Shown here one piece after another: positions 1 to 64,000 of a stretch of 64,000 bases of DNA; positions within the stretch are counted from its first letter, which is position 1, and each line of letters opens with the position of its first letter. Both the position numbers and the translations under genes were made by a program. A model generated the notes under the pieces. It ran no database searches. It saw nothing but the letters and a program-made list of their open reading frames with translations, and was not told the DNA's origin. Source of the stretch: Chloroflexus sp. Y-396-1 (lineage in GTDB: Bacteria; Chloroflexota; Chloroflexia; Chloroflexales; Chloroflexaceae); contig NZ_KI911784.1 in assembly GCF_000516515.1 (NCBI RefSeq), positions 3,820,633-3,884,632 of the forward strand, given 5' to 3'.

Positions 1-833
1 TGCCCGAACGTCACCTTGGTCTGGTACCGGTCGCCGAGCCGGGGCGCTGGCAGGAATGGCTAACGAACGTTGCCGACCGGGTTGCTGCTACCATTGATCT
101 CGACCATCTGCTAGACATCGCCCGTACTGCACCACCTCTTGCTGTAACACCGCTCCCAACCGTTTCATCACCTGACACGAACACCAAACCGGTCATCGCA
201 GTTGCTCGTGATGAAGCCTTTAACTTCATCTACCCCGACAACCTCGATCTCTTACAGGCTGCTGGCGCCGAATTAGCCTTCTTCAGCCCGTTACGCGACG
301 TTGCTCTCCCGGAACGTACCGCTGCCATCTATCTGTGTGGAGGGTTTCCTGAAATGTATGCCGCCCAACTGAGCGCTAATGCCACACTGCGCCAGGCGAT
401 TCGCATCGCTGCCGAAGCCGGAATGCCGATATACGCCGAGTGTGGCGGGTTGATGTACCTGACCGAAACCCTCATTGATCAGCACGGTCAGGCTTTCTCG
501 ATGGTCGGTGTGCTGCCCGGTCAATCACGCATGACCCAGCGTCTGACTCTAGGGTATCGCACCATAACGCCCCAAGCTGACACATGGCTCTGGCGTACCG
601 GTGAGACTCTGCGCGGTCACGAGTTTCACTACTCGGTGTGGGCAGAGCGACCACCAACACTACCGTCGCTCTACACCTGTTTGCCCGACGAACTACGGCC
701 TTACACTGCAACCGAAGGTGTGATGATCAAGAATACCCTGGCTTCGTACATTCACCTCCACTTTCTCTCTTTTCCACACGCCGCCGAACGATTCGTTGCC
801 GCAGCGCTGAGAAATGCCAGTAGTAGTAGATAG
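1..833 (+). CDS. cobB: Cobyrinate a,c-diamide synthase, C-terminal part (5' end outside window)
   Basis: The reading frame is open from base 3 to a TAG stop at 833, so the start lies left of the window. The product would be the glutamine-dependent amidase that makes cobyrinate a,c-diamide in cobalamin synthesis. Visible family features are HLGLVP near the start, AVARDEAFNF leading into the glutaminase half, YLCGGFPE, and AECGGLMYL, which holds the amidotransferase nucleophile Cys. A late HLHFLS supplies the expected His. It is followed at 969 by cobU, so this is the downstream end of a cobalamin operon. The family fit is strong; only the N-terminal ATP-binding part is missing from view. Confidence 0.93.
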   Translation, partial: PERHLGLVPVAEPGRWQEWLTNVADRVAATIDLDHLLDIARTAPPLAVTPLPTVSSPDTNTKPVIAVARDEAFNFIYPDNLDLLQAAGAELAFFSPLRDVALPERTAAIYLCGGFPEMYAAQLSANATLRQAIRIAAEAGMPIYAECGGLMYLTETLIDQHGQAFSMVGVLPGQSRMTQRLTLGYRTITPQADTWLWRTGETLRGHEFHYSVWAERPPTLPSLYTCLPDELRPYTATEGVMIKNTLASYIHLHFLSFPHAAERFVAAALRNASSSR

Positions 834-968
834 AGGAGTGAGAAAAGATGTGAGTTCTAAACCTGCACCTGGCGCGTGAGGAATCTCACCTCGCTCAAAA
901 CACCTGTTTGCGTGTGTCTGCAACCTCCGTGCTATCGCCTGTTTCATCATCCAGAAAGGTTATCGCCT

Positions 969-1523
969 ATGAGGAACATCGTCCTCTTCACCGGTGGCGC
1001 TCGCAGCGGTAAAAGTCGCTGTGCCGAACGCTACGCAGCCCGCCTTAGTGAACGGATTGTCTACATAGCAACTGCAACGCCCGATGACGATGAAATGCGC
1101 GAGCGCATCACCAATCACCGTGCTCGACGGCCGGCTACCTGGCATACCATTGAAGCACCGATTGCTGTTGCCAACGCTCTCAACGATCTAACGGCCGGTA
1201 CTGTTGTGCTGCTCGACTGTCTTTCACTGTTGGTCAGTAATCTCTTACTGGCAAATGAATCAGCGCCAGAACCGGCAATTCATCACGAAATCACATCGTT
1301 GCTGTCAACTGCGAGCAGTCGCAACCTCACATTGATTGCCGTTACCAATGAGGTGGGAATGGGTATCGTACCGGCCTACCCACTCGGCAGACGGTATCGC
1401 GATCTGTTGGGATGGGTCAATCAACAGGTGGCGGCAGTGGCACGTGAAGTCTATCTGGTGACCTGCGGTATCGCGGTAGAATTGCGTACCCTGGAGGCAG
1501 CATGGAATCGTACAGTCCAGTAG
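969..1523 (+). CDS. cobU: Adenosylcobinamide kinase / adenosylcobinamide-phosphate guanylyltransferase
   Basis: This bifunctional enzyme phosphorylates adenosylcobinamide and transfers GMP to it during nucleotide-loop assembly. The protein of 184 residues opens with FTGGARSGKSRCAERY, a P-loop in the form typical of CobU/CobP. It continues with YIATATPDDDEMRERI, HRARRP, LLDCLSLLVSNLL and VTNEVGMGIVP, all family landmarks. An in-frame upstream ATG at 876 exists, but 969 is preferred: the conserved beta strand begins there and AGAAAGG lies just upstream. The end overlaps the next gene by 22 bases, which suggests translational coupling. Confidence 0.95.
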   Translation: MRNIVLFTGGARSGKSRCAERYAARLSERIVYIATATPDDDEMRERITNHRARRPATWHTIEAPIAVANALNDLTAGTVVLLDCLSLLVSNLLLANESAPEPAIHHEITSLLSTASSRNLTLIAVTNEVGMGIVPAYPLGRRYRDLLGWVNQQVAAVAREVYLVTCGIAVELRTLEAAWNRTVQ

Positions 1524-2578
1524 TGCACGGTGCACTCGATGAAACTGAACTAGCCCGCTTGGGATTGAGCGCCAGTCAATTGATCGACTTCAGCAGCAAT
1601 ATTAACCCGTTTGGTCCACCCGACTCGGTCTTGCAGGCGCTACGGAGCCTTAATCCCGCACCATATCCTGACCGAAGTTGTCTCCGTTTGCGGACACAAT
1701 TGGCCGCGCTTCACCATTGTGCCACAAACGCCATCCTGGTCGGAAATGGTGCCAACGAGCTGATCCATCTCGTTGCCCGCGCCTTTGGCGAAGCCGGCGC
1801 CTCTGTGCTCGTTGTCGGGCCGACGTATGGCGAGTATGCGCATGCGTCACGACTGGCCGGTATGCAAGTTGTCGAGCTACGGAGCTCGATTGCGACAGGT
1901 TTTCATCCCGATCTTCCCGACCTCTTCACCACCGTCGAACGGCTCCGTCCCCGCCTATGCTGGCTTTGCGTCCCCAATAATCCCACCGGCATTGATCTCT
2001 CACCTGATACGATTGGCGAACTGGCGCGGGCCTGTGTGGCTGTCGGGGGGCGTCTCATCCTTGATCGGGCGTATCTGACTCTCAAACGCAACGCCACTAC
2101 TCACGATCCGCTTGACCATATCAGCGTACCGCACCTGATCCGCATCTACTCGCTTACCAAGAGCTATGCCGTTGCCGGTCTCCGCATCGGTTATCTGATC
2201 GCCGACCCCAAAACGGTAGCCGCTATCGCGCACTTCCAACCGGCGTGGAGTGTTAACAGCGCAGCGCAGGCGGCAGCGCTGGCGATGCTCGCTGACACCA
2301 CATTCCTGCCCACGACATTACCACAGCTCTGGGCAGCCAGCGATGAGCTTGTCCACAACCTGCGTCAGCTCGGTCTGACCGTCTGGCGGGCAGACCTACC
2401 CTTTATGCTCGTTAACTGTACCAATGCAGGGATGGTTCGTCACCAACTGCTCAAGCGTGGGTATGTGGTACGAGACTGCACATCATTTGGTTTGCTGGAA
2501 TGGGTACGAGTTGCACCTCGCCGGCCAGTAGACAATGCACGGCTCCTGGCGGCCTGGCGCGAGATACTGTCTAAATAG
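1502..2578 (+). CDS. cobD: PLP-dependent threonine-phosphate decarboxylase / HisC-like aminotransferase (CobD/CobC type)
   Basis: A 358-residue fold-type I PLP enzyme. SSNINPFGPP near the start, GNGANELIHL, VPNNPTGIDL and the lysine segment YSLTKSYAVAGLRIGY (Schiff-base Lys within SLTK) match the histidinol-phosphate aminotransferase group. Its place between cobU and cobQ points to L-threonine-O-3-phosphate decarboxylase, which makes the aminopropanol linker of cobalamin. Sequence alone does not separate this from a true HisC, so function rests on context. The ATG lies inside the end of cobU. Confidence 0.88.
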   Translation: MESYSPVVHGALDETELARLGLSASQLIDFSSNINPFGPPDSVLQALRSLNPAPYPDRSCLRLRTQLAALHHCATNAILVGNGANELIHLVARAFGEAGASVLVVGPTYGEYAHASRLAGMQVVELRSSIATGFHPDLPDLFTTVERLRPRLCWLCVPNNPTGIDLSPDTIGELARACVAVGGRLILDRAYLTLKRNATTHDPLDHISVPHLIRIYSLTKSYAVAGLRIGYLIADPKTVAAIAHFQPAWSVNSAAQAAALAMLADTTFLPTTLPQLWAASDELVHNLRQLGLTVWRADLPFMLVNCTNAGMVRHQLLKRGYVVRDCTSFGLLEWVRVAPRRPVDNARLLAAWREILSK

Positions 2579-2640
2579 GATAGTGCAGCGAGGGGGCCAT
2601 CTTTCCCTGCAAACCTTATCAACAACGAGAGGATAACCCT

Positions 2641-4125
2641 ATGCCAGCTCCTGTCTTGATGGTTGTCGGTACTGCTTCGTCTGTTGGCAAAAGTACCCTG
2701 GTGACCGCACTCTGCCGGTTGGCCTACCGCCGTGGCTTGCGCGTTGCGCCCTTCAAAGCCCAAAACATGAGCAATAATGCCGCTGTTACTGTGGACGGCA
2801 AAGAAATTGCCCGTAGTACGGCAGTACAGGCTGCTGCCGCTGGAATAGAACCCACTGTAGCCATGAATCCCATTCTCATCAAACCAGAGGGCCAGCGCCG
2901 CAGCCAGATTATTGTCGAAGGTCGGCCCTGGCATACGCTTACCGCCAGCGATTTCTGGCAACGCAAAGCCCAACTCTGGTCGGTGGTTACGCGCAACCTC
3001 GACCATCTACGCGCTACCTACGATCTGGTTATTGCCGAAGGCGCCGGTAGTCCGGTCGAACTCAATCTTAAAGCGGGCGATATTGTCAATATGCGCGTAG
3101 CCCACTACGCGCATGCTCGGACCGTACTTGTCGGCGATATTGATCGCGGTGGCATTTTTGCCCAACTGTTGGGAACCTTAATGCTGCTCGAACCCACCGA
3201 ACGCTCACTCATTACCGGCCTGATCGTCAATCGCTTTCGCGGCGATCCGGCATTGTTCGCCGATGGCATAACTATCTTGCAAGAACGCAGTGGCTTGCCG
3301 GTGTTGGGAGTTGTGCCGTGGCTAGAAGACATCGGCTTACCCGAAGAGGATGCTGTTGCTCTTGAGCACATGCAAGACAGACCGTCTCAAGGCTTGACTA
3401 TTGCGGTCATTCGCTTGCCGGGCATTGCCAACTTCGACGACTTTGATCCGCTTGCTCGTGAGGCTGGCGTGGCAGTGCGTTACATTGAGCATCCTGCGGA
3501 ACTGAGCGGCGCGGCGGCTGTGATTCTCCCCGGCACAAAGCACACGCTGGCGGCTCGCCGTTGGCTACGTGAACGTGGTTTTGATTCTGCACTACACCAG
3601 TTTTCGGGCGCGATTGTCGGTATTTGTGGTGGTTATCAACTGTTGGGTCAACGCATCAGCGATCCGTTGGCCGTCGAAGGTGAAGGTGGCGAAGAGGAGG
3701 GGCTAGGCTTGCTGCCTATCGAAACGACGTTCAGCGCCCAAAAACAAACCACTCGCACCATTGCGTACCCAAACGTCACATGGGCCGGTTGCACCCCCGT
3801 CAGCGGCTACGAAATTCATATGGGTCAAAGCCATCGCTTGAGAACAGTCCAACCTCTGCTACAGATTGTGCAGCGCGGTGCCGATCCAACCACTGCCGAG
3901 GATGGCTGTCTGAGTCCTGACGGACGGATATGGGGTTGCTATCTGCACGGCATCTTTGCCAATGACGATTTTCGTCGCGGATGGTTACGTCAGTTGGGCT
4001 GGCAACCGGCACCGATCAATAACCCAACCGTTGATCCTTTTGACCGATTAGCCGATCATGTTGCCGCAGCACTTGGCCCAACAGTGATTGAAAAACTGTT
4101 AAGCGGTGAGAGTAAAAACGACTAA
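2641..4125 (+). CDS. cobQ: Cobyric acid synthase, glutamine-hydrolysing
   Basis: This enzyme amidates four side chains of adenosylcobyrinate a,c-diamide using glutamine and ATP. The 494-residue length is normal. The N-terminal dethiobiotin-synthetase-like domain shows [17 protein letters not shown] and [11 protein letters not shown], followed by [11 protein letters not shown] and [15 protein letters not shown]. The C-terminal class I glutaminase domain has [11 protein letters not shown], with the nucleophile Cys, and the His in YLHGIFAND. The start has an AGAGGAT ribosome-binding site. It sits 62 bases after cobD, probably in the same operon, and is its last recognisable cobalamin gene. Confidence 0.96.
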
Positions 4126-4547
4126 ACGCAGGTCAACCGCCTCTGCTGCCAGGTCAGGGCATCTCGACGTTTTCAGTTTTTAGTCGTGTTCGTCGAAGGT
4201 TTTTCATATTCTCACGCCCATCCCTGAGCTGTGCCGTTTGCCTGTGAGCACGGGCCTCTGGCCCGAATCCTGCAATGTCAGGGAAGGAACCATCGTTTAG
4301 CGCATTAACACGTTATCACCTCCAGGTCCCCGCTTGCGGGGGGGTGAAGAAGAAACCTAGTACGTACAATAGGCGAGTTGAGAAGCCTGAAGTACCTCTC
4401 AATCTTAAATATGCCTGGTGATATGTTCATTTGTCGATCTCCACAGGGGCATGGGCCTTTTTCCGTCTGCTCTCTCCTCCATCATTAACTACCGGATAGG
4501 GAAAGAGCTTTGAAAAGCCTCCGGGCACGCTATCAATTGACGTTGCC
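4126..4547. other. Intergenic region without a recognised gene
   Basis: These 422 bases separate the cobalamin operon from a convergent minus-strand gene. No ORF with family features was seen. A short palindrome, CGGGCCTCTGGCCCG, lies near 4252, and a similar one lies near 27853, so it belongs to a dispersed repeat. A GC-rich stretch with a run of G follows near 4328. Transcription termination from both sides is a plausible role, but no canonical hairpin plus U-tract was identified. Confidence 0.5.
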
Positions 4548-5276
4548 TTATCGCGCCAGCACAGTCTGCCACTTGCTCCACCGCTGCATGCGAGCACTTA
4601 CTGCACCGGCAATGCCGCGCCAGCCCCAAGACTGACCAACCACTATCGTTTTGCCGCGCTGTAATGCCTCCCGTAAATGGTCAACGGTATGACCGGCAAA
4701 CAGGGTACGGCCTGATCCAATCGTGGCAAGATGATGCGCATCGCTGCCGCCAAGCTGGGTCAGACCATACTCCTGAGCTTTCTGGAGGGCACGACGATTA
4801 TTGAGCGGATTCCAGAGACTGGCATTAAAGACCTCAATCCCGTCGAGGATGCGCCAGTCTATGTCGTTACGTTCAGGCCCTAGCAAGTGTTGACGTCCAA
4901 CCGATGGTACCAGTGCACCGAATGGATGGGCAGCAAACACCATACCATTTTGCTCACGCACATGAGCGACTGTTTCGGTAAGGCTGAGGCCTGCCGGGAT
5001 GGGGTGTTCGATAAACAACGCCAGCACGTGCCCGATCTGGGTCGAGATTTCACAACCGACGATCACCTCGATACCGTAGTGCGGTGCCAGGCGGCGTGCC
5101 TCTAATGCTCCTGCCAGAGTATTGTGATCGGTGATCGCAATAATGCGCAGATCGGTATGTGTTGCAACATACGACAACACCGCCTCAGGAGAGGCGGTGC
5201 CGTCACTAGCTGTAGTATGAATGTGTAGGTCGGCTGCGCTGAATGAAGCTGTCACAGGTTGTGCTCCTTCTTCCAC
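4548..5276 (-). CDS. PHP-domain metal-dependent phosphoesterase
   Basis: A 242-residue protein of the PHP superfamily, hydrolases with a multi-metal site. The signature DLHIHTTASDGT appears at about residues 16-27 and ITDHNTLAGA at about 50. Later conserved residues include the Glu in VIVGCEIST, the His in FAAHPFGAL and GGSDAHHL near the C terminus. The arrangement matches stand-alone PHP proteins of the YciV/TrpH type, some of which act on 3',5'-nucleoside bisphosphates or RNA 5' ends; the substrate here is unknown. It lies downstream of arginase on the same strand, with about 100 bases between them. Confidence 0.85.
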   Translation of the reverse strand: MEEGAQPVTASFSAADLHIHTTASDGTASPEAVLSYVATHTDLRIIAITDHNTLAGALEARRLAPHYGIEVIVGCEISTQIGHVLALFIEHPIPAGLSLTETVAHVREQNGMVFAAHPFGALVPSVGRQHLLGPERNDIDWRILDGIEVFNASLWNPLNNRRALQKAQEYGLTQLGGSDAHHLATIGSGRTLFAGHTVDHLREALQRGKTIVVGQSWGWRGIAGAVSARMQRWSKWQTVLAR

Positions 5277-5358
5277 TATTCCCGCTAAAGCATAACTGCG
5301 ATGGATGAAGGAAGGATGATACAGCCATCAAGTGCAGATTAAAAATCAGGTAAGCTTT

Positions 5359-5374
5359 TGTGATGAGTGTCACG
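5359..5374. promoter_or_regulatory. Possible CRP/FNR-family binding site
   Basis: The sequence reads TGTGA, six bases, TCACG, a near match to the TGTGA-N6-TCACA consensus of CRP/FNR-family regulators. It lies just after the arginase stop and about 83 bases upstream of the minus-strand PHP gene start. This is pattern matching only; no regulator gene is in the window, and one such match can occur by chance. Confidence 0.3.
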
Positions 5375-5377
5375 CAC

Positions 5378-6286
5378 TTACAAAATTCGCTTGCCCAGAG
5401 CCGACAACACCAGATCAACCGCCAATTGTGCTGTTGCATTACGTTCATCAAGAATTGGATTTACTTCCACAACATCAAGACTGCGCAGTGCACCACTCTC
5501 GGCTATCAACTCCATCGCTAGATGTGCCTCACGCGCCGAAATGCCGCTATTCACCGGGGTACCGACACCCGGCGCTTCGCGTGGATCAACGACATCGAGA
5601 TCAAAACTCAGGTGAAATCCTGCAGTGTCAGTGGTCGCGATAGTCAGGGCCTTTTCCACGACAGTCGCCATCCCACAGCGGTCGATCTCGTGCATAGTAA
5701 AGACAGTTACTGACGAAGCGCGCAGTGCTTCTCGTTCGAGCGGATCGAGATCGCGTACCCCTATCAACACTACTCGTGTCGGATCGAAAGCCGGTACCCG
5801 ACCGGCCAGCGTGGTCAGCGACGGATGACCGCGCCCAGTCAATACTGCCAGCGGCATCCCGTGAATATTACCACTCGGCGTAGTATGTTCGTCATTAAAA
5901 TCAGCATGGGCATCGATCCAGATCAGGCCAAGGCGACGATGACGCGCACTGCCACTTGCCGAACCTATTGTCAGACTGTGATCGCCGCCTAACATCAAAG
6001 GGAACATCCCCTGTTGAACGATGTCGGCCACCTGCTGCGCCAGGTGTTCACACATCTTAGCAATCGGTTCAAGGTAGCGTAACCGTGCATTGGGGGGTGG
6101 CGGTGGTGAGGTTTCAACCATCGGTGTCGCCAGATTACCACAATCGACCACCCGGTAGCCTAATTCACCAAGACGACGGCTCAGACCGGCGTAGCGGATC
6201 GCACTCGGTCCCATATCGACGCCGCGTCGTCCTGCCCCTAGATCAATCGGTACCCCAAGGACCGCAATCTGTGGTTTGGTCGTCAT
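5378..6286 (-). CDS. rocF: Arginase
   Basis: This ureohydrolase splits arginine to ornithine and urea with two Mn ions. All metal-binding segments are present in the 302-residue protein: GGDHSLTIGS, WIDAHADFNDEHTTPSGN and SFDLDVVDPREAPGVGTPV. The N terminus VLGVPIDLGAGRRGVDMGPS is typical of true arginases rather than agmatinases. The ATG at 6286 overlaps the stop of the upstream ArsA-like gene by four bases (ATGA), so the two are probably translated together, although no functional link is obvious. Confidence 0.93.
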   Translation of the reverse strand: MTTKPQIAVLGVPIDLGAGRRGVDMGPSAIRYAGLSRRLGELGYRVVDCGNLATPMVETSPPPPPNARLRYLEPIAKMCEHLAQQVADIVQQGMFPLMLGGDHSLTIGSASGSARHRRLGLIWIDAHADFNDEHTTPSGNIHGMPLAVLTGRGHPSLTTLAGRVPAFDPTRVVLIGVRDLDPLEREALRASSVTVFTMHEIDRCGMATVVEKALTIATTDTAGFHLSFDLDVVDPREAPGVGTPVNSGISAREAHLAMELIAESGALRSLDVVEVNPILDERNATAQLAVDLVLSALGKRIL

Positions 6287-7497
6287 AAAGAAGTCGATTC
6301 CTCTTTCTCATCAGACGCATCGGTCTGTAACGACAGTGTTTCTGGCGGGCCAAAGAAGACTTCAAGGACACCGTTGCGGAAGTACGCACGCCGTGCCGGA
6401 CGCTCGGCCAGGGTTGTTGGCAGCAACATATCACGGCGGAAGTTACCGATTTCAATAAACAACTCATCACCGCGCTTGGTCATCGAAACCTTTCCAATCT
6501 CGACGTGCGGTAATGGCAGGCGTAACACATACTCATCGCCTTGCTTCACAATCTCTTGCGTCTTCCCGATAAAATGAACTTTGACCGGATCATCATCACC
6601 GAACAATTGCTGACCAACTATCGACAAATCTTTTATGCCGGCGAGATCACGGGCATAGTAGGGGCTTTCCCAGATCGGCAAGGGCCGGAAGAGATCGTAG
6701 ACCATCTGACGATAACCCTGCTGAATGCGGGCTAATTCCTGCATAAAAGCCCCTTCCACCCTATCGACCGGTAACACCCGATTGAGCACGACCCCATCAA
6801 CTGGATAGCCAAATAAGGCCAGATAGGTTGAAGCCCGTTGCGCCTCTTTGATCACCATCCGTTCAGGATTGACCACCAGCCGGTAAGAACTGATTTGGGG
6901 ATCGGTCAATGTTGCTCGCAGCGCTTCTACACCCTTGGTCAGTCGTTCGAGTTTAGAAAACACATCGGTTGCCGGTACCAATTGCTTGACCAACGGTCGC
7001 GCCACTTTAAGTGTGGTCGGTTCCCAATCCATCACACGCGCTGCGTACCACAGAAAAGTTTCGGGCATTGTTAGCAAACGCACCGTTTCACCGGTGGGGG
7101 CAGCATCAACAATCACAACATCGAAATTGCCTTCACGCGCCTGTCGTCGAATGTGGAGCAGACTTACCACTTCTTCCATGCCGGGGATAATAGCGAGCTC
7201 TTCGGCTGCCACTTCATCAACCCCTCGGCGGCGGAGCAGGTTACTCAGGTACACCCGTAGTTCACCCCAATGCTGGCGTACCTCATCGAGCACATTGATC
7301 TCCTGCCCCCACAAACGTTCGCCAATCTGCGTAGGTAATGAACCTAATGGAGTGTCAAGTGCATCGGCCAGACTATGCGCTACATCGGTACTGACAACCA
7401 GGGTGCGATAGCCTAATTCGGCTGCCCGTACTGCTGTTGCTGCCGAGGTAGTAGTTTTGCCGACGCCGCCTTTGCCGAGATAGAGGATCAGCCGCAT
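6283..7497 (-). CDS. ArsA/Get3-family ATPase with C-terminal HSP20-like domain
   Basis: A 404-residue single-unit ArsA/Get3-type ATPase. The deviant P-loop LGKGGVGKTTTSAAT starts at residue 7. VVSTDVAHSLADAL and VIVDAAPTGETVRLL (switch regions) follow. The last 90 residues form a beta-rich segment (LRLPLPHVEIGKVSMTK, then FRNGVLEVFFG) resembling the small HSP20-like domain appended to many bacterial ArsA proteins. The protein contains no cysteine at all, so the arsenite-binding thiols of plasmid ArsA are absent. No arsB or arsR is nearby. A Get3-like chaperone or another role fits better than arsenite export. Confidence 0.86.
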   Translation of the reverse strand: MRLILYLGKGGVGKTTTSAATAVRAAELGYRTLVVSTDVAHSLADALDTPLGSLPTQIGERLWGQEINVLDEVRQHWGELRVYLSNLLRRRGVDEVAAEELAIIPGMEEVVSLLHIRRQAREGNFDVVIVDAAPTGETVRLLTMPETFLWYAARVMDWEPTTLKVARPLVKQLVPATDVFSKLERLTKGVEALRATLTDPQISSYRLVVNPERMVIKEAQRASTYLALFGYPVDGVVLNRVLPVDRVEGAFMQELARIQQGYRQMVYDLFRPLPIWESPYYARDLAGIKDLSIVGQQLFGDDDPVKVHFIGKTQEIVKQGDEYVLRLPLPHVEIGKVSMTKRGDELFIEIGNFRRDMLLPTTLAERPARRAYFRNGVLEVFFGPPETLSLQTDASDEKEESTSL

Positions 7498-7664
7498 TGA
7501 TGCATCCTTTGTTTATAGGTTATTCTACACGGAAACTACTATCTGCTGTCGATGCGACGCCGCATCAATTGTATATGTTGCAGTTCAGCCCGTCAATCTT
7601 CTATGGTACACTATTCATGATAATACCTAAACACTACTGCTACATCAAGATGTAAGGAAATTCA

Positions 7665-8180
7665 GTGCTTTCCGATCTTTTTCTTATTCGTCATGGGCAA
7701 CCAATTCACAATCCGTCTATTCCGTACCAGCTTCCGCCAGGCCCTGATTTGTCTGAACGTGGTCGGGCCGAGGCGCGTCAGGTAGCAGCATTTCTGGCCG
7801 ATAAAGGGGTAGAGCAACTTCTAGTCTCGCCATTTGCCCGCACGACCCAAACGGCAGAGGTGCTAGTCGATTCCCTTGGATTACCGGTCTCATTTACCAC
7901 ACTAGTACAGGAACATGCACCGGGGGAGACATTTGAGCAGGTGCGGGCGCGGGTGCGCGAGGTGCTAGCCAGTCTGTTCGATTCGCCGTATCAGCGGGTT
8001 GCTATCATTACGCATGGCTCACCAATTCGTGCATTTCTGCTCGAACTAAGCCATGATCAGATCGATCTCCGTTCCCATGTTTACCCCGGTGGCAACCCGG
8101 CGCCAACCTGCGGTGTCTGGCACGTCAGCTTCTCGCCACAACGTGCATGCCGCTTTGATCTGGTATTTAAACCGTCGTAA
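7665..8180 (+). CDS. Histidine phosphatase (phosphoglycerate mutase-like) family protein
   Basis: A 171-residue member of the histidine phosphatase superfamily. The catalytic RHG motif lies in FLIRHGQPIHN near the start, the second core His in IITHGSPIRAFL, and the conserved Arg in SPFARTTQTAEVL. Start is GTG at 7665, with TAAGGAAA just upstream. The protein is short, so it is more likely a broad phosphatase or an alpha-ribazole phosphatase-like enzyme than glycolytic mutase. It precedes the sirtuin gene by 18 bases, so the two probably form an operon. Confidence 0.85.
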   Translation: MLSDLFLIRHGQPIHNPSIPYQLPPGPDLSERGRAEARQVAAFLADKGVEQLLVSPFARTTQTAEVLVDSLGLPVSFTTLVQEHAPGETFEQVRARVREVLASLFDSPYQRVAIITHGSPIRAFLLELSHDQIDLRSHVYPGGNPAPTCGVWHVSFSPQRACRFDLVFKPS

Positions 8181-8198
8181 ATCGGGCGGAGATGAGGT

Positions 8199-8951
8199 AT
8201 GAGCGATCTTGATGAGATTATCACTGCTCTAGCGCACCATCTGCATGCCGCGCAGCACGTGACCGTCTTGACCGGTGCAGGTATCTCGGCGGAAAGTGGT
8301 ATTCCTACGTTCCGCGATGCCCAAACCGGTCTCTGGTCGCAGTTTGATCCGGAAGAACTGGCTTCACCGGCGGGCTTTGTCCGCAATCCAGGATTGGTCT
8401 GGCGCTGGTATGCCGAGCGACGGATCAAAGCCTGTGCTGCTCAGCCCAATCCGGCTCATTATGCCCTGGTCGATCTGGCGAAGATGGTGCCAAAGTTGAC
8501 CCTCATCACGCAGAATATTGATGGTTTGCACCAGCGTGCCGGTAGTCAAGATGTGATCGAATTACACGGTAGTCTTCATCGTGCCCGCTGCATGGCCGAC
8601 GGTACCGTGCATACAACCTGGGATTACGATGAAGAGCTACCCCAATGTCCCGACTGTGGCGCTTTGTTGCGTCCCGATGTCGTCTGGTTCGGTGAATATC
8701 TCCCACCCGCTGCCCTAGAGGCAGCTTACGCTGCAACGCTTGATTGCGATGTCTTCCTCTCAATTGGTACGTCAGGCGTTGTCGAACCGGCAGCCTCTCT
8801 GCCGCGAATCGCTCTAGCTCGCGGGGCAACCGTTTTGATCCTCAACCTCGAACAAACTATTGCGGCTCGCCCACCGCTATTCACCATCAATGGCAAAGCT
8901 GGCGAGGTGTTACCGTGTCTGGTCGCGACGATGCGGAATCTGAGAGCGTGA
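8199..8951 (+). CDS. Sirtuin NAD-dependent protein deacylase (class III-like)
   Basis: This enzyme removes acyl groups from lysines using NAD. The 250-residue protein shows the Rossmann motif VLTGAGISAESGIPTFRD, the active-site segment TQNIDGLHQRAGS followed by IELHGSLHRARC, and VVWFGEYLPP. WYAERR carries the Tyr-x-x-Arg pair that, in class III sirtuins such as human SIRT5 and E. coli CobB, favours succinyl or malonyl groups. The zinc ribbon is incomplete: CPDCG is present, but only one Cys (ARCMAD) stands at the first knuckle. A deacylase acting on acyl-CoA-derived modifications would suit a metabolism rich in such CoA esters. Confidence 0.92.
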   Translation: MSDLDEIITALAHHLHAAQHVTVLTGAGISAESGIPTFRDAQTGLWSQFDPEELASPAGFVRNPGLVWRWYAERRIKACAAQPNPAHYALVDLAKMVPKLTLITQNIDGLHQRAGSQDVIELHGSLHRARCMADGTVHTTWDYDEELPQCPDCGALLRPDVVWFGEYLPPAALEAAYAATLDCDVFLSIGTSGVVEPAASLPRIALARGATVLILNLEQTIAARPPLFTINGKAGEVLPCLVATMRNLRA

Positions 8952-9049
8952 TTCAGAAACCTGGGCTTTTGATGAGTCTTGACCATGACATCTCCATCAT
9001 GGTCAGGAAAACGGTGGCAGTGTCGGTGCTGCGAGCACGCCTGGTGGCC

Positions 9050-9297
9050 CTCACCTTCCCCCCAGCCCCCTTCCTCTCCCACGCTGCGGGAGAGGAAGGG
9101 GGAGTTTGCCACCACACCTTCCCCCAGCCCCCCGTCCGCTCCGCCACGGGAAGCGGCAGAGGGGCCGGGGGTGAGGGCTACCCTCACCTTCCCCCCAGCC
9201 CCCTTCCTCTCCCATGCTGCGGGAGAGGAAGGGGGAGTATGCCACCACACCTTTCCCCAGCCCCCCGTCCGCTCCGCCACGGGAAGCGGCAGAGGGG
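9050..9297. repeat. 133-bp tandem direct repeat made of palindromic GC-rich elements
   Basis: Two near-identical copies, beginning at 9050 and 9183, lie between the sirtuin and the next gene. Each copy contains two inverted repeats: CTTCCTCTCCCACGCTGC with its complement GGGAGAGGAAGG, and CCGCTCC around ACGGGAAGCGG. A partial third element is at 9355-9400. The same CCTCTCCC/GGGAGAGG palindrome recurs at 10561, 41023 and 47340, so this is a dispersed repetitive family resembling REP elements. Apparent ORFs through it are low-complexity Pro/Ser shadows. Confidence 0.85.
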
Positions 9298-9408
9298 GCG
9301 CATCGCAGTAGCGATCCTGCGCCTGCATCTTACAACGATGGCGCGTCCATCAGATCACCCCTCTCCCGCAGCGCGGGAGCGGGGCCGGGGGTGAGGGCGA
9401 CTGCGCTG

Positions 9409-10074
9409 CTATTGCATCGCAGTGATTGCCGCCTGACGGAAGGCATCTACCGCCGCATCAATGACTCGTTGCGGGTTCCCACCGGCTGAAGTCACAATTG
9501 CGCGTAGTGTCTCGCCGTTCCGTAGCCGAGCACGGATAGTCGCCTGATCAAGTCCGGTCTGATCGGCAGCGGCCTGGATCAACCATCCCAGGGTGCTCCG
9601 TTGTGATGCTTTTGCTGCCCGATCAGCTAATTGGGTTCCTAACGTTGTATCGTTAACCAGCGTCGTTGCTCGATCACGAATCGTTGTTAACAGTTGATCG
9701 GCTTCGGCCTGCGTCAATCGACCGTTACTCACTGCCTGATCAAGCCGTGTCTTCGCTGCATCCACCACGGCCTGCACCAGCGCCGCGCCACTGCTACCGT
9801 TAGCAGCAGCGATCTGGGCCAGACTCCGGCCATTTTGTAACTCGGTGCGAATGGTGATCGGATCAAGTCCGGTCAGCGAACTCAGCGTGCGGATCAGGTA
9901 ACCCACACTAACATTACCTAGACCTCGCCAGCCACCGCCGCGACCATATACCAACTCTACTGAAGCTGGATCGGTTGCTACGCCATGGGCGGCATGGGCC
10001 GTTAGTGGTGAAACCCAGAGGAGTGCAAATGCCAGCACTGCACCACTCAAAGCACGTAAGACCATTCGTTTCAT
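9409..10074 (-). CDS. Secreted protein with two helical repeats, function unknown
   Basis: The start at 10074 is chosen because CGGAGG precedes it and a clear signal peptide follows (KRMVLRALSGAVLAFALLW, cleavage near TAHAA). The mature protein of about 190 residues has two related repeats. Each opens with TGLD, then TIR, a short LxNGxxL motif and an Ala-rich helix. Repeat one starts near VGYLIRTLSSLTGLDP and repeat two near LGWLIQAAADQTGLDQ. GRLTQAEADQLLTTI resembles helical hairpins common in secreted actinobacterial and Chloroflexi proteins. No enzyme motif was recognised. It is divergent from the PspC gene. Confidence 0.7.
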   Translation of the reverse strand: MKRMVLRALSGAVLAFALLWVSPLTAHAAHGVATDPASVELVYGRGGGWRGLGNVSVGYLIRTLSSLTGLDPITIRTELQNGRSLAQIAAANGSSGAALVQAVVDAAKTRLDQAVSNGRLTQAEADQLLTTIRDRATTLVNDTTLGTQLADRAAKASQRSTLGWLIQAAADQTGLDQATIRARLRNGETLRAIVTSAGGNPQRVIDAAVDAFRQAAITAMQ

Positions 10075-10263
10075 ACTTGCACCTCCGTTGCAGTTATTTG
10101 CGGTTTCGTTGCACCTACTGGCGCTATCGTCACAATAGAGCAAGACTGTGAAGGAATTATGAAGTGATCATGAGAAGATCGTGGATCGTAGTGCAACAAA
10201 CATATCTCGCCAACGTCGTATAGGCAGGAAGTGAATACCGTCTACAAGACAAGGAGCAATGCT

Positions 10264-10527
10264 ATGACAACCAGCCGTCTTACTCGTAGCGCAACCGACA
10301 GCATGATCGGCGGTGTATGCGGTGGTCTCGCCCGTTACTTCGGTATCGACAGTACTATTGTTCGTCTCATTTTCGTGTTAGCCGTGCTGAGCGGACTTAG
10401 CCCCCTTATCTACGTTGTGCTCTGGATCATTATGCCGAAAGAGGAAGTGACGGTTCCGCCACCAGCACAAGACCCAACCGGTGAATGGCGCTACGATCCG
10501 TATACAGGCCAGAAACTACGCGATTAG
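10264..10527 (+). CDS. PspC-domain membrane protein
   Basis: An 87-residue protein with the phage-shock-protein C domain: RSATDSMIGGVCGGLARYFG, then a hydrophobic segment through LSPLIYVVLWIIMPKEE. Such proteins sit in the inner membrane and sense or relay envelope stress. The ATG at 10264 has AAGGAG six bases upstream; a GTG at 10231 in the same frame has no such site. After the membrane segment come about 25 polar residues ending with a DP-x-TG repeat. No pspA is visible nearby. Confidence 0.88.
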   Translation: MTTSRLTRSATDSMIGGVCGGLARYFGIDSTIVRLIFVLAVLSGLSPLIYVVLWIIMPKEEVTVPPPAQDPTGEWRYDPYTGQKLRD

Positions 10528-10560
10528 GTGAATGACCTTCTCCTCACCTTCCCCCTGGAC

Positions 10561-10589
10561 CCTTCCTCTCCCAAATGGGGAGAGGAAGG
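10561..10589. repeat. Palindromic repeat (CCTTCCTCTCCC hairpin)
   Basis: CCTTCCTCTCCC, a four-base AAAT loop, then GGGGAGAGGAAGG form a hairpin of about 11 pairs between pspC and the kinase-like gene. It is another copy of the dispersed element at 9050. It could end transcription of pspC, but no U-tract follows. Confidence 0.7.
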
Positions 10590-10635
10590 ATGAGCTTGAG
10601 GGAGTAGGAACAAGCCCTTTCCTCTCGTTAATATA

Positions 10636-11529
10636 GTGTCTGGTATGACGATGTTACCGGTAAGTGTGACAGACCTGATCATTACGCACCTGGGCAAACC
10701 TGTTGAGCGGGTTGAATACCTGCACAGCAGTTTCGGTGCGCAACTGGTTCGCCTTACCCTGGGTGGCGAGCGATTTGCGCTCAAGTGGGCCGGTGGTGGT
10801 TCGCCAGCCGCGATGCTGATGGCCGAAGCGCACGGTCTGCGAACACTGGCTGCAACCAATACCATCCGTGTGCCGGCGGTGATCTTGGCACTCGCGGCCA
10901 ACGAACAACAACCAGCTATTCTCCTCAGTGAATGGATCAATGGCGATGGTCACGCTGTGGATCAGGCCCGGTTGGGTGAGCAACTGGCTGCTCTCCACCG
11001 CTGCACTGCCGCTGCTTATGGATTGGAATGTGATAATTTTATTGGTGGTACGCCTCAGTACAACGGATGGAAAACCGATTGGATTGAGTTCTTTCGCGAA
11101 CGACGGCTCATTCCTCAGATCGAACTAGCAGCCCGCAATGGATTGCTACCAAGCCACCGTCGGCAAGCGCTCAACGACATTGTTGCTCGCCTCGACCACT
11201 GGCTCAGTGGTGTTGCGCGTGTCCCATCGCTCATCCACGGTGATCTATGGAGTGGGAACGTAATTGCCGGTACAGGCGGTATACCTGTGCTTATCGATCC
11301 GGCGGTTTCGTACAGTGATCGTGAGGCTGAACTGGCATTTACCGAACTTTTTGGCGGCTTTTCCACACGTTTCTATCAGGCCTATCAGACGGTATGGCCG
11401 CTCGAACCCGGTTACCGTGACCGTCGCGATCTTTATAATCTCTACCACCTGCTTAACCATCTAAATCTGTTTGGCGAAGGGTACGGGGCGCAGGTTGATG
11501 CCATTATCCGACGCTATGCCCGGCGATGA
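10636..11529 (+). CDS. Fructosamine/ketosamine-3-kinase family protein
   Basis: A 297-residue protein of the fructosamine kinase family, related to aminoglycoside phosphotransferases, which phosphorylate sugars attached to protein amines and so trigger deglycation. RFALKWAGG carries the ATP-binding Lys, LLSEWINGD the hinge, and LIHGDLWSGNVI the catalytic loop with Asp. LIDPAVSYSDREAELAFTEL holds the metal-binding Asp, and FYQAYQ follows, as in the family. The start is uncertain among GTG 10636, ATG 10645 and ATG 10651. It stands alone and converges on a gene read from the other strand. Confidence 0.9.
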   Translation: MSGMTMLPVSVTDLIITHLGKPVERVEYLHSSFGAQLVRLTLGGERFALKWAGGGSPAAMLMAEAHGLRTLAATNTIRVPAVILALAANEQQPAILLSEWINGDGHAVDQARLGEQLAALHRCTAAAYGLECDNFIGGTPQYNGWKTDWIEFFRERRLIPQIELAARNGLLPSHRRQALNDIVARLDHWLSGVARVPSLIHGDLWSGNVIAGTGGIPVLIDPAVSYSDREAELAFTELFGGFSTRFYQAYQTVWPLEPGYRDRRDLYNLYHLLNHLNLFGEGYGAQVDAIIRRYARR

Positions 11530-11555
11530 GTGATCTCTGTCATCTTTTCACCAGC

Positions 11556-11578
11556 AGGGCAGGAGTGTAACCTGCCCT
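11556..11578. terminator. Likely bidirectional terminator hairpin
   Basis: AGGGCAGG, a seven-base loop and CCTGCCCT form an eight-pair perfect stem between two convergent genes. No long U-tract follows on either strand, so the terminator call rests on position and symmetry. Confidence 0.5.
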
Positions 11579-11608
11579 ATTGATGCTGCCCGTGATGGCT
11601 ATTTGCCC

Positions 11609-12595
11609 TTATCGGCCAGGTAATAACGTATATTCAACAACTGCCCGGCGTTCACTGCGGTTGCCGTAGGCGCTGATCGTATAGCGCCCGACCGGGTCTT
11701 GTTCACTCAGATAGACTTCAGTGGTGAACGTTCCATCGGCATCGGCGGTAACATCTCTTAGCCATTCGGTGGCATAATCGGGTAACGTCGCCCACAACGT
11801 AATGACTTCACCAGCCAGAAAGCCGCTGCCGCTCAATCTGATAGCCTGGCGTTGTTGTCCACTTTCCGTTGCCACACTAAGCTGGGCTGTACCTCGTGGC
11901 TTGAGTGTATCGCCGACCAACACCTCAAAATCAACAATTCCATTTCCACCACTCTGTAAGCCACGCGCTGTCAGGGCGTAACGTCCTACCGGAATATTAT
12001 TGCTAAGCATCGCCAGGCTGATCCGTCCCTGGGCATCAGCCACCTGGGTACCGAGATCGGCAATAGCGTTGTTTGGGTAGCGTAGCCACAGAGCGATCCG
12101 TTCACCTGGCCGATAACCGCTACCGGTAAAGACAAATGTGTTGCCTTGCGTTTGGGCAGATTGATTGACTGTTAACAGTATCGCAGGCGATGCACCCGGC
12201 GCTGGGGCAATGTCTACCTCAAGACTGGCGTAAGCTTCTCGCCCGCTCTGCCAGCCTCGCGCCGTATAGACATAACGTCCGGTTGGGGTAAAGGTTGCCC
12301 CAAGGAAGTCAGGCAGGTATGGGTGATTGAACCGCCCCTGTTTGTCGGTTTGGATAACCGTGACGCCGTAGACCCGGTAGTCGGGATAAGTAATCCAGAT
12401 ACTCACTGTCTCCTCGGGAAGGAAACCGTTACCGCTCAGGGTAACCGTCGTATTTTGACGGGCGACGTCTGGTGAGACGGTCAGACTGGCGGTTTGAGCA
12501 CTGGCCGACCAGCTCCAGGTGAAAACAATGAGACCTAACGTTCCAACAAATAAGAGTGCGAACAGTGACAGGTACGAACGACTGATCATCGTCAT
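11609..12595 (-). CDS. Secreted protein with three Ig-like (filamin/IPT-like) repeats
   Basis: A 328-residue exported protein. The ATG at 12595 is preferred over 12607 because GGAG lies six bases before it. The N terminus is a signal peptide (SYLSLFALLFVGTLGLIVF, cleavage near SASAQ). Three repeats of about 95 residues follow, each starting with a beta strand such as LTVSPDVARQNTTVTLSG and containing SGxGFxPGExxxLW, then PxGRYxxxAxG. These are Ig-like folds common in surface or cell-wall proteins. No catalytic residues were recognised; a structural or adhesive role is an inference. Confidence 0.75.
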   Translation of the reverse strand: MTMISRSYLSLFALLFVGTLGLIVFTWSWSASAQTASLTVSPDVARQNTTVTLSGNGFLPEETVSIWITYPDYRVYGVTVIQTDKQGRFNHPYLPDFLGATFTPTGRYVYTARGWQSGREAYASLEVDIAPAPGASPAILLTVNQSAQTQGNTFVFTGSGYRPGERIALWLRYPNNAIADLGTQVADAQGRISLAMLSNNIPVGRYALTARGLQSGGNGIVDFEVLVGDTLKPRGTAQLSVATESGQQRQAIRLSGSGFLAGEVITLWATLPDYATEWLRDVTADADGTFTTEVYLSEQDPVGRYTISAYGNRSERRAVVEYTLLPGR

Positions 12596-12712
12596 AAGCA
12601 GCTCCATGATCCGGTAAAGGAACCATCCTATGCTTACGAACGATGATCGTGATTGCCGTCACCGTTTGATCAGATTACAGAAATCTGACGGAAACCGGTA
12701 GGTTCGCTATGT

Positions 12713-13474
12713 TCAACGACGGAAGAACGTCGATGCTGATGCAGCGAATGCGACGAGCACAACGATCCATGCGATAGTTGCCAGTGGCATCATGGCAGCT
12801 TGCTTAAACGCGATGCCACTCGCTGCCCAGGCTACAACGAGCGGTAGGACTGCATCGCGCCAACGTCGGGCGAACCACCAGCTCAGGCCGGCAGCCAGGA
12901 TGAGTAACACGCTGGCGCTAATCATGCCAACGTTGCCGGTATCACGCCATCCCAGATCGTAGAGGAAGACGCTCGCATTAACGAGGGTTGCAACGCAAAT
13001 CCATCCTAAATAGAGGCTAAAGGTTGGTTGTACCAGCCATCGCTCGCCAAGCGTCGGTGTTCCAGGGCCGCGGAGTTTCAGATAAACCCCAACCAGACCG
13101 ATCAGTACAGTCAACATTGCCGGTAGCGAGAGTGGTGACAGATTGTAGTGCCAGAAAAACAGCCAGAAGATATTACCAAGACAACTGAGCAAGAACCATG
13201 GAGCTGCGGAACGCAAACGCAGGTTATTGACCTGTGCAGGAAGTGACTGATAGACGGCGTAGCCAACAAGCCCGACATAAATGAGGCCCCAAATTGAAAA
13301 AATATACCCAGGTGGCGTTATGAGCAGAGGGTATCGATCTGAAATGGCGCCCGTGGTTTGACCGTTGAGTGGCAGGGTATTGGCAGCAATGTTCACCGCG
13401 ATGGTCGCGAGTAATCCTAGAACGACGGCAACTGGTTGCCAGTGAAATTTTGGACGCGCAAGTGATCTCGCCAT
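12713..13474 (-). CDS. TspO/MBR-related membrane protein
   Basis: A 253-residue membrane protein with about seven hydrophobic segments. PPGYIFSIWGLIYVGLVGY, then the Trp-rich GERWLVQPTFSLYLGWIC, resemble the tryptophan-rich TspO/MBR family and longer relatives of it. TspO proteins bind porphyrins and lipids, and in photosynthetic bacteria they affect pigment synthesis; that role here is only a possibility. The start at 13474 has CGGAG upstream, while the longer open frame to 13591 lacks support. It is divergent from the M20 peptidase gene, with about 80 bases between starts. Confidence 0.7.
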   Translation of the reverse strand: MARSLARPKFHWQPVAVVLGLLATIAVNIAANTLPLNGQTTGAISDRYPLLITPPGYIFSIWGLIYVGLVGYAVYQSLPAQVNNLRLRSAAPWFLLSCLGNIFWLFFWHYNLSPLSLPAMLTVLIGLVGVYLKLRGPGTPTLGERWLVQPTFSLYLGWICVATLVNASVFLYDLGWRDTGNVGMISASVLLILAAGLSWWFARRWRDAVLPLVVAWAASGIAFKQAAMMPLATIAWIVVLVAFAASASTFFRR

Positions 13475-13555
13475 AATAATCTCCGTTATAATGAGGATAC
13501 CGAGGCGAAAGCTATGCGTCCGCCTGCTTTGCATTATAAAGGAGAGAGCATCATT

Positions 13556-14923
13556 ATGCCAGGCTGGAAAGACTACCTCACCGAGAATCAAGACCGCTTC
13601 CTTGCCGAATTGGTCGACTTCTTGCGTATCCCGAGTATCTCAGCCATTTCCGCGCACGCCGGTGATGTGCTGCGTGCCGCTGAGTGGGTTGCACATCGGC
13701 TAACTTCTGCTGGAATGGAGCACGTTGCCATCCTGCCTACCGGCGGACATCCAGTAGTATATGCTGATTGGTTGCATGCTCCTGGTAAGCCGATCGTTTT
13801 GATCTACGGCCACTTTGACGTGCAGCCGGTCGATCCGCTCGATTTATGGACGCACCCACCATTCGAGCCGCATATCGAGAATGATCGCATCTACGCCCGC
13901 GGCGCCAGTGACGATAAGGGTAATATGCTCATTCCGATACTGGCAGTTGAAGCCTTGTTGCGCAGCAGAGGCTCACTGCCGGTCAATGTCAAATTTTTCT
14001 TTGAAGGCCAGGAAGAGATTGGTAGTCCCCAGATTCCGGTGTTTCTCCAGCAGGAACGTGAGCGCTTTGCCTGTGACCTAGTATTGAGTGCTGATGGTGG
14101 TCAATGGAGTGAAGATCAGCCCCAGATTCTGGTCGGCTTGCGCGGTGGTTGCGGCGTACAGATCGATGTGTATGGGCCAAAGATGGACTTGCATTCGGGC
14201 ATGTACGGTGGTGTCGTGCAAAACCCGATCCATGCGCTGGTTCAGATTCTCGATTCGATGCGGTCGGATGATGGAATGATTACCATCCCCGGTTTTTACG
14301 ACCAAGTACGACCGCTATCACCAGCAGACCGAGAACGGATTGCTGCTATCCCTTTCGATGAAGAAAAACTGAAAGTCTCCTTAGGAGTCCCTGCTCTCTT
14401 TGGTGAAGCCGGTTTTACTCCGCGTGAACGCGAATGGGTGCGACCAACGCTTGAGGTGAACGGAATCTGGGGAGGTTTTCAACAAGAAGGGATCAAGACG
14501 GTCTTGCCGGCTGAAGCCCACGCCAAGATTACCTGCCGGCTCGTGCCCGACCAGGACCCACAGACCATTCTTGAGCTGTTACAAGCACATATCAAACGCC
14601 ATACACCGCCTGGAGTGAACGTGATAGTGACCCCGCTTGCATTTCAGGCCTATCCCTACCTGATTCCCGAAGACGATCCAGGGAATATAGCTGTGCGCGA
14701 GGTGTTGATCGAGTTGTATGGCCGTGAGCCGTACTACGTGCGCAGTGGTGGTTCGATCCCGGTATGTACCCTCTTCCAGCGTCAGCTTGGCGCCTACACC
14801 AGCAATTTTGCCTTTGCCCTTGATGACGAGCGTTTTCATGCGCCCGACGAATTCTTCCGTTTAAGTAGCTTCCGCAAAGGACAGACTGCGTACTGTATGT
14901 TACTCGAACGGTTAGGTCGCTAA
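13556..14923 (+). CDS. M20-family metallopeptidase (dipeptidase-like)
   Basis: A 455-residue zinc peptidase of the M20 family. The first metal motif is in YGHFDVQPVDP, with bridging Asp in ARGASDDKG. The catalytic Glu is in FEGQEEIGSP, the next ligand is in LSADGGQW, and a late His comes in FALDDERFHAPDE. This matches the group containing carnosinase-like and Xaa-His dipeptidase relatives. ATG 13556 follows AAAGGAGAGAG; an in-frame ATG at 13514 lacks a site. The dimerisation domain spans roughly residues 215-330. Substrate is not predictable. The DinB-like gene follows 18 bases later. Confidence 0.9.
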   Translation: MPGWKDYLTENQDRFLAELVDFLRIPSISAISAHAGDVLRAAEWVAHRLTSAGMEHVAILPTGGHPVVYADWLHAPGKPIVLIYGHFDVQPVDPLDLWTHPPFEPHIENDRIYARGASDDKGNMLIPILAVEALLRSRGSLPVNVKFFFEGQEEIGSPQIPVFLQQERERFACDLVLSADGGQWSEDQPQILVGLRGGCGVQIDVYGPKMDLHSGMYGGVVQNPIHALVQILDSMRSDDGMITIPGFYDQVRPLSPADRERIAAIPFDEEKLKVSLGVPALFGEAGFTPREREWVRPTLEVNGIWGGFQQEGIKTVLPAEAHAKITCRLVPDQDPQTILELLQAHIKRHTPPGVNVIVTPLAFQAYPYLIPEDDPGNIAVREVLIELYGREPYYVRSGGSIPVCTLFQRQLGAYTSNFAFALDDERFHAPDEFFRLSSFRKGQTAYCMLLERLGR

Positions 14924-14941
14924 GTTTATAAGGAGTCAGAT

Positions 14942-15535
14942 ATGCTTGATTACGCTGCCCTCTACCGGAAAGAGCAGACAGTTCAAGAGCTGGTTCGTGA
15001 TCTCACGGTGGCCGATCTGCACGCCGAGACCGATGAAATGTACGACACTATCGAACGGCTGATTGCCGATTGTTCTGATGCTGATGTGACGTTTCAACCT
15101 GTTGATCCAAACGCCCACGATCCATTTGCAACAGATCCCGCTGCCGTTAATCAAGCCTGGACGCTCGCTCACGTGATCGTGCATCTAACAGCCTCGTGTG
15201 AGGAGTCGGCTTTCCTGGCAGCCGAGATGGCGCGTGGCGTACCGTTCCACGGTCGTTCTCGGTACGAAGTGCCGTGGGAGACGGTGACCTCGGTAGAACA
15301 GGTACGACAACGGCTGGCCGAGAGCCGACGCATGTTGCATGCTTCGCTACAAATGTGGCCTGACCATCCGCATCTTGACTATACCGTCGAACCATGGCCA
15401 GGGGCTTCACCGGTTGATGCCCGTGGTCGTTATGTGCTCGGCCTAGCCCACGCCTATGACCATCTTAGTCAAATTGCTGAGATTGTACGACAGGCAAAGG
15501 CAGGGGATAAGGGAGAAAGGATTGGGAATCGGTGA
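14942..15535 (+). CDS. DinB/YfiT-like four-helix protein
   Basis: A 197-residue protein. Histidines at the positions expected for a DinB/YfiT-type metal site occur in [19 protein letters not shown] and [16 protein letters not shown]. Members bind a divalent metal, and some are thiol transferases (bacillithiol or mycothiol type). Spacing of 18 bases after the peptidase gene, with AAGGAGTC before the ATG, suggests one operon. Activity is unknown. Confidence 0.7.
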
Positions 15536-15997
15536 GAAGGGCGCGGATGTCCATGTATCATTGGTTCAATGTGACGCGCCGGTATTCCTCGCATATGACC
15601 TGACGTAAGAACAGGGTGATCAATCCGGTGTCGGATGGTGGCGGTATCCCATCGCCGACAGGTGTGACCCTGCCGATGTTGATCGCATCGTCGCCGATAC
15701 CGTTGGTTCCAAATGGTTCCAATGCTATCGGCGGGATGGACGGGATTGCGGAATGGGACGGTCAGCGCGAAAACATTTTTTCGCTCCGACCGTTCATCGC
15801 CCCCGACCCCATCGGTTCCATCGGCCCCGGCGGCAACACTGGTGGAGGCGCGGTACTGCACGATCAATAATCCGAGGGCGGAGCACCGCTGTGTCACCAC
15901 GATAGGAGGGCGCTGCCCGTCCATCAGGTTCGATCGTTATCACTCACAGGTCAGGTTCATACCCCTGCCGACCGCTGTGCAAGATGGAACGGCCACC
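15536..15997. other. Intergenic region without a recognised gene
   Basis: These 462 bases lie between convergent genes. They contain many CCGAT and CGGTTCC words and a T-run at 15775, but no recognisable domain in any frame. An open frame of 84 codons at 15616 has a Pro/Gly-rich product without family features and no convincing start site. It may be decayed coding DNA; I cannot support a gene. Confidence 0.45.
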
Positions 15998-17620
15998 TCA
16001 TCCCAACAGAATCTGCGCAAAGACGATTTTCAGCACCGTTGCTGTCGGAAAGACCATCGCGTAGCCGATATTCGGTGCTTCGTTACCAACTTGTTCATTG
16101 GCGAAGGCCAGCACCGCCGGTTGGGTTTGTAATCCGGCCAGCATCCCGGTCAGTACGCTAAACGGTATCTTGAGAAGCTTATAGCCAATGAACAGGGTCA
16201 ACATAGCGACCGGTATCGTGATAAGTGCTCCGCCTAAAAACAGGAGTAAGCCATTGCCCTGGGTAAGGGTCGTGACGAAACTATAACCGGCACGAGTGCC
16301 GACACCGGCAAGGAACATGGTCATTCCAACCTGACGTAACGTGAGATTGGCGCTGTACGGCAGACTCCAGACGATTGGCCCGGTACGCCCGCGCCAGCCG
16401 AGGAAGAGGGCAACAACCAGGGGGCCACCGGCCAATCCCAGCGAAAAGCTCCCACCACCCGGTAGTGGGATTGGGATCAGACCTACCAGCATACCGAGTG
16501 CAGTCCCCAGCCCAAGCGAAACTACGTCGACCTCGGCTAATGATCGGTACGAGTCGCCGAAGAAGGCGCTGACGCGATCCATGTTGTCGCGTTGGGTAAC
16601 GATGCGTACCCGATCACCTAATTCGAGGACGGTATCCCCGTGGGGCAAAAGTTCAACATCGCCTCGTCGAATACGAGTAATTATTGCGCCCATGCTCGAC
16701 GGCAGGTTTAGATCACGTAACGGTACGCCAACAACAGCCGGATTTGAGACGAAGATGCGTCGAAAATCAAGCGTGTGGCGGTCAAGTGTCAATTCTGTAC
16801 TGGTCGGTTCGCCAAGATCGGCGATAACCCGCTCAACCATCGCTGGCGAGCCAACGATGTTGATCAGATCGCCAACGCTGAGCTGTGCAGTACCGGTGGC
16901 CAGTTCCACCTGACCATCATGCTGGAGACGGCTGAAGATCACGTTCCAACCTCGTGTGTTGACCAGTTCGGCGATGGTTTGACCCTGGACTGCGGGATTG
17001 GTGATCCGAATTGTGCGATTGACCAGGTGATCGCCGATGGTGCCAAATTCACGCAGGTGCTGTACTTCCTGCTGTAGATCAATCTGCCAGAGCCGACGGG
17101 TCAGGTAGATCGAGAGGATCATGCCTAATACGCCAACCGGGTAGGCAACCGAATAACCGACTACCGGTTCGGCACGCAGCGCCTCATCGGCGCCGCGACG
17201 ACTCAGTTGTTCGATTACGGCGGCCAGGGCTGGCGTGTTGGTCAAACTGCCGGCAAAGAGTCCGGCTGTTTGGGCACCGTTCAAGCCGAGCAGAATGCGT
17301 AAGAGTGCCGCAATACCGGCTGCAACCACAATCAACCCACCGATAAACAGATTGTTGCGCAACCCGCGTCGGCGGAATGACGAAACGAAGCCGGGACCAC
17401 TGCTCAGGCCGATGGTGTAGACGAAGATGACCAGGCCGAGCAGGTAGATGATGTCAGGCAGGCGTAATCGTTGATCGATAGCGCCAAAGGCCAACCCGAC
17501 GAAGAGCACAGCCGCCACACCGAGGCTGACACCGCCAATCTTGATCCGTCCGATGAGATAGCCAATTGCCGATACGGTAAACAGGAGCAAGAGCGGGTTA
17601 CTGGCAAGTATGTCAATCAT
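15998..17620 (-). CDS. AspT/YidE-family putative transporter with two RCK_C domains
   Basis: A 540-residue membrane protein of the aspartate:alanine exchanger family. The N-terminal hydrophobic half (about residues 1-180) contains YTIGLSSGPGFVSSFRRRG and AGLFAGSLTNTPALAAVIEQ. Two cytoplasmic RCK_C (TrkA-C) domains follow, at about residues 200-280 and 285-365. A second membrane half has SLGLAGGPLVVALFLG and GMLAGLQTQPAVLAFANEQ. The pseudo-twofold layout is that of YbjL/YidE and AspT. The transported ion or metabolite is unknown. It is divergent from the MIP18-type gene. Confidence 0.9.
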   Translation of the reverse strand: MIDILASNPLLLLFTVSAIGYLIGRIKIGGVSLGVAAVLFVGLAFGAIDQRLRLPDIIYLLGLVIFVYTIGLSSGPGFVSSFRRRGLRNNLFIGGLIVVAAGIAALLRILLGLNGAQTAGLFAGSLTNTPALAAVIEQLSRRGADEALRAEPVVGYSVAYPVGVLGMILSIYLTRRLWQIDLQQEVQHLREFGTIGDHLVNRTIRITNPAVQGQTIAELVNTRGWNVIFSRLQHDGQVELATGTAQLSVGDLINIVGSPAMVERVIADLGEPTSTELTLDRHTLDFRRIFVSNPAVVGVPLRDLNLPSSMGAIITRIRRGDVELLPHGDTVLELGDRVRIVTQRDNMDRVSAFFGDSYRSLAEVDVVSLGLGTALGMLVGLIPIPLPGGGSFSLGLAGGPLVVALFLGWRGRTGPIVWSLPYSANLTLRQVGMTMFLAGVGTRAGYSFVTTLTQGNGLLLFLGGALITIPVAMLTLFIGYKLLKIPFSVLTGMLAGLQTQPAVLAFANEQVGNEAPNIGYAMVFPTATVLKIVFAQILLG

Positions 17621-17710
17621 AATTGTTCTTCCTTACCAAGAAGTGTTAACGTTGTCCGCCGTGTATGGTATCATGCAGTTGATAACCAACGGTTAAGAAA
17701 GAGGGATCGT

Positions 17711-18028
17711 ATGATTACCGAAGATATGGTTCGGGCTGCACTGAAAAATGTGGTCGATCCGGAGATAGGCCTAGATGTCGTAAATCTTGGTCTGGTGTAC
17801 CGGATTGATATTCTCGATGACGGGAAGACCGTTGATATTGATATGACCTTGACGACGCCAGCCTGCCCGGCAGGGCCACAGATTCTCGAACAAGCCCGGC
17901 GGGAGGTGATGGCATTGAAAGAGGTTTATAAAGAACTTGAGAACGTCAAGATCAATCTGGTCTGGACGCCCTTCTGGAATCCGTCGATGATGTCGGAAGA
18001 GGCGCGTGAGGAACTGGGGTTCTTCTAA
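17711..18028 (+). CDS. MIP18/PaaD-like Fe-S assembly protein
   Basis: A 105-residue single-domain protein of the MIP18 (DUF59) family. VVDPEIGLDVVNLGLVYRI and LTTPACPAGPQILEQ, with its conserved Cys, are diagnostic. Related proteins (SufT, PaaD, eukaryotic CIA2) help deliver iron-sulfur clusters. The ATG at 17711 is chosen over far-upstream ATGs that would read through the divergent promoter; AAGAGGGA precedes it. No suf genes are adjacent. It may be co-transcribed with the hydroxylase gene 80 bases downstream. Confidence 0.88.
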   Translation: MITEDMVRAALKNVVDPEIGLDVVNLGLVYRIDILDDGKTVDIDMTLTTPACPAGPQILEQARREVMALKEVYKELENVKINLVWTPFWNPSMMSEEAREELGFF

Positions 18029-18110
18029 TGTGGTTAGCGGGCGGCGAGGGTTGGGCGACCTTCGCCGCCCGTTGTTGATAGCGCACCATACAATACAAGG
18101 GGGTATTGGT

Positions 18111-18842
18111 ATGACAACGATTGCTCCGCCCGCTATGCCTGCGTACACCGAAGAAGATCATCTGGTTTGGGCAACGCTCTGTGCGCGCCAGGTTCCCCGG
18201 CTTGAGCGGTACGCCTGCCGCCTCTTCCGCGAAGGATTTCGGAAGTTGAACCTTGATCTCCAGCGTCTCCCCGATCCGGTGCAAGTAAGCGAACGTCTGG
18301 CAGCAATGACCGGCTGGACGTTGTGCGATGCGCAAAATGAGTATCTCAACCCTACTGAATGGTTTGAGCACATCGCCGAACGACGCTTCCCGGTTACCAA
18401 CTACATCCGGCGCATGTACGAGCTTGATTTTACGCCGCTGCCCGATCTCTTTCACGAGTACATCGGTCATTTGGCGTTCTTCACCGATCAGCGCTTCGCC
18501 GATATTGCCCAGGCTTTTGGGCCGCTTTACTTTGCTGGTGACGAGCGCCAACGTCTGGAAATAGCCCGTCTCTGGTGGTATAGCATTGAATTTGGGCTGA
18601 TTCGGGAAGACGGTGAGTTACGAGCTTTTGGTGCCGGTCTTCTGTCATCAATTGGTGAACTCGATCATGCCTTTGCACCAGATACACCGCGTGTGCCATT
18701 TGATATTCGGCGGGTCGCGAATACGCCCGGAGCTGCCTATTCGATGCACGACACCTATTTCATTCTGGAAGACCTAGAGCACGTTGCTGCGATCCTACGT
18801 GATTATGCCGCCATGGAGGGCTTGCCAGCAGTACAGATTTGA
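18111..18842 (+). CDS. phhA: Aromatic amino acid hydroxylase (phenylalanine 4-monooxygenase)
   Basis: This non-heme iron, tetrahydropterin-dependent enzyme most likely converts phenylalanine to tyrosine. The 243-residue catalytic domain has no regulatory extension, as in other bacterial PhhA. The iron ligands are visible: two His in LFHEYIGHLAFF and the Glu in WYSIEFGLI. TGWTLCDAQNEYLNPTEWF and RRFPVTNYIRR match the pterin-binding part. The start at 18111 follows AAGGGGGT. A pterin carbinolamine dehydratase gene was not seen nearby. Confidence 0.93.
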   Translation: MTTIAPPAMPAYTEEDHLVWATLCARQVPRLERYACRLFREGFRKLNLDLQRLPDPVQVSERLAAMTGWTLCDAQNEYLNPTEWFEHIAERRFPVTNYIRRMYELDFTPLPDLFHEYIGHLAFFTDQRFADIAQAFGPLYFAGDERQRLEIARLWWYSIEFGLIREDGELRAFGAGLLSSIGELDHAFAPDTPRVPFDIRRVANTPGAAYSMHDTYFILEDLEHVAAILRDYAAMEGLPAVQI

Positions 18843-18916
18843 AAATAACTGCTGGTCTTTTCTATGAGGTGGCAGTTTCCCCGACTGAATCCATCGTGTT
18901 TGTCGCTCTCTTCCAC

Positions 18917-18954
18917 CTGTGTCTCGGTGGTTATCTTGTACCACTGAGACACAG
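18917..18954. terminator. Convergent-gene hairpin terminator
   Basis: CTGTGTCTCGGTGGT, an eight-base loop and ACCACTGAGACACAG form a 15-pair stem with a single G-U pair. It sits between the hydroxylase gene and the convergent CAP gene and probably ends transcription from one or both sides. Confidence 0.65.
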
Positions 18955-18995
18955 AGCGTGCTGGGGCCAAATCGTGATCAGTGCGGGAAGAAACA

Positions 18996-19832
18996 TTAAT
19001 TCCCTGTCTGGAACTGCCAGGTATAGCTAAATGGTTGCCCCGCGTATGATCCGTTCACCGTCACTTCAATCAAACTGTTAGGCGGCAGAGCTAATGTTGG
19101 GGTAATGGCAATCCCTTTGTGTCCAACCGGTAGCGCGGTCGAAACGCTGTGGGCGATGCTACTGCCACCGACAACCTGTAGTGTGGTACTACTAACTACC
19201 GGTGTATCGCCGAAATAGCGCCATTGCAGCGTTATCGGGTACTGAGTTGGCGGAACATCGGTCTGATTGATGCTGGGATAGCGCACCGGCCAGTTCGGAT
19301 AGCTGGCGCCATCATTGAAGTAAGATAGTACATCCAATGCAGCCGCACTCGTTGCTCCATTAGCAGTGGTGTAGAAGCCAAAACCAAAGGTGGGTGTGGT
19401 TGGGTAGAGCAGCCAGAGCCGGTGACCAACCGAACGCATCCAGCCATCAATCGCATGCGCTGGTTCCCAGGCAATACCTCCGCCGATCCAGGCATTGCCC
19501 TTTTGCGCACAGCTCTGTCCACTTGGTGAGGCGTAAGGTAAGCTGGGATTTTGGTTGTGGGTAAGGTGGTTGTTCTCAGCCATGTAACGGGCGTGTTCAA
19601 AGCAGTTATTGTTCAGTGTCGCATCTTCCTGAACTGGCGGCACGCCAGCGCGTAGTCGGTAACCGTTCACCCGTTCAAGCCAGTTGGTAGAGAGCGGCGG
19701 CAGGCTCTTTGTCACCAGCGGGATGAAGACGGTGCTAGTTGTAGCATTCGACTGTGAGAAGGTGTTTGCCGGCAGTTTGGCGAGTAAAAGGGCAACGGCT
19801 ATGTACAGAAAGAGTTGTTGAAAGCGATACAT
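18996..19832 (-). CDS. Secreted CAP/SCP-domain protein
   Basis: A 278-residue exported protein. A signal peptide (FLYIAVALLLAKLPANTF) is followed by a CAP domain: LERVNGYRLRAGVPPVQ, then CFEHARYMAENNHLTHNQ (first His/Glu site) and HAIDGWMRSVGHRLWLL (second site). GFGFYT closes the fold. The last 90 residues form a beta-rich tail. Bacterial CAP proteins are often extracellular; their activities are largely unknown. The stop is beside the terminator hairpin. Confidence 0.87.
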   Translation of the reverse strand: MYRFQQLFLYIAVALLLAKLPANTFSQSNATTSTVFIPLVTKSLPPLSTNWLERVNGYRLRAGVPPVQEDATLNNNCFEHARYMAENNHLTHNQNPSLPYASPSGQSCAQKGNAWIGGGIAWEPAHAIDGWMRSVGHRLWLLYPTTPTFGFGFYTTANGATSAAALDVLSYFNDGASYPNWPVRYPSINQTDVPPTQYPITLQWRYFGDTPVVSSTTLQVVGGSSIAHSVSTALPVGHKGIAITPTLALPPNSLIEVTVNGSYAGQPFSYTWQFQTGN

Positions 19833-19909
19833 CGAGAGCCTCTTCGTTTAAGCATTTCTCGCCCACGACGCTTATACGTTTAGGATAAGTGATCCTCCAT
19901 TCTACTGAC

Positions 19910-19929
19910 AATAGCCCTATTGGGCTATT
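19910..19929. other. Perfect hairpin with U-tract in a divergent promoter region
   Basis: AATAGCCC, a TATT loop and GGGCTATT, followed by TTTTG on the plus strand, form a terminator-like structure. It lies between two divergent starts (19832 and 20042). A terminator in a 5' region could act as an attenuator on a transcript heading to the M15 peptidase gene, or it may just be a stray repeat. Confidence 0.4.
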
Positions 19930-20041
19930 TTGTGCCAGGGCCTTTGTTGCAATTCGGTACCAGACAACTCGTCATTGCCTTCTCTGCCAGCCTGTGCTAC
20001 GATGAGCCAGAAACATTCATAAACAGAGCACGGAGCTTATT

Positions 20042-22033
20042 ATGAGTAGCGCCGATGTACCGATCACATCAGTTGAACAACCAGAGCGTGCAGGCAAGTC
20101 GCGAGCCGGACAAAAAGCAGCAGTCGTGGTTTTCGTTACTGATGAACGTCCGTCAGCCGTTGCTATAGCCGATTATCTGCGCGCAGAGTCGCCATTGTTA
20201 CCCCATTTCTATCTTGCTCGTGATGGCACCTTATCGCAACTATTGACGATCTATCGCGCCGGTGATGGATTGGGACGGGCTATCTGGCGAGGACGGATGC
20301 GGAATCTCAATCGGATTGCTGTGATTGTAAGCGTGGAAGCTCCTAACGTTACTGACCTGAGTGAAGTGCAGGCAAGTGTGTTGGCCAATTGGTTACCGGC
20401 TCTGGTTGCACAATCTCACCTTTCACTCGCCGATGTATGTACGGTTGTATCTGATGCCGCAGGGCGGAGGCGTCTCCAGCCGTATCTCCCACCTGCGCCG
20501 CCGTTTTGGTCGGTCACCGGTGATGTGGTATTAGGGAGCGGTACTCGTTCACCAGAGCAAGAGTTGTGGGTCGGCCTGGCGACAATCACCTGGCGTCAGC
20601 GGGGTGCACAGTTACGTCTTAATCAAGCGTTCTCACTCTATTGGGGAAAATTCGACATTGGTGCGCCGCTAGCTCCTAATGAACCGCCGCCAGTAGTGGT
20701 TGACGGGAAGACTTACAACTTTCAAGTCTTTGCCCGTGACACAATTTTCAACGAAGGAACGCAATACGCTGTGGTGCAATCGTTAGCCGGTTTGCTCGGT
20801 CCCGACATGGGCGCCATTCCAACCGGTGGTGTTAGTCGGGCGCTTATCGATGCCGGTTATCGTAGTGCGTTAAAGACCAGTGCGACCCGATCCCCACTTG
20901 AAGGCAAGACTGAGTTTCGTGCTGATTGGCGGTTTCACTTTGTGGCGCTCCAGGCAAAATTGGGACCGGCTCTCAGTGGGAATTATGTAACTGCGGATCG
21001 AGCTTTTGCGGTGCAGGTCTTTGCCGGTGATACGCTCTATACGCCGATGAGTCAGCAAGCAGGGTGTTTCTTTCTCAGTCTGACCGATCCGTCCAGTCCA
21101 CAGTACGCCCAAATCTGGGCCGAAACGTACAAAGTGGCGGGAGTGCCGTATAATCCTACCGATCCGTTTCACCAGCGGGCATTAGAACTGAGGTTAGGGA
21201 CACCGTTAAGTGGGGTGATGTGCGAGACGATCAACGGGCAATCGTTTGATGTCCAGGTCTTTGCTTACGATACGCTCTACCGTGGTTCAGATGGTGTCAT
21301 TCGCCGGATGGGTGATTTACCGCGCCCGGCAGAGGTACAGGCCTGGCAGCCTAAGCTGCCAGCGATGCCGGTATCACCGACTCCACCGGTATCGCCGTCT
21401 GGGCCAGAACCACCTGCCGAACCTGCACAAACGCCTAGAGTGAATGTTCTCAATGCGCCAGAGGTGGTACGGGCAGGTGCGCCTCGGCGTGATCCCAACT
21501 GGCCGCCTAAGCCCGACTTCAATATCCTGACCGACCGTAACGGTCAGCGTGAGCGTGTGTTAGGTAAAATTGAATGGGTACGTAAGAGTGGTGATGATAT
21601 TACCATTACCAACGATTGGGTTGAACGGCATATTATTGAGGTGTCCATTCCACAACTGGTACGGTTTCGGAATACCAATAGTGGGAGGATCAAGTTTCAC
21701 CGACTGGCAGCCGATCAATTGCGCCAATTGTGGCAGGCCTGGGAAGATGCCGGTTTGTTGCACCTTGTGTTGACCTTCGATGGGGCATGGTGGCCACGCA
21801 CGATCCGTAGCAACCCGAGCACGCTGAGTAATCATGCCTACGGGACAGCCTTCGATATCAATGCGCAGTGGAACGGTTTCTACAAACCGGCAGCGCTCGT
21901 TGGTGATCGTGGTTCGGTTCGTGAGCTGGTACCAATCGCGAATGCACTTGGCTTCTTCTGGGGAGGGCACTGGAATTATGATGGGAAAGGGGCCAGTGAT
22001 GGCATGCACTTTGAATGGGCAGTTGCCCGCTAA
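20042..22033 (+). CDS. Multidomain M15-type peptidoglycan peptidase with amidase-like N domain
   Basis: A 663-residue protein. The C-terminal 140 residues are an M15 (VanY/L-Ala-D-Glu peptidase-like) domain: SNHAYGTAFDIN supplies the zinc His and Asp, and MHFEW near the end the HxE pair. The N-terminal 150 residues recall amidase_2 (PGRP-like) folds (LLPHFYLARDGTLSQLL), but zinc ligands are not clear. Between them lie three repeats built on VQVFAxDTLY, at about residues 228, 325 and 403, then a Pro-rich linker near 450. No signal peptide is evident. It probably trims or binds cell-wall peptides. Confidence 0.8.
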   Translation: MSSADVPITSVEQPERAGKSRAGQKAAVVVFVTDERPSAVAIADYLRAESPLLPHFYLARDGTLSQLLTIYRAGDGLGRAIWRGRMRNLNRIAVIVSVEAPNVTDLSEVQASVLANWLPALVAQSHLSLADVCTVVSDAAGRRRLQPYLPPAPPFWSVTGDVVLGSGTRSPEQELWVGLATITWRQRGAQLRLNQAFSLYWGKFDIGAPLAPNEPPPVVVDGKTYNFQVFARDTIFNEGTQYAVVQSLAGLLGPDMGAIPTGGVSRALIDAGYRSALKTSATRSPLEGKTEFRADWRFHFVALQAKLGPALSGNYVTADRAFAVQVFAGDTLYTPMSQQAGCFFLSLTDPSSPQYAQIWAETYKVAGVPYNPTDPFHQRALELRLGTPLSGVMCETINGQSFDVQVFAYDTLYRGSDGVIRRMGDLPRPAEVQAWQPKLPAMPVSPTPPVSPSGPEPPAEPAQTPRVNVLNAPEVVRAGAPRRDPNWPPKPDFNILTDRNGQRERVLGKIEWVRKSGDDITITNDWVERHIIEVSIPQLVRFRNTNSGRIKFHRLAADQLRQLWQAWEDAGLLHLVLTFDGAWWPRTIRSNPSTLSNHAYGTAFDINAQWNGFYKPAALVGDRGSVRELVPIANALGFFWGGHWNYDGKGASDGMHFEWAVAR

Positions 22034-22048
22034 GCAAAGGAGCAAGCA

Positions 22049-22807
22049 ATGCAACTACACGGGCTACATGTGTTGGTGACCGGTGGGGCCTCTGGTTTGG
22101 GAGCAGCAACTGCTGAACGACTGGCCGGCGCCGGGGCGCGGGTGACCATTGCCGATCTAAATGAAGGTGCTGGCGAAGAGCTGGCTGCCCGGATCGGAGG
22201 GCAGTTTGTGCGCACCGATGTTACCGATCCGGCGCAGTGTGCAGTAGCAGTAACCAAAGCTGCTGCAACAGGCGGTCTGCACGTATTAGTCTGTTGTGCC
22301 GGTATCGTGTTGGCCGAACGAATCTTAGGACGTGACGGCGTGCATGATCCGGCTCGCTTCAAGCGTGTCATTGAAGTCAATCTAATCGGTACCTTCCACA
22401 TGATGCTTTATGCGGCACAGATGATGAGCCAAAACCAGCCCAACTCCGAAGGCGAACGTGGCGTTATAATCAATACGGCATCGATAGCTGCGTTTGAAGG
22501 CCAAATCGGTCAGGTTGCTTATGCCGCCTCAAAAGCTGGTGTCGTCGGGATGACGTTACCGGCAGCCCGCGAACTGGCTCGCTTTGGGATACGGGTGATG
22601 ACGATTGCGCCGGGTATCTTTGATACTGCAATGATGGCCAGTCTACCGGCAGCGGCCCGTGAGTCGCTCGGTGCGCAGGTGCCATTTCCGTCGCGATTGG
22701 GGCGTCCTGCTGAGTATGCAGCGTTAGTCCAGCACATCATTGAAAATCCGATGCTAAACGGTGAAGTGATTCGGCTCGATGGCGCGATCCGCATGGCGCC
22801 AAAATAA
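22049..22807 (+). CDS. Short-chain dehydrogenase (3-hydroxyacyl-CoA dehydrogenase type 2-like)
   Basis: A 252-residue classical SDR oxidoreductase. The NAD motif [16 protein letters not shown], the LVCCAGIV turn, catalytic Ser in [11 protein letters not shown] and the YAASKAG active site are all present. The string [20 protein letters not shown], with [11 protein letters not shown], is close to the HSD10/type 2 3-hydroxyacyl-CoA dehydrogenases. It begins 15 bases after the peptidase gene and overlaps no other gene; the transaldolase follows after 13 bases. Confidence 0.9.
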
Positions 22808-22820
22808 GGGAGGAAGAGGA

Positions 22821-23474
22821 ATGCAAATTTATCTCGATACGGCCAACCTCGCCGAAATTCGTGAGGCAGCCAGTTGGGGTATTCTGAGCGGAGTAACGAC
22901 GAATCCGACACTGATTGCCCGCGAAGGGGGAGTTGATTTCAAAGCAATTATCACGGAAATTGCCGAGCTGGTTGATGGCCCGATCAGCGCCGAGACGATC
23001 TCGCTCGATGCTGAGGGAATGGTGCGCGAGGGATTAGAGTATGCGTCGTGGCATCCGAACGTTATCATCAAAGTGCCGAGTACAACCGAGGGGCTACGAG
23101 CAGTGAGCCAACTGGCAAAGCATGGCATTCGCTGCAATGTAACGCTCTGTTTCAACGCTGTGCAGGCGTTGCTGGCGGCGCGCGCCGGTGCATTTATCAT
23201 TAGCCCCTTCGTTGGCCGAGTCGATGATACAGGCGTAGATGGCATGGCCTTGATTCGCGAGATTGCCGGTATCTATCGCCAGGATAGCGAAATCAAAACC
23301 AAGATTCTGGCGGCATCTATCCGCCATCCACGCCATATCGTTGAGGCAGCATTGGCCGGTGCTGATATTGCGACCTGCCCGTTCAAGGTGCTTCAGCAGG
23401 CAATGCGCCATCCATTGACCGACCGCGGGATTGAGCAGTTCCTGGCCGATTGGCAATCGCGAATGCGTTCCTGA
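22821..23474 (+). CDS. Transaldolase / fructose-6-phosphate aldolase family enzyme
   Basis: A 217-residue short transaldolase of the TalC/FSA type. [29 protein letters not shown] and the Schiff-base Lys in [15 protein letters not shown] are diagnostic. [19 protein letters not shown] and [12 protein letters not shown] follow. Members transfer dihydroxyacetone units in the pentose phosphate pathway or cleave fructose 6-phosphate; sequence alone does not decide. GGGAGGAAGAGG precedes the ATG. It is followed after nine bases by a phosphoribulokinase-like gene, which implies a sugar-phosphate role. Confidence 0.92.
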
Positions 23475-23483
23475 GCCGAAATT

Positions 23484-24347
23484 ATGCGAGATCGACCTCT
23501 CATGCTCGGTTTGATTGGCGCTAGCGGCACGGGGAAGACAACGCTGACCCACGGTATTGTGCGTCTGTTGGGTGCACACGGTGTCACGCCGATCAATCTC
23601 GATGATTACTTGCGGTATAGCCGTGCAGAGCGTGCGGCACGTGGTTTGACCGATGCCGATCCAAGGTCTACCGATTTGGATCGGATGGCTGCCGATTTGG
23701 CGGCGTTACGTGCAGGTCAAACCATCGAAAAACCGATCTACAACCATAAGACCGGAGTTCCACAGGGTAGTGAACGGGTTGCACCGACCGGACTGGTTAT
23801 TGCCTATGGTGCGTTAACCTTGACCCCACCGGTGCAACCTGATCTGTTTGATCTCACCGTCTACTTCGATCCCGCACCTGAACTGTACCGTCGTTGGCGA
23901 GAAGAACGTGATGTACGCCAACGGGGGTACACCCTTGACGAAGTGCGGATGGCGTGGCCAGCGCGTGAACGCGACATCCAGCGTTACATCGCTGTCCAAC
24001 GACCGTTAGCCGATGTCGTTTTGCGTTTTCTGCCGGGTGAAATGGGGTACGACCTGCAAATGTGGTTGCGCCGGCGGGCGCTGGCGTTTGATGTCGTCGG
24101 CGCTCTTGCCGATGCGGGTCAGGGGGCAGCCGTGCAGATCCAATCGGTGGCTGCTGACGATGATGGTTTACCGGCCACCGTGATCAACGCAACGTCAGAC
24201 CCGGCTCTTGAACGGCTGAGTGAGGGATTACGATCCCGGCTGCCAGTATCCGGTCAGGTAAACGCAAGTGAAACGCTTCAAGGGACGCATCCTACACTGA
24301 CATTTGCCCAAACCTTGATCGCAACATTGCTCTTGCAAAGAGGGTAA
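23484..24347 (+). CDS. Phosphoribulokinase/uridine kinase-like P-loop kinase
   Basis: A 287-residue kinase. P-loop GASGTGKTTLTHGI lies at residues 11-24. The region DDYLRYSRAERAARGLTDAD, then DLDRMAADLAALRAGQ and EKPIYNHKTG, follows phosphoribulokinase rather than uridine kinase. The usual Glu after the third strand (IEGLHP in PRK) is replaced: the segment reads VIAYGALTL. YFDPAPELYRRWREERD and RGYTLDEV match the PRK lid region. Whether it phosphorylates ribulose 5-phosphate or another substrate is open. No RuBisCO gene is in the window. Confidence 0.8.
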   Translation: MRDRPLMLGLIGASGTGKTTLTHGIVRLLGAHGVTPINLDDYLRYSRAERAARGLTDADPRSTDLDRMAADLAALRAGQTIEKPIYNHKTGVPQGSERVAPTGLVIAYGALTLTPPVQPDLFDLTVYFDPAPELYRRWREERDVRQRGYTLDEVRMAWPARERDIQRYIAVQRPLADVVLRFLPGEMGYDLQMWLRRRALAFDVVGALADAGQGAAVQIQSVAADDDGLPATVINATSDPALERLSEGLRSRLPVSGQVNASETLQGTHPTLTFAQTLIATLLLQRG

Positions 24348-24390
24348 GCGACATTGATGTAGTTCCTCGTAGACATCGGCCATTGATGGT

Positions 24391-24415
24391 AGGGGCAAGG
24401 CGTCGCCGTGCCCCT
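24391..24415. terminator. Long hairpin after the sugar-phosphate operon
   Basis: AGGGGCA, GGCG, a one-base loop, CGCC and TGCCCCT form an almost perfect 25-base hairpin 44 bases after the kinase stop. Without a U-tract it may be a dispersed palindromic repeat acting as a transcript end. Confidence 0.55.
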
Positions 24416-24540
24416 CCTCGTGTTGGCGCCTAGCCTTCCTGTTGTTAATCACACGCTCAACTGCGATTGCATCGAAATCATCTGGTACAATCCCTTCGGC
24501 AGCGACTCACAAGCTGAAACATTTGGGTGAAGGTATTATC

Positions 24541-25857
24541 ATGGATTGGCTTTCTGCATCAATAAGCGACTCGCGAAGGTTTACGCAGACCCTGTGGCTG
24601 CTGACAATCATCGGGCTAATCATCCGGGTGGCCGCAGTGCTCGCACTAAACGACTACCATGATCCGTTGACGGCTGAGTATGGCGTTGTAGCAAAGAATA
24701 TCGTTGCCGGTAAGGGTTTTGTGGGAGGCGGCTGGCTTGGGCCAGAGATGCCAACCGCACTAAATACACCGGTGTATCCGTTGTTTCTGGCAGCCTGGTT
24801 GTGGGTGGGGGTTCCCTTGCCGTTTCTTGGTGTCGAGCTATGCCAGGCCCTGCTTTCGGCGTTGCTGATCTACCTCACCGGCAGGATTGCATCGCATTGG
24901 ATTGACGCGACTACCGGTTTATTATCTGGTCTGATGGTAACCTTCTACCCTCCGCTTATCTATTTCTGCAAACAGATTTCTCCGGCTATTTTTACAACGT
25001 TTTTTACGATTTTTTCCTTGTTTGTGTTATTACACTTCTTTCAACGGCCCATCTGGCGCCGAGCCATATTTTTGGGGGTGGTCTGGGGTATTTCCTGCCT
25101 AGTCGAACCTATTTTGCTGTATGGCTTACCGGGTGCGGCGTTCCTTATCGGAATAAATCAAGGTGATAGGATAAAGATTATCCAAAAGCTGGCTGTTACA
25201 CTGTTGATTGGCCTGTTGGTGTTGTTGCCCTGGACGATCAGAAATTATCTGGTGTTTCAGCAGGTTGTGTTGCTCAAGACCTCGTTTGATCTGAACTTTT
25301 GGCTGGGTAACAATCCGCACGCCACCGGCTTTTTGTACACGGCTTCGGGTGAGCCAATGCAAAATACGCTTCCGGCGAGCACACTTGAGTATTTAAGCTC
25401 ACTCAACGAAGCGGAACGCTATGCAGTGCTGCGACGTGAGGCACTACAATGGATCGCGGCAAATCCTCTGCAATTTTTGAAGCTGACGATGATGCGCATA
25501 GTGTACCTCTGGGTTATTTCTCCCACCTATTTGATAACCGATCAGAACATTGTTGAACCACGCTTCTTTTACGTGATCAGAAGTCTGATCCAGATAGTGT
25601 TGCTGCTATTGGCATTGCTAGGGAGTGTGCTGGCCTACCGCAAGTACAGACAATTTCTTGTGTTAAGTATCTGGTGGCTTGCTGCGTTTACGGCACCATA
25701 CGCGATTTCTGTAGCCGGCAATACGCGCTATCGTCTGCCGGTAGAGCCGATTCTGTTGATGCTCGCCGGTGTTTGCGTTAGTAAACTGATCGTGGTATGG
25801 CAAGAAAAAAGGGCATCAGCAGGGATGAAGTCAGACGGCGCCGGCTGCAACGTCTGA
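24541..25857 (+). CDS. Polytopic GT39-like glycosyltransferase
   Basis: A 438-residue integral membrane protein with about ten hydrophobic helices. The acidic first loop, RVAAVLALNDYHDPLTAEYG, and PEMPTALNTPVYPLFLAAWL fit the GT39/ArnT superfamily (lipid-linked sugar donors, envelope acceptors). LPWTIRNYLVFQQVVLLKTS and NFWLGNNPHATG also occur in related enzymes; a similar stretch appears in the gene at 32921. The start at 24541 is taken because the upstream frame has no ribosome-binding site. The sugar donor and acceptor are unknown. Confidence 0.8.
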   Translation: MDWLSASISDSRRFTQTLWLLTIIGLIIRVAAVLALNDYHDPLTAEYGVVAKNIVAGKGFVGGGWLGPEMPTALNTPVYPLFLAAWLWVGVPLPFLGVELCQALLSALLIYLTGRIASHWIDATTGLLSGLMVTFYPPLIYFCKQISPAIFTTFFTIFSLFVLLHFFQRPIWRRAIFLGVVWGISCLVEPILLYGLPGAAFLIGINQGDRIKIIQKLAVTLLIGLLVLLPWTIRNYLVFQQVVLLKTSFDLNFWLGNNPHATGFLYTASGEPMQNTLPASTLEYLSSLNEAERYAVLRREALQWIAANPLQFLKLTMMRIVYLWVISPTYLITDQNIVEPRFFYVIRSLIQIVLLLLALLGSVLAYRKYRQFLVLSIWWLAAFTAPYAISVAGNTRYRLPVEPILLMLAGVCVSKLIVVWQEKRASAGMKSDGAGCNV

Positions 25858-25886
25858 TGTGATTGCAACATTCATGCTCTTGACTT

Positions 25887-26079
25887 CACTGCAAAAGTTG
25901 CTCTTCTCACCACAGAGACCACGGAGATCACAGAGACTAAAGATGACTAAAGATAATGTTATCGTTCATTGAACATAGGATTGTGAACATTTTTCTTCCA
26001 TGCGCCCAATGGTCAAAAATGATCCTTTTCTTCATAAATCTTAGACGCTCTGTGTGCTCCGTAGTGAGTTTTTGCTGTG
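25887..26079. mobile_element. MITE-like repeat, copy 1
   Basis: An AT-rich unit of about 193 bp with terminal inverted repeats: CACTGCAAAA, then CTCACCACAGAGACCACGGA at the left, and GCTCCGTAGTGAG with TTTTTGCTGTG at the right. A second copy, close in sequence and length, lies at 26636-26829. No transposase is inside. The ends share the CCACGGAG/CACAGAG word with the tandem array at 54.5 kb. Confidence 0.75.
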
Positions 26080-26091
26080 GACTCTGATCTT

Positions 26092-26531
26092 ATGACGAGA
26101 ATCGCTCATCTGGTACGTATACTGCTACCTCCGCTGATATACTTTGTGCTGGCAATTATTTTCACCTGGCCCCTATCTACCCACCTGACGACAGCGCTGG
26201 GAAGTGGACTTGATCCATTGTTGCAGACGTGGGTGCTAGCCTGGAATGCGCAGGCGTTTGTCACCGATCCGCGAACTATTTGGGACGCGCCGATCTTCTT
26301 TCCTTATCCTGAAACGCTGGCGTATAGTGACCATCATCTTCTGCTGACAGTTGTTGCGTTACCGTTGATACTCCTCGGCGGCCCTGTTCTGGCATACAAC
26401 CTGCTCGTGTTAGCCAACTTGCCGCGCTTATTACGATACCGGTGATGCTGCCGTACATTCATGTGTACGAGTATCTGGGAATCGTCCGATGTATTATCAC
26501 TGGGTGTTGGGATTCGTCTGGAGCGTGGTAG
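26092..26531 (+). pseudogene. Truncated polytopic membrane glycosyltransferase-like gene
   Basis: The first 118 codons encode the start of a large membrane protein: FTWPLSTHLTTALGSGLDP, then TWVLAWNAQAFVTDP and PYPETLAYSDHHLL. Full-length relatives usually run several hundred residues. The frame stops at 26445. From 26421 a different frame continues with AALITIPVMLPYIHVYEYLG, which looks like a later segment of the same family, before a stop at 26531. This implies an internal deletion plus frameshift. The remnant is enclosed by two MITE-like repeats, one of which overlaps its 5' side. A GTG at 26077 is a possible alternative start. Confidence 0.75.
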
Positions 26532-26635
26532 TGCAGCATGATCAATCCCAATGTCATTTCGATACGTAATGGGGCAATCCGTGATGCACGGTCTGTTCCT
26601 CTCCCCCTTCGTGCCTTGCGTTAGATTATTGAATT

Positions 26636-26835
<200 letters not shown>

Positions 26836-27008
26836 TTATTGAAAATGTATTGCTGAATAAGGTGTCATCGCAGATCGGTGAGAATATTACAACACCGATC
26901 CGACGCTCAGGATACGCCTAAATCTCGTTTTACAGAGCGAGTTTGAAAGAGCTGCTATCTTTTTGTTATCATCACCAAAAAAACCTGACAGAAAGCGACA
27001 ATGAACAT

Positions 27009-27647
27009 CTAATGCTGTTGCTCACGCGCCAGGTAATATGTCATACTTTGCAGCACGGCCACCGGATCGATATAGCGCACCCATACATCCTCGGGCACTT
27101 GTAGGATCATCGGTGCATAGCTGAGGATTGCACGCACGCCAGCCTCAACCAGGACATCGGCAACTCGTTGGGCTTGTGCGGCCGGGACTGCAATGATAGC
27201 CATTCGAATCTGTTTTTCGGCTATTACCCGTCGTGCATGCGCGAAATCCTGGATGGTCAGGTCGCCGATCTTTTGTCCGATCTTGGCCGGATCGGTATCA
27301 AACAGAGCGACAATCTCGATTCCTTCGGTGCGAAAACCTTCGTATCGGGCAATAGCTTGCCCGAGTAGGCCGATGCCAACTAGGGCTACCGGCCAGTGTT
27401 GGTTGATGCCGAGGATGCGTTCAATATGTTGGAGGAGCTTCTCGACATCGTAGCCGATACCCTGCTTGCCAAATTCACCAAAGTACGAAAGGTCTTTGCG
27501 GATCTGTGCCGCAGTCACGTTGATCCGCTCGCCAAGCTCTTGCGAAGAAACGGAATGTACCCCCTCCTCGAGCAGGTAGCGCAGACTCCGTGCATAGAGG
27601 GGTAGGCGTCGAATGACTACATCAGGTGGTAATTCTGAGCGCTCCAC
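27009..27647 (-). CDS. rex: Redox-sensing transcriptional repressor Rex
   Basis: A 212-residue NADH/NAD-sensing repressor. The N-terminal winged helix contains [19 protein letters not shown] and [19 protein letters not shown], the near-invariant DNA-recognition segment. The Rossmann domain has [19 protein letters not shown] and [13 protein letters not shown], with [16 protein letters not shown] later. The C-terminal helix ([17 protein letters not shown]) completes the domain-swapped dimer. It stands alone between MITE copy 2 and the CoaBC gene. GGAGGAC precedes the ATG on the minus strand. Targets of Rex in this window were not identified. Confidence 0.96.
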
Positions 27648-28126
27648 ACAAGTCCTCCGTTGGATCAGGTAGAGTATGTGAAGTGTAGCACGAGCTTACC
27701 AGTTCTGCAAGAGTTTTTTCTAATTGATAACGCTTTTCAGAGTTCTCAGGTGCGAGGTACGTTCAATGACCAAACGGTTCAACAACGGAGCAACACCGAC
27801 CAACATCACCAATCCGTTGCCGGTGGCTCCCAACCCATGTTGACCCTGGGTGCGCGGGCCTCCGGCCCGCGTTCTGCATATACGGCGCAATTCCGTCATT
27901 TGTTGAATCAACAAACTATCAAGGGCGGTTTTAGAACCCGCTCCTACCGGTGCGGTCACATGCAGCAGACAGGTTGGGAATCTCACCATTCCTCTCATCT
28001 GCCAGACAGGTGAAAACGTTGAAAAGCCCTATCTGATTGATTGAGTGAGGTTGATCAGATATGCTACAATGCGCGGGCAGAGTTGCAATCGTACAGGAAC
28101 GTTCGGTGAGGCGATTAGAACGTTTT
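27648..28126. other. Divergent intergenic region with a GC palindrome
   Basis: About 480 bases separate the divergent starts of rex and coaBC. A palindrome, CGGGCCTCCGGCCCG, lies near 27853 and matches the one near 4252. No credible gene was found. Promoters for both neighbours should lie here; none was clear enough to place. Confidence 0.5.
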
Positions 28127-29365
28127 ATGGATACATTGGCAGGAAAGCGAATTGTGCTTGGGGTATGCGGCAGTATTGCCGCATACAAAGTGGCACAACT
28201 GGCCCGTGATTTGACACTGGCTGGGGCAGTAGTGGATGTGATTCTGACCGAGGCAGCCGAACGCTTTGTCGGTAGGGCAACGTTTCAGGCGTTGACCGGT
28301 CGTCCGGTGTTGACCGATATGTGGAGTTTACCGGAAGATGGGGTAGTTGGTCATGTGAGCCTTGGTATGCATGCCGATATGGTTGTGATCGCACCGGCGA
28401 CTGCCAATACCATTGCCCGTCTGGCTACCGGTCTATGTGATGATCTGCTGACAACGACTGTTTTGGCAACGCGCGCACCGCTCCTCATTGCCCCGGCGAT
28501 GAATCCGGCTATGTACGAGCATCCGGCGACCCAGGCGAATCTGGCAACATTGCGCGCCCGCGGGGCATATGTGCTCGAACCAGAGATCGGACGGATGGCT
28601 GAGCCGGTGAGCGGACGTGGACGTCTCCCTGAACCGGCTGATTTGCTGGCCGAAATACGTGCGTTTCTGGGTCGGCAGGTCGGTCGTTTGCGCGGTCGGC
28701 GGGTGGTGGTCACAGCCGGTGGTACTCGTGAGCCGATTGATCCGGTGCGTTATATCGGGAATCGCTCGTCGGGTCAGATGGGGTATGCGTTAGCAGCTAG
28801 AGCGCGTGATTTGGGGGCGATGGTAACCTTAATAAGTGGGCCAACCGCCTTACCGCCACCGCGAGCAATAACCTTCATTCCAGTTGAGACGGCGCTCGAG
28901 ATGCGTGAGGCAGTGCAGGCGGCCTGCAAGCAGGCTGATATGCTGATTATGAATGCGGCAGTGGCCGATTTTCGGCCAGCTTCTATGTCTGCCGAGAAGA
29001 TAAAGAAACACGATGATGAAGGGATGGTATTGCATCTCGTACAGAATCCTGATGTCGTTGGCGAACTGGCTGGTCGGCGTGACATCTTTAAAGTTGGTTT
29101 TGCCGCCGAAACAAACGATCTGTTGCGTAATGCGCGAAGTAAACTGCAACGCAAAGGGCTGAATGTGATCGTGGCGAATGATGCCGTTGCCAGCATCGGT
29201 CAGCCTGAGATTGCGCTCACGGTGCTTGATGATGCGCGCACAGTAGAATTGCCGCGTCTGCCAAAAGCCGAGGCAGCAGCAGTATTGCTTGATCTCATTG
29301 TGGAACGTTTTGAGCAGTGGCTGAACGTACAGCCGTTGTCTGTCAGAGAGATTGAGGAGCAATGA
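28127..29365 (+). CDS. coaBC: Bifunctional phosphopantothenoylcysteine decarboxylase / phosphopantothenate-cysteine ligase
   Basis: This enzyme catalyses two steps of coenzyme A synthesis. The N-terminal flavoprotein CoaC domain (residues 1-180) has LGVCGSIAAYKVAQLARDL, the Asn of PATANTIARLATG and APAMNPAMYEHPATQ. The C-terminal CoaB domain shows VVTAGGTREPIDPVRYIGNR, SSGQMGYALA, NAAVADFRP and AEKIKKHD. The 412-residue length is typical. The start at 28127 (TTGGCAGGAAAGCG follows shortly) is favoured; an ATG at 28061 in frame would add 22 untypical residues. The end overlaps the HEAT gene by four bases (ATGA). Confidence 0.95.
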   Translation: MDTLAGKRIVLGVCGSIAAYKVAQLARDLTLAGAVVDVILTEAAERFVGRATFQALTGRPVLTDMWSLPEDGVVGHVSLGMHADMVVIAPATANTIARLATGLCDDLLTTTVLATRAPLLIAPAMNPAMYEHPATQANLATLRARGAYVLEPEIGRMAEPVSGRGRLPEPADLLAEIRAFLGRQVGRLRGRRVVVTAGGTREPIDPVRYIGNRSSGQMGYALAARARDLGAMVTLISGPTALPPPRAITFIPVETALEMREAVQAACKQADMLIMNAAVADFRPASMSAEKIKKHDDEGMVLHLVQNPDVVGELAGRRDIFKVGFAAETNDLLRNARSKLQRKGLNVIVANDAVASIGQPEIALTVLDDARTVELPRLPKAEAAAVLLDLIVERFEQWLNVQPLSVREIEEQ

Positions 29366-30414
29366 CGACAGAACCGCAACCAAATCAATCTTCACCTGAA
29401 CCATCGCCGACGTCACGGTCAACACGCCGGTTGACGGCGCCGCAATCGCTACGAGCCGCGCCAAAGGTCCCTACGCAGCAGGTAGCACGCGCCGAGGTGA
29501 ATGATTTGATCGCTGCGTTGGGTGATCCAGGCCATCCGAGTCACGCGGAGGCGGTTGATCGGTTGATCGCTATGGGCGCAGCCGCTGTGCCGGCGTTGTG
29601 TGATGTCGTTGGCCCTGATCAACCCTGGTTAACAGTGTATCGGGCGACTGAAGTGTTAGCCCAAATCGGCGATGGTCGGGCAACCAGACCACTTATCAAT
29701 GCGCTGAAACATCAGAATGCTAATGTGCGCTGGGGAGCAGTACGCGCCTTGACTCAGGTTGGTGATGTTCGTGCGCTGTTGGCGCTTCGCGAGGTAGCTC
29801 GTTCTGATCAGGGCCGTACTAGTTGGGGTGAATCGGTGGCCGATGCGGCCCAAAGTGCTCTGGAGCTGCTCAATCGGCGCAGTATCTGGACCCAAAGCCT
29901 TGAACTGGTGAAACTGGCCGTGGTGAGTGTGATCTTCCTGTTGTCAATGGCTTTGGCCCTCGGGGTGATCGGGGCGTTACGTAACGAGCTTGAACAATTT
30001 GGCCGATATGTACCTGGTCAAACGGAATTACCGACTCTGGTCTTACCAACCCCAAGACCGACGGCTACACCGCGACGACCAACTGCGCCAGCACAACCAA
30101 CAAATCTTCCAGCAGCAACTCAGGCGATTACCGGCACGGCTTTACAGGTCGCGAATGTGCGACCCTTGCCCGGTACTAACAACCAGCCTATCGGACGGAT
30201 TAATGCCGGTGATGAAATTATCTTCCTTGCCCGCACTGCTAACGATCAGTGGTATCTGATCCGACTTGGCGAACGGCGTAGCCCTGATTCATTTATCGCC
30301 AATCCTGATGGAAGCGGTACCGGTTGGGTTAATCGGGCATTGGTTTCACCCCCCGCAGTGGAAGTGCCTGTTCAGGAGCCGTTGCCGCTTACGATCCCAA
30401 CAGCAACTCCGTGA
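29362..30414 (+). CDS. HEAT-repeat, single-span membrane protein with SH3-like C domain
   Basis: A 350-residue protein. Residues 45-170 form HEAT/PBS-lyase-type repeats (RPLINALKHQNANVRWGAVR). A transmembrane helix follows (LVKLAVVSVIFLLSMALAL), then a Pro/Thr-rich stalk near 225-255. The last 95 residues look like an extracellular SH3-like domain (NVRPLPGTNNQPIGRINAGD, then WYLIRLGERR and GTGWVNRALV). The orientation (repeats inside, SH3 outside) is inferred from the single helix. It probably scaffolds or senses the cell surface. It overlaps coaBC and may be co-expressed with it. Confidence 0.75.
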   Translation: MTTEPQPNQSSPEPSPTSRSTRRLTAPQSLRAAPKVPTQQVARAEVNDLIAALGDPGHPSHAEAVDRLIAMGAAAVPALCDVVGPDQPWLTVYRATEVLAQIGDGRATRPLINALKHQNANVRWGAVRALTQVGDVRALLALREVARSDQGRTSWGESVADAAQSALELLNRRSIWTQSLELVKLAVVSVIFLLSMALALGVIGALRNELEQFGRYVPGQTELPTLVLPTPRPTATPRRPTAPAQPTNLPAATQAITGTALQVANVRPLPGTNNQPIGRINAGDEIIFLARTANDQWYLIRLGERRSPDSFIANPDGSGTGWVNRALVSPPAVEVPVQEPLPLTIPTATP

Positions 30415-30546
30415 AGTCACTTATCCATACTCCCGCACCTCTTTTCGTTTATCAGGGAGGAAGGGAACAAAGTGTGTCGAGGGCAAGGTGTTCAGAGGTG
30501 CCCTGAAGAGTTTTTCAGGTGTGTGACCAGGCACGACACGTTGTGA

Positions 30547-32805
30547 GTGGTCATCTCTTATGCCACGCAACAAAATGTAGTACCAGGTTCTACAATCGTG
30601 ATCAAGCATTGCCAATCGGTGATCATTGGATGTATCACGGCGTTGGGCTGGGCCAGCCTTGCCGGGATCGTGATCGTTCTTCTCTACCAGGCGCCGATGC
30701 ACCGGGCATTTGATATTGGCGATAACGATGCCGGAGTCGTGCAGGGTTTTGCAGAACCAGAACGTTTCACCACCTCAGATGGGAGCAGTTTTGATGGATC
30801 GATCAGACGTGTCTTGCCAACGGCAGCGCTGCGTTTACCTCAGGTCGGAACACCGGCTGCGGTAACGATCCGTTGGCTGGCGCCGACGGGAATGCCGGTC
30901 GTAGTGCAGGTCAACGATGAACTGAGCCAACAGTTTGTGGCGCAGGGGCAATGGGAAGAGCAAACTATTGCTCTGACCGGCGGTTGGCGAAAAGCATTTG
31001 ACATCGTTGTACGGATTACGTCGCCGGTAGTGGCAGATCAGATACTGCTTGATCGGATAGAGGTAACGGTCTTGCCACCGGTATGGCCTCACCCGGCACA
31101 ATTGTTGTACGCCGGACTCATTGGCGTCCTGTGCAGGGCCTTGTTTCATAGACGACCACGCTGGCAACCTGTGCTGGTTATTGTCGGTTATGGTGCTGGA
31201 TGGCTCCTGCTCTATCGTAACAGCCATTATCCGCTGATCTATTTGCCGCCGATCAGTGTAGCAGTGTTGGGTGCTGCCACGCTCGTCAGGTATTGGCCGC
31301 TCTTGAGCACACGTTGGCCACAATGGGCCACACCGTGGCTTACCGTTGCTATCGTGGTAATCTGGATGGGCGCTCTGGTACCGGCAATGCAGGCGCATGT
31401 CACACTGGCCCGGCCTGGCGTCGAAAACGATTTTCGGGTCTTTGCAACGCGCGATACGTTATCGGCCATCTTTCAAGCTGATGGTTTTTACAATCTTGGC
31501 TATCCACTCTTGCTTTGGCTGGTACGTCCTTTGACGCACGATAATCCATTTCTGGCCGCACGGTTGATCGCACTGGTTGCCGGAGGTGTCTTAATTGGCG
31601 CCGGTTATTGGCTGGCACGCTGTTTGCTTGCTCCAGCGCCATCATTACTGGCCGCTGGCTTCCTGGCGTTGAGCGGAATGGTGACGCAGTACAGCCTGCT
31701 GATCGGCAGCGATATGCCATTTGCAGCCCTGATGACACTGGCAGTAGCTGTGACGTTGCGAGTCGATACGCGCACGCACGCAGCGATGGTCTTGTTTGGA
31801 GGTTTGCTGGCCGGAGCAGCTTTCCTGATACGTCATCCGGGTTTGATCCTGCTCTTGTGGGGAGGAATCACGCTCTGGTATACTGCCGGTTGGCGAATGG
31901 CAATAGTGTTTGGGACAGGATTTATCCTGGCCGCGTCACCACAACTCACTGTGAATATCCTGCAAACCGGTCAGCCATTGTTCAATCAGCAGGCTAAAAA
32001 TATCTGGCTGGCAGTGTACGCCAATACCGATTGGGGAAGGTGGGACGAAGTACCCAACAGTATTGGTCTGCTCGAAGTGATCGGACGTGATCCGCTGCGT
32101 TTTTTGTTTAATTGGGTGCGAAATGTAATCGGTTTCATCGGCGCCGGTGCAGAGGACGTAAGTGAGTTTGGCCGCGCCGATCAATTGCGCTTACTCGGTT
32201 GGCCGGTCAACTGGCTGGCAATTGGGGGATTGGTGATAGCAAGCTGGCTGGCGTGGTACAGACGCGCCGATAGACGCTGGTTGGCCCTGACTGGCCTGAT
32301 CGGCGTGTATGTAGCGGTGATTGCTACTGCGTTTATTCTGCCCCGTTTCTTCTTGCCTCTCGCACCGTTGTATGCGGTTGCTGCCGCGTGGGCAATGCAG
32401 CAGCTTTGGAAGAGTCAGCGCCAATTGCTGATTGCAACGCTGATTGTCGGCGTCGTCCTGAGTGTCGGGCCAGGCGCGGCGGTACAGGCTGTGTTGTCTG
32501 CACAGCCAGCGGATGAGGTGGCTGCTGTGGCGTTGGTACGACGATCGTTACCAGAATATGGTGTGAACGTCGTAGCCGCAATTCCCGACCGTTTGCCACT
32601 GGCAAAGTATTCGGCAATTGCCCATCTGATCAGGTTTCGTGTACCGGTGACGGTTACTGCCGAGGAATTACGGGAAATAGGTGCCGATTATCTGCTTTGG
32701 GATCAGGCTCAAGGTACACCACCGATACCCGAATCAGAGCAACATCGGATTGGTGAAGGTCGCTTTGTCCTGTACGCGATGAGGGGCGTAAGAGGAGAGG
32801 AGTGA
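30547..32805 (+). CDS. Large polytopic glycosyltransferase (GT39/ArnT-like)
   Basis: A 752-residue membrane protein. An N-terminal helix (GCITALGWASLAGIVIVLLY) precedes a beta-rich extracytoplasmic domain of about 150 residues. About a dozen hydrophobic helices follow. FYNLGYPLLLWLVRPLTHDN and RHPGLILLLWGGITLWYTA resemble GT39-superfamily sequences that use polyprenyl-linked sugars. LPRFFLPLAPLYAVAAAWAM matches the last helices, after which a soluble tail ends the protein. The start is uncertain; GTG 30547 is the earliest. It belongs with the two GT39-like genes around it. Confidence 0.72.
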   Translation: MVISYATQQNVVPGSTIVIKHCQSVIIGCITALGWASLAGIVIVLLYQAPMHRAFDIGDNDAGVVQGFAEPERFTTSDGSSFDGSIRRVLPTAALRLPQVGTPAAVTIRWLAPTGMPVVVQVNDELSQQFVAQGQWEEQTIALTGGWRKAFDIVVRITSPVVADQILLDRIEVTVLPPVWPHPAQLLYAGLIGVLCRALFHRRPRWQPVLVIVGYGAGWLLLYRNSHYPLIYLPPISVAVLGAATLVRYWPLLSTRWPQWATPWLTVAIVVIWMGALVPAMQAHVTLARPGVENDFRVFATRDTLSAIFQADGFYNLGYPLLLWLVRPLTHDNPFLAARLIALVAGGVLIGAGYWLARCLLAPAPSLLAAGFLALSGMVTQYSLLIGSDMPFAALMTLAVAVTLRVDTRTHAAMVLFGGLLAGAAFLIRHPGLILLLWGGITLWYTAGWRMAIVFGTGFILAASPQLTVNILQTGQPLFNQQAKNIWLAVYANTDWGRWDEVPNSIGLLEVIGRDPLRFLFNWVRNVIGFIGAGAEDVSEFGRADQLRLLGWPVNWLAIGGLVIASWLAWYRRADRRWLALTGLIGVYVAVIATAFILPRFFLPLAPLYAVAAAWAMQQLWKSQRQLLIATLIVGVVLSVGPGAAVQAVLSAQPADEVAAVALVRRSLPEYGVNVVAAIPDRLPLAKYSAIAHLIRFRVPVTVTAEELREIGADYLLWDQAQGTPPIPESEQHRIGEGRFVLYAMRGVRGEE

Positions 32806-32920
32806 TAGGAGCAGATTTCATTACGTCTGGTATAGTTAGAACGGCACGTGAGAGCAGCAAGCCTGTGCAGTTGTGGCATTTGGATGTAGTGCAGGTTAGG
32901 CAGCTATCACCCTTGTAGAG

Positions 32921-35101
32921 ATGCGTCTGCTGAATCCAGATTTAGGAGAGCGAGCAGCACAAATGCTATCTTCGTCCGTTGAGAAAGCAACAATTGCCGA
33001 AACACCTTATCAAAAGTCGCAATCGCGAACGCTTGCACGACCACTGCTCTGGGTAGGTATCCTCATCGTAATGGGGTTGATCTTGCGCCTCTGGTTTCTG
33101 GCAATTAACCAGATCGATCCACGCTTTTCGGCAGCCGATGATGGCGACTATTATCTGCGAGCACTGCAATTTGCAGTCACCGGCGAGTATCAAGATAACT
33201 CCTGGCTGATCCGACCACCGGGACACATCTTCTTCTTCGCAGCAATGCTACGGATTGGGTTGTGGTTTGGTGATCCGGCAATCGGTATCACGCTCATCCG
33301 GGCAGTGCAGATCGGCCTATCACTGGCGTTGATCCCGCTCGGCTACGACCTGGCACGACGGCTCTTTCATCCGCGGGCCGGTCTGATCTTCGCGGTGGTG
33401 CTGGCCATCTGGATGCCGCTAGTCGAGTTACCCATTCTCATTCTCAGTGAGCCACTGTTTTTCTTTATGCTCTTTCTACACGTGTGGTTCCTGGTTCGCT
33501 GGCGTGATGAGCATCGTAGTGGTTGGTTGATTGGCGCCGGAATCACGCTGGCAATCGCCGCTCTCGCCCGCTCGCCCGGTCTGTACGGTGCATTGTTCGC
33601 CATGATCTTCATCGTGACCCAGGTGTGGATGTCTGATCGTCAACGCTGGGGGCAGCGGCTAATGGTGGCGTTGCTGGCGTTTCTCCTGCCTTTTGTGCTG
33701 ACGATAGCGCCCTGGACGATTCGCAATTATCTGGTCTATCGCGACATTATTCTGATTGACACCTTAGGGCCGGTTAATCTGTGGATCGCGATGAGCGATG
33801 CCGTCCATGAAGGTCGTGGTGAGGGTGAGGCGAAGGCGATCCTTATGGCGCTGCCACAGGCAGAACGGCAACGATTTGTTAGTAGTGAACTGCGCCGGAT
33901 TGTTCAGACTGAACCCTGGCGGCTAATCCGTAATCTCTGGCCCCATTTTCAGCATATCTGGAAGGCACAGTTTATCGAAGACTTTTTTGTCAAATCTAGC
34001 TTTTTTACCCGACCTTTACGAGATGTTTGGCCACTTGGTCTGGTGGGCGATCTGATCTGGATTATCTTCACGCTGGCAGCACCCTTCACGCTTTTCGGGC
34101 GCTGGCACGAGGGTCCGATACGATTGCTGGCCTGGGGCTGGATCGGCTATACGTGTCTGATGGTGATGTTGATCCATGTCGAGCCGCGCTACCTGCTGCC
34201 GGTCTGGCTATGGATGGCGTTGTACGGTACAGCAGCATTAGCCCAGATCGGTCGGCAGCGCTGGCGATTCGATTGGGTTGCAATGGGATCGCTTACCATC
34301 AGTCTAGGACTGGTGTATCTCATTTTCAGTTACCGCGATTACCCGGCAATTCTTCGGGCAGGGATTGCGCGTGAGCAAGCGTGGTCTGCGGCAGTAACTG
34401 CGCTTGAGCGCAATGATGTACAGGCTGCCGAGCAGGCATACCGTCAGATGTTGGCTGCCGATCCAGATTTTGCCGATGGTCAGGCAGAATTTGCGCGCTG
34501 GTTACTCGCACAACAGCGTTATGATGAAGCTTGGCAGGTGATTGGAACTTATCCTACCCATCGCGGCAACCTCGTGCGTGGTGCGTTGGCGCGTGCGCAA
34601 GGCGATACAGCAACCGCCATTGCCTATCTGCGCGATACTGAAGAGCGAGCCGGTGAGGATGTGCAACGGCTGGCATTCTATTGGTTGTCACCGGCGCCGA
34701 CAACGACACTCACGGTAGGTACCGATCTCGATCTTGGCTATCTGTATGGATTTTCATTCGGTGAACGCGCCGGCGGTGAACCGTTTCGCTGGTTGCAGGG
34801 CAACGGCGAGGTTCGATTGCCGCTACCGACACCTTTACGTGGCAATGAAACACTGGCTCTGCGTATGACCGCGCCGCAACCGACAACGCTCAGTGTTACA
34901 ATAGGCCGACTGCAATATGCGGTCAACGTTGCACCAGGTGGCTGGCGAGTGTATCATCTGCCAATACCAACCGAGATGCGCGGTGGGCAAGAGGTACGGA
35001 TCGCACTCAAAGCGCCGACTTTCTTGCCCTATCAGCATTTTGCCGGAAATACCGATGCACGTCCGTTAAGTGTTATGGTACAGCGTATATCAATTCGGTA
35101 A
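32921..35101 (+). CDS. GT39-like glycosyltransferase with C-terminal TPR-like region
   Basis: A 726-residue protein. The first acidic loop, INQIDPRFSAADDGDYYLRA, and WLIRPPGHIFFFAAML match the catalytic side of GT39/ArnT enzymes. LTIAPWTIRNYLVYRDIILI is shared in form with the gene at 24541. After about 11 helices the chain becomes soluble: residues 490-590 look like TPR repeats (ALERNDVQAAEQAYRQMLAA, then FARWLLAQQRYDEAWQVI), followed by a beta domain. ATG 32963 is a possible later start, preceded by TAGGAGAG. It is followed six bases on by a GT2 gene. Confidence 0.78.
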   Translation: MRLLNPDLGERAAQMLSSSVEKATIAETPYQKSQSRTLARPLLWVGILIVMGLILRLWFLAINQIDPRFSAADDGDYYLRALQFAVTGEYQDNSWLIRPPGHIFFFAAMLRIGLWFGDPAIGITLIRAVQIGLSLALIPLGYDLARRLFHPRAGLIFAVVLAIWMPLVELPILILSEPLFFFMLFLHVWFLVRWRDEHRSGWLIGAGITLAIAALARSPGLYGALFAMIFIVTQVWMSDRQRWGQRLMVALLAFLLPFVLTIAPWTIRNYLVYRDIILIDTLGPVNLWIAMSDAVHEGRGEGEAKAILMALPQAERQRFVSSELRRIVQTEPWRLIRNLWPHFQHIWKAQFIEDFFVKSSFFTRPLRDVWPLGLVGDLIWIIFTLAAPFTLFGRWHEGPIRLLAWGWIGYTCLMVMLIHVEPRYLLPVWLWMALYGTAALAQIGRQRWRFDWVAMGSLTISLGLVYLIFSYRDYPAILRAGIAREQAWSAAVTALERNDVQAAEQAYRQMLAADPDFADGQAEFARWLLAQQRYDEAWQVIGTYPTHRGNLVRGALARAQGDTATAIAYLRDTEERAGEDVQRLAFYWLSPAPTTTLTVGTDLDLGYLYGFSFGERAGGEPFRWLQGNGEVRLPLPTPLRGNETLALRMTAPQPTTLSVTIGRLQYAVNVAPGGWRVYHLPIPTEMRGGQEVRIALKAPTFLPYQHFAGNTDARPLSVMVQRISIR

Positions 35102-35107
35102 ATCGTC

Positions 35108-36052
35108 ATGCAACAGGTAGATACAACAGCAACGGCCATGAATGTTGCTACGCCGGAGTACCCCTTTACGGTAAGTGTTGTGATACCGGCGTACAATGAG
35201 GCCCACGGCATTGCCCAAGTCATTGAGCGGATCCGGACGGTATTACCCCATGCCGAAATCGTCGTTGTTGATGATTGCTCACAAGATGAAACAGCGCATG
35301 TTGCCCGGGCTGCCGGCGCACGAGTCATTCGTCATCCGATCAATCGTGGCAATGGCGCAGCGGTGAAGACTGGGATTCGGCGTGCTCACGGTGAGGTGGT
35401 TCTCTTGATGGATGCCGATGGACAGATGGATCCGCGCTTTATTCCCGATCTGCTGGCGGGGATTGCCGCTGGCTATGATATGGTTGTTGGGGCACGTACC
35501 CGTGAGACTCAAGGCGATTCGTTCGTGCGCAGATGGGGCAATCGCGCTCTCGACATGCTTGGCAGTTACCTGGTCGAAACCGAAGTACGTGATCTGACCA
35601 GCGGGTACCGGGCGATACGCCGCGAAGTGATTATGGAATTCATTAATCTGCTGCCGAATCGCTATTCTTACCCCACGACTAGTACGCTGGCGCTGCTCAA
35701 AGCTGGTTACAACGTTGGTTATGTTCCAGTTACTGCTCAGCGCCGACAGGGTGGTCGCAGTGGTCAGAAACTCTTACGCAATGGCATCAGATTTGGGCTC
35801 ATTATCTTGCGTATTGTCTCACTCTTTGCTCCGCTTCGTGTCTACCTGCCGGTTGCGCTGTTGATGCAGGTATTAGCCTTGATGTCGTTTTTGATTAGCT
35901 TTTTCATCACCGATCCATTTCGTTTTCACATCCCCAATTCGGCAGTCGGCTTATTTGTCGGTAGCATTATCATCTTTATGTTTGGTTTGAACGCCGAACA
36001 AGTGGCGGCACTCCGGTTTCAGCGTCCATTTCGCGACCACGAGGAGGGATAA
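35108..36052 (+). CDS. GT2 polyprenyl-phosphate glycosyltransferase (dolichol-P-mannose synthase-like)
   Basis: A 314-residue family 2 glycosyltransferase. VSVVIPAYNEAHGIAQVIER, VVVDDCSQDET, NRGNGAAVKTGIRRA and the DxD segment LLMDADGQMDP fit DPM1/DpgS enzymes that load sugars onto polyprenyl phosphate. GYRAIRREVI follows. Two C-terminal hydrophobic segments anchor it in the membrane. Such an enzyme would supply lipid-linked donors for the GT39-like proteins next to it, and the flippase-like gene comes eight bases later, so the set is a plausible functional unit. Confidence 0.9.
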   Translation: MQQVDTTATAMNVATPEYPFTVSVVIPAYNEAHGIAQVIERIRTVLPHAEIVVVDDCSQDETAHVARAAGARVIRHPINRGNGAAVKTGIRRAHGEVVLLMDADGQMDPRFIPDLLAGIAAGYDMVVGARTRETQGDSFVRRWGNRALDMLGSYLVETEVRDLTSGYRAIRREVIMEFINLLPNRYSYPTTSTLALLKAGYNVGYVPVTAQRRQGGRSGQKLLRNGIRFGLIILRIVSLFAPLRVYLPVALLMQVLALMSFLISFFITDPFRFHIPNSAVGLFVGSIIIFMFGLNAEQVAALRFQRPFRDHEEG

Positions 36053-36059
36053 GAATCGT

Positions 36060-37019
36060 ATGCGTCCGCTCGTCTCGTGGTTGCTGCGACTGATTGGTCC
36101 GGCGCTCTTGCTGGTGTTTATTGCTACCAGCGATTTGCGTTTACTGTGGGACATTATTCGCTCGGCTGAGCTAGCGCCGATTATCTGGTCTCTAGCGTTG
36201 TTTCCACCGTTCATCATCATCAAATCCTGGCGCTGGATTCAGATTATGCGGGGGATGCAACTCGATCTTGATCTGCCGACGGCCTGTGCGCTCTATACGG
36301 TTGGCCTGTTCTATGGCACGGTGACACCGGGACAGGCTGGTGATCTGTTGAAGGCCGTGTACCTGCGTGAACGAGGATTACCGACAGCGCCAGCGTTGCT
36401 GTCAGTGGTACTTGATCGGCTCTGTGACCTGATCATTATGGCTGCTTTGGGGGCAATCGGTGTGTTTGCGCTCGGTCGCCTCTTGCCGAGCCGTGAACTG
36501 CAACAGGCGATTGTTATCGTAACCGGCACCGGGCTTGGGCTGATGACCGTCTTGTTAGCTGCTCGTAAACCGCGCTCGTGGCTATTGACGACGCTTTTAC
36601 CACGATTGGCGCCACGCTTGCGTACTCATCTTGATCGCTGGAATGAACAGATGCACAGTCTGACACTGACGACCGGCTTGATCGGCATTGTAGGCGGCGC
36701 GACGCTCATCTCGGCCAGTTTTACCTTTCTGCGCATCTGGTTGCTCTTCCTTGCCCTTGATTTAAGTGCGGTGCCGTTGTTGGTTGTCGTTGGGGCGACG
36801 GCACTGATCTCGGTCTTACAGGTATTACCTATCTCAATTGGCGGTGTGGGCATTCGCGATGTGGTGTTATTCGCGATACTCTCTGCCTATGGCTACACCC
36901 AGGAACAAGCGCTCACTCTTTCGGTACTGTTTCTGTTGATTAATATCGAACACCTGCTTATTGGGTTTATCGTTTCGTTTTGGTTTCCGCTTGGGCGCAG
37001 TGGTACAATATCTTTATGA
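36060..37019 (+). CDS. Flippase-like membrane protein (lysylphosphatidylglycerol synthase TM / UPF0104 family)
   Basis: A 319-residue protein with about eight transmembrane helices. LYTVGLFYGTVTPGQAGDLL, VVLDRLCDLI and VLPISIGGVGIRDVVLF are landmarks of this family, found in the membrane half of MprF and in AglD-like proteins tied to lipid-linked sugar handling. Its tight placement after the GT2 gene suggests a role in handling or flipping polyprenyl-linked sugars; that is an inference. The stop overlaps the next ATG by four bases. Confidence 0.87.
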   Translation: MRPLVSWLLRLIGPALLLVFIATSDLRLLWDIIRSAELAPIIWSLALFPPFIIIKSWRWIQIMRGMQLDLDLPTACALYTVGLFYGTVTPGQAGDLLKAVYLRERGLPTAPALLSVVLDRLCDLIIMAALGAIGVFALGRLLPSRELQQAIVIVTGTGLGLMTVLLAARKPRSWLLTTLLPRLAPRLRTHLDRWNEQMHSLTLTTGLIGIVGGATLISASFTFLRIWLLFLALDLSAVPLLVVVGATALISVLQVLPISIGGVGIRDVVLFAILSAYGYTQEQALTLSVLFLLINIEHLLIGFIVSFWFPLGRSGTISL

Positions 37020-37780
37020 CGTACAATCGCTACGCTGCCGTGTATGATGGGAGCGGTCAGATACGGTTTGCACTGCTGACTGCCATCTATTTAGAGGAGG
37101 TATTGCAGCGTCACCCCGTATCAGGGCGGCGGGTACTGGATATTGCCTGCGGCACCGGTACACTGTTAGCAATTCTGGCTGAACGAGGTTGGGAGGTAAC
37201 AGGGCTTGACGCCTCGGCAGCAATGCTGGCACAGGCTGCGGCCAAACTGGCTGCTGTTCCAACCCGCGTAGAGCTGTGGCAGGGAGACATGCGCGATCTG
37301 GCAGGATTGCTGCCGGCCAATACGTTTGATCTGGTGACATGTACTTACGATAGTCTTAACTATTTGATCGGAAGCAACGATCTGGCAGCCTGTCTGCGCG
37401 GTGTAGCACGAGTATTGAGGGCGGGTGGTTTGTTTGTTGCCGATATGAATACCCGCCACTTTCTGGCTTATGATTGGGGAGAATGTGCGTTTAGTGAACA
37501 ACCATCGTATATTCAGGTTGAACGAACCTTCTTCGACCCGTCCGGTGATGTTTCAACAATGTGGCTGACCGGTTTCATCGGCAACGATCACGAAGGATAT
37601 GAACGTTTCGATGAATTGCATATCGAGCGTGCATACCCGCTAGAGCTAGTTGCTGCATTGATTGAAGCTGCCGGGTTGCAGATCGAAGGATGTTACGACG
37701 GATTTACCTTTCAACCACCGACTACAACAACTCAGCGTATTTGCTGGGTTGCCCGTAAACCACTATGCCAAAACTGCTGA
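37016..37780 (+). CDS. Class I SAM-dependent methyltransferase
   Basis: A 254-residue Rossmann-type methyltransferase. VLDIACGTGTLLAILAERG is the SAM-binding motif I, VTGLDASAAMLAQA motif II, and FDLVTCTYDSLNYL motif IV. The start at 37016 forms an ATGA overlap with the flippase gene; an earlier ATG in frame would reach into that gene. The C-terminal beta region resembles small-molecule methyltransferases. The substrate is unknown. The asparaginase-like gene overlaps its end by 16 bases. Confidence 0.85.
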   Translation: MTYNRYAAVYDGSGQIRFALLTAIYLEEVLQRHPVSGRRVLDIACGTGTLLAILAERGWEVTGLDASAAMLAQAAAKLAAVPTRVELWQGDMRDLAGLLPANTFDLVTCTYDSLNYLIGSNDLAACLRGVARVLRAGGLFVADMNTRHFLAYDWGECAFSEQPSYIQVERTFFDPSGDVSTMWLTGFIGNDHEGYERFDELHIERAYPLELVAALIEAAGLQIEGCYDGFTFQPPTTTTQRICWVARKPLCQNC

Positions 37781-38706
37781 TCTTATCAACTGGGGGTGCC
37801 TTAACGATTCGCCGGGCGTTAGGTGCGCGCGATGATCAGCCATTCACGTTGCGCTCAGACCTGACGATTACTATCGAGGAGTTTGCCAATCTGCCCGGCA
37901 GCCATCTGACGCCGCAGCAGATTTTTGCCCTGAGCCAGCGTATCCAGAATCTGCGGGACGGATTCGATGGTATCTTGGTAACAACCGGCAGTGATACATT
38001 GGAAGAGACTGCTTTTTTAATCGATCTCTTGCTTCCTGAAGGCCCACCGATTGTCATTACCGGTCTGCCACGCCTCAGTAGTAGTGGCTCCCCTGAGACG
38101 AACGGGCTGCTGGCAGCGATCACGGTAGCCGCGGCGCCGTCTGCTGCTAATCTAGGCGTGTTGGTCGTAGCTGATGGTGCGATCTACGCTGCGGCAGCCG
38201 TGCAGATGCAGTTTAGTCAGGGTGTTGGGATGATCACAGCGCCGACAGGATTCTTGGGGCGGGTCGAGGGTGATCAGGTGTATATTCGATTACAACCGCT
38301 GAACCGTCAGTGGATTGCGGCCCCACGATTGGTTGAACCGGTTGACCTGATACGCATTGGCCAGGGCGCCGATGATCGCCAACTGCGCCACAGTATTGCT
38401 GACAATGTTGCCGGTATTGTCATCGAAACGTTTGGCAGCGGGCGGGTACCGCCGTGGTGGCTGCCAGCCATTGGCGAGGCCATCCAACGACGTATTCCGG
38501 TTGTCGCTGTTAGTCGGGCCGGTGTCGGTGGAATGGGTGACGAGTTTGGGTATGTTGGCGCCTACCATGATTTGCGCAAGCTAGGGGTCATTTTTGCCAC
38601 CGATCTCAGTGGGATCAAAGCTCGTTTGAAGCTCATGGCGGCGTTGGCAGTAGCGCGTTCGCCTGCTGAGTTACGAGCGCTGTTCCAAGAGCGTAAGGAT
38701 AGTTGA
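37765..38706 (+). CDS. Asparaginase-like protein with altered active site
   Basis: A 313-residue member of the bacterial type I/II asparaginase family, recognised by KLLILSTGGALT at the start and ILVTTGSDTLEETAFLIDLL. Asparaginases use Thr in TGGT as nucleophile; here the motif reads TGGA. The second site, usually HGTDT, reads TGSDT, and the later Lys of the K-D-T triad is not evident (AVQMQFS). SRAGVGGMGDEFGY lies near the C terminus. It may be inactive, or act on another substrate. The gene overlaps the methyltransferase and precedes menG. Confidence 0.75.
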   Translation: MPKLLILSTGGALTIRRALGARDDQPFTLRSDLTITIEEFANLPGSHLTPQQIFALSQRIQNLRDGFDGILVTTGSDTLEETAFLIDLLLPEGPPIVITGLPRLSSSGSPETNGLLAAITVAAAPSAANLGVLVVADGAIYAAAAVQMQFSQGVGMITAPTGFLGRVEGDQVYIRLQPLNRQWIAAPRLVEPVDLIRIGQGADDRQLRHSIADNVAGIVIETFGSGRVPPWWLPAIGEAIQRRIPVVAVSRAGVGGMGDEFGYVGAYHDLRKLGVIFATDLSGIKARLKLMAALAVARSPAELRALFQERKDS

Positions 38707-38777
38707 GGGGAGAAACGCAGTTGGTGGTCGCGGCTTACCTGCTGCTGGCGTACACGATAATAGAGGAGTAGAGGACG

Positions 38778-39497
38778 ATGGAAGTACTACCGCCGCCAGA
38801 GGCAAAAGCAGAGTATGTCGAGCAAATGTTTGCCCGAATTGCTCGCGGCTACGATCGGGTTAACCGGGTGATGACCTTTGGCCTTGATCAGGGTTGGCGA
38901 CGCAAAGTTGTTGAATATGTTGCGCCACCGGTCTATGGTCGTGCGCTTGATGTGGGAACCGGTACAGGTGACTTTTTACCTGAACTTGCCGCATGGGCGC
39001 GTGAAGGGTTCGTCATTGGGGTCGATTTTACCGTCCCGATGATGCGGGCTGGGCAGCCTAAAATCGCCGATCTGGTACACCGTGGTCGTGCAGCCTTTGT
39101 TGCCGGTGATGCGCTACAACTACCCTTCCCCGACAATACCTTCGACGCAATCACGACCGGTTTCGTGCTACGGAACGTAACCGACATTCCCGCCGCGTTG
39201 CGCGAAATGTATCGCGTAGCCCGGCCCGGTGCAACAATGGCGTGTCTGGAAGTGGCTCGACCGCGCAACCCGCTTTTGCGCTGGGGTCATCGCATCTATT
39301 TCGAGCAAGTGGTACCCTGGATCGGTGCACTGCTCGGTGGTGATCGCCGTGCCTATACCTATCTACCGCAATCAGCGCGGCTTTTCCCTCCCCCCGATGA
39401 GCTGGCAGCGATGATGCGAGCTGCCGGTTGGAAGCATGTCTTCTACCGGTTGTACGGACTGGGGGCGGTTGCTATTCACGTTGGCGCGAAGGTATAG
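38778..39497 (+). CDS. menG: Demethylmenaquinone methyltransferase
   Basis: This enzyme adds the last methyl group to menaquinone. The 239-residue UbiE/MenG protein shows FARIARGYDRVNRVMTFGLD at the start, LDVGTGTGDFLPELA as SAM motif, and FDAITTGFVLRNVTDIP. LEVARPRNPLLRWGHRIYFE and YTYLPQSARLFPPPDELAAM are characteristic. A menaquinone-based respiratory chain fits a filamentous anoxygenic phototroph. The AGAGGAGTAGAGG upstream gives a clear start. Confidence 0.93.
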   Translation: MEVLPPPEAKAEYVEQMFARIARGYDRVNRVMTFGLDQGWRRKVVEYVAPPVYGRALDVGTGTGDFLPELAAWAREGFVIGVDFTVPMMRAGQPKIADLVHRGRAAFVAGDALQLPFPDNTFDAITTGFVLRNVTDIPAALREMYRVARPGATMACLEVARPRNPLLRWGHRIYFEQVVPWIGALLGGDRRAYTYLPQSARLFPPPDELAAMMRAAGWKHVFYRLYGLGAVAIHVGAKV

Positions 39498-39534
39498 CCG
39501 TCTATCAAAGGCTTCACTCGCACGAGGTGGCCCG

Positions 39535-40341
39535 ATGTACTACGATGACGATCACAACCATGACGACATTCGCCGACGTGCCCGGTCGCTCATGCGTTCG
39601 CGGCGTCCAGCAGACTGGATTGACGATGACTGGGAGATGTTACCCAGACGCTACTACCGGTCACGACGGGCTGGTAGGTTCCCGGTGTCGTTCCTTCTTT
39701 TGCTCATCATCGTGCTGGCCGTTGGGATCGGTGGCTTCTGGATCGCACAGCGCATAAACGCCGTAGGAACGGCACTACCCAACCTGCAAGTGATTGTCCA
39801 GACCCCGACCCCACAAATTGTCAGTGGAGCGGCAGTGGTTCAGCGGATTCAGCAACTGAGTCGGCTTGAAACCAGCAAATACACCATCGAGCGCGTGATT
39901 GATGTGCGGCAGAGCAGTAACATTCCGATCATCGGTGATTGGCTCGCCAGTGATGCCTTGCTGTTGATTGCACACGGTACGGTGGTGGTTGGGGTTGATC
40001 TGAGCCAGATCACGGCTGATGCAGTAACGGTTTCTGCCGATGGGAGTCGCATTACCGTTCGTTTACCTCCGGTGCAGGTCTTTAGCGCAACTCTTGATAA
40101 CAGCAAAACTCGCGTGTACAGTCGCGACCGGGGCTTGCTGGCGCCGGAAAATCCGCATCTGGAGACCATCGCTCGTCAGGCTGCCGAGCAGCAGATTTTA
40201 CAGGCGGCGTGTGAAGATGGGATCATGGAAGAAGGAACCCGTAATGCTGCATTAGCACTACGCCAGTTTCTTGGTCTGATCGATGGGGTAGTTGTTGAGG
40301 TCATCACATCGCCGCCAGCAGCATGTACCGTCATGCCCTGA
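39535..40341 (+). CDS. DUF4230 membrane-anchored protein
   Basis: A 268-residue protein with an acidic and Arg-rich cytoplasmic N-terminal part (YYDDDHNHDDIRRRARS), one hydrophobic helix (FPVSFLLLLIIVLAVGIGGF) and an exposed DUF4230 domain. The domain segments ETSKYTIERVIDVRQSSN, ALLLIAHGTVVVGVDLSQI and VRLPPVQVFSATLDNSKT are typical. The start ATG 39535 has GAGGTGG before it. The function of DUF4230 is unknown. Confidence 0.82.
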   Translation: MYYDDDHNHDDIRRRARSLMRSRRPADWIDDDWEMLPRRYYRSRRAGRFPVSFLLLLIIVLAVGIGGFWIAQRINAVGTALPNLQVIVQTPTPQIVSGAAVVQRIQQLSRLETSKYTIERVIDVRQSSNIPIIGDWLASDALLLIAHGTVVVGVDLSQITADAVTVSADGSRITVRLPPVQVFSATLDNSKTRVYSRDRGLLAPENPHLETIARQAAEQQILQAACEDGIMEEGTRNAALALRQFLGLIDGVVVEVITSPPAACTVMP

Positions 40342-40365
40342 TATAGGCTTGTTAAGGCACGTGGA

Positions 40366-41040
40366 ATGAGCGTTCCGTATGGCGTATTGATAGGGGGATT
40401 GGGTGCATACACTGACGAATACCTGGTTTCATTATGTCTGACCGCTGGTTATCACGCCCTGGCCGTGCGCGGCGTCCAGGCCCTGTTTGAAAACTTGAGT
40501 CGGCAGATTGATCTGGCCTTGATCGACCTGCCGGGCAGTGAGCATCTTACTCAGATTCCAGAGGTGACCAGACATTTCAAAGGTATCTTGATCATTCTTG
40601 GCCCACGCAATGATCGGCTGACCGTCGAGGCCTTCCATTATGGTATTGATGATTACATCGCGCGCCCCTTTCGCGCCGACGAACTGTTAGCGCGTATGCG
40701 TGCCCATTTACGGCGTTATCAACGCAGTATGCCACCTCCCTTCACGATTGGCCCGTTCACCCTTGATCTGGCAGCCCGTCGCATTTCATTCAAAGATACC
40801 CCTCTGACGCTTGACCTGCCTTCGTTTACACTCCTTAATGTCCTGGCCGAAGCACCTACCCGTCTGTTCACTGCAACCGAACTCCTGACGCAGGTCTGGG
40901 GACGTGCTGAGGCTACCAATGTTGCCCTTCTCGACAAGAGCTGGCAGCGTCTGCGTCACCAGGTTGGAAATGCAGTTGATGTATTGGTTGGTGATGTCCG
41001 GCAAGGATTTGCTCTTTTGGCTCCCTCACCTTCCCCCTAG
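40366..41040 (+). CDS. Degenerate OmpR/PhoB-type response regulator
   Basis: A 224-residue protein with a receiver-like N domain and a winged-helix C domain. The usual acidic pair at the receiver start is missing (VLIGGLGAYTDEY). An Asp is present at the expected phosphorylation strand (LALIDLPG). The Thr/Ser position reads GPRNDR, and the invariant Lys is Arg in DYIARPFRADELLARM. The C domain has LDLPSFTLLNVLAEAPTRLF and RHQVG before VLVGDVRQGFALL. It is probably phosphorylation-independent. The last residues come from a dispersed palindromic repeat that runs from 41023 past the stop. Confidence 0.8.
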   Translation: MSVPYGVLIGGLGAYTDEYLVSLCLTAGYHALAVRGVQALFENLSRQIDLALIDLPGSEHLTQIPEVTRHFKGILIILGPRNDRLTVEAFHYGIDDYIARPFRADELLARMRAHLRRYQRSMPPPFTIGPFTLDLAARRISFKDTPLTLDLPSFTLLNVLAEAPTRLFTATELLTQVWGRAEATNVALLDKSWQRLRHQVGNAVDVLVGDVRQGFALLAPSPSP

Positions 41041-41080
41041 CCCCTTCCTCTCTACCACGGGGAGAGGAAGGAGTGAGGGA
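41023..41080. repeat. Palindromic repeat overlapping a gene end
   Basis: CCTCACCTTCCCCCTAGCCC, then CTTCCTCTCTACC and GGGGAGAGGAAGG, form the same dispersed hairpin family as at 9050 and 10561. Its left arm supplies the Pro/Ser-rich last codons and stop of the preceding regulator gene. Confidence 0.75.
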
Positions 41081-41392
41081 TAGTCTCCTTACCTCTTGAC
41101 AATTGCGGTCGCTTTCGGTATTCTGTGTACCATAAATTGAAATTAATTTTCGTATTATGAAAAACGCTATGCTTCAAGTGGAGGCATAATGCTCGTCTGT
41201 GTCGCTCTGTTCTTGGGCAGGTCGTTCGTCGAACAGAGCAGAAACTGCAAATGTTGCACACCCTTATGGCATACATCTGAAATAGGCGTGGCTTCCACTG
41301 CTCTCGCCCCAGAACACAGGCCGGAGGACCGCGCTAGGTAGGCGCAGCGGTTGGGAGGCATCGGCGGCGGATACGTGATGTTCGTCGTCCGG
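41041..41392. other. Intergenic region with orphan promoter
   Basis: Apart from the palindromic repeat and the orphan promoter listed separately, the 220 bases after 41169 hold no recognisable coding sequence. They may be decayed remains of a gene once driven by that promoter. Confidence 0.5.
41096..41168 (+). promoter_or_regulatory. Orphan copy of the glyoxylate-operon promoter/operator
   Basis: TTGACA (41096), a 17-base spacer and TATTCT (41119) are followed by the palindrome TTTTC-N7-GAAAA at 41147-41163. The stretch is closely similar to 50871-50938, upstream of hyi. Here the ATG at 41169 opens only six codons before TAA, and no gene follows on this strand until 42125. It is probably a remnant of a duplicated promoter. 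Confidence 0.6.
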
Positions 41393-41803
41393 TCATTGAA
41401 CAGTACGCAAACGAAGCAGGACAAGTGTCTTCACCATTGCCAGCCCGATCAGGAGACCCCGCATAAAGATACTTTCCACCAGAAACAGCGCTGCTCCGCC
41501 TAACAAACTCCAGACAAGGAGGAAGGTAACGATTTTGGTCTGAAGCGTCAGTCCACGCTTTTCCCGCCAAGTGGTGATCACCGGTCCGAAAAAGCGGTTT
41601 GTTATCAACCAGCGATAGAGCCGTTCTGAGCTGCGGATGTAGCAAGCGGCCGCGATCAAGATGAATGGGGTGGTCGGAATACCTGGAACTACAATGCCTA
41701 GTGTTCCAATAAGCAGCGCCAATGATCCAACGGTCAGCAGAATAACCCGGAGGATCAGGTTTTTTCGGGTGCGCTGTGTGTGTTCATAACGGTTTTGTTT
41801 CAT
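41393..41803 (-). CDS. DUF454 (YbaN-like) inner-membrane protein
   Basis: A 136-residue protein with three or four hydrophobic helices. The DUF454 signature is clear: LLIGTLGIVVPGIPTTPFIL, AAACYIRSSERLYRWL and GPVITTWREKRGLTLQTKI. Function is unknown in all members known to me. It stands alone, read away from the DGR region. Confidence 0.88.
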   Translation of the reverse strand: MKQNRYEHTQRTRKNLILRVILLTVGSLALLIGTLGIVVPGIPTTPFILIAAACYIRSSERLYRWLITNRFFGPVITTWREKRGLTLQTKIVTFLLVWSLLGGAALFLVESIFMRGLLIGLAMVKTLVLLRLRTVQ

Positions 41804-42124
41804 TACCCATTCCTCCGCACGGAACAGTCAACTGCACGGGCAAATACCTATTTCGCCTTACGTTGTCGTGTGAAGCCTTATTGCGCGGTTATTGAGATAC
41901 TATCTCAACTATTATACCATCACGCCAAAGGTAGATCGTCAGAGAACAAAGATCGCGACAATACCGCTAGGAGTGGGTCCCCAACCCGTCTCTCTTCTTT
42001 CCGTTCTCCCTTGAAGGAGAGGAGGGGCAGAACTCGAGGTACGTCTGCTGCCCACTTTGCCGCATTCCTGGCGTATAATAACGTCAATAGTCGCTGATCA
42101 CTCATTCTCGACGGTGAGACATCT
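41804..42124. other. Upstream region of the DGR target gene
   Basis: About 320 bases between divergent genes. A CTCCCTTGAAGGAGAGG palindrome lies near 42005 and is related to the dispersed repeat family. TATAAT at 42074-42079, within GTATAATAACG, is a candidate -10 box for the target gene; no good -35 box was found. GACGGTGAG precedes the ATG at 42125. Confidence 0.45.
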
Positions 42125-45100
42125 ATGCCTGTACGTACCATCCTGATCGTGTTGGTGAGTGCGTTGTTGTTGGGGTCGGGAATCATTGTGTATCCGACCG
42201 CCGCCCAAACCCCTTCCCCGCCTGCGACTACACCGCTGCCTTCAACACCGACGCCGGTTGTTTCATCAACACCCCAGACCGGCGCGTTGTCTGCCGATGA
42301 GCTAGGCAGGTGCTTCAACGAACCGCTTGTATGTCTGATCAACCTGGTTGTTACTGGGAATCTATGGCCTGCGGTTGTATTGATCGGCGTTGTGATTGCG
42401 CTTGCCGTAATCGAACCCTGGCGCACGCGGTTTGTGCGTTGGTTTGACCGGCTGATCGGCGGGCAGAAGCGAGACATCCAAGATGATGCAGAGCGTGAAT
42501 GGGAGAGGGAAAAGATTGTAGAGCAGCTCTCATATGAGAAGCGGCGACAGCAGGCGCCTGCGGGCCGCGAGCGCTACTTGCAGCGGCTGGAGCGTGATAT
42601 GCGCCGGATGGCGAAGATTCCGGCGTTGGGTCGTGAACAGCGCGAATTGAACCTCGAGCAGGTCTATATTCCGCTGTACGTGGTCGAACGCGAGCAGATC
42701 GAGCGCTTTCAGGCCTATTTGCTTGGTAAAGATGACTCGCGCCGTGAAGCATACGAAGCGGTGAATACCAGCCGACCGGTGTTCCGCCTGTTGAGTGAAC
42801 AAAACCTTTTGCCGAAGACGAAATCCGAAAAACCGGCAGACCCTGAACAGACCACCACCCGGCTGCTGCTGGTGGGGCGGGCCGGTAGTGGTAAGACGAC
42901 AACGCTCCATTACGGGGCGCTGGTGCTGGCACAGGCGTGGCGTGACAAACGAGGGCTGCACTTTTGGAGCTTGCGGCACGGACATCATCCGGTCTTGCGG
43001 CTGGCACAGGCGTGGCGTGACAAACGAGGGCTGCACCTCATCCGCGAACGGTTGGAACTCTTTACCGACCGCTGCCCGTTCCCGATCTACGCCCGTCTGA
43101 CCGAACTGATGACGTATGTGCGCAACCGGTATCAGGCTCAGGACCTGGTCGGTGCACCGGCTTCGGTATTGCTCGATGCCCTCGACGAGCTGGTGCGGCG
43201 CGATGTACCTGACTTGCCGACCAACATGGTGAGCGATTGGGTCAAAGAGGGTGGGTGTGTGCTAATGCTCGATGGTCTGGATGAGACCGGCGATGCCGAG
43301 GAGCGCGGCCATACCATCGACCTGATCAACAGTCTGGTGCGGGAATATCCGCATAATCGCTATCTGCTGGCCAGTCGCCCGTTTGAAGGGTTGAGTGAGC
43401 GACTGTCGGGATTCGTCGAGCGCCATTTGCGTCCGTTAGATGCAGACGACATTAAGCGTCTCCTGAACAATCTCTTTCGGGCACTACGCTTACCGACAGA
43501 GCAAGCCGCAGATGAGTATCACGATCCCACCACTCTCGTGCCGGAAGCTGCCGAACTGTGGCAGAGTCTCGAACGCAATCCGCGCCTGTTCGATATGGCG
43601 ACCAATCCCCTGCTATTGACCAGTATGGCGGTGTTGGTCGAAGGGCGTGAGCCGCTGCCGGTAGAGCGGGCCAAAATCTACGAAAAGCTGGTACGGCTGA
43701 CGATTGAAGCCTGGCGCAAGGCGCAACTGAGTCGCGACCGGCCGGGGGTCGTGGTCAGACTGTTCGAGGAGAGTGACGACAGTGTGCGCCTGCGCTTGCA
43801 GTTGTTGGCGGCGGCAATGCTCGAAAAGGAGCAGCGTGAAGTGACCTTAACCCAGGCCCGCGAGGTGCTGCGGCCGGTCTATCGGGCAAATAACCCCGAT
43901 TGGAATGACGAGCGGTGTGATGCGTATATCCGCGAGCTGCTCGCACAGCTTGCCTTGCATAGCGGGTTACTGCAAGCCCGTGACATCGACTCGCTCTTCA
44001 GTTTTGCCCATTTCACGCTACAAGAATACCTGGCCGCTCGTTATTACACCGAGCAAGGGCGTGACAAGGAAGAGAAAGTCCGCCGCCTGGTCGAGCGCTG
44101 GGCAGAACCGCGCTGGCGCGAGACGATTCTGCTGGCGATTGGCCACGAAGCGACCAGCGGCTCGCGTGAGACGGCGCAGCACATGATTAGGCAATTGCTT
44201 GCAACCGGCGATCCTGAAGCCATCATCCTGGCCGGCGATGGTTTGGACGAAGCGAATGCGCGTACTGTGGGTGAGCTAACCCCCCAGCGGGTTGAGGTAG
44301 CCAACCGCCTCCGCGAGCTTGCCGCGCTCACCCCGGCCTGGCGTCAGGTTGCCCATCCCGATCCGGTGGTGCGTAACCGCGCCGCGCTGATCCTTGACCG
44401 GCTCGGCGAGGATAACGACCGCCTCGGCCTCGATCCAACCAGAGCCGACTACTGGGCCGAACGTATCGAAGCGGGTGAGTTCAGCATGGGCGATGACGAG
44501 GGTCTGCATGATGATGAAAAACCGCAATTCATCTACCGCATTAACCGCCCCTTTGCCCTGGCCCGCTTTCCGGTCACCAACCGGCAGTACCTGCGCTTCC
44601 TCGAAGCTTTAGCGGGACGCGGTGATCGGCCGACGGTGAACGCTGCCCAGCAGGTATTGACAGAATGGCGTCAGGCAGAGTTATCGGATGACCTGCTACA
44701 CCCTCTGCTCTGGTCTGGCGCTCGCTACCGGCCCGGTGAGGGGAATCTGCCGGTGGTAGGCGTCACCTGGTACGCGGCCAGCGCTTTTGCCCGCTGGGTA
44801 GACATCTGGCTCCATACGATTGGGGTGCTGAGTACAGGTGAAGAAGTGCGCTTGCCCAGCGAAGCCGAGTGGGAGCGAGCGGCGGCCTATCCGGTCGTCT
44901 TACCGGCAAGTGCACCGCGGGCTGGGCGTCGCACCTTCCCATGGGGAGAGCAGTTGACAGAAACGCCCGCATCGAGTATTGTATCAAGTATTGAAGCAAA
45001 TGTTAGGGCCAGTGGAATTAACCACCCCTCGGTCGTTGGCATCTTCCCACACGGCGCGGCAGCCTGTGGCGCCGAAGACATGGCGGGGAATGTGTGGGAA

Positions 45101-45310
45101 TGGTGTAGTACGAGGTATGTTCGGTATCCATTAGGAGCAGATATTAAACCAGAAAGTTTTTACAATCGGACATGGGATAGAACATTTGTGCTGCGCGGCG
45201 GCTCGTGGCGCGGCACTGCTGCGAATGCGCGTTGCGCCTACCGCTACGACTACCTCCCCGATAACGTCTACGGCCCTTGGGGTTTTCGTCTCGCCCGTTT
45301 ATTCTCCTGA
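42125..45310 (+). CDS. DGR target: membrane-anchored NACHT-type NTPase with variable FGE/C-type-lectin-fold domain
   Basis: A 1061-residue protein. Residues 1-27 form a signal-like helix, 28-60 a Pro/Thr-rich stalk, and 79-97 a transmembrane helix. The NTPase has Walker A GRAGSGKT at 251-258 and Walker B VLMLDGLDE at 379-387, in NACHT style. A helical region follows (FAHFTLQEYLAARYY). Residues about 783-1058 are an FGE-sulfatase domain: FSMGDDEG, RFPVTNRQYLRFLEA, LPSEAEWERAAAYP, GNVWEWCSTRY and VLRGGSW. The last codons are the variable repeat of a diversity-generating retroelement. Residues 268-292 are a 25-residue duplication just after the P-loop. A signalling or conflict-type switch whose sensor face is diversified is likely, but this is an inference. 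Confidence 0.92.
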   Translation: MPVRTILIVLVSALLLGSGIIVYPTAAQTPSPPATTPLPSTPTPVVSSTPQTGALSADELGRCFNEPLVCLINLVVTGNLWPAVVLIGVVIALAVIEPWRTRFVRWFDRLIGGQKRDIQDDAEREWEREKIVEQLSYEKRRQQAPAGRERYLQRLERDMRRMAKIPALGREQRELNLEQVYIPLYVVEREQIERFQAYLLGKDDSRREAYEAVNTSRPVFRLLSEQNLLPKTKSEKPADPEQTTTRLLLVGRAGSGKTTTLHYGALVLAQAWRDKRGLHFWSLRHGHHPVLRLAQAWRDKRGLHLIRERLELFTDRCPFPIYARLTELMTYVRNRYQAQDLVGAPASVLLDALDELVRRDVPDLPTNMVSDWVKEGGCVLMLDGLDETGDAEERGHTIDLINSLVREYPHNRYLLASRPFEGLSERLSGFVERHLRPLDADDIKRLLNNLFRALRLPTEQAADEYHDPTTLVPEAAELWQSLERNPRLFDMATNPLLLTSMAVLVEGREPLPVERAKIYEKLVRLTIEAWRKAQLSRDRPGVVVRLFEESDDSVRLRLQLLAAAMLEKEQREVTLTQAREVLRPVYRANNPDWNDERCDAYIRELLAQLALHSGLLQARDIDSLFSFAHFTLQEYLAARYYTEQGRDKEEKVRRLVERWAEPRWRETILLAIGHEATSGSRETAQHMIRQLLATGDPEAIILAGDGLDEANARTVGELTPQRVEVANRLRELAALTPAWRQVAHPDPVVRNRAALILDRLGEDNDRLGLDPTRADYWAERIEAGEFSMGDDEGLHDDEKPQFIYRINRPFALARFPVTNRQYLRFLEALAGRGDRPTVNAAQQVLTEWRQAELSDDLLHPLLWSGARYRPGEGNLPVVGVTWYAASAFARWVDIWLHTIGVLSTGEEVRLPSEAEWERAAAYPVVLPASAPRAGRRTFPWGEQLTETPASSIVSSIEANVRASGINHPSVVGIFPHGAAACGAEDMAGNVWEWCSTRYVRYPLGADIKPESFYNRTWDRTFVLRGGSWRGTAANARCAYRYDYLPDNVYGPWGFRLARLFS
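45188..45295 (+). repeat. DGR variable repeat (VR)
   Basis: This 108-bp segment of the target gene (codons 1022-1057) aligns without gaps to 46960-47067. There are 15 mismatches, each at a position where the template has A. The replacements are C, G or T. Eleven codons change: R1029, G1030, A1033, Y1041, D1042, Y1043, L1044, V1048, Y1049, G1050 and P1051. The last 19 bases, free of A in TR, are identical and would serve as the initiation-of-mutagenic-homology region. Confidence 0.95.
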
Positions 45311-45397
45311 GTCTTTATGTCTTTTTGACTTTTTGTCATGATACAGTGTAAAGAGTTTTTGCTCCTCACTAGATCGATGCGATCGTAAGCAGGGGGT

Positions 45398-45420
45398 GTG
45401 GGGGACGGCTAGTCCCCCAC
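45398..45420. other. Perfect hairpin between VR and reverse transcriptase
   Basis: GTGGGGGAC, a five-base loop GGCTA and GTCCCCCAC form a nine-pair stem about 100 bases after the VR and 30 bases before the RT start. DGRs often have a hairpin after VR that aids retrohoming, but usually much closer. A terminator after the target gene or an RNA control element for RT is equally possible. A smaller palindrome, GATCGATGCGATC, lies at 45372-45384. Confidence 0.55.
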
Positions 45421-45450
45421 CCGCGATGGAAGGTATGAAGTGAGTGTGCA

Positions 45451-46527
45451 GTGATGAAGACGTATCGGCAGTTGTATCCGCAGGTGTACGATTTTGAAAA
45501 TCTCTACGCTTCCTACCGCGCCGCCCGGCGCGCAAAGCGTGGGCGGGCAGAAGTTGCCCGTTTTGAGGTTAGAGTTGAAGATGAGTTGTTCCGCTTGCAA
45601 GACGAGCTGCGTAACGAAACGTATCGCCCCGGTACGTATCGGAACTTCTACATTTACGAGCCGAAGAAGCGTAAAATCAGTGCCGCTCCGTTCCGCGATC
45701 GTGTTGTTCATCATGCCCTGGTTCGCGTGATCGAGCCGATCTTCGAGCGGCGGTTTATCTTTGACTCTTATGCCTGTAGACGCGGAAAGGGTACCCATCG
45801 TGCGCTTGATCGCTGCACCGCATTTGTACGTCGCTATCGCTTCGTGTTGCAGTGTGATATTGCGAAATTTTTTCCCACGATTGACCACGCTATCTTACTG
45901 ACAATTTTGGGAAGAACGCTTGCTGATGAGCGTATTATGCGTTTATGTGAACGGATTGTGCAGAGCGGCGACGGAGTGCTAGATAGTGAGCGTGATGTAC
46001 ACTGGTTCCCGGATGATGATCTGTTTGCACCGCTTCGTCCACAAGGTTTACCGATTGGCAATCTTACCTCACAATTTTGGGCCAATGTCTACTTGAACGA
46101 ACTCGATCACTTTGTAAAACGTGTCCTGAAATGTCGGGCGTATGTACGCTACGCCGATGATTTCCTGCTCTTCCATAACGACAAAGCAACCCTCCATGGT
46201 TGGTTAGCCGAGCTACGTCATTTTGCTGCCAATCGTTTACGGTTACTGCTCCATCCGACAAAGTGTCAGGTGTTTCCTACCGACAATGGCGTGCCGTTTC
46301 TGGGTTTTCATCATTTTGCAACGTATCGACGTTTGAAGCGACCCGTGGTGGTGCGTTTTCGGCGTCGGCTGCGAATGCTGCAAGAGGAGTATGCTGCCGG
46401 GCGCATCGACCGAGAGAAGATAGGAGCATCTATTCAGAGCTGGTGTGCACATGCAGCTCATGGCAACACCTACCGATTGCGCAATCAGATACTACGTCAA
46501 ACCGTCTTTTCACCAGCACATGTATGA
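45451..46527 (+). CDS. DGR reverse transcriptase
   Basis: A 358-residue reverse transcriptase. The catalytic YADD box is at 234-237 in YVRYADDFLLFHND. IGNLTSQ (202-208) in LPIGNLTSQFWANVYLNELD is the DGR/retron-type motif 4, and FLQCDIAKFFPTIDH-like text (LQCDIAKFFPTIDH) gives motif A. FRDRVVHHALVRVIEPIFER is also typical. With the Avd homologue and TR/VR pair next door, it is assigned to the DGR class: it copies the template RNA with errors at adenines. GTG 45451 or ATG 45454 can start it. It overlaps avd by four bases. Confidence 0.95.
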   Translation: MMKTYRQLYPQVYDFENLYASYRAARRAKRGRAEVARFEVRVEDELFRLQDELRNETYRPGTYRNFYIYEPKKRKISAAPFRDRVVHHALVRVIEPIFERRFIFDSYACRRGKGTHRALDRCTAFVRRYRFVLQCDIAKFFPTIDHAILLTILGRTLADERIMRLCERIVQSGDGVLDSERDVHWFPDDDLFAPLRPQGLPIGNLTSQFWANVYLNELDHFVKRVLKCRAYVRYADDFLLFHNDKATLHGWLAELRHFAANRLRLLLHPTKCQVFPTDNGVPFLGFHHFATYRRLKRPVVVRFRRRLRMLQEEYAAGRIDREKIGASIQSWCAHAAHGNTYRLRNQILRQTVFSPAHV

Positions 46528-46934
46528 ATAATATTCCCCTTTTTGCCAAGACTTACGATTTACTACGCTGGTTGATACCCACTACACTAAAATATCCGCG
46601 TGAACATCGCTTTGCGCTGGCGCTCCGAACACAGCAGGCAGCTTTTGAGTTCAACGAGCTGATTGTCATGGCGCGTAAGAGCCGTGATAAGCGTGAATTA
46701 CTGATACGCGCCGATGCTCATCTCGAGCAACTTCGTCTTTATGTCCGTCTTGCCCACGACCTAAAACTGTTGTCGCTTCGCCAATACGAATACGTTAGTC
46801 GTGAAATTAGTGGATTGGGGGCATTATTGGGAGACTGGATGAAACGTAGTGGTGTACGGTTCTCATCTGAGCAATCGCGTGATCATCAGGATCGTTCTTC
46901 AGATGGTGCAGACATGCATGAAACTAGTGTATAA
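46524..46934 (+). CDS. avd: Avd-like accessory variability determinant (four-helix bundle)
   Basis: A 136-residue helical protein. FAKTYDLLRWLIPTTLKYPR, then RFALALRTQQAAFEFNELI, LIRADAHLEQLRLYVRLAHD and REISGLGALLGDWMKR, match the Avd family, whose pentameric barrel binds the RT and template RNA in known DGRs. The chain is rich in Arg and Lys. The ATG overlaps the RT stop (ATGA), so the two are coupled. The last 30 residues are polar and probably disordered. The TR begins 25 bases after the stop. Confidence 0.9.
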   Translation: MNNIPLFAKTYDLLRWLIPTTLKYPREHRFALALRTQQAAFEFNELIVMARKSRDKRELLIRADAHLEQLRLYVRLAHDLKLLSLRQYEYVSREISGLGALLGDWMKRSGVRFSSEQSRDHQDRSSDGADMHETSV

Positions 46935-46959
46935 TAACGAATAGGAACTGACCGACGAT

Positions 46960-47067
46960 GTGCTGCGCGGCGGCTCGTGGAACAACACTGCTACGAATGC
47001 GCGTTGCGCCTACCGCAACAACAACAACCCCGATAACGACAACGACAATTGGGGTTTTCGTCTCGCC
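46960..47067 (+). repeat. DGR template repeat (TR)
   Basis: This non-coding 108-bp copy is the mutagenesis template. It has 26 adenines, concentrated in AAC codons (read in the VR frame they would give Asn runs). Fifteen of the adenines are changed in the VR and none of the other 82 bases is. A TATAAT box (46930-46935) lies 24 bases upstream, in a GTATAATAACG word also found before the target gene, so the TR RNA could have its own start. Confidence 0.96.
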
Positions 47068-47421
47068 ACTCACGCTCCTCGCCCGCCGGAAATGTGTTGT
47101 AAGTTGCTCAATTGCAATACCGAGGCATAACAGGAGAATGACAGGTCGGTTCCAGGTTCGCCGTAGGCGAGCCAAACAGGAACTGCGCCGCTCTTTGTGG
47201 TAGGTCTGTGCTACTGACGCTCGGAGCGGCGCGTTGGTGTAGAAGTCCTCCTTACCAACCTTACCGCCGGAGGAAAGGCGTCCCCTTGCAACCCCCTATC
47301 CCCTTCTGCTCCCACTAGGGTAGAGGAAGGGGAAGGATGGCTAAGACTCCTCACTTTCCCCCACTCTCTTCCTCTCTCACGAGGGACGAGGAAGGCCTGA
47401 AGATGGATTAGGACCTGACCC
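47068..47421. other. Region after the TR with inverted repeats and palindromic elements
   Basis: The first 170 bases may be the 3' part of the TR transcript, with two inverted repeats between 47155 and 47235. From 47285 to 47400 come two copies of the dispersed palindromic family (CTATCCCCTTCTGCTCCC and GGTAGAGGAAGGGG, then CTCTTCCTCTCTC and GACGAGGAAGG). No other gene was seen. Confidence 0.55.
47138..47203 (+). CDS. Possible 21-residue basic peptide downstream of the TR
   Basis: A short frame encodes MTGRFQVRRRRAKQELRRSL plus one Trp. GGAG lies five bases before the ATG, an unusually good ribosome-binding site. The peptide is strongly basic. The DNA also contains inverted repeats (GGTTCGCC with GGCGAGCC; GCGCCGCTC with GAGCGGCGC downstream), so it may instead be the folded 3' part of the TR RNA. 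Low confidence as a gene. Confidence 0.25.
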   Translation: MTGRFQVRRRRAKQELRRSLW

Positions 47422-50235
47422 TTACTGGTACGGTGATGGACTGGTTGGTGGGTAACACCCTTCTTCGCCATTCATCAGCATTCCCTCGGATGTAGAACGA
47501 TCGTAAAACGGCCAAAGGCGATGATTCAAACGCCGATAGGGATCAAAGACCTGTTTAAGGCTGTGGCTTAACGCTGCAATGGGTGTTACCAGTAGATGTC
47601 CCCATCGTGCTGCTTCTAACTCTATGGGGAGGAAACCAGCCGGAATCTGCGTATGCGGCCGGTGTTCAAGAAGTGCCTCGAGCAAACGCGCAACTGCCCC
47701 GACCGTTCCGCGTAGATGACCGTATATGATACCCTTGTACGGACGACCAGCTATTTCCGCCACAAGCTGTACCTGGTTGGCATAATGCAGGAGTTCAGTT
47801 AATGCCGTACTAAATTGTGCTGGTAACACTGCCATTCGTATAGGCCAGGTTGAGCTTTCGGTCGGAATAGAGGTGAGACGAACAATAGGTTCCCAGTGGT
47901 CTGCTTGATCGCCGTCCTCGATCTGTATACTGTTTGCACCACACCTGGTTGCCAGCGCCGCACATTCGCTTACTGATCGTGTACAGGCAGCCGGATGACC
48001 CTCAAATTGCACCACTGCCCGAGTCGCACCCATTGCATGCGACGCCGTGACGACTTCAACAGCGACTGGGCAGAGATGTGTCCCTGTCAGCTCATTCAGG
48101 AATTGATCGAGTCCGGCGATAGTTGGAAAATCGGTCATTAGTGTAACAGTAGCCGGTGGTTGCGGGAACGTCCGCAGTCTCACTTCGGTAATAATGCCTA
48201 GCGTACCGTAACTGCCGACGAAGAGTTTAGGCAGGTCATAACTACTCACATTCTTGACCACCTGACCACCTGTGTGGATCACCGTTCCATCAACTTGCAC
48301 GACGGTTAGTCCTAAAACCAGATCACGTAGCGTACCGTACCCTTCCTGGAGCGGGCTATCGGTAGCAGTGGCTACTGATCCTCCCACCGTAGAGCGATCG
48401 GCGGTCAGCATCATGAGCGGAAAGCGTTGATGATGGGCTGCCAGTATGGTTTGCAGCTCGGCCAGCGACATACCGGCCTCAACACCAATCGTAAGATCGT
48501 CGGGTTCGTAATGAAGTATGCGCCGTAGCTTACGAGTCACTACTACGACTGCTGGTGGTGTAGCCAGCGTACCGATAGCCTGTCGGGTGCCACCACCCCA
48601 AGGCAAAACGGGCAAGCCATACCGGTAGCAAGTCTTCATCACCGCAGCCAATTCTGCTGTTGAGTCGGGCCAAACGACCCATTGCGGTATATGACCTTGC
48701 ACAGTGAATGCCGTTGTTGCATCACCAGAACATATATCATCTAGCCCGACAATGTCGATCAACTCACGTTGAATCTGTTCTGCTGGCACCTGGATTGGCG
48801 GTATTGCCAGCCTTGCCGCGTGTTCCTGTGCAAGCTGCAAAGGATCAAGATGGGTTGGAAACACCTTTCCAGGATTGAGTCGTCGTTCTGGGTTAAAAAC
48901 ATGGTAGACAGCAGCCTGCGCTGCTAGATCGTCGCGACTGTACAATCGTGGTAAAAATTGACATTTCTCGCTCCCGATCCCATGCTCACCACTGACAGCG
49001 CCACCCTCGTTGATACTTAACTTCAACACTTCACCAGTGATAGCATGGGTTTTGGCCACCTGTTCCGGATCGCCCGGATCGTACAATACCAACGGATGCA
49101 AATTACCATCACCAGCATGAAAGACATTAGCAATCGGCATACCATAGTGCTGACTCAGCCGTTGAATATGAGCCATCATTGCCGGAAGACGGGTGCGCGG
49201 CACAACGGTATCGACCAGGTAAAACGATGGAGCAAGGGTGTAAAACGAAGCAAACGCACTACGCCTTGCCGACCAGAGGCGTTCTTGTGCTTCAGGGGTG
49301 GCGGCGGTCATCAATTTAAACGCACCGTGTCGATGGCATAGTATAGAAATCTCGTGCATTGTGTCGTCAAGGCCGTCAATGACACCATCAATTTCAATGA
49401 TAAGTGCTGCACCGGCAGACGACGGTAAATTAGCGTTTTGGGCGAGATTCACGGCTAGCATGGTTGTGGCATCCATCACTTCGAGTGCAGTTGGAATGTA
49501 GCCAGCAGCAAGGATTGCACTGACCGCCATGCATGCAGCGACGACGTCTGGAAAAAGGGCCATGACGACGCGCTTCGCCTCTGGTGTACGAGTAAGCCGA
49601 ACAATAGCACGGCTGATGATGCCAAATGTCCCTTCTGAACCAACCAACAATCCGGTAATGTCGTAGCTGTGCCACGTTGTCGTCGCTGTCCCATCACCTG
49701 TCCAGCACTGTTGACCATCGGCCAGCGTTACCTCAACCGCAAGAATATGATTGGTCGTTACACCGTATTTCAGACAACGTGGCCCGCCGCTGTTGTTTGC
49801 GATATTCCCGCCAATCGTACATATCTGCCATGAGGCCGGATCAGGAGCGTAAAACCAACCGTCATGAGCGAGTGCAGCACTCAAGTTGTAAGTGATGAGA
49901 CCCGCTTGCACGCATGCCTGGCGATTGGCGAGATCGATCTGTTCAATGGCATTCATGTGAGACATGTCAATCACAACACCGCCGTGCAAGGGCCTGGCCC
50001 CGCCAGCTAAACCGGTGCCGGCACCTCTGGCAACAATGGGTAGACCGGCAGCACGCACCAGCGTAACAATTGGAGGAATTTGTTCTGGATGAGTTGGCAA
50101 GACGACCAGATCAGGGCGTGGGTAATCGCCAGGTAACCAATCATGACGGTATGGCGCTAGTTGTTCAGGGTTGTCTATAACCTGTTCGGGGCCAAGCAAT
50201 TGACGCAAAGCATGGATCAGTTCGGTAACATTCAT
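47422..50235 (-). CDS. Glycolate oxidase GlcD-GlcE fusion (two FAD-linked oxidase domains)
   Basis: A 937-residue protein that joins two VAO-type flavin domains. The first (about 1-465) is GlcD-like: LPIVARGAGTGLAGGARPL, PDPASWQICTIGGNIANNSG and GLLVGSEGTFGIISRAIV, ending with the C-terminal site FHAGDGNLHPLVLYDP and SGEHGIGSEK. The second (about 490-915) is GlcE-like: VLPWGGGTRQAIGT, STVGGSVATATDSP and VKNVSSYDLPKLFVGSYGTL. In E. coli these are separate subunits with the Fe-S protein GlcF; no glcF is in the window. It oxidises glycolate to glyoxylate, the substrate of the divergent gcl module. Its promoter carries the shared operator. Confidence 0.88.
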   Translation of the reverse strand: MNVTELIHALRQLLGPEQVIDNPEQLAPYRHDWLPGDYPRPDLVVLPTHPEQIPPIVTLVRAAGLPIVARGAGTGLAGGARPLHGGVVIDMSHMNAIEQIDLANRQACVQAGLITYNLSAALAHDGWFYAPDPASWQICTIGGNIANNSGGPRCLKYGVTTNHILAVEVTLADGQQCWTGDGTATTTWHSYDITGLLVGSEGTFGIISRAIVRLTRTPEAKRVVMALFPDVVAACMAVSAILAAGYIPTALEVMDATTMLAVNLAQNANLPSSAGAALIIEIDGVIDGLDDTMHEISILCHRHGAFKLMTAATPEAQERLWSARRSAFASFYTLAPSFYLVDTVVPRTRLPAMMAHIQRLSQHYGMPIANVFHAGDGNLHPLVLYDPGDPEQVAKTHAITGEVLKLSINEGGAVSGEHGIGSEKCQFLPRLYSRDDLAAQAAVYHVFNPERRLNPGKVFPTHLDPLQLAQEHAARLAIPPIQVPAEQIQRELIDIVGLDDICSGDATTAFTVQGHIPQWVVWPDSTAELAAVMKTCYRYGLPVLPWGGGTRQAIGTLATPPAVVVVTRKLRRILHYEPDDLTIGVEAGMSLAELQTILAAHHQRFPLMMLTADRSTVGGSVATATDSPLQEGYGTLRDLVLGLTVVQVDGTVIHTGGQVVKNVSSYDLPKLFVGSYGTLGIITEVRLRTFPQPPATVTLMTDFPTIAGLDQFLNELTGTHLCPVAVEVVTASHAMGATRAVVQFEGHPAACTRSVSECAALATRCGANSIQIEDGDQADHWEPIVRLTSIPTESSTWPIRMAVLPAQFSTALTELLHYANQVQLVAEIAGRPYKGIIYGHLRGTVGAVARLLEALLEHRPHTQIPAGFLPIELEAARWGHLLVTPIAALSHSLKQVFDPYRRLNHRLWPFYDRSTSEGMLMNGEEGCYPPTSPSPYQ

Positions 50236-50258
50236 CTTTGTTCCACTTTATGAAAAAA

Positions 50259-50304
50259 TATTCCTTGTAATGGAATAATATACTGAATTGACCGGAGTTG
50301 TCAA
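50259..50304 (-). promoter_or_regulatory. Promoter and operator of the glycolate oxidase gene
   Basis: Read on the minus strand, TTGACA (50304-50299) is followed by TATATT after 16 bases or TATTAT after 18. Next comes a perfect palindrome, TATTCC-N7-GGAATA (50277-50259), 24 bases before the ATG. The same arm length and seven-base spacer occur upstream of hyi, so one regulator probably binds both. The regulator itself is not in the window. Confidence 0.6.
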
Positions 50305-50870
50305 GAGGTAGACATCGCCTTCAGAACTGTTTGACTGTTCGGTGTATTCAGTTTCGCGTTGCATCTGATGATTGATCGAACTGCCCGAAAACAGAGCAAC
50401 ACCGAAGAGCATGAGGTGTGCCCCGATGATCTACAAGACATCTAGATGTGCAACGAGAAAGTATTGGCTGTGCCCTCGGCTTGCGAGAGGGTGAGAAAAA
50501 CTGCCCTCACCAGAAACCTGAGAGCATGGGCCAGAGGCTCGCGTTGAGTGGTGCGCGACGGGAAGGCATTGGCTGGCATATCACCTCTTGCCTGCGAGAG
50601 GCACGTTTAGACCCGACCCTGCCATACTCTGAAAGGCATACGATAAACGGTAGGCCATAGAACGGTAGATAGAACGGTAGGAGAAACTAATTCTTCCCCC
50701 CGGCGTGATGCGGGTACGGAGAGGGGCGTCTCCTCCAAATTAGGGCGGTGCGGAGTGCTGCATTCATCTCCCCTGCCTCTCCCCGCGCACACTTCTGACC
50801 CTCGTTTCTCACTCCTAATTTCCTCTACCACTATCGTCGGTTAGAGAAAAACGTTGCAAACTTCTCCCTC

Positions 50871-50938
50871 TTGACAAGTGCAGTCAGTTTCGGTATCCTG
50901 TATATCACTAGATAGAATTAATTTTCATAATACGGAAA
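50871..50938 (+). promoter_or_regulatory. Promoter and operator of the hyi-glxR-gcl operon
   Basis: TTGACA (50871-50876), a 17-base spacer and TATCCT (50894-50899) precede the palindrome TTTTC-N7-GGAAA (50922-50938), which ends six bases before the ATG of hyi. The stretch is closely similar to the orphan at 41096. The position just after the -10 box suits a repressor. Confidence 0.6.
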
Positions 50939-50943
50939 TCACT

Positions 50944-51753
50944 ATGCTCAACTTTGCTCTAAACGTTTCACTCACCATGCGCGAGTTATCTTGGTCGGAA
51001 CGGTTCGATACCGCAGCGCGCCTTGGGTTTGGCGCCGTCGAGTTTTGGTGGCCGGAAGACGCCGATCTCCAGGCCATCAGTCGTCAGGTGCGCGATCTGG
51101 GGTTGCAGGTCGCATTGATCAACTTTGCGGCCGGCTCGTTAGCCCAGGGCGAGCGCGGATGGTTGAATCATCCGACCCGCCAGCAAGAATTTCGGGCGAA
51201 TGTGCCGGTCGCGTTAGCGTTTGCGCAGCAGGTGGGTTGTCAACGCCTCAATGCCCTGGTCGGGAAGTTGTTACCTGACGAAGATCGTGCCGCGCAAATG
51301 GCGCGGGTGCGCGAGAATCTGGCGTGGGCCTGCGAGCAGGCAGCGGCTGCGGGGATCGAGGTGGTGGTTGAGTCGTTGAATGCCTGGGACAATGCCGGGT
51401 ATCTGTTGACCACCACCGCTGAAACGCTGGCATTCCTTGCCAGTGTCGGTGCACCGAACCTGCGCTACCAGTACGATTGCTACCACATGCAGTTGATGGA
51501 AGGGAATATCACGCGCACGATCCGTACCCACGTCGCTCAGATCGGGCACATTCAGGTCGCCGACGCGCCCGGTCGCCACCAGCCTGGTACCGGTGAATTA
51601 CATTTCCCGTACATCTTTCGGGAAATTGTGGCAAGCGGCTATCGCGGGTTCATCGGTCTGGAGTTTATTCCTGATGGTGACCTGGCCGCATCGCTCGCCT
51701 GGCTGCCGCCTGATCGTCGGCAACCAATAGCGCCCGAGGCATTGCGTTGGTGA
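50944..51753 (+). CDS. hyi: Hydroxypyruvate isomerase
   Basis: This TIM-barrel enzyme interconverts hydroxypyruvate and tartronate semialdehyde. The 269-residue protein shows FGAVEFWWPEDADLQAISRQ, the Glu in VVVESLNAWDNAGYLL, YQYDCYHMQLMEGNIT and HIQVADAPGRHQPGTGELH, with FIGLEFIPDGD near the end; these match Hyi. ATG 50944 is correct because the family N terminus NFALNVSLTM starts at once. It leads a three-gene run with glxR and gcl. Confidence 0.93.
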   Translation: MLNFALNVSLTMRELSWSERFDTAARLGFGAVEFWWPEDADLQAISRQVRDLGLQVALINFAAGSLAQGERGWLNHPTRQQEFRANVPVALAFAQQVGCQRLNALVGKLLPDEDRAAQMARVRENLAWACEQAAAAGIEVVVESLNAWDNAGYLLTTTAETLAFLASVGAPNLRYQYDCYHMQLMEGNITRTIRTHVAQIGHIQVADAPGRHQPGTGELHFPYIFREIVASGYRGFIGLEFIPDGDLAASLAWLPPDRRQPIAPEALRW

Positions 51754-51872
51754 CGCAGAACGGTCGGTGTTCTTCATGAACTAAGCCGGTCTACAGTACG
51801 TCGAGCTGTGTAAAGACGGCGGAGCGAGATCTTGCTTTCGGTTAGCGTGTTCGCGTTTCTGAGGAGGTTGCG

Positions 51873-52748
51873 ATGACACCACAGATTGGCTTTATTGGAT
51901 TAGGGATTATGGGGAAGCCAATGGCACGAAATCTTCATAAGGCTGGTTTCCCGGTTATGATCTGGAACCGATCACGTCAGCCAATGGATGAATTAGCTGG
52001 AGAGGGGTTGAAACCAGCAGATAGTATACCGACACTTGCGCAACGTTGTACTGTCGTTATCACGATGTTGCCCGACAGTGCTGACGTTGCCGATGTCGTG
52101 AACGGTGCCACTGGTCTTTTGCAGTATATGAGTCCCGGCAGTCTGCTGATTGACATGAGTACCATTTTACCGGAGACGGCACGCCAGCTTGCCGCCGCTG
52201 CTCACGAGCGCGGTGTTACAATGCTTGATGCGCCGGTCAGTGGAGGTGACAAGGGGGCTATTGCCGCCACGTTGTCAATAATGGTCGGTGGTGATCGGAC
52301 AGCCTTCGAGCGAGCACTTCCTATTTTTCAAGCAATGGGCAAAACCATCACTTACTGCGGTTCGAGCGGTGCTGGTCAGATTGTGAAAGCCTGCAATCAA
52401 ATTGCCGTCGCTCTCAATATTGCTGGCGTAGCCGAGGCATTGGCCCTGGGTCAGGCCGCAGGCATTGATCCTGACATTATTCTTCGTGTGCTCGGAGGCG
52501 GTCTGGCGCAGAGCAAAGTGCTCGAATTGCGTGGCCCGACGATGGCACAAAAGACGTTTGTCCCTGGATTTCGCGCCCGTCTCCACTTGAAAGATATGAA
52601 CATCATTCAGGCTACCGCATTAACGTACCATCTTCAGTTGCCGTTCAGTAGTCTAGCTCAGAAACATTTTCAGATGTTGGTTGAGCGCGGCTATGGCGAT
52701 CTCGACCATTCGGCGTTGGCACTCACGGTTGGACACGTTGACGAATAA
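51873..52748 (+). CDS. glxR: 2-Hydroxy-3-oxopropionate (tartronate semialdehyde) reductase
   Basis: A 291-residue member of the beta-hydroxyacid dehydrogenases. The NAD(P) motif is GFIGLGIMGKPMARNL. The substrate-binding DAPVSGGDKGA and the catalytic Lys in GQIVKACNQIAVALN are present. Between hyi and gcl, reduction of tartronate semialdehyde to glycerate is the expected activity; a 3-hydroxyisobutyrate dehydrogenase is a possible alternative on sequence alone. GAGGAGG precedes the ATG. Confidence 0.92.
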   Translation: MTPQIGFIGLGIMGKPMARNLHKAGFPVMIWNRSRQPMDELAGEGLKPADSIPTLAQRCTVVITMLPDSADVADVVNGATGLLQYMSPGSLLIDMSTILPETARQLAAAAHERGVTMLDAPVSGGDKGAIAATLSIMVGGDRTAFERALPIFQAMGKTITYCGSSGAGQIVKACNQIAVALNIAGVAEALALGQAAGIDPDIILRVLGGGLAQSKVLELRGPTMAQKTFVPGFRARLHLKDMNIIQATALTYHLQLPFSSLAQKHFQMLVERGYGDLDHSALALTVGHVDE

Positions 52749-52804
52749 TTTTTTTGTGATCACTGATCGAAAAGTAATTTCATATCGTGAAAGGATAGCA
52801 CATT

Positions 52805-54562
52805 ATGTCGCAAATGAATGTCATGGACGCCGTGATCAAGGTCCTAGAGAGTGAAGGGGTGCGTTACGTCTTTGGGGTGCCGGGTGCAGCAATTCTGCCG
52901 TTTTACGATGCGTTGCGCAAGAGTCGGCAGATTCAGCACATCATTGTACGTCACGAAGAGGGTGGGACGCATGCGGCCGATGGGTATGCCCGTGCTACCG
53001 GAGATGTCGGTATTTGCGTTGGTACCAGTGGGCCAGCGGGTACGAATATGATCACCGGTTTGTATACGGCAATGGCCGACTCCATCCCGATCATCTGCAT
53101 TACCGGCCAGGCACGGAGCGACATGCTGCATAAGGAGGCATTCCAGGCGGTTGATATTGTAGAAATTGCCCGTCCGGTAACAAAGTGGGCAGTGCAGGTG
53201 AAAGAGGCAGCACAGATGCCGTACATCTTTCGGCGTGCCTTTCAGATTGCGCGTGAGGGCCGGCCAGGACCGGTGCTGATCGATTTGCCAGTTGATGTTC
53301 AGAAACAGGTGATTCCGTATGATCCTGATCTTGATGCGCCGCTGCCGGTGTACCGACCGAAACCACCGCGTGCCGCGCTGCGCCGTGCGATCGAGATGGT
53401 GCTGGCAGCAGAGCGTCCGTTGCTAATGCCCGGCGGTGGGGTCATCTTGGCAAATGCTGCTCCAGAGTTGCTGGCATTGGCTGAATATTTGCAGATCCCA
53501 GTTTCTCCAACGTTGATGGGCAAGGGAGCCATTCCCGAAGACCATCCACTCTACGCTGGGATCGTTGGGATTCAAACTCAGCAGCGCTTCGCCAACGCGA
53601 TCTTCCTCGAAAGTGACTGTGTTCTAGCTATTGGGGCCAGATTTGCTGATCGCCACACTGGTCAGCTTGATGTGTATCGCGGCGATCGAACATTCATCCA
53701 TATTGACATTGAGCCGACTCAAATTGGGAAAGTCTTCCCTCCCGATTTAGGTATTGTCGGTGATGCCAAACTGGCTCTGGCCGGACTGTTAGCTGAGGCG
53801 CAGATATTGACGCCGCCTCGCCAACCAACTGATTGGCAGGAACGGGTGATGCACTTGAAACAGACGCTCCGCCGCCGTGACGATTTTGATGATGTGCCGA
53901 TTAAAGCACCTCGTGTCTTCCGCGAGTTGAATGAGTTTTTTGACCGCGATACAATCTTTGTGACCGCGATTGGTCTCTATCAGATTTGGTCAGGTCAGTT
54001 CCAGCTCACCTATCGTCCCCGGCATTACATGGTTTGTGGCCAAGCCGGCCCTCTTGGCTGGGAAGTCAGTGCATGTACTGGCGTCAAGCTTGCTCGTCCT
54101 GATCAACAGGTCGTTGGGGTCGTTGGCGATTACTCGTTCCAGTTTTTGATGGAAGAGGTTGCAGTTGCAGTTCAGTACCGGATTCCATTTATACTGGTAA
54201 TGATTAACAATACATATATGGGCCTAATTCGGATGGCCGAGATGCCGTACCAGATGAACTACGAGGTGAAGCTCGGCTACGAGACGGATGATGGGCAGAT
54301 GTATGGTATTGACCATTGTCGGGTCATGGAAGCGATGGGAGCGCTAGCGGTACGAGTTACCCTGCCAGACCAGATCAGGCCGGCGCTCGAATGGGCAGTG
54401 CGTGAGAGTAATGCCCGTCGGCTTCCGGCGCTGGTTGAAGTAATGACCGAACCCGAAGAGAATGCGGCGATGGGAAGTCGGATTGATCAGATTCGCGAAT
54501 GGCATCCCCTGCCGGAAGAATGCACCACGGAGCACACAGAGCACACGGAGATACTTTCTTAA
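52805..54562 (+). CDS. gcl: Glyoxylate carboligase-like ThDP enzyme with Glu51
   Basis: This enzyme joins two glyoxylates to tartronate semialdehyde and CO2. The 585-residue protein resembles Gcl along its length: FGVPGAAILPFYDALRK, CGQAGPLGWEVSACTGVKLA and GDYSFQFLMEEVAVAVQYRI, with the ThDP motif from GDYSF to NNTYMGLIRM. Classical Gcl has Val at position 51 (HVEG), but here the motif reads HEEG, giving Glu51 as in acetolactate synthase. The last 15 residues (ECTTEHTEHTEILS at the end) and the stop codon are encoded by the first unit of the tandem array that follows. Confidence 0.9.
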   Translation: MSQMNVMDAVIKVLESEGVRYVFGVPGAAILPFYDALRKSRQIQHIIVRHEEGGTHAADGYARATGDVGICVGTSGPAGTNMITGLYTAMADSIPIICITGQARSDMLHKEAFQAVDIVEIARPVTKWAVQVKEAAQMPYIFRRAFQIAREGRPGPVLIDLPVDVQKQVIPYDPDLDAPLPVYRPKPPRAALRRAIEMVLAAERPLLMPGGGVILANAAPELLALAEYLQIPVSPTLMGKGAIPEDHPLYAGIVGIQTQQRFANAIFLESDCVLAIGARFADRHTGQLDVYRGDRTFIHIDIEPTQIGKVFPPDLGIVGDAKLALAGLLAEAQILTPPRQPTDWQERVMHLKQTLRRRDDFDDVPIKAPRVFRELNEFFDRDTIFVTAIGLYQIWSGQFQLTYRPRHYMVCGQAGPLGWEVSACTGVKLARPDQQVVGVVGDYSFQFLMEEVAVAVQYRIPFILVMINNTYMGLIRMAEMPYQMNYEVKLGYETDDGQMYGIDHCRVMEAMGALAVRVTLPDQIRPALEWAVRESNARRLPALVEVMTEPEENAAMGSRIDQIREWHPLPEECTTEHTEHTEILS

Positions 54563-55389
54563 CCCTCTGTGCTCACTGTGGTGAATAAAACCACGGAGCA
54601 CACAGAGGACACAGAGACTCTATATTAACCCTCTGTGCCCTCTGTGCTCTCTGTGGTGAATGAAACCACGGAGCACACAGAGGACACAGAGATACTTTCT
54701 TAACCCTCTGTGCCCTCTGTGCTCTCTGTGGTGAATAAAACCACGGAGCACACAGAGGACACAGAGATACTTTCTTAACCCTCTGTGCCCTCTGTGCTCT
54801 CTGTGGTGAATAAAACCACGGAGCACACAGAGGACACAGAGATACTTTCTTAACCCTCTGTGCCCTCTGTGCTCTCTGTGGTGAATAAAACCACGGAGCA
54901 CATAGAGGACACAGAGACTCTATATTAAACCTCTGTGCTCTCGGTGGTGAATAAAACCACGGAGCACACAGAGGACACGGAGATACTTTCTTAACCCTCT
55001 GTGCTCTCTATGCTCTCGGTGGTGAATGAAACCACGGAGCACACAGAGGACACAGAGATACTTTCTTAACCCTCTGTGCCCTCTGTGCTCTCGGTGGTGA
55101 ATGAAACCACGGAGCTACAGAGGACACAGAGATACTTTCTTAACCCTCTGTGCCCTCTGTGCTCTCGGTGGTGAATAAAACCACGGAGCTACAGAGGACA
55201 CAGAGATACTTTCTTAACCCTCTGTGCCCTCTGTGCTCTCGGTGGTGAATAAAACCACGGAGCACACAGAGGACACGGCGATACTTTCTTAACCCTCTGT
55301 GCCCTCTGTGCTCTCTGTGGTGAATGAAACCACGGAGCACACAGAGGACACAGAGGTACTTTCTCAAACCTCTGTGCTCTCTGTGGTAA
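54524..55389. repeat. Tandem array of 12 hairpin-forming units (about 75 bp)
   Basis: Units begin at 54524, 54590, 54665, 54740, 54815, 54890, 54956, 55031, 55106, 55180, 55254 and 55329. Periods are 66, 74 or 75 bases. Each unit reads ACCACGGAGCACACAGAGG..., a short loop (ATACTTTCTTAAC), then CCTCTGTG...CTCTGTGGT, so every unit is an inverted repeat. Left and right arms also hold smaller CACAGAG words. The array lies between convergent gcl and livM. Frames through it on the minus strand are repeat artefacts. Confidence 0.95.
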
Positions 55390-55419
55390 TCCATTCGCGC
55401 TCGCTGCCATGAACCGCCT

Positions 55420-56445
55420 TCACGACCGTACCGTCAATTCCTGCCAGCGGCGACGCCACTGCTCAAGCCAGCTTGTACCGCGCAGTCGCCACGTGCCGAC
55501 GATCCCGTAAGGCAGGAAGAGCACAATCAGAATGTAAACAATTCCGAAGAGTAGCGGCCAGCTCGGTCCGAAGAAGACGTTGAGCCAATATCCCAACAAC
55601 TGGATAACACCAGCACCGAGCATTGGCCCGATCAGCGAACCAACCCCGCCGATAATGGTCATAAGCAGGGCATTGATGGTAGTGGCAACACTGAGCACTG
55701 CGGGATTGGCATTGAGGTTCCATAGCGCATTGAGTGCACCGGCAAGCGCAGCCATGACCCCACTCACCGTAATAGCGATGAGCTTAAAGATCAACGTATT
55801 GTAGCCCAGCACCTTCGCTCGCACTTCGTTATCGCGGATCGCCATCATCACCCGACCGGTCGGTGAGTTGACGATTTGCCGTGCGATGAGGTACATCGCA
55901 ATCGCGAACACCAATGCGAGATAGTAGAAACGCAGCCGTTCAGTCGTTGGGCTGATCCACGCCGGAACTGGGATACTCTGTAACCCATCTTCGGCCCCCG
56001 TCCATTGGCGAAAGTCGGTCGCCTCTGCCAGTAGAAAGAACATCTGGGCAAACGCGAGCGTGACCATTGCGAAGTAGACGCCACTCACACGCAAAGAGAG
56101 GAGACCAACGATCAGACTCTGCACAATAGCGATGACAATAACGGCCACGAATGCCGAACCGAGGTCCCAGCCGGCGTGCTTGAGCAGGATCCCAATCGTA
56201 TAGGCGCCGGTACCGAAAAAAAGCGCATGCCCGAACGAGAGAATACCGGTGTAGCCCATAAGGATGTCGTAGCTCATTGCGAAGACGGCCAGGATGAAGA
56301 CCTGGATGAGCATACCCTGCCAGAATTTGGGGACGCCGCTGTCAACCGGTTGACCGGTGAGCACAGCAATCACATATGGAAAGATAACCAGGCCACCGAT
56401 CAGGCCCAGGCCTGCCCATTGTGGTGCTTTGAGACGTGCCAGCAT
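55420..56445 (-). CDS. livM: Branched-chain amino acid-type ABC permease LivM
   Basis: A 341-residue permease with about nine helices. SYDILMGYTGILSFGHALFF is the family signature, and AIRDNEVRAKVLGYN marks the loop contacting the ATPase. TIIGGVGSLIGPMLGAGVI is also typical. The true start is ATG 56445: GGAG lies just upstream, inside the end of livH; a TTG at 56448 is less likely. It is the last gene of the transporter and runs up to the hairpin array. Confidence 0.93.
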   Translation of the reverse strand: MLARLKAPQWAGLGLIGGLVIFPYVIAVLTGQPVDSGVPKFWQGMLIQVFILAVFAMSYDILMGYTGILSFGHALFFGTGAYTIGILLKHAGWDLGSAFVAVIVIAIVQSLIVGLLSLRVSGVYFAMVTLAFAQMFFLLAEATDFRQWTGAEDGLQSIPVPAWISPTTERLRFYYLALVFAIAMYLIARQIVNSPTGRVMMAIRDNEVRAKVLGYNTLIFKLIAITVSGVMAALAGALNALWNLNANPAVLSVATTINALLMTIIGGVGSLIGPMLGAGVIQLLGYWLNVFFGPSWPLLFGIVYILIVLFLPYGIVGTWRLRGTSWLEQWRRRWQELTVRS

Positions 56446-56448
56446 CAA

Positions 56449-57924
56449 CTACTCCTTCTTGCCAAACAGCCCTGCTGGGCGCAGCAGGAGCACCAGTGCC
56501 ATGATTAAGACGGTGGATGCGCGGGCAATGGAGGGTGAAAAAGACATTGCTTCACTCATCCACGGCAGTTGAATGCCGGTCAGAACAATCTGGTCGCCGA
56601 AGGCGCGGGCTAGGCCAACGAGCAATGCACCGAGCGCTGCACCGGTGAAGCTCCCCATGCCACCGATCACGACGGCAATGAATGCCTGTAATTGAAATTC
56701 CTGACCGAGACCGGGGCTGATGCCAAGAAACGGTGCCGCAGCGACCCCGCCGAGTGCTGCCAGGCCGGCGCCGAGAGCAAAGACGAGGGTAAAGACGCGA
56801 CGGACATTGATCCCCAGTGCTTGAACCATTTCACTGTCCTGAACGCCGGCACGAATGATCATCCCCAGCCGAGTACGCTGCAAGAGAATGGCAGTGCCGA
56901 TGAACATGACGAGACCAAGCGCAATGATGAATACTCGATAGCTGGGAAAGGGACGTCCAAGCACATCAATACTCGCACAGTTATCTTGTAGCCAGGCGAT
57001 CAGGTTTGGCGATGGACAGCCCGGCCCACGTCGGCTAAACCATTCAGGGAGTTCCATAAAGTAGCCACCCGGTCCCCAGATCGCTTTGACCAGTTCGGTA
57101 CCCACGAAGACGAGGCCCAGCGTAACCAGGACCTGATAGATCGGACGGCTGTACAGTGGGCGAATCAGGCTCCATTCCATAAGGCCCCCTAGTGCTGCAC
57201 CACTACTGGCGCCAACCAGGAGAGCTAACAAGAAGCGAGTGTTCGAGTTAAGGCTTAGGAGCCAGCCCTCGGCACTCAGCCGGATTGGAGCAATGATAAG
57301 TGCTAGGGTAAGCATGCCAAGCGGTACGAGGAGTTTTGCTGACAATGGTTGTTGAGCGTGCTCTTTACCGACAAGAAACGCTATACCAGCGATAAGACCG
57401 GCCACTGCCAGACCCAATGTGCGAATCACGAAGATAGCGGTCGGCGCCTGAGCCTGCTCGGTTGGTATCCGTCCGCCAGAACTAAGCGCTGTGGTTGCCA
57501 GTGGCGCTAGCTCGAAGCCCCAGACTGCCATCATTGCCACGATAACGGCACCGATCCAGAACAACCAGCCTGGCGCCCTGATTCGCTTCACCGGTAGCCA
57601 GCCAGCCAGCAACCAACCGGCGGCAACTGCAATAACGAACGGCACGGTGTTCAGCAGCAGGCGTGGATTGGCGTAGAGGGTAAAGCCAACATACGCCCCG
57701 ATCATGAAGAGTGTGCCGTGGGCAAAGTTGAGCACATCCATCAGGCCAAAAATGAGCGAGAGGCCAGATGTGACCAGAAAGTAGAGCGCGCCTAGCGTTA
57801 ACCCGGAAAGAAGAATACTGGCAAGGACCCTTGGCTCGTAAGTTGTGGTTGCCCAATACGCAAAAAGAATTATTGCCCCGATCCCGATTATCAGTCCACG
57901 ACGATACTTGATCCATTCGATCAT
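56449..57924 (-). CDS. livH: Branched-chain amino acid-type ABC permease LivH with long insertion
   Basis: A 491-residue permease; LivH proteins are usually near 290-300 residues. The N part (SILLSGLTLGALYFLVTSGL, then NFAHGTLFMIGAYVGF) and the C part (LRPAGLFG; VIGGMGSFTGAALGALLVG; IRAGVQDSEMVQALGIN) are normal. The extra 160 or so residues, about 85-245, contain further hydrophobic helices (LFWIGAVIVAMMAVWGFELA) and fall between the first and second family blocks. A second insertion after GPGGYFMELPEWF holds two Cys. ATG 57924 has AGGG at good spacing. Confidence 0.88.
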   Translation of the reverse strand: MIEWIKYRRGLIIGIGAIILFAYWATTTYEPRVLASILLSGLTLGALYFLVTSGLSLIFGLMDVLNFAHGTLFMIGAYVGFTLYANPRLLLNTVPFVIAVAAGWLLAGWLPVKRIRAPGWLFWIGAVIVAMMAVWGFELAPLATTALSSGGRIPTEQAQAPTAIFVIRTLGLAVAGLIAGIAFLVGKEHAQQPLSAKLLVPLGMLTLALIIAPIRLSAEGWLLSLNSNTRFLLALLVGASSGAALGGLMEWSLIRPLYSRPIYQVLVTLGLVFVGTELVKAIWGPGGYFMELPEWFSRRGPGCPSPNLIAWLQDNCASIDVLGRPFPSYRVFIIALGLVMFIGTAILLQRTRLGMIIRAGVQDSEMVQALGINVRRVFTLVFALGAGLAALGGVAAAPFLGISPGLGQEFQLQAFIAVVIGGMGSFTGAALGALLVGLARAFGDQIVLTGIQLPWMSEAMSFSPSIARASTVLIMALVLLLRPAGLFGKKE

Positions 57925-58126
57925 GCCAACCCTCATTCTTGCAGCATTGCTTTGTTCGTTTTTTCAGCCAATGACCGTCTCCCCCTCGGTAGCACAGGTG
58001 TCAGGTTTTTATCGTTTCAATCCGGGCTATAATTGGCAAATAGTTCATTCATCGCACTGACTTCTTCTCTACCTGACACACACCGAATCCGACCGCGATC
58101 ACACGTCATACGCTCAGGATGTACCA

Positions 58127-58834
58127 CTACCCTGCTCCCAGATAGCGATTGATGGTGGCGTGATCGTGTATCAGATCGGCCATCCGACCATGTTGCACAT
58201 TCCGACCATCGTCAAGAATGTAGTATTCGTCGGCCAGTTGGGCGGCCATCGCAAAGTTTTGCTCGACAAGCAAAATGGTCGTTTCGGTCGCCATTTGCCG
58301 AAGTGCGGCCATAATCTGCTCGACAATAATCGGCGCCAGCCCTTCGCTTGGTTCATCGATAAGCAGCAGACGGTTATCGGCTACTAATGCTCGTGCGATT
58401 GCCAGCATCTGCTGTTGACCGCCGGAAAGTTTACCGCCGGGGTAGCGGTAAAACCGTTTTAGGTCAGGGAAGAGGGTCATAATAAAATCACTGCGTCGCC
58501 TCAGATCGCCGCGTCGTCGTTCGGCCAGGCGAAGATTCTCTTCGACAGTTAGATCGCGAAAAATGGCGCGATGTTCAGGAACGTAGCCAACCCCGAGTTG
58601 GGCAATGGCGTAAGCTGGCTTCCCATGGATCGGTTCACCGGCCAGGCGGATTTGTCCACTACGCGGTGGGTTCAGGCCTATGATGGAACGCAACGTCGTC
58701 GTTTTCCCGGCGCCGTTGCGACCCAGTAAGGCAGTAATACTCCCGGCACGCACCTTTAGCGAAACCCCTTCCAGGATATGGAATTGCCCGATAAAGGTGT
58801 GAATATGTTCAACTTCCAATAGTACATCGCTCAT
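58127..58834 (-). CDS. livF: Branched-chain amino acid-type ABC ATPase LivF
   Basis: A 235-residue ATPase. Walker A GRNGAGKTTTLRSI, ABC signature LSGGQQQMLAIARAL, Walker B LLIDEPSEGLAP and the switch His are in place. The SGGQQQ form and length mark LivF. The start overlaps livG by four bases. About 200 bases separate it from livH, an unusual gap in this type of operon, without a gene. Confidence 0.94.
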   Translation of the reverse strand: MSDVLLEVEHIHTFIGQFHILEGVSLKVRAGSITALLGRNGAGKTTTLRSIIGLNPPRSGQIRLAGEPIHGKPAYAIAQLGVGYVPEHRAIFRDLTVEENLRLAERRRGDLRRRSDFIMTLFPDLKRFYRYPGGKLSGGQQQMLAIARALVADNRLLLIDEPSEGLAPIIVEQIMAALRQMATETTILLVEQNFAMAAQLADEYYILDDGRNVQHGRMADLIHDHATINRYLGAG

Positions 58835-59601
58835 TGCCGACCTCCGGTGAAGGTCGTTCCCAGATAGGCTTCGCGTACTACCTGATTGGCAGTGATTTCA
58901 GCCGGACTACCCTCGGCCAACACACGCCCCTGATGCATAACTGTTATTGTTTCGGCCAGACTCATCACCACTGACATATTGTGTTCGACGATTAAGATGG
59001 TTTTGTTCGTTCCTCGCCGAATCTGCCGCAGCAAATCGAGCAAGATCGGCACCTGTTCAGTCGCCATCCCGGCGGTCGGTTCATCGAGGAGCAGCACTTC
59101 GGCATCGCCGGCCAGCAAAATTGCCAGTTCGAGACGGCGTTTATCGCCGTGAGGTAAGGTGGCAGCGATCTGTAATGCTCGCTCGTGCAATCCGACCTGT
59201 TGCAGGGCTGCGTAGGCTTGCTCGGTATATCGGCGCAAATGTGTTGCCGGTTTCCACAAGCGAAAGTTATCGCCACCACGCGCCTGAGCGGCCAGTCGCA
59301 CATTTTCCAGGACGGTTAGTGTCGGGAAGATGTTGGTGATCTGGAACGACCGCCCGATACCGAGATGCGCCATCTTGTGCAGTGGCAGGTGAGTAATGTC
59401 GCGATCACGAAACACTACCCGGCCACTTGTTGGTTTCAGATATCCACTGATCAGATTGAACAGTGTCGTCTTTCCGGCGCCGTTAGGCCCGATGATGGCG
59501 TGAATACTACCGCTGCGCACCTTCAGATCAACGTGATCAACGGCACGTAAGCTGCCAAAATCGCGGGTTAGCGCATGGGTTTGAATGATCCACTCGCTCA
59601 C
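58831..59601 (-). CDS. livG: Branched-chain amino acid-type ABC ATPase LivG
   Basis: A 256-residue ATPase with Walker A GPNGAGKTTLFNLISG, the long LivG-type region FQITNIFPTLTVLENV, LPHGDKRRLELAILLAGDAE (a degenerate signature typical of LivG) and LLLDEPTAGM. GTG 59601 is used: AAGGAG lies six bases upstream and the product begins SEWIIQTHALTRDFG. It follows the binding-protein gene by 65 bases. Confidence 0.93.
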   Translation of the reverse strand: MSEWIIQTHALTRDFGSLRAVDHVDLKVRSGSIHAIIGPNGAGKTTLFNLISGYLKPTSGRVVFRDRDITHLPLHKMAHLGIGRSFQITNIFPTLTVLENVRLAAQARGGDNFRLWKPATHLRRYTEQAYAALQQVGLHERALQIAATLPHGDKRRLELAILLAGDAEVLLLDEPTAGMATEQVPILLDLLRQIRRGTNKTILIVEHNMSVVMSLAETITVMHQGRVLAEGSPAEITANQVVREAYLGTTFTGGRQ

Positions 59602-59666
59602 GAACACTCCTTCATTGCCAACCAGCACCGCGCACACCAATACGTGTGCGCGGTGTGCTCACATTG

Positions 59667-61031
59667 TTACTTGCAGCGTCCTAATGCTGCCGGTACTGCG
59701 CAAGGTGGTGCGGTCTGTTCTGGGGTAAAGAGCGTGACCAGCTCAAAGAACTTGAAATCGGGATCGGTCGTGTTGAGCAGACGTACCAGCGTCATCGGCT
59801 GCAATAGGACGTGGTCTTCTGGCCGTACCGTGTACTTTCCCTTCGGACCATCGAACGTCATCCCTTCCAGAGCGGCGATCAATCCGTTGGCAGTCGGATC
59901 GCCGTTGGTCTTCTCAAGCGCCTTCACCAGCATTATCGCCGCATTGAAACCGCTCTCGGTGAACAGATCAGGTGGCACGCCGTATACGGCCTTGTGACGC
60001 TCAACCAGCCAGTTATTCACCGGATTATCAAACAGGCTATAGTGATAAACACTCACTCCCACAGAACCGATCGCATCGGCGTAGCCGTTCACCATCGTCT
60101 GGTTATCGCCAAAACCGGTTGCTACGGTCATGACATCGAAGACGCCCAGTTGTTGCATTTGTTGGAACATTGGCACGAAGCCGGTACCCGACCAGGTGAC
60201 GATCAACACTTCCGCCCCTGAGTCGAGCAACTGATTGATGTATGGCGTAAAGTCGGTGGTATCTGGTGGGGCAAAGACGGTACCGACACCTTCAGGCGTA
60301 TCGTTGAGCACAAATTCGCCACCCAGCGCCTTCACCGTCAGATAGAATGCACCGGCTGAACCGCGCCCAAAGGCGTTATCCTGCGCAATCTGCACGAATT
60401 TTTTACCGGTTTGCAAGAGCGCAGCACTCATCGTCAATGCGTCTTGCACACTTGTGCGGCCGGCGCGGAAGGTATAGATGTTGAAGTTTTCGCCGGTAAG
60501 TGCTGGTGTTGCTGCCGGCGCGGCAATGTAAACAATCTTGTTTTCCGCAGCAACTGCCGAGACGGCCAGGGCCACCGGCGAGCTGGGTGAACCAACCAGC
60601 ACATCGGCTCCATCACTCTCAATCGCCTCACGTGCCAGCGAAACGCCGGTTTCCGGGTTGCTGGCAGTATCTTTTACCACGACCTTGATTGGGCGTCCGG
60701 CAACCTGATTGGTGCCGTTGGTCGCATACTCCAGCCCAAGCGTAAAGCCGCGTTCGAGCATTGGGCCGTAAATTGCCAGCAGCCCGGAGTTGTCGGTCAG
60801 CAGACCGACCACAATCGGTTCACCGGTCGATACCGCCGTGGTCGGGGCTGCGGTTGGCTCAGGTGCTGTGGTTGGTACGGCAGTTGGTTCGGGTGCGGCG
60901 GTTGGTGCAGCAGTTGGCGCAGGCGCTGTCGTTGGCTGCGCGGTTGATCCACCGCCACACGCACTCAAGGCGAGGACGAAGACTATCAGCAGGGTGATAG
61001 TCAGTTGACGGACGAGACGGACAGTTTGCAT
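59667..61031 (-). CDS. ABC transporter substrate-binding lipoprotein (LivK/HAAT type)
   Basis: A 454-residue periplasmic-binding-protein type. The lipobox is in VFVLALSACGGG, followed by a Pro/Ala/Thr linker up to about residue 75. VVGLLTDNSGLLAIYGPMLE starts the first lobe, and DNAFGRGSAGAFYLTVKALG the second. The family covers binders of branched-chain amino acids, but also urea, amides and aromatic acids. Given the neighbouring CoA enzymes, an organic acid is likely. ATG 61031 has AAAGGAG upstream. Confidence 0.9.
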   Translation of the reverse strand: MQTVRLVRQLTITLLIVFVLALSACGGGSTAQPTTAPAPTAAPTAAPEPTAVPTTAPEPTAAPTTAVSTGEPIVVGLLTDNSGLLAIYGPMLERGFTLGLEYATNGTNQVAGRPIKVVVKDTASNPETGVSLAREAIESDGADVLVGSPSSPVALAVSAVAAENKIVYIAAPAATPALTGENFNIYTFRAGRTSVQDALTMSAALLQTGKKFVQIAQDNAFGRGSAGAFYLTVKALGGEFVLNDTPEGVGTVFAPPDTTDFTPYINQLLDSGAEVLIVTWSGTGFVPMFQQMQQLGVFDVMTVATGFGDNQTMVNGYADAIGSVGVSVYHYSLFDNPVNNWLVERHKAVYGVPPDLFTESGFNAAIMLVKALEKTNGDPTANGLIAALEGMTFDGPKGKYTVRPEDHVLLQPMTLVRLLNTTDPDFKFFELVTLFTPEQTAPPCAVPAALGRCK

Positions 61032-61099
61032 TGGTGAAACTCCTTTTTGATAGACATCTGCATTATTCCGGCGGGCAGTTGCCCGAACATAGTGACGAT

Positions 61100-61459
61100 T
61101 CACGATTGTGGTACCATCACCAGCGCCTCGCCATCAACGATGAGGCGATTGTCGCTACCGGTACAGGTAGTACGTAGCGTGACCAGTGGTTTATCGGGTC
61201 GAATGTGGGTGATGGTGACCGTAGCGGTCAAGGTCTCACCAATCTGCGCAACATCAATAAAAGTGAACAACTGTCGGAGATAGACTGATCCGGCGCCGGG
61301 AAGTTCAACTCCCAACACTTGCGAAAAGAGTGCGCCAATAAGTGGTTCGGGAACGGTATGCTGAGGCTGATCGCCACAGAGGGCTGCATATTCGGCTACC
61401 AGTTGCTGATCAATAACCCGCTGCACACTCGCCTGCATTCCTACCGCCAGTGACGTCAT
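61100..61459 (-). CDS. MaoC-like hot-dog protein (second, short)
   Basis: A 119-residue single hot-dog domain. QQLVAEYAALCGDQPQHTVP and PEPLIGALFSQVLGVELPG resemble the MaoC/(R)-hydratase fold, but the catalytic Asp-His pair (usually GDxNPxH) is changed to GDQPQH. YLRQLFTFIDVAQIGETLTA continues the fold. It might be a partner subunit of the hydratase at 62241. It overlaps the enoyl-CoA hydratase by four bases. Confidence 0.75.
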   Translation of the reverse strand: MTSLAVGMQASVQRVIDQQLVAEYAALCGDQPQHTVPEPLIGALFSQVLGVELPGAGSVYLRQLFTFIDVAQIGETLTATVTITHIRPDKPLVTLRTTCTGSDNRLIVDGEALVMVPQS

Positions 61460-62244
61460 GATTCTCTCTCCGTAGTTACGATCGCCCGTTGGCGATCCAG
61501 GAAGGCCTTTAAGCCAATGTCGGCCTCAATCGACCGAATGTGCGTACAAAAAAGTTCCCGTTCACGATGTAGCTCGGCGATGATCTGATCGCGCTCGGCC
61601 CAAAGCAAGCGGCGCGTCCATGCCACACTTCCCGGCATCTGTGTAGCGATCTGGTGGGCCAGGGCCTGTGCCTCTTCTGTAAGATGACCACTGGCCACAA
61701 GCCGATTGGCTAATCCCCACGTGACTGCTTCTTCAGCCGTGATCGGACGTTCGAGCAGGAGAATTTCGGTTGTGCGGCGATAGCCGATCAGGCGGGGTAA
61801 AAGGACTGTCCAACCGCCTGCCGGGCACAGACCAAAGGTCGTTGCACGAGAAGTAAAACAGGTTTTTGGCGTTACCAGAACGACATCGGCTACTAGCACT
61901 AACCCGATAGCACTTCCACTAACCGGCCCTTGTACAGCGGCAATCAGCGGAACCGGCAGCTCGATGCACGCAAGCATAACCTGATGCAACAGCCTAAGCA
62001 CGTGGTCGGCATAGGCAACGCGATCGATCTGAGCAACCAGTTCAGCCAGATCGGTGCCTTCTGAAAAGGACTCACCGTTCGCCTGTAACACAACAGCTCG
62101 TAAACCGTGATGCTGGCGTACTTCGGTGAGTCGGCGTAACAGGATTGTCAACAAATCCGGATTGAGCCGGTTCTGCTGTTCGGGTTGGTTGAGCGTGAGT
62201 GTCATAATCGGGCTATGGGCAACCATGGTAACAGCGTCATTCAT
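61456..62244 (-). CDS. Enoyl-CoA hydratase/isomerase family protein
   Basis: A 262-residue crotonase-fold protein. LTLNQPEQQNRLNPDLLTIL, SFSEGTDLAELV and AVQGPVSGSAIGLVLVADVV, with the oxyanion-hole Gly, are present. In classical hydratases two Glu residues follow; here the segments read ATTFGLCPAGGWTVLLPRLIG, with Pro/Ala in place of the usual Glu-Gly-GG, so the reaction may differ (isomerase, hydrolase or lyase). It overlaps both neighbours by four bases (ATGA), so the three are translated together. Confidence 0.88.
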   Translation of the reverse strand: MNDAVTMVAHSPIMTLTLNQPEQQNRLNPDLLTILLRRLTEVRQHHGLRAVVLQANGESFSEGTDLAELVAQIDRVAYADHVLRLLHQVMLACIELPVPLIAAVQGPVSGSAIGLVLVADVVLVTPKTCFTSRATTFGLCPAGGWTVLLPRLIGYRRTTEILLLERPITAEEAVTWGLANRLVASGHLTEEAQALAHQIATQMPGSVAWTRRLLWAERDQIIAELHRERELFCTHIRSIEADIGLKAFLDRQRAIVTTERES

Positions 62245-62630
62245 GCCCTTATCTCTAGTTCTGTCTCCCCGCCACAGGCCACTTTTCCATCTTGACGGGT
62301 AACACTCACCGCACAGCGGATCGTAGTTGCCTGTCGTTCTATCACTTCTACCTCAATCGTTACCCGATCGTCAGCAAAGACCGGATGCGTAAAGCTTAGC
62401 GTTTGCGTCCGCTGCACTGCCTGTGGAGCGAGCGTCCGCAGTGCTGCCCGTATATAGCCGTAGAGCAGCATACCGTGGGCGATCGTGCGACCGAAGCGGC
62501 TGGTAGCTGCCACGACCGGATCGATATGGATCGGGTTCGTATCACCACTGATCACTGCAAAGCGATTGATTTCCTCCTGTGTGATCGTGTGTGTGCGCTG
62601 ATAGCGTGTACCTACCGGGAGCATATCCAT
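62241..62630 (-). CDS. MaoC-family (R)-enoyl-CoA hydratase
   Basis: A 129-residue protein with the hydratase-2 motif in FAVISGDTNPIHIDPVVAAT (Asp and His of the active site), and RFGRTIAHGMLLYGYIRAAL. Hydration of a trans-2-enoyl-CoA to the (R)-3-hydroxyacyl form is expected. GGAG lies upstream on the minus strand. It starts a tightly packed group that ends with the transporter. Confidence 0.9.
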   Translation of the reverse strand: MDMLPVGTRYQRTHTITQEEINRFAVISGDTNPIHIDPVVAATSRFGRTIAHGMLLYGYIRAALRTLAPQAVQRTQTLSFTHPVFADDRVTIEVEVIERQATTIRCAVSVTRQDGKVACGGETELEIRA

Positions 62631-62644
62631 TGTCAGTATTCCCT

Positions 62645-63421
62645 TCAGGAAGAACGAGCCTGCGCCAGATGCGGCAAGAGCAAGGCGAGAAAGCGATCAG
62701 GCGCTTCCAGATTAGCCGAATGACCAACGCCTGGAATAATCTGCGCTTCAACTCCAAGCGCTTCAGCCGCCCGACGTACCGTTTCAGTGGTGACCAGTGG
62801 ATCAAGTTCGCCACCCATTACCAACGCTGGTACCCCGATTGTGCGTAACCGATCACCCGGTTTCCACTCGCGCAGGGCATCGATAGCGCCGTTGGCGGCG
62901 CTGAGCCGCTGACTGTGGCCGATCATGACCAATTCACGCCACAGGTCGTCTTCGGGCGCGGTGGGTGCCATTGCTTTAATCGCCTGCGCGAAAAAGTCGG
63001 GGTTATCTTTCAACAATTGCTGTCGGTCAGGTTGATAGACCTCATCTGGCATACCATCAACCCACGGCGGTGCGAGCACGGCAAGTGTGATGACCCGGCT
63101 GGGTTGATCGAGAGCCGCCTGCAAGACAATAGCTGCACCCAGCGAGTGACCGACCAGATGGCAGCGCTCGATCCCAAGTGCATCGGCAAATCGCCATAGA
63201 TCGGCAGCCATTGATGACATCCGATAGTCGCTATCTGGTCCTTGCGTCGCACCACGACCACGTAGGTCAGGGGCCAGGCCCCGGTAGCCGGCAGGCAGCC
63301 GTTCGAGCACACGCAGCCACCAGCCACTACTGGCCCAGTTTCCATGGACGAAGATAATCGGCTCGCCATCACCGACGTCGAGATAGTGTACGTTAAGGTC
63401 TCCGGCCTGTATTGTTGGCAT
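62645..63421 (-). CDS. Alpha/beta-hydrolase
   Basis: A 258-residue hydrolase. The oxyanion segment is FVHGNWASSGWWLRVLE. The nucleophile Ser is in LVGHSLGAAIVL, the Asp in GGELDPLVT and the His in GVGHSANLEAPDRFL. This is the pattern of carbon-carbon or ester hydrolases of the type found in aromatic and dicarboxylate breakdown. ATG 63421 follows AAAGGG; ATG 63436 is possible. It leads into the MaoC gene after 15 bases. Confidence 0.9.
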   Translation of the reverse strand: MPTIQAGDLNVHYLDVGDGEPIIFVHGNWASSGWWLRVLERLPAGYRGLAPDLRGRGATQGPDSDYRMSSMAADLWRFADALGIERCHLVGHSLGAAIVLQAALDQPSRVITLAVLAPPWVDGMPDEVYQPDRQQLLKDNPDFFAQAIKAMAPTAPEDDLWRELVMIGHSQRLSAANGAIDALREWKPGDRLRTIGVPALVMGGELDPLVTTETVRRAAEALGVEAQIIPGVGHSANLEAPDRFLALLLPHLAQARSS

Positions 63422-63496
63422 AGCAAACCCTTTCACACGTTTGCCCGACTTTGTGGCGTGCTGCTGTTTCCCAGCACGCCACTGCGAAACCTATTC

Positions 63497-64000
63497 CTAC
63501 CCATGACGGAGATGATCGTGGAACGCAGCATTGAACTGATCAGGATGCTCGATATACGGTGTATGACCACACTCGGCGAAGACCAGTTCGCGGAATCGGC
63601 CTCCGGCTACGGCATAACGCTCGAGTACGGCCCGCGTCTGACCGATCATCGGCTGTGGCGGATGGACTTCTGCGCCGGGCCAGTTCGGCAAGACACCGAG
63701 CTGACCGAGTGTGCCAACATCGAACAACGACATATCACTGACGATCTGATCATCGGCGCCGCGTACCCAGAGAATTGGCGGCTTGGGATGAGCAGCGATA
63801 AAGCGTTCAACCGCATCACCGACGTAGAGTGGCGAGATCGCATTGATCGGTCCCCAGACCCCTGGTGCGACTCCTGGCCAGTTTGGTGAGGGTTTGAAAT
63901 CGCCAGGGTACCGTTGGGGGCCAACCTTCTCGCTCAACATCGCGGCCAACAGCGCCTCTTCGCGGGCCGGACGGAACGGCGGTTTCCAGTAGTACGTGTT
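63497..64000 (-). CDS. Second alpha/beta-hydrolase, C-terminal part (start outside window)
   Basis: The frame is open from 64000 to the stop at 63497, so the N terminus is beyond the window. The visible 167 residues hold the late parts of the fold: ILWVRGADDQIV with the acid residue and FAECGHTPYIEHPDQFNA with the catalytic His. The nucleophile elbow is not visible. It reads the same way as the hydrolase at 63421, 75 bases upstream of it, and probably begins or continues the same operon. Confidence 0.82.
   Translation of the reverse strand, partial: NTYYWKPPFRPAREEALLAAMLSEKVGPQRYPGDFKPSPNWPGVAPGVWGPINAISPLYVGDAVERFIAAHPKPPILWVRGADDQIVSDMSLFDVGTLGQLGVLPNWPGAEVHPPQPMIGQTRAVLERYAVAGGRFRELVFAECGHTPYIEHPDQFNAAFHDHLRHG

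Follow-up and report, generated by a model that had tools for sequence, protein, structure and literature searches.

A 64,000-nucleotide stretch of the genome of the filamentous bacterium Chloroflexus sp. Y-396-1 (contig NZ_KI911784.1; hereafter the window) carries a complete diversity-generating retroelement (DGR) at 42125-47233, composed of a target gene, a reverse transcriptase (RT), an Avd protein, a pair of template and variable repeats (TR and VR) and a structured RNA. We consider it likely that this chromosomal DGR still works and that its target is a membrane-anchored NLR-like receptor with a cytosolic variable face, most likely one directed against phage. An initial annotation of the same DNA had interpreted the locus as a DGR with a NACHT target, with target, RT, Avd and TR in that order on one strand, here the + strand. 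Our analysis supports this interpretation, which fits the adenine-restricted TR/VR pair, the DGR-type RT, Avd, the FGE fold of the target and the structured RNA beside TR. The extent first given holds as far as the end of TR (47067), but missed the structured RNA beyond it, which reaches to about 47233.

DGR targets that join NACHT to a lectin domain were reported from multicellular bacteria in 2024, in a paper that also names filamentous Chloroflexi among the hosts of related RTs (Dore et al., PMC10907252). The cassette is of a known type; what we report here is an RNA beside the template with a conserved fold.

An adenine-restricted TR/VR pair

TR (46959-47067, + strand) and VR (45187-45295, + strand; codons 1022-1057 of the target) align without gaps over 109 nt, rather than the 108 nt of the initial annotation, and all 15 mismatches fall at TR adenines (15 of 26 adenines changed; none of 83 other bases, previously counted as 82). 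At the changed positions VR carries G six times, T five times and C four times. The next base beyond either end of the repeats is also a mismatch at A, and the ends are therefore uncertain by 1 nt. The chance of 15 random mismatches all falling on A is 7.6e-12, which already refutes a repeat that arose by chance or ordinary gene duplication; since the same layout is also found in relatives, we regard such an origin as extremely improbable. While TR and VR are identical at all 83 non-A sites, the VR region of the sister genome G002 differs from this VR at 13 of the 83, and we therefore conclude that TR and VR were matched recently.

The altered codons of the target (1029, 1030, 1033, 1041-1044 and 1048-1051) fall inside the range 1029-1051 originally proposed. 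Changes at A in the A-containing codons of TR cannot create a stop, and the diversification space of codons 1029-1051 amounts to about 2.4e15 proteins, stop-free. Searching the 4.89-Mb genome with TR, as had been suggested, revealed no other VR: beyond TR and VR themselves there were 11 short matches, none better than E 0.13. The other FGE-like place in the genome (found with the target at E 0.01, 42%) does not occur among these matches. BPP-1 has a VR-proximal hairpin, whereas none was found in the Chloroflexus locus; in five loci, no stable hairpin was detected downstream of VR (z -1.2 to 0.9). We know of no proof that a hairpin or cruciform after VR is required outside phage DGRs.

Reverse transcriptase and Avd

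The RT (358 aa; 45451-46527, + strand) matches RVT_1 at 3.1e-20 and the phrog_1423 RT at 5.1e-131, and carries IGNLTSQ (residue 202) and YADD (residue 234) intact, as claimed initially. Its best match among solved structures is 8ub7 (7.6e-49), which we take to be the BPP-1 RT and which is followed by a group II RT (2.5e-22); identity to the BPP-1 RT is 33.5%. In a tree of 31 rows, which took in cyanobacterial, planctomycete, viral and BPP-1 RTs, the locus RT clusters with other Chloroflexota RTs, among cell-borne relatives, and BPP-1 stands apart. Avd (46524-46934, + strand), whose start overlaps the RT stop, scores 104.5 bits against NF033474 DivGenRetAVD (cut-off 80) and matches bAvd at 5.9e-21; its solved-structure match is 4dwl, Bbp7. 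The BPP-1 DGR (Brt, Avd/Bbp7, Mtd) likewise combines an A-restricted TR/VR pair, an RT, Avd and a structured spacer 3' of TR, although the gene order differs, being target-RT-Avd-TR-spacer here and target-Avd-TR-spacer-RT in BPP-1. The BPP-1 system has been reconstituted in E. coli (PMC12875486).

A conserved RNA fold downstream of TR

We assessed the RNA fold on the 3' side of TR, where the segment 47053-47233 (+ strand) shows strong covariation in an alignment of eight loci (51 pairs, 20 of them with double changes). In the predicted fold the spacer after TR pairs with the final bases of the repeat and forms further helices, and two hairpins are present; at the pairs involving TR bases themselves, the eight-locus alignment contains no double changes. 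The model of this RNA, R1, matches its own locus at 175.9 bits by construction; of the seven loci added, L069 and L075 fit it only through large deletions that leave about 100 and 91 nt matched. R1 matches were found in three of eight genus genomes, those having a close RT, and on an Acaryochloris plasmid R1 also pointed to a TR, accompanied by three VRs, before any TR search there. A conserved RNA fold offers a means of finding templates, and suggests bases to test as the primer in cellular DGRs.

Four R1 matches with E values of 0.06-0.7, including two in G002 stretches, were treated as chance. With filters off, R1 found no convincing match in 6 kb of BPP-1; across BPP-1, Fischerella, Prosthecochloris, a Planctomycetaceae locus and one viral contig, the best E was 0.02 (viral contig), and the best values for the other sources ranged from 0.21 to 2.3. 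The best matches in Fischerella and Prosthecochloris lie directly after the RT, a suggestive placement on which we make no claim. An Rfam scan of 44900-47500 gave three matches, all well below gathering scores. In a literature collection that lacks most subscription papers, nothing was found on DGRs in Chloroflexus, two preprints on other RTs came up for DGRs and covariance models, and further listings showed no title about covariation in DGR RNA. Work on the BPP-1 DGR RNP in Nature (2025) probably treats RNA conservation.

An NLR-like target with a predicted membrane anchor

The target gene (42125-45310, + strand; 1061 aa) encodes, in order, a signal peptide, a Pro/Thr-rich linker, one transmembrane (TM) helix, NACHT and helical STAND domains, and a C-terminal FGE/C-type-lectin domain. 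Pfam identifies NACHT (PF05729, 1.5e-9; 38.3 bits against a threshold of 26.7) and FGE-sulfatase (1.5e-42). The NACHT part has Walker A, Walker B (DGLDE) and the helical STAND fold, with G254, G256, K257, T259, D383, D386 and E387 invariant across 17 aligned targets. When modelled, this part matches chains of NLRP3, NLRC4 and NOD2 at ranks 1-8 (Z 23-26 over 419-453 residues; 26.2 for NLRP3/NLRC4), so that the NACHT call is upheld by structure comparison as well as by Pfam. The target model has low reliability at the variable loop, and the FGE/lectin domain modelled alone was set aside as poor (mean pLDDT 54.7). In sequence, 2y3c (Treponema denticola variable protein 1) matches across the VR region at E 2.8e-4.

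Hydropathy places hydrophobic segments at residues 5-23 and 78-96, the latter being the predicted TM helix (42356-42412, + strand), in agreement with the anchoring proposed initially. With no K/R in the 15 residues before this helix and four in the 15 after it, the positive-inside rule predicts that NACHT and the variable lectin face are cytosolic, and the protein would therefore not be a surface sensor. A 25-aa insertion follows Walker A in this target, is absent from 16/16 aligned relatives, and might be harmful to the NTPase.

Relatives of the element

A close RT is present in 3/8 genus genomes and absent from 5/8. In G002, where neither a close RT nor a convincing DGR RNA match was found, a stop at codon 171 interrupts the orthologous target, which keeps an A-biased VR-like end; G040 has an RT, with no TR pair and no RNA match. 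Both genomes, and the insertion in this NACHT, could indicate a recent relic, whose VR was diversified in the past and which is now dead, for example because the RT is silenced or the receptor damaged. However, RT, Avd and target are all open reading frames, TR and RNA are intact, and not one non-A site separates TR from VR, so we consider a relic unlikely and favor a DGR that still works.

In a neutral-scoring scan of 25 RT loci, this one included, 19 gave a repeat pair scoring at least 30 and six did not (L020, L053, L057, L063, L067 and L072). Mismatches summed over the 19 pairs fall at 235/459 A and 27/1356 non-A, a sum that includes L074 (4/28 A, 18/115 non-A; unlike TR/VR) and L068 (39 nt, at a contig edge). 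The sum from an A-favoring scan (260/505 A versus 14/1436 non-A; 19 pairs) was not used. For C. islandicus, an A-biased TR match was seen only in an A-tolerant scan, and what the neutral scan of its TR against its target contig found was an unrelated dispersed repeat. Comparison with G001 and G005, whose flanks are differently arranged, gave no clean empty site.

Chloroflexus can be cultured, and with a single target, a single TR and a genome in which the search showed no further VR, it could serve as a test bed. The genus also supplies natural controls in its genomes with and without a close RT, one of the latter with a broken leftover target.

Proposed mechanism and function

Extrapolating from work on BPP-1 and on bacterial NACHT/Avs proteins, we propose that RT-Avd binds an RNA that spans TR and the folded spacer after it. 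Predicted pairing between this spacer and the 3' end of TR would place the primer. Error-prone cDNA, with random bases opposite template A, would then replace VR in the target, and codons 1029-1051 would change, on the surface of the C-type-lectin domain that presumably meets the ligand. The N-terminal helix would hold the receptor in the membrane with NACHT and lectin inside the cell, where ligand binding may lead to NACHT oligomerisation and to action through the membrane segment. By analogy, the outcome would most likely be an anti-phage cell-death or dormancy switch. If working as proposed, an NLR-type receptor with a purposely rewritten binding face would be a near equivalent, in a bacterium, of anticipatory adaptive immunity. 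More tentatively, as a reading that we consider less likely than not, we suggest a broader joint proposal: that the template RNA of this DGR lineage keeps its fold all the way from Chloroflexota to Cyanobacteria, which would make RNA structure by itself, with no RT at hand, enough to locate TRs, and that the receptor is a one-gene anticipatory NLR with its own membrane segment as effector and a genome-rewritten, cytosolic sensor.

An active DGR could instead diversify a receptor for kin recognition or regulation in filaments or mats, resembling heterokaryon incompatibility, a role raised by Dore et al. (PMC10907252) and for which the expected architecture is identical to that for phage defence. 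A scan of eight flanking proteins (37.7-52.7 kb) revealed no known defence partner, no conflict-system adaptor or effector domain, and no VMAP/MoxR ternary conflict system (MoxR ATPase, vWA, VMAP), and PADLOC gave no match for the target at E 0.01. On the other hand, a cytosolic sensor face is better suited to intracellular ligands than to neighbor contact, and the characterised bacterial NACHT/Avs proteins, as cited in the same paper, are anti-phage; we therefore find this role rather improbable, and anti-phage sensing remains our preferred reading.

Bacterial NACHT and antiviral STAND proteins and animal NLRs likewise join NACHT to helical domains, but the sensor here is a DGR-rewritten FGE/lectin domain in place of LRR, TPR or WD40, and a predicted membrane anchor forms the N-terminus. 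The layout fits the tripartite effector-NACHT-sensor scheme. Treponema denticola TvpA (2y3c), a DGR variable protein, shares the variable lectin fold, although its solved chain (294 residues) has no NACHT fusion. The closest described architecture is found in DGR 3 of Thiohalocapsa PB-PSB1 (clade 5D), where NACHT likewise carries, on its C-terminal side, a lectin domain diversified by the DGR and the first target is predicted to be cytoplasmic in both parts, as here (PMC10907252). No protease occurs among the scanned Chloroflexus neighbors, unlike the clade 5D example. N-terminal extensions without known domains are described as common in clade 5D STAND/NACHT-CLec targets (PMC10907252), whereas the Chloroflexus N-terminus consists of signal peptide, Pro/Thr linker and TM helix, and the Chloroflexus element has one target where the Thiohalocapsa DGR has two.

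A complete retroelement with adenine-restricted TR/VR differences

The initial annotation proposed a complete diversity-generating retroelement (DGR), and our analysis confirmed the observation and supported its interpretation. The target gene (window 42125–45310; 1061 aa), the reverse transcriptase (RT; 45451–46527; 358 aa), the accessory protein Avd (46524–46934, overlapping the RT stop) and the 109-nt template repeat (TR; 46959–47067) follow one another on the plus strand, and the open RT frame carries both the YADD and IGNLTSQ motifs. The TR aligns without gaps to a 109-nt variable repeat (VR; 45187–45295, plus strand), and the claimed confinement of differences to template adenines was borne out: 15 of 26 adenines differ, versus 0 of 83 other bases (P 7.6e-12). 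No change at an adenine in the A-containing TR codons can reach a stop, and the TR can give rise to about 4.5e15 different DNA and 2.4e15 different protein sequences. Further VRs had been suggested as a check; searching the TR against the whole genome (one contig of 4,890,986 bases) found no second VR.

The best solved relative of the RT was 8ub7 (E 7.6e-49), which we take to be the RT-Avd-RNA complex of Bordetella phage BPP-1, followed by a group II RT (E 2.5e-22). Avd scored above the NCBIfam DivGenRetAVD cut-off and matched BPP-1 Bbp7 (E 9e-4). Within the class, 27 of 158 genomes contained RT relatives at E 1e-60; among the eight plasmid matches listed the best were cyanobacterial (about 50% identity), and phage relatives reached at most 42% among 8 of 151 matches listed. 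When 31 RTs were placed in a tree, the RT of the window grouped with those of the same-genus genomes G003 (Chloroflexus islandicus isl-2) and G004 (87/94, not starred) inside a nine-row family group (100/100), with the BPP-1 RT placed apart.

Downstream of the VR, at window 45296–45355 and its counterparts in close loci, lies a common T-rich tract with the pattern GTCTTTTTGACTTTTTGTC and then GTAAAG. A hairpin after the VR is important in BPP-1, according to passages of PMC3240598, whereas we found no stable hairpin 3' of the VR in this interval or in relatives, a point that counts against the proposed mechanism. A loose repeat (68–72%), CCCCTTCCTCTC...GAGAGGAAGG, flanks the DGR region at 41030–41076, 47289–47335 and 47354–47400.

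The modelled target resembles an NLR with a predicted membrane anchor and a variable lectin end

The annotated membrane-anchored NACHT protein with a C-terminal lectin fold agreed with our predictions. Pfam placed NACHT at residues 350–452 and FGE-sulfatase at 781–1058, and the top Foldseek matches of the AlphaFold2 model (mean pLDDT 73, with a low-confidence variable loop) included NLRC4, NLRP3 and NOD2 (lowest E 1.5e-11). With VIA-align 2, the model aligned to NLRP3 (7vtp; Z 26.2, 427 residues, 3.6 Å) and NLRC4 (4kxf; Z 26.2, 445 residues, 4.0 Å), and its C-terminal half to the FGE-fold chains PorK, EgtB, FGE and PvdO (Z 14.8–17.7). As modelled, the NACHT part has an NLR-like fold. Hydrophobic stretches were predicted at residues 5–23 (signal-peptide-like) and 78–96 (transmembrane helix); since the latter has no K/R in the preceding 15 residues and four in the following 15, the positive-inside rule predicts that NACHT and lectin are cytosolic.

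Immediately behind the Walker A motif of NACHT, a perfect 37-nt direct repeat (window 42925–42961 and 43000–43036, 75 nt apart) contributes 25 extra residues in frame. They are absent from the 16 aligned relatives, and we counted this insertion against the proposed mechanism. If the target behaves like bacterial NACHT/Avs proteins, a ligand bound by the lectin face would open NACHT, which would then oligomerise and act. Because the eight flanking proteins scanned were ordinary and no partner effector was seen among them, this action might proceed through the target's own membrane anchor.

Passages of PMC10907252 describe clade 5D DGRs with NACHT-CLec targets, proposed as antigen sensors, and include filamentous Chloroflexi among hosts of related RTs; the NACHT and lectin target is common to those elements and ours. 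PMC7159879 describes DGR-associated FGS domains as parts of conflict systems. A role of DGRs in prokaryotic immunity is proposed in PMC10053308, where no text on NACHT or Chloroflexi was found; the main text of PMC8144416 uses neither Chloroflex nor NACHT as a term. The kind is thus already known; what our analysis adds is that the DGR RNA fold is conserved and that a sister species retains a leftover target.

A conserved RNA fold adjoins the template repeat

Directly 3' of the TR, a stretch of about 185 nt is common to eight close loci (75% mean column identity). Their consensus fold has 51 pairs, with 94.6% of cells pairing, and double changes occur at 20 pairs, in 39 cells altogether, against a mean of 13.0 in shuffled controls and at most 7 when partners were slid by 1–3 columns. 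The observed value was reached by 0 of 500 shuffles on four of five measures and by 5 of 500 on the fifth (further pair types). In the outer helices of this fold the last TR bases are predicted to pair with spacer about 80–100 nt downstream; these TR pairs are well kept, with no double change, and the covariation lies in adjoining spacer helices. In BPP-1, according to PMC12875486, cDNA priming by the spacer takes place at the 3' junction of the TR, and the layout here is as would be expected by analogy if the same held.

In a scan of 31 sources, the RNA model R1, built from the eight loci (47053–47233 in the window), picked up seven loci beyond these, each at E 0.002 or better. With 150 candidates scored per genome, it matched 3 of 8 genus genomes, the ones in which a close RT is present. 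At E 1e-5 it also matched 15 of 41 family genomes. Alignments enlarged to 15 and 23 sequences, which were fitted to R1 and hence biased in its favour, showed double changes at 33 and 35 of 51 pairs (110 and 141 cells), reached by 0 of 500 shuffles on all five measures. Rfam gave nothing above threshold at the window RNA, and R1 had no convincing match in the 6 kb of BPP-1 searched, in Fischerella or in Prosthecochloris.

R1 also matched an Acaryochloris marina plasmid (971–1153, minus strand; E 1.9e-5), which was chosen for its RT and matched before any TR search there. A 123-nt TR overlaps the start of this match, and its three VRs, in three annotated FGE-family genes, differ at 15, 17 and 17 of 31 adenines and at one non-adenine each. 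This DGR (L113:172-8026) lies on pREC1, a plasmid typed as conjugative, with IS200/IS605 family transposase genes between TR and avd.

Adenine-only differences, intact parts, RNA covariation and the NLR-like model fold form the demonstrated part of our reading. Extending it from BPP-1, RT-Avd would bind the folded TR-spacer RNA, cDNA would be primed within the spacer, and the resulting adenine-mutated cDNA would rewrite the VR.

A leftover target in a sister genome

The sister Chloroflexus genome G002 (5,258,541 bases) contains a single RT-like match (30% identity) and no R1 match at E 0.01. Its target (L101:6932-10129) is 69% identical to ours and broken by TAG at codon 171; a second relative lies at C1:1246080-1249151 (47%). 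Against the window TR, the VR region of the broken target differs at 18 of 26 template-adenine columns and 13 of 83 others (P 5.8e-7), a bias that fits past DGR action, to which ordinary divergence could add because the variable lectin loop is made up of these columns. As our TR and VR differ at 0 of 83 non-adenines versus 13 of 83 here, they were matched more recently than the species split.

Targets and repeat pairs of relatives

FGE-sulfatase was found by Pfam in all nine relatives' targets scanned and NACHT above cut-off in seven, with L066 and L052 just below. The N-terminal plan of signal peptide, Pro/Thr-rich linker and transmembrane helix recurs in L058, L059, L060 and L062 and, on visual inspection, in the orthologous target of G002; N-termini differ in more distant targets.

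Comparing the region after each RT with the region before it in an adenine-neutral search, 19 of 25 RT loci (window included) yielded a repeat pair scoring at least 30. Together these differ at 235 of 459 adenines versus 27 of 1356 non-adenines, a sum that includes L074 (4/28 adenines, 18/115 non-adenines; not TR/VR-like) and a 39-nt contig-edge pair at L068. TR and target lie on different contigs in C. islandicus and G004, yet TR and VR match: over 72 nt in C. islandicus, with 16 adenine and 8 non-adenine mismatches (all 8 at the two ends), and over 49 nt in G004, where 7/13 adenines and 1/36 non-adenines differ. At L063 (genome G040), whose RT is very similar to that of L060, neither a TR pair nor an RNA match was found, and it is perhaps a decaying sister locus. 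In the Oscillochloris fontis target (L059:3739-6909), the VR end is out of frame relative to relatives and gives a hydrophobic tail, possibly through a homing indel or an assembly error.
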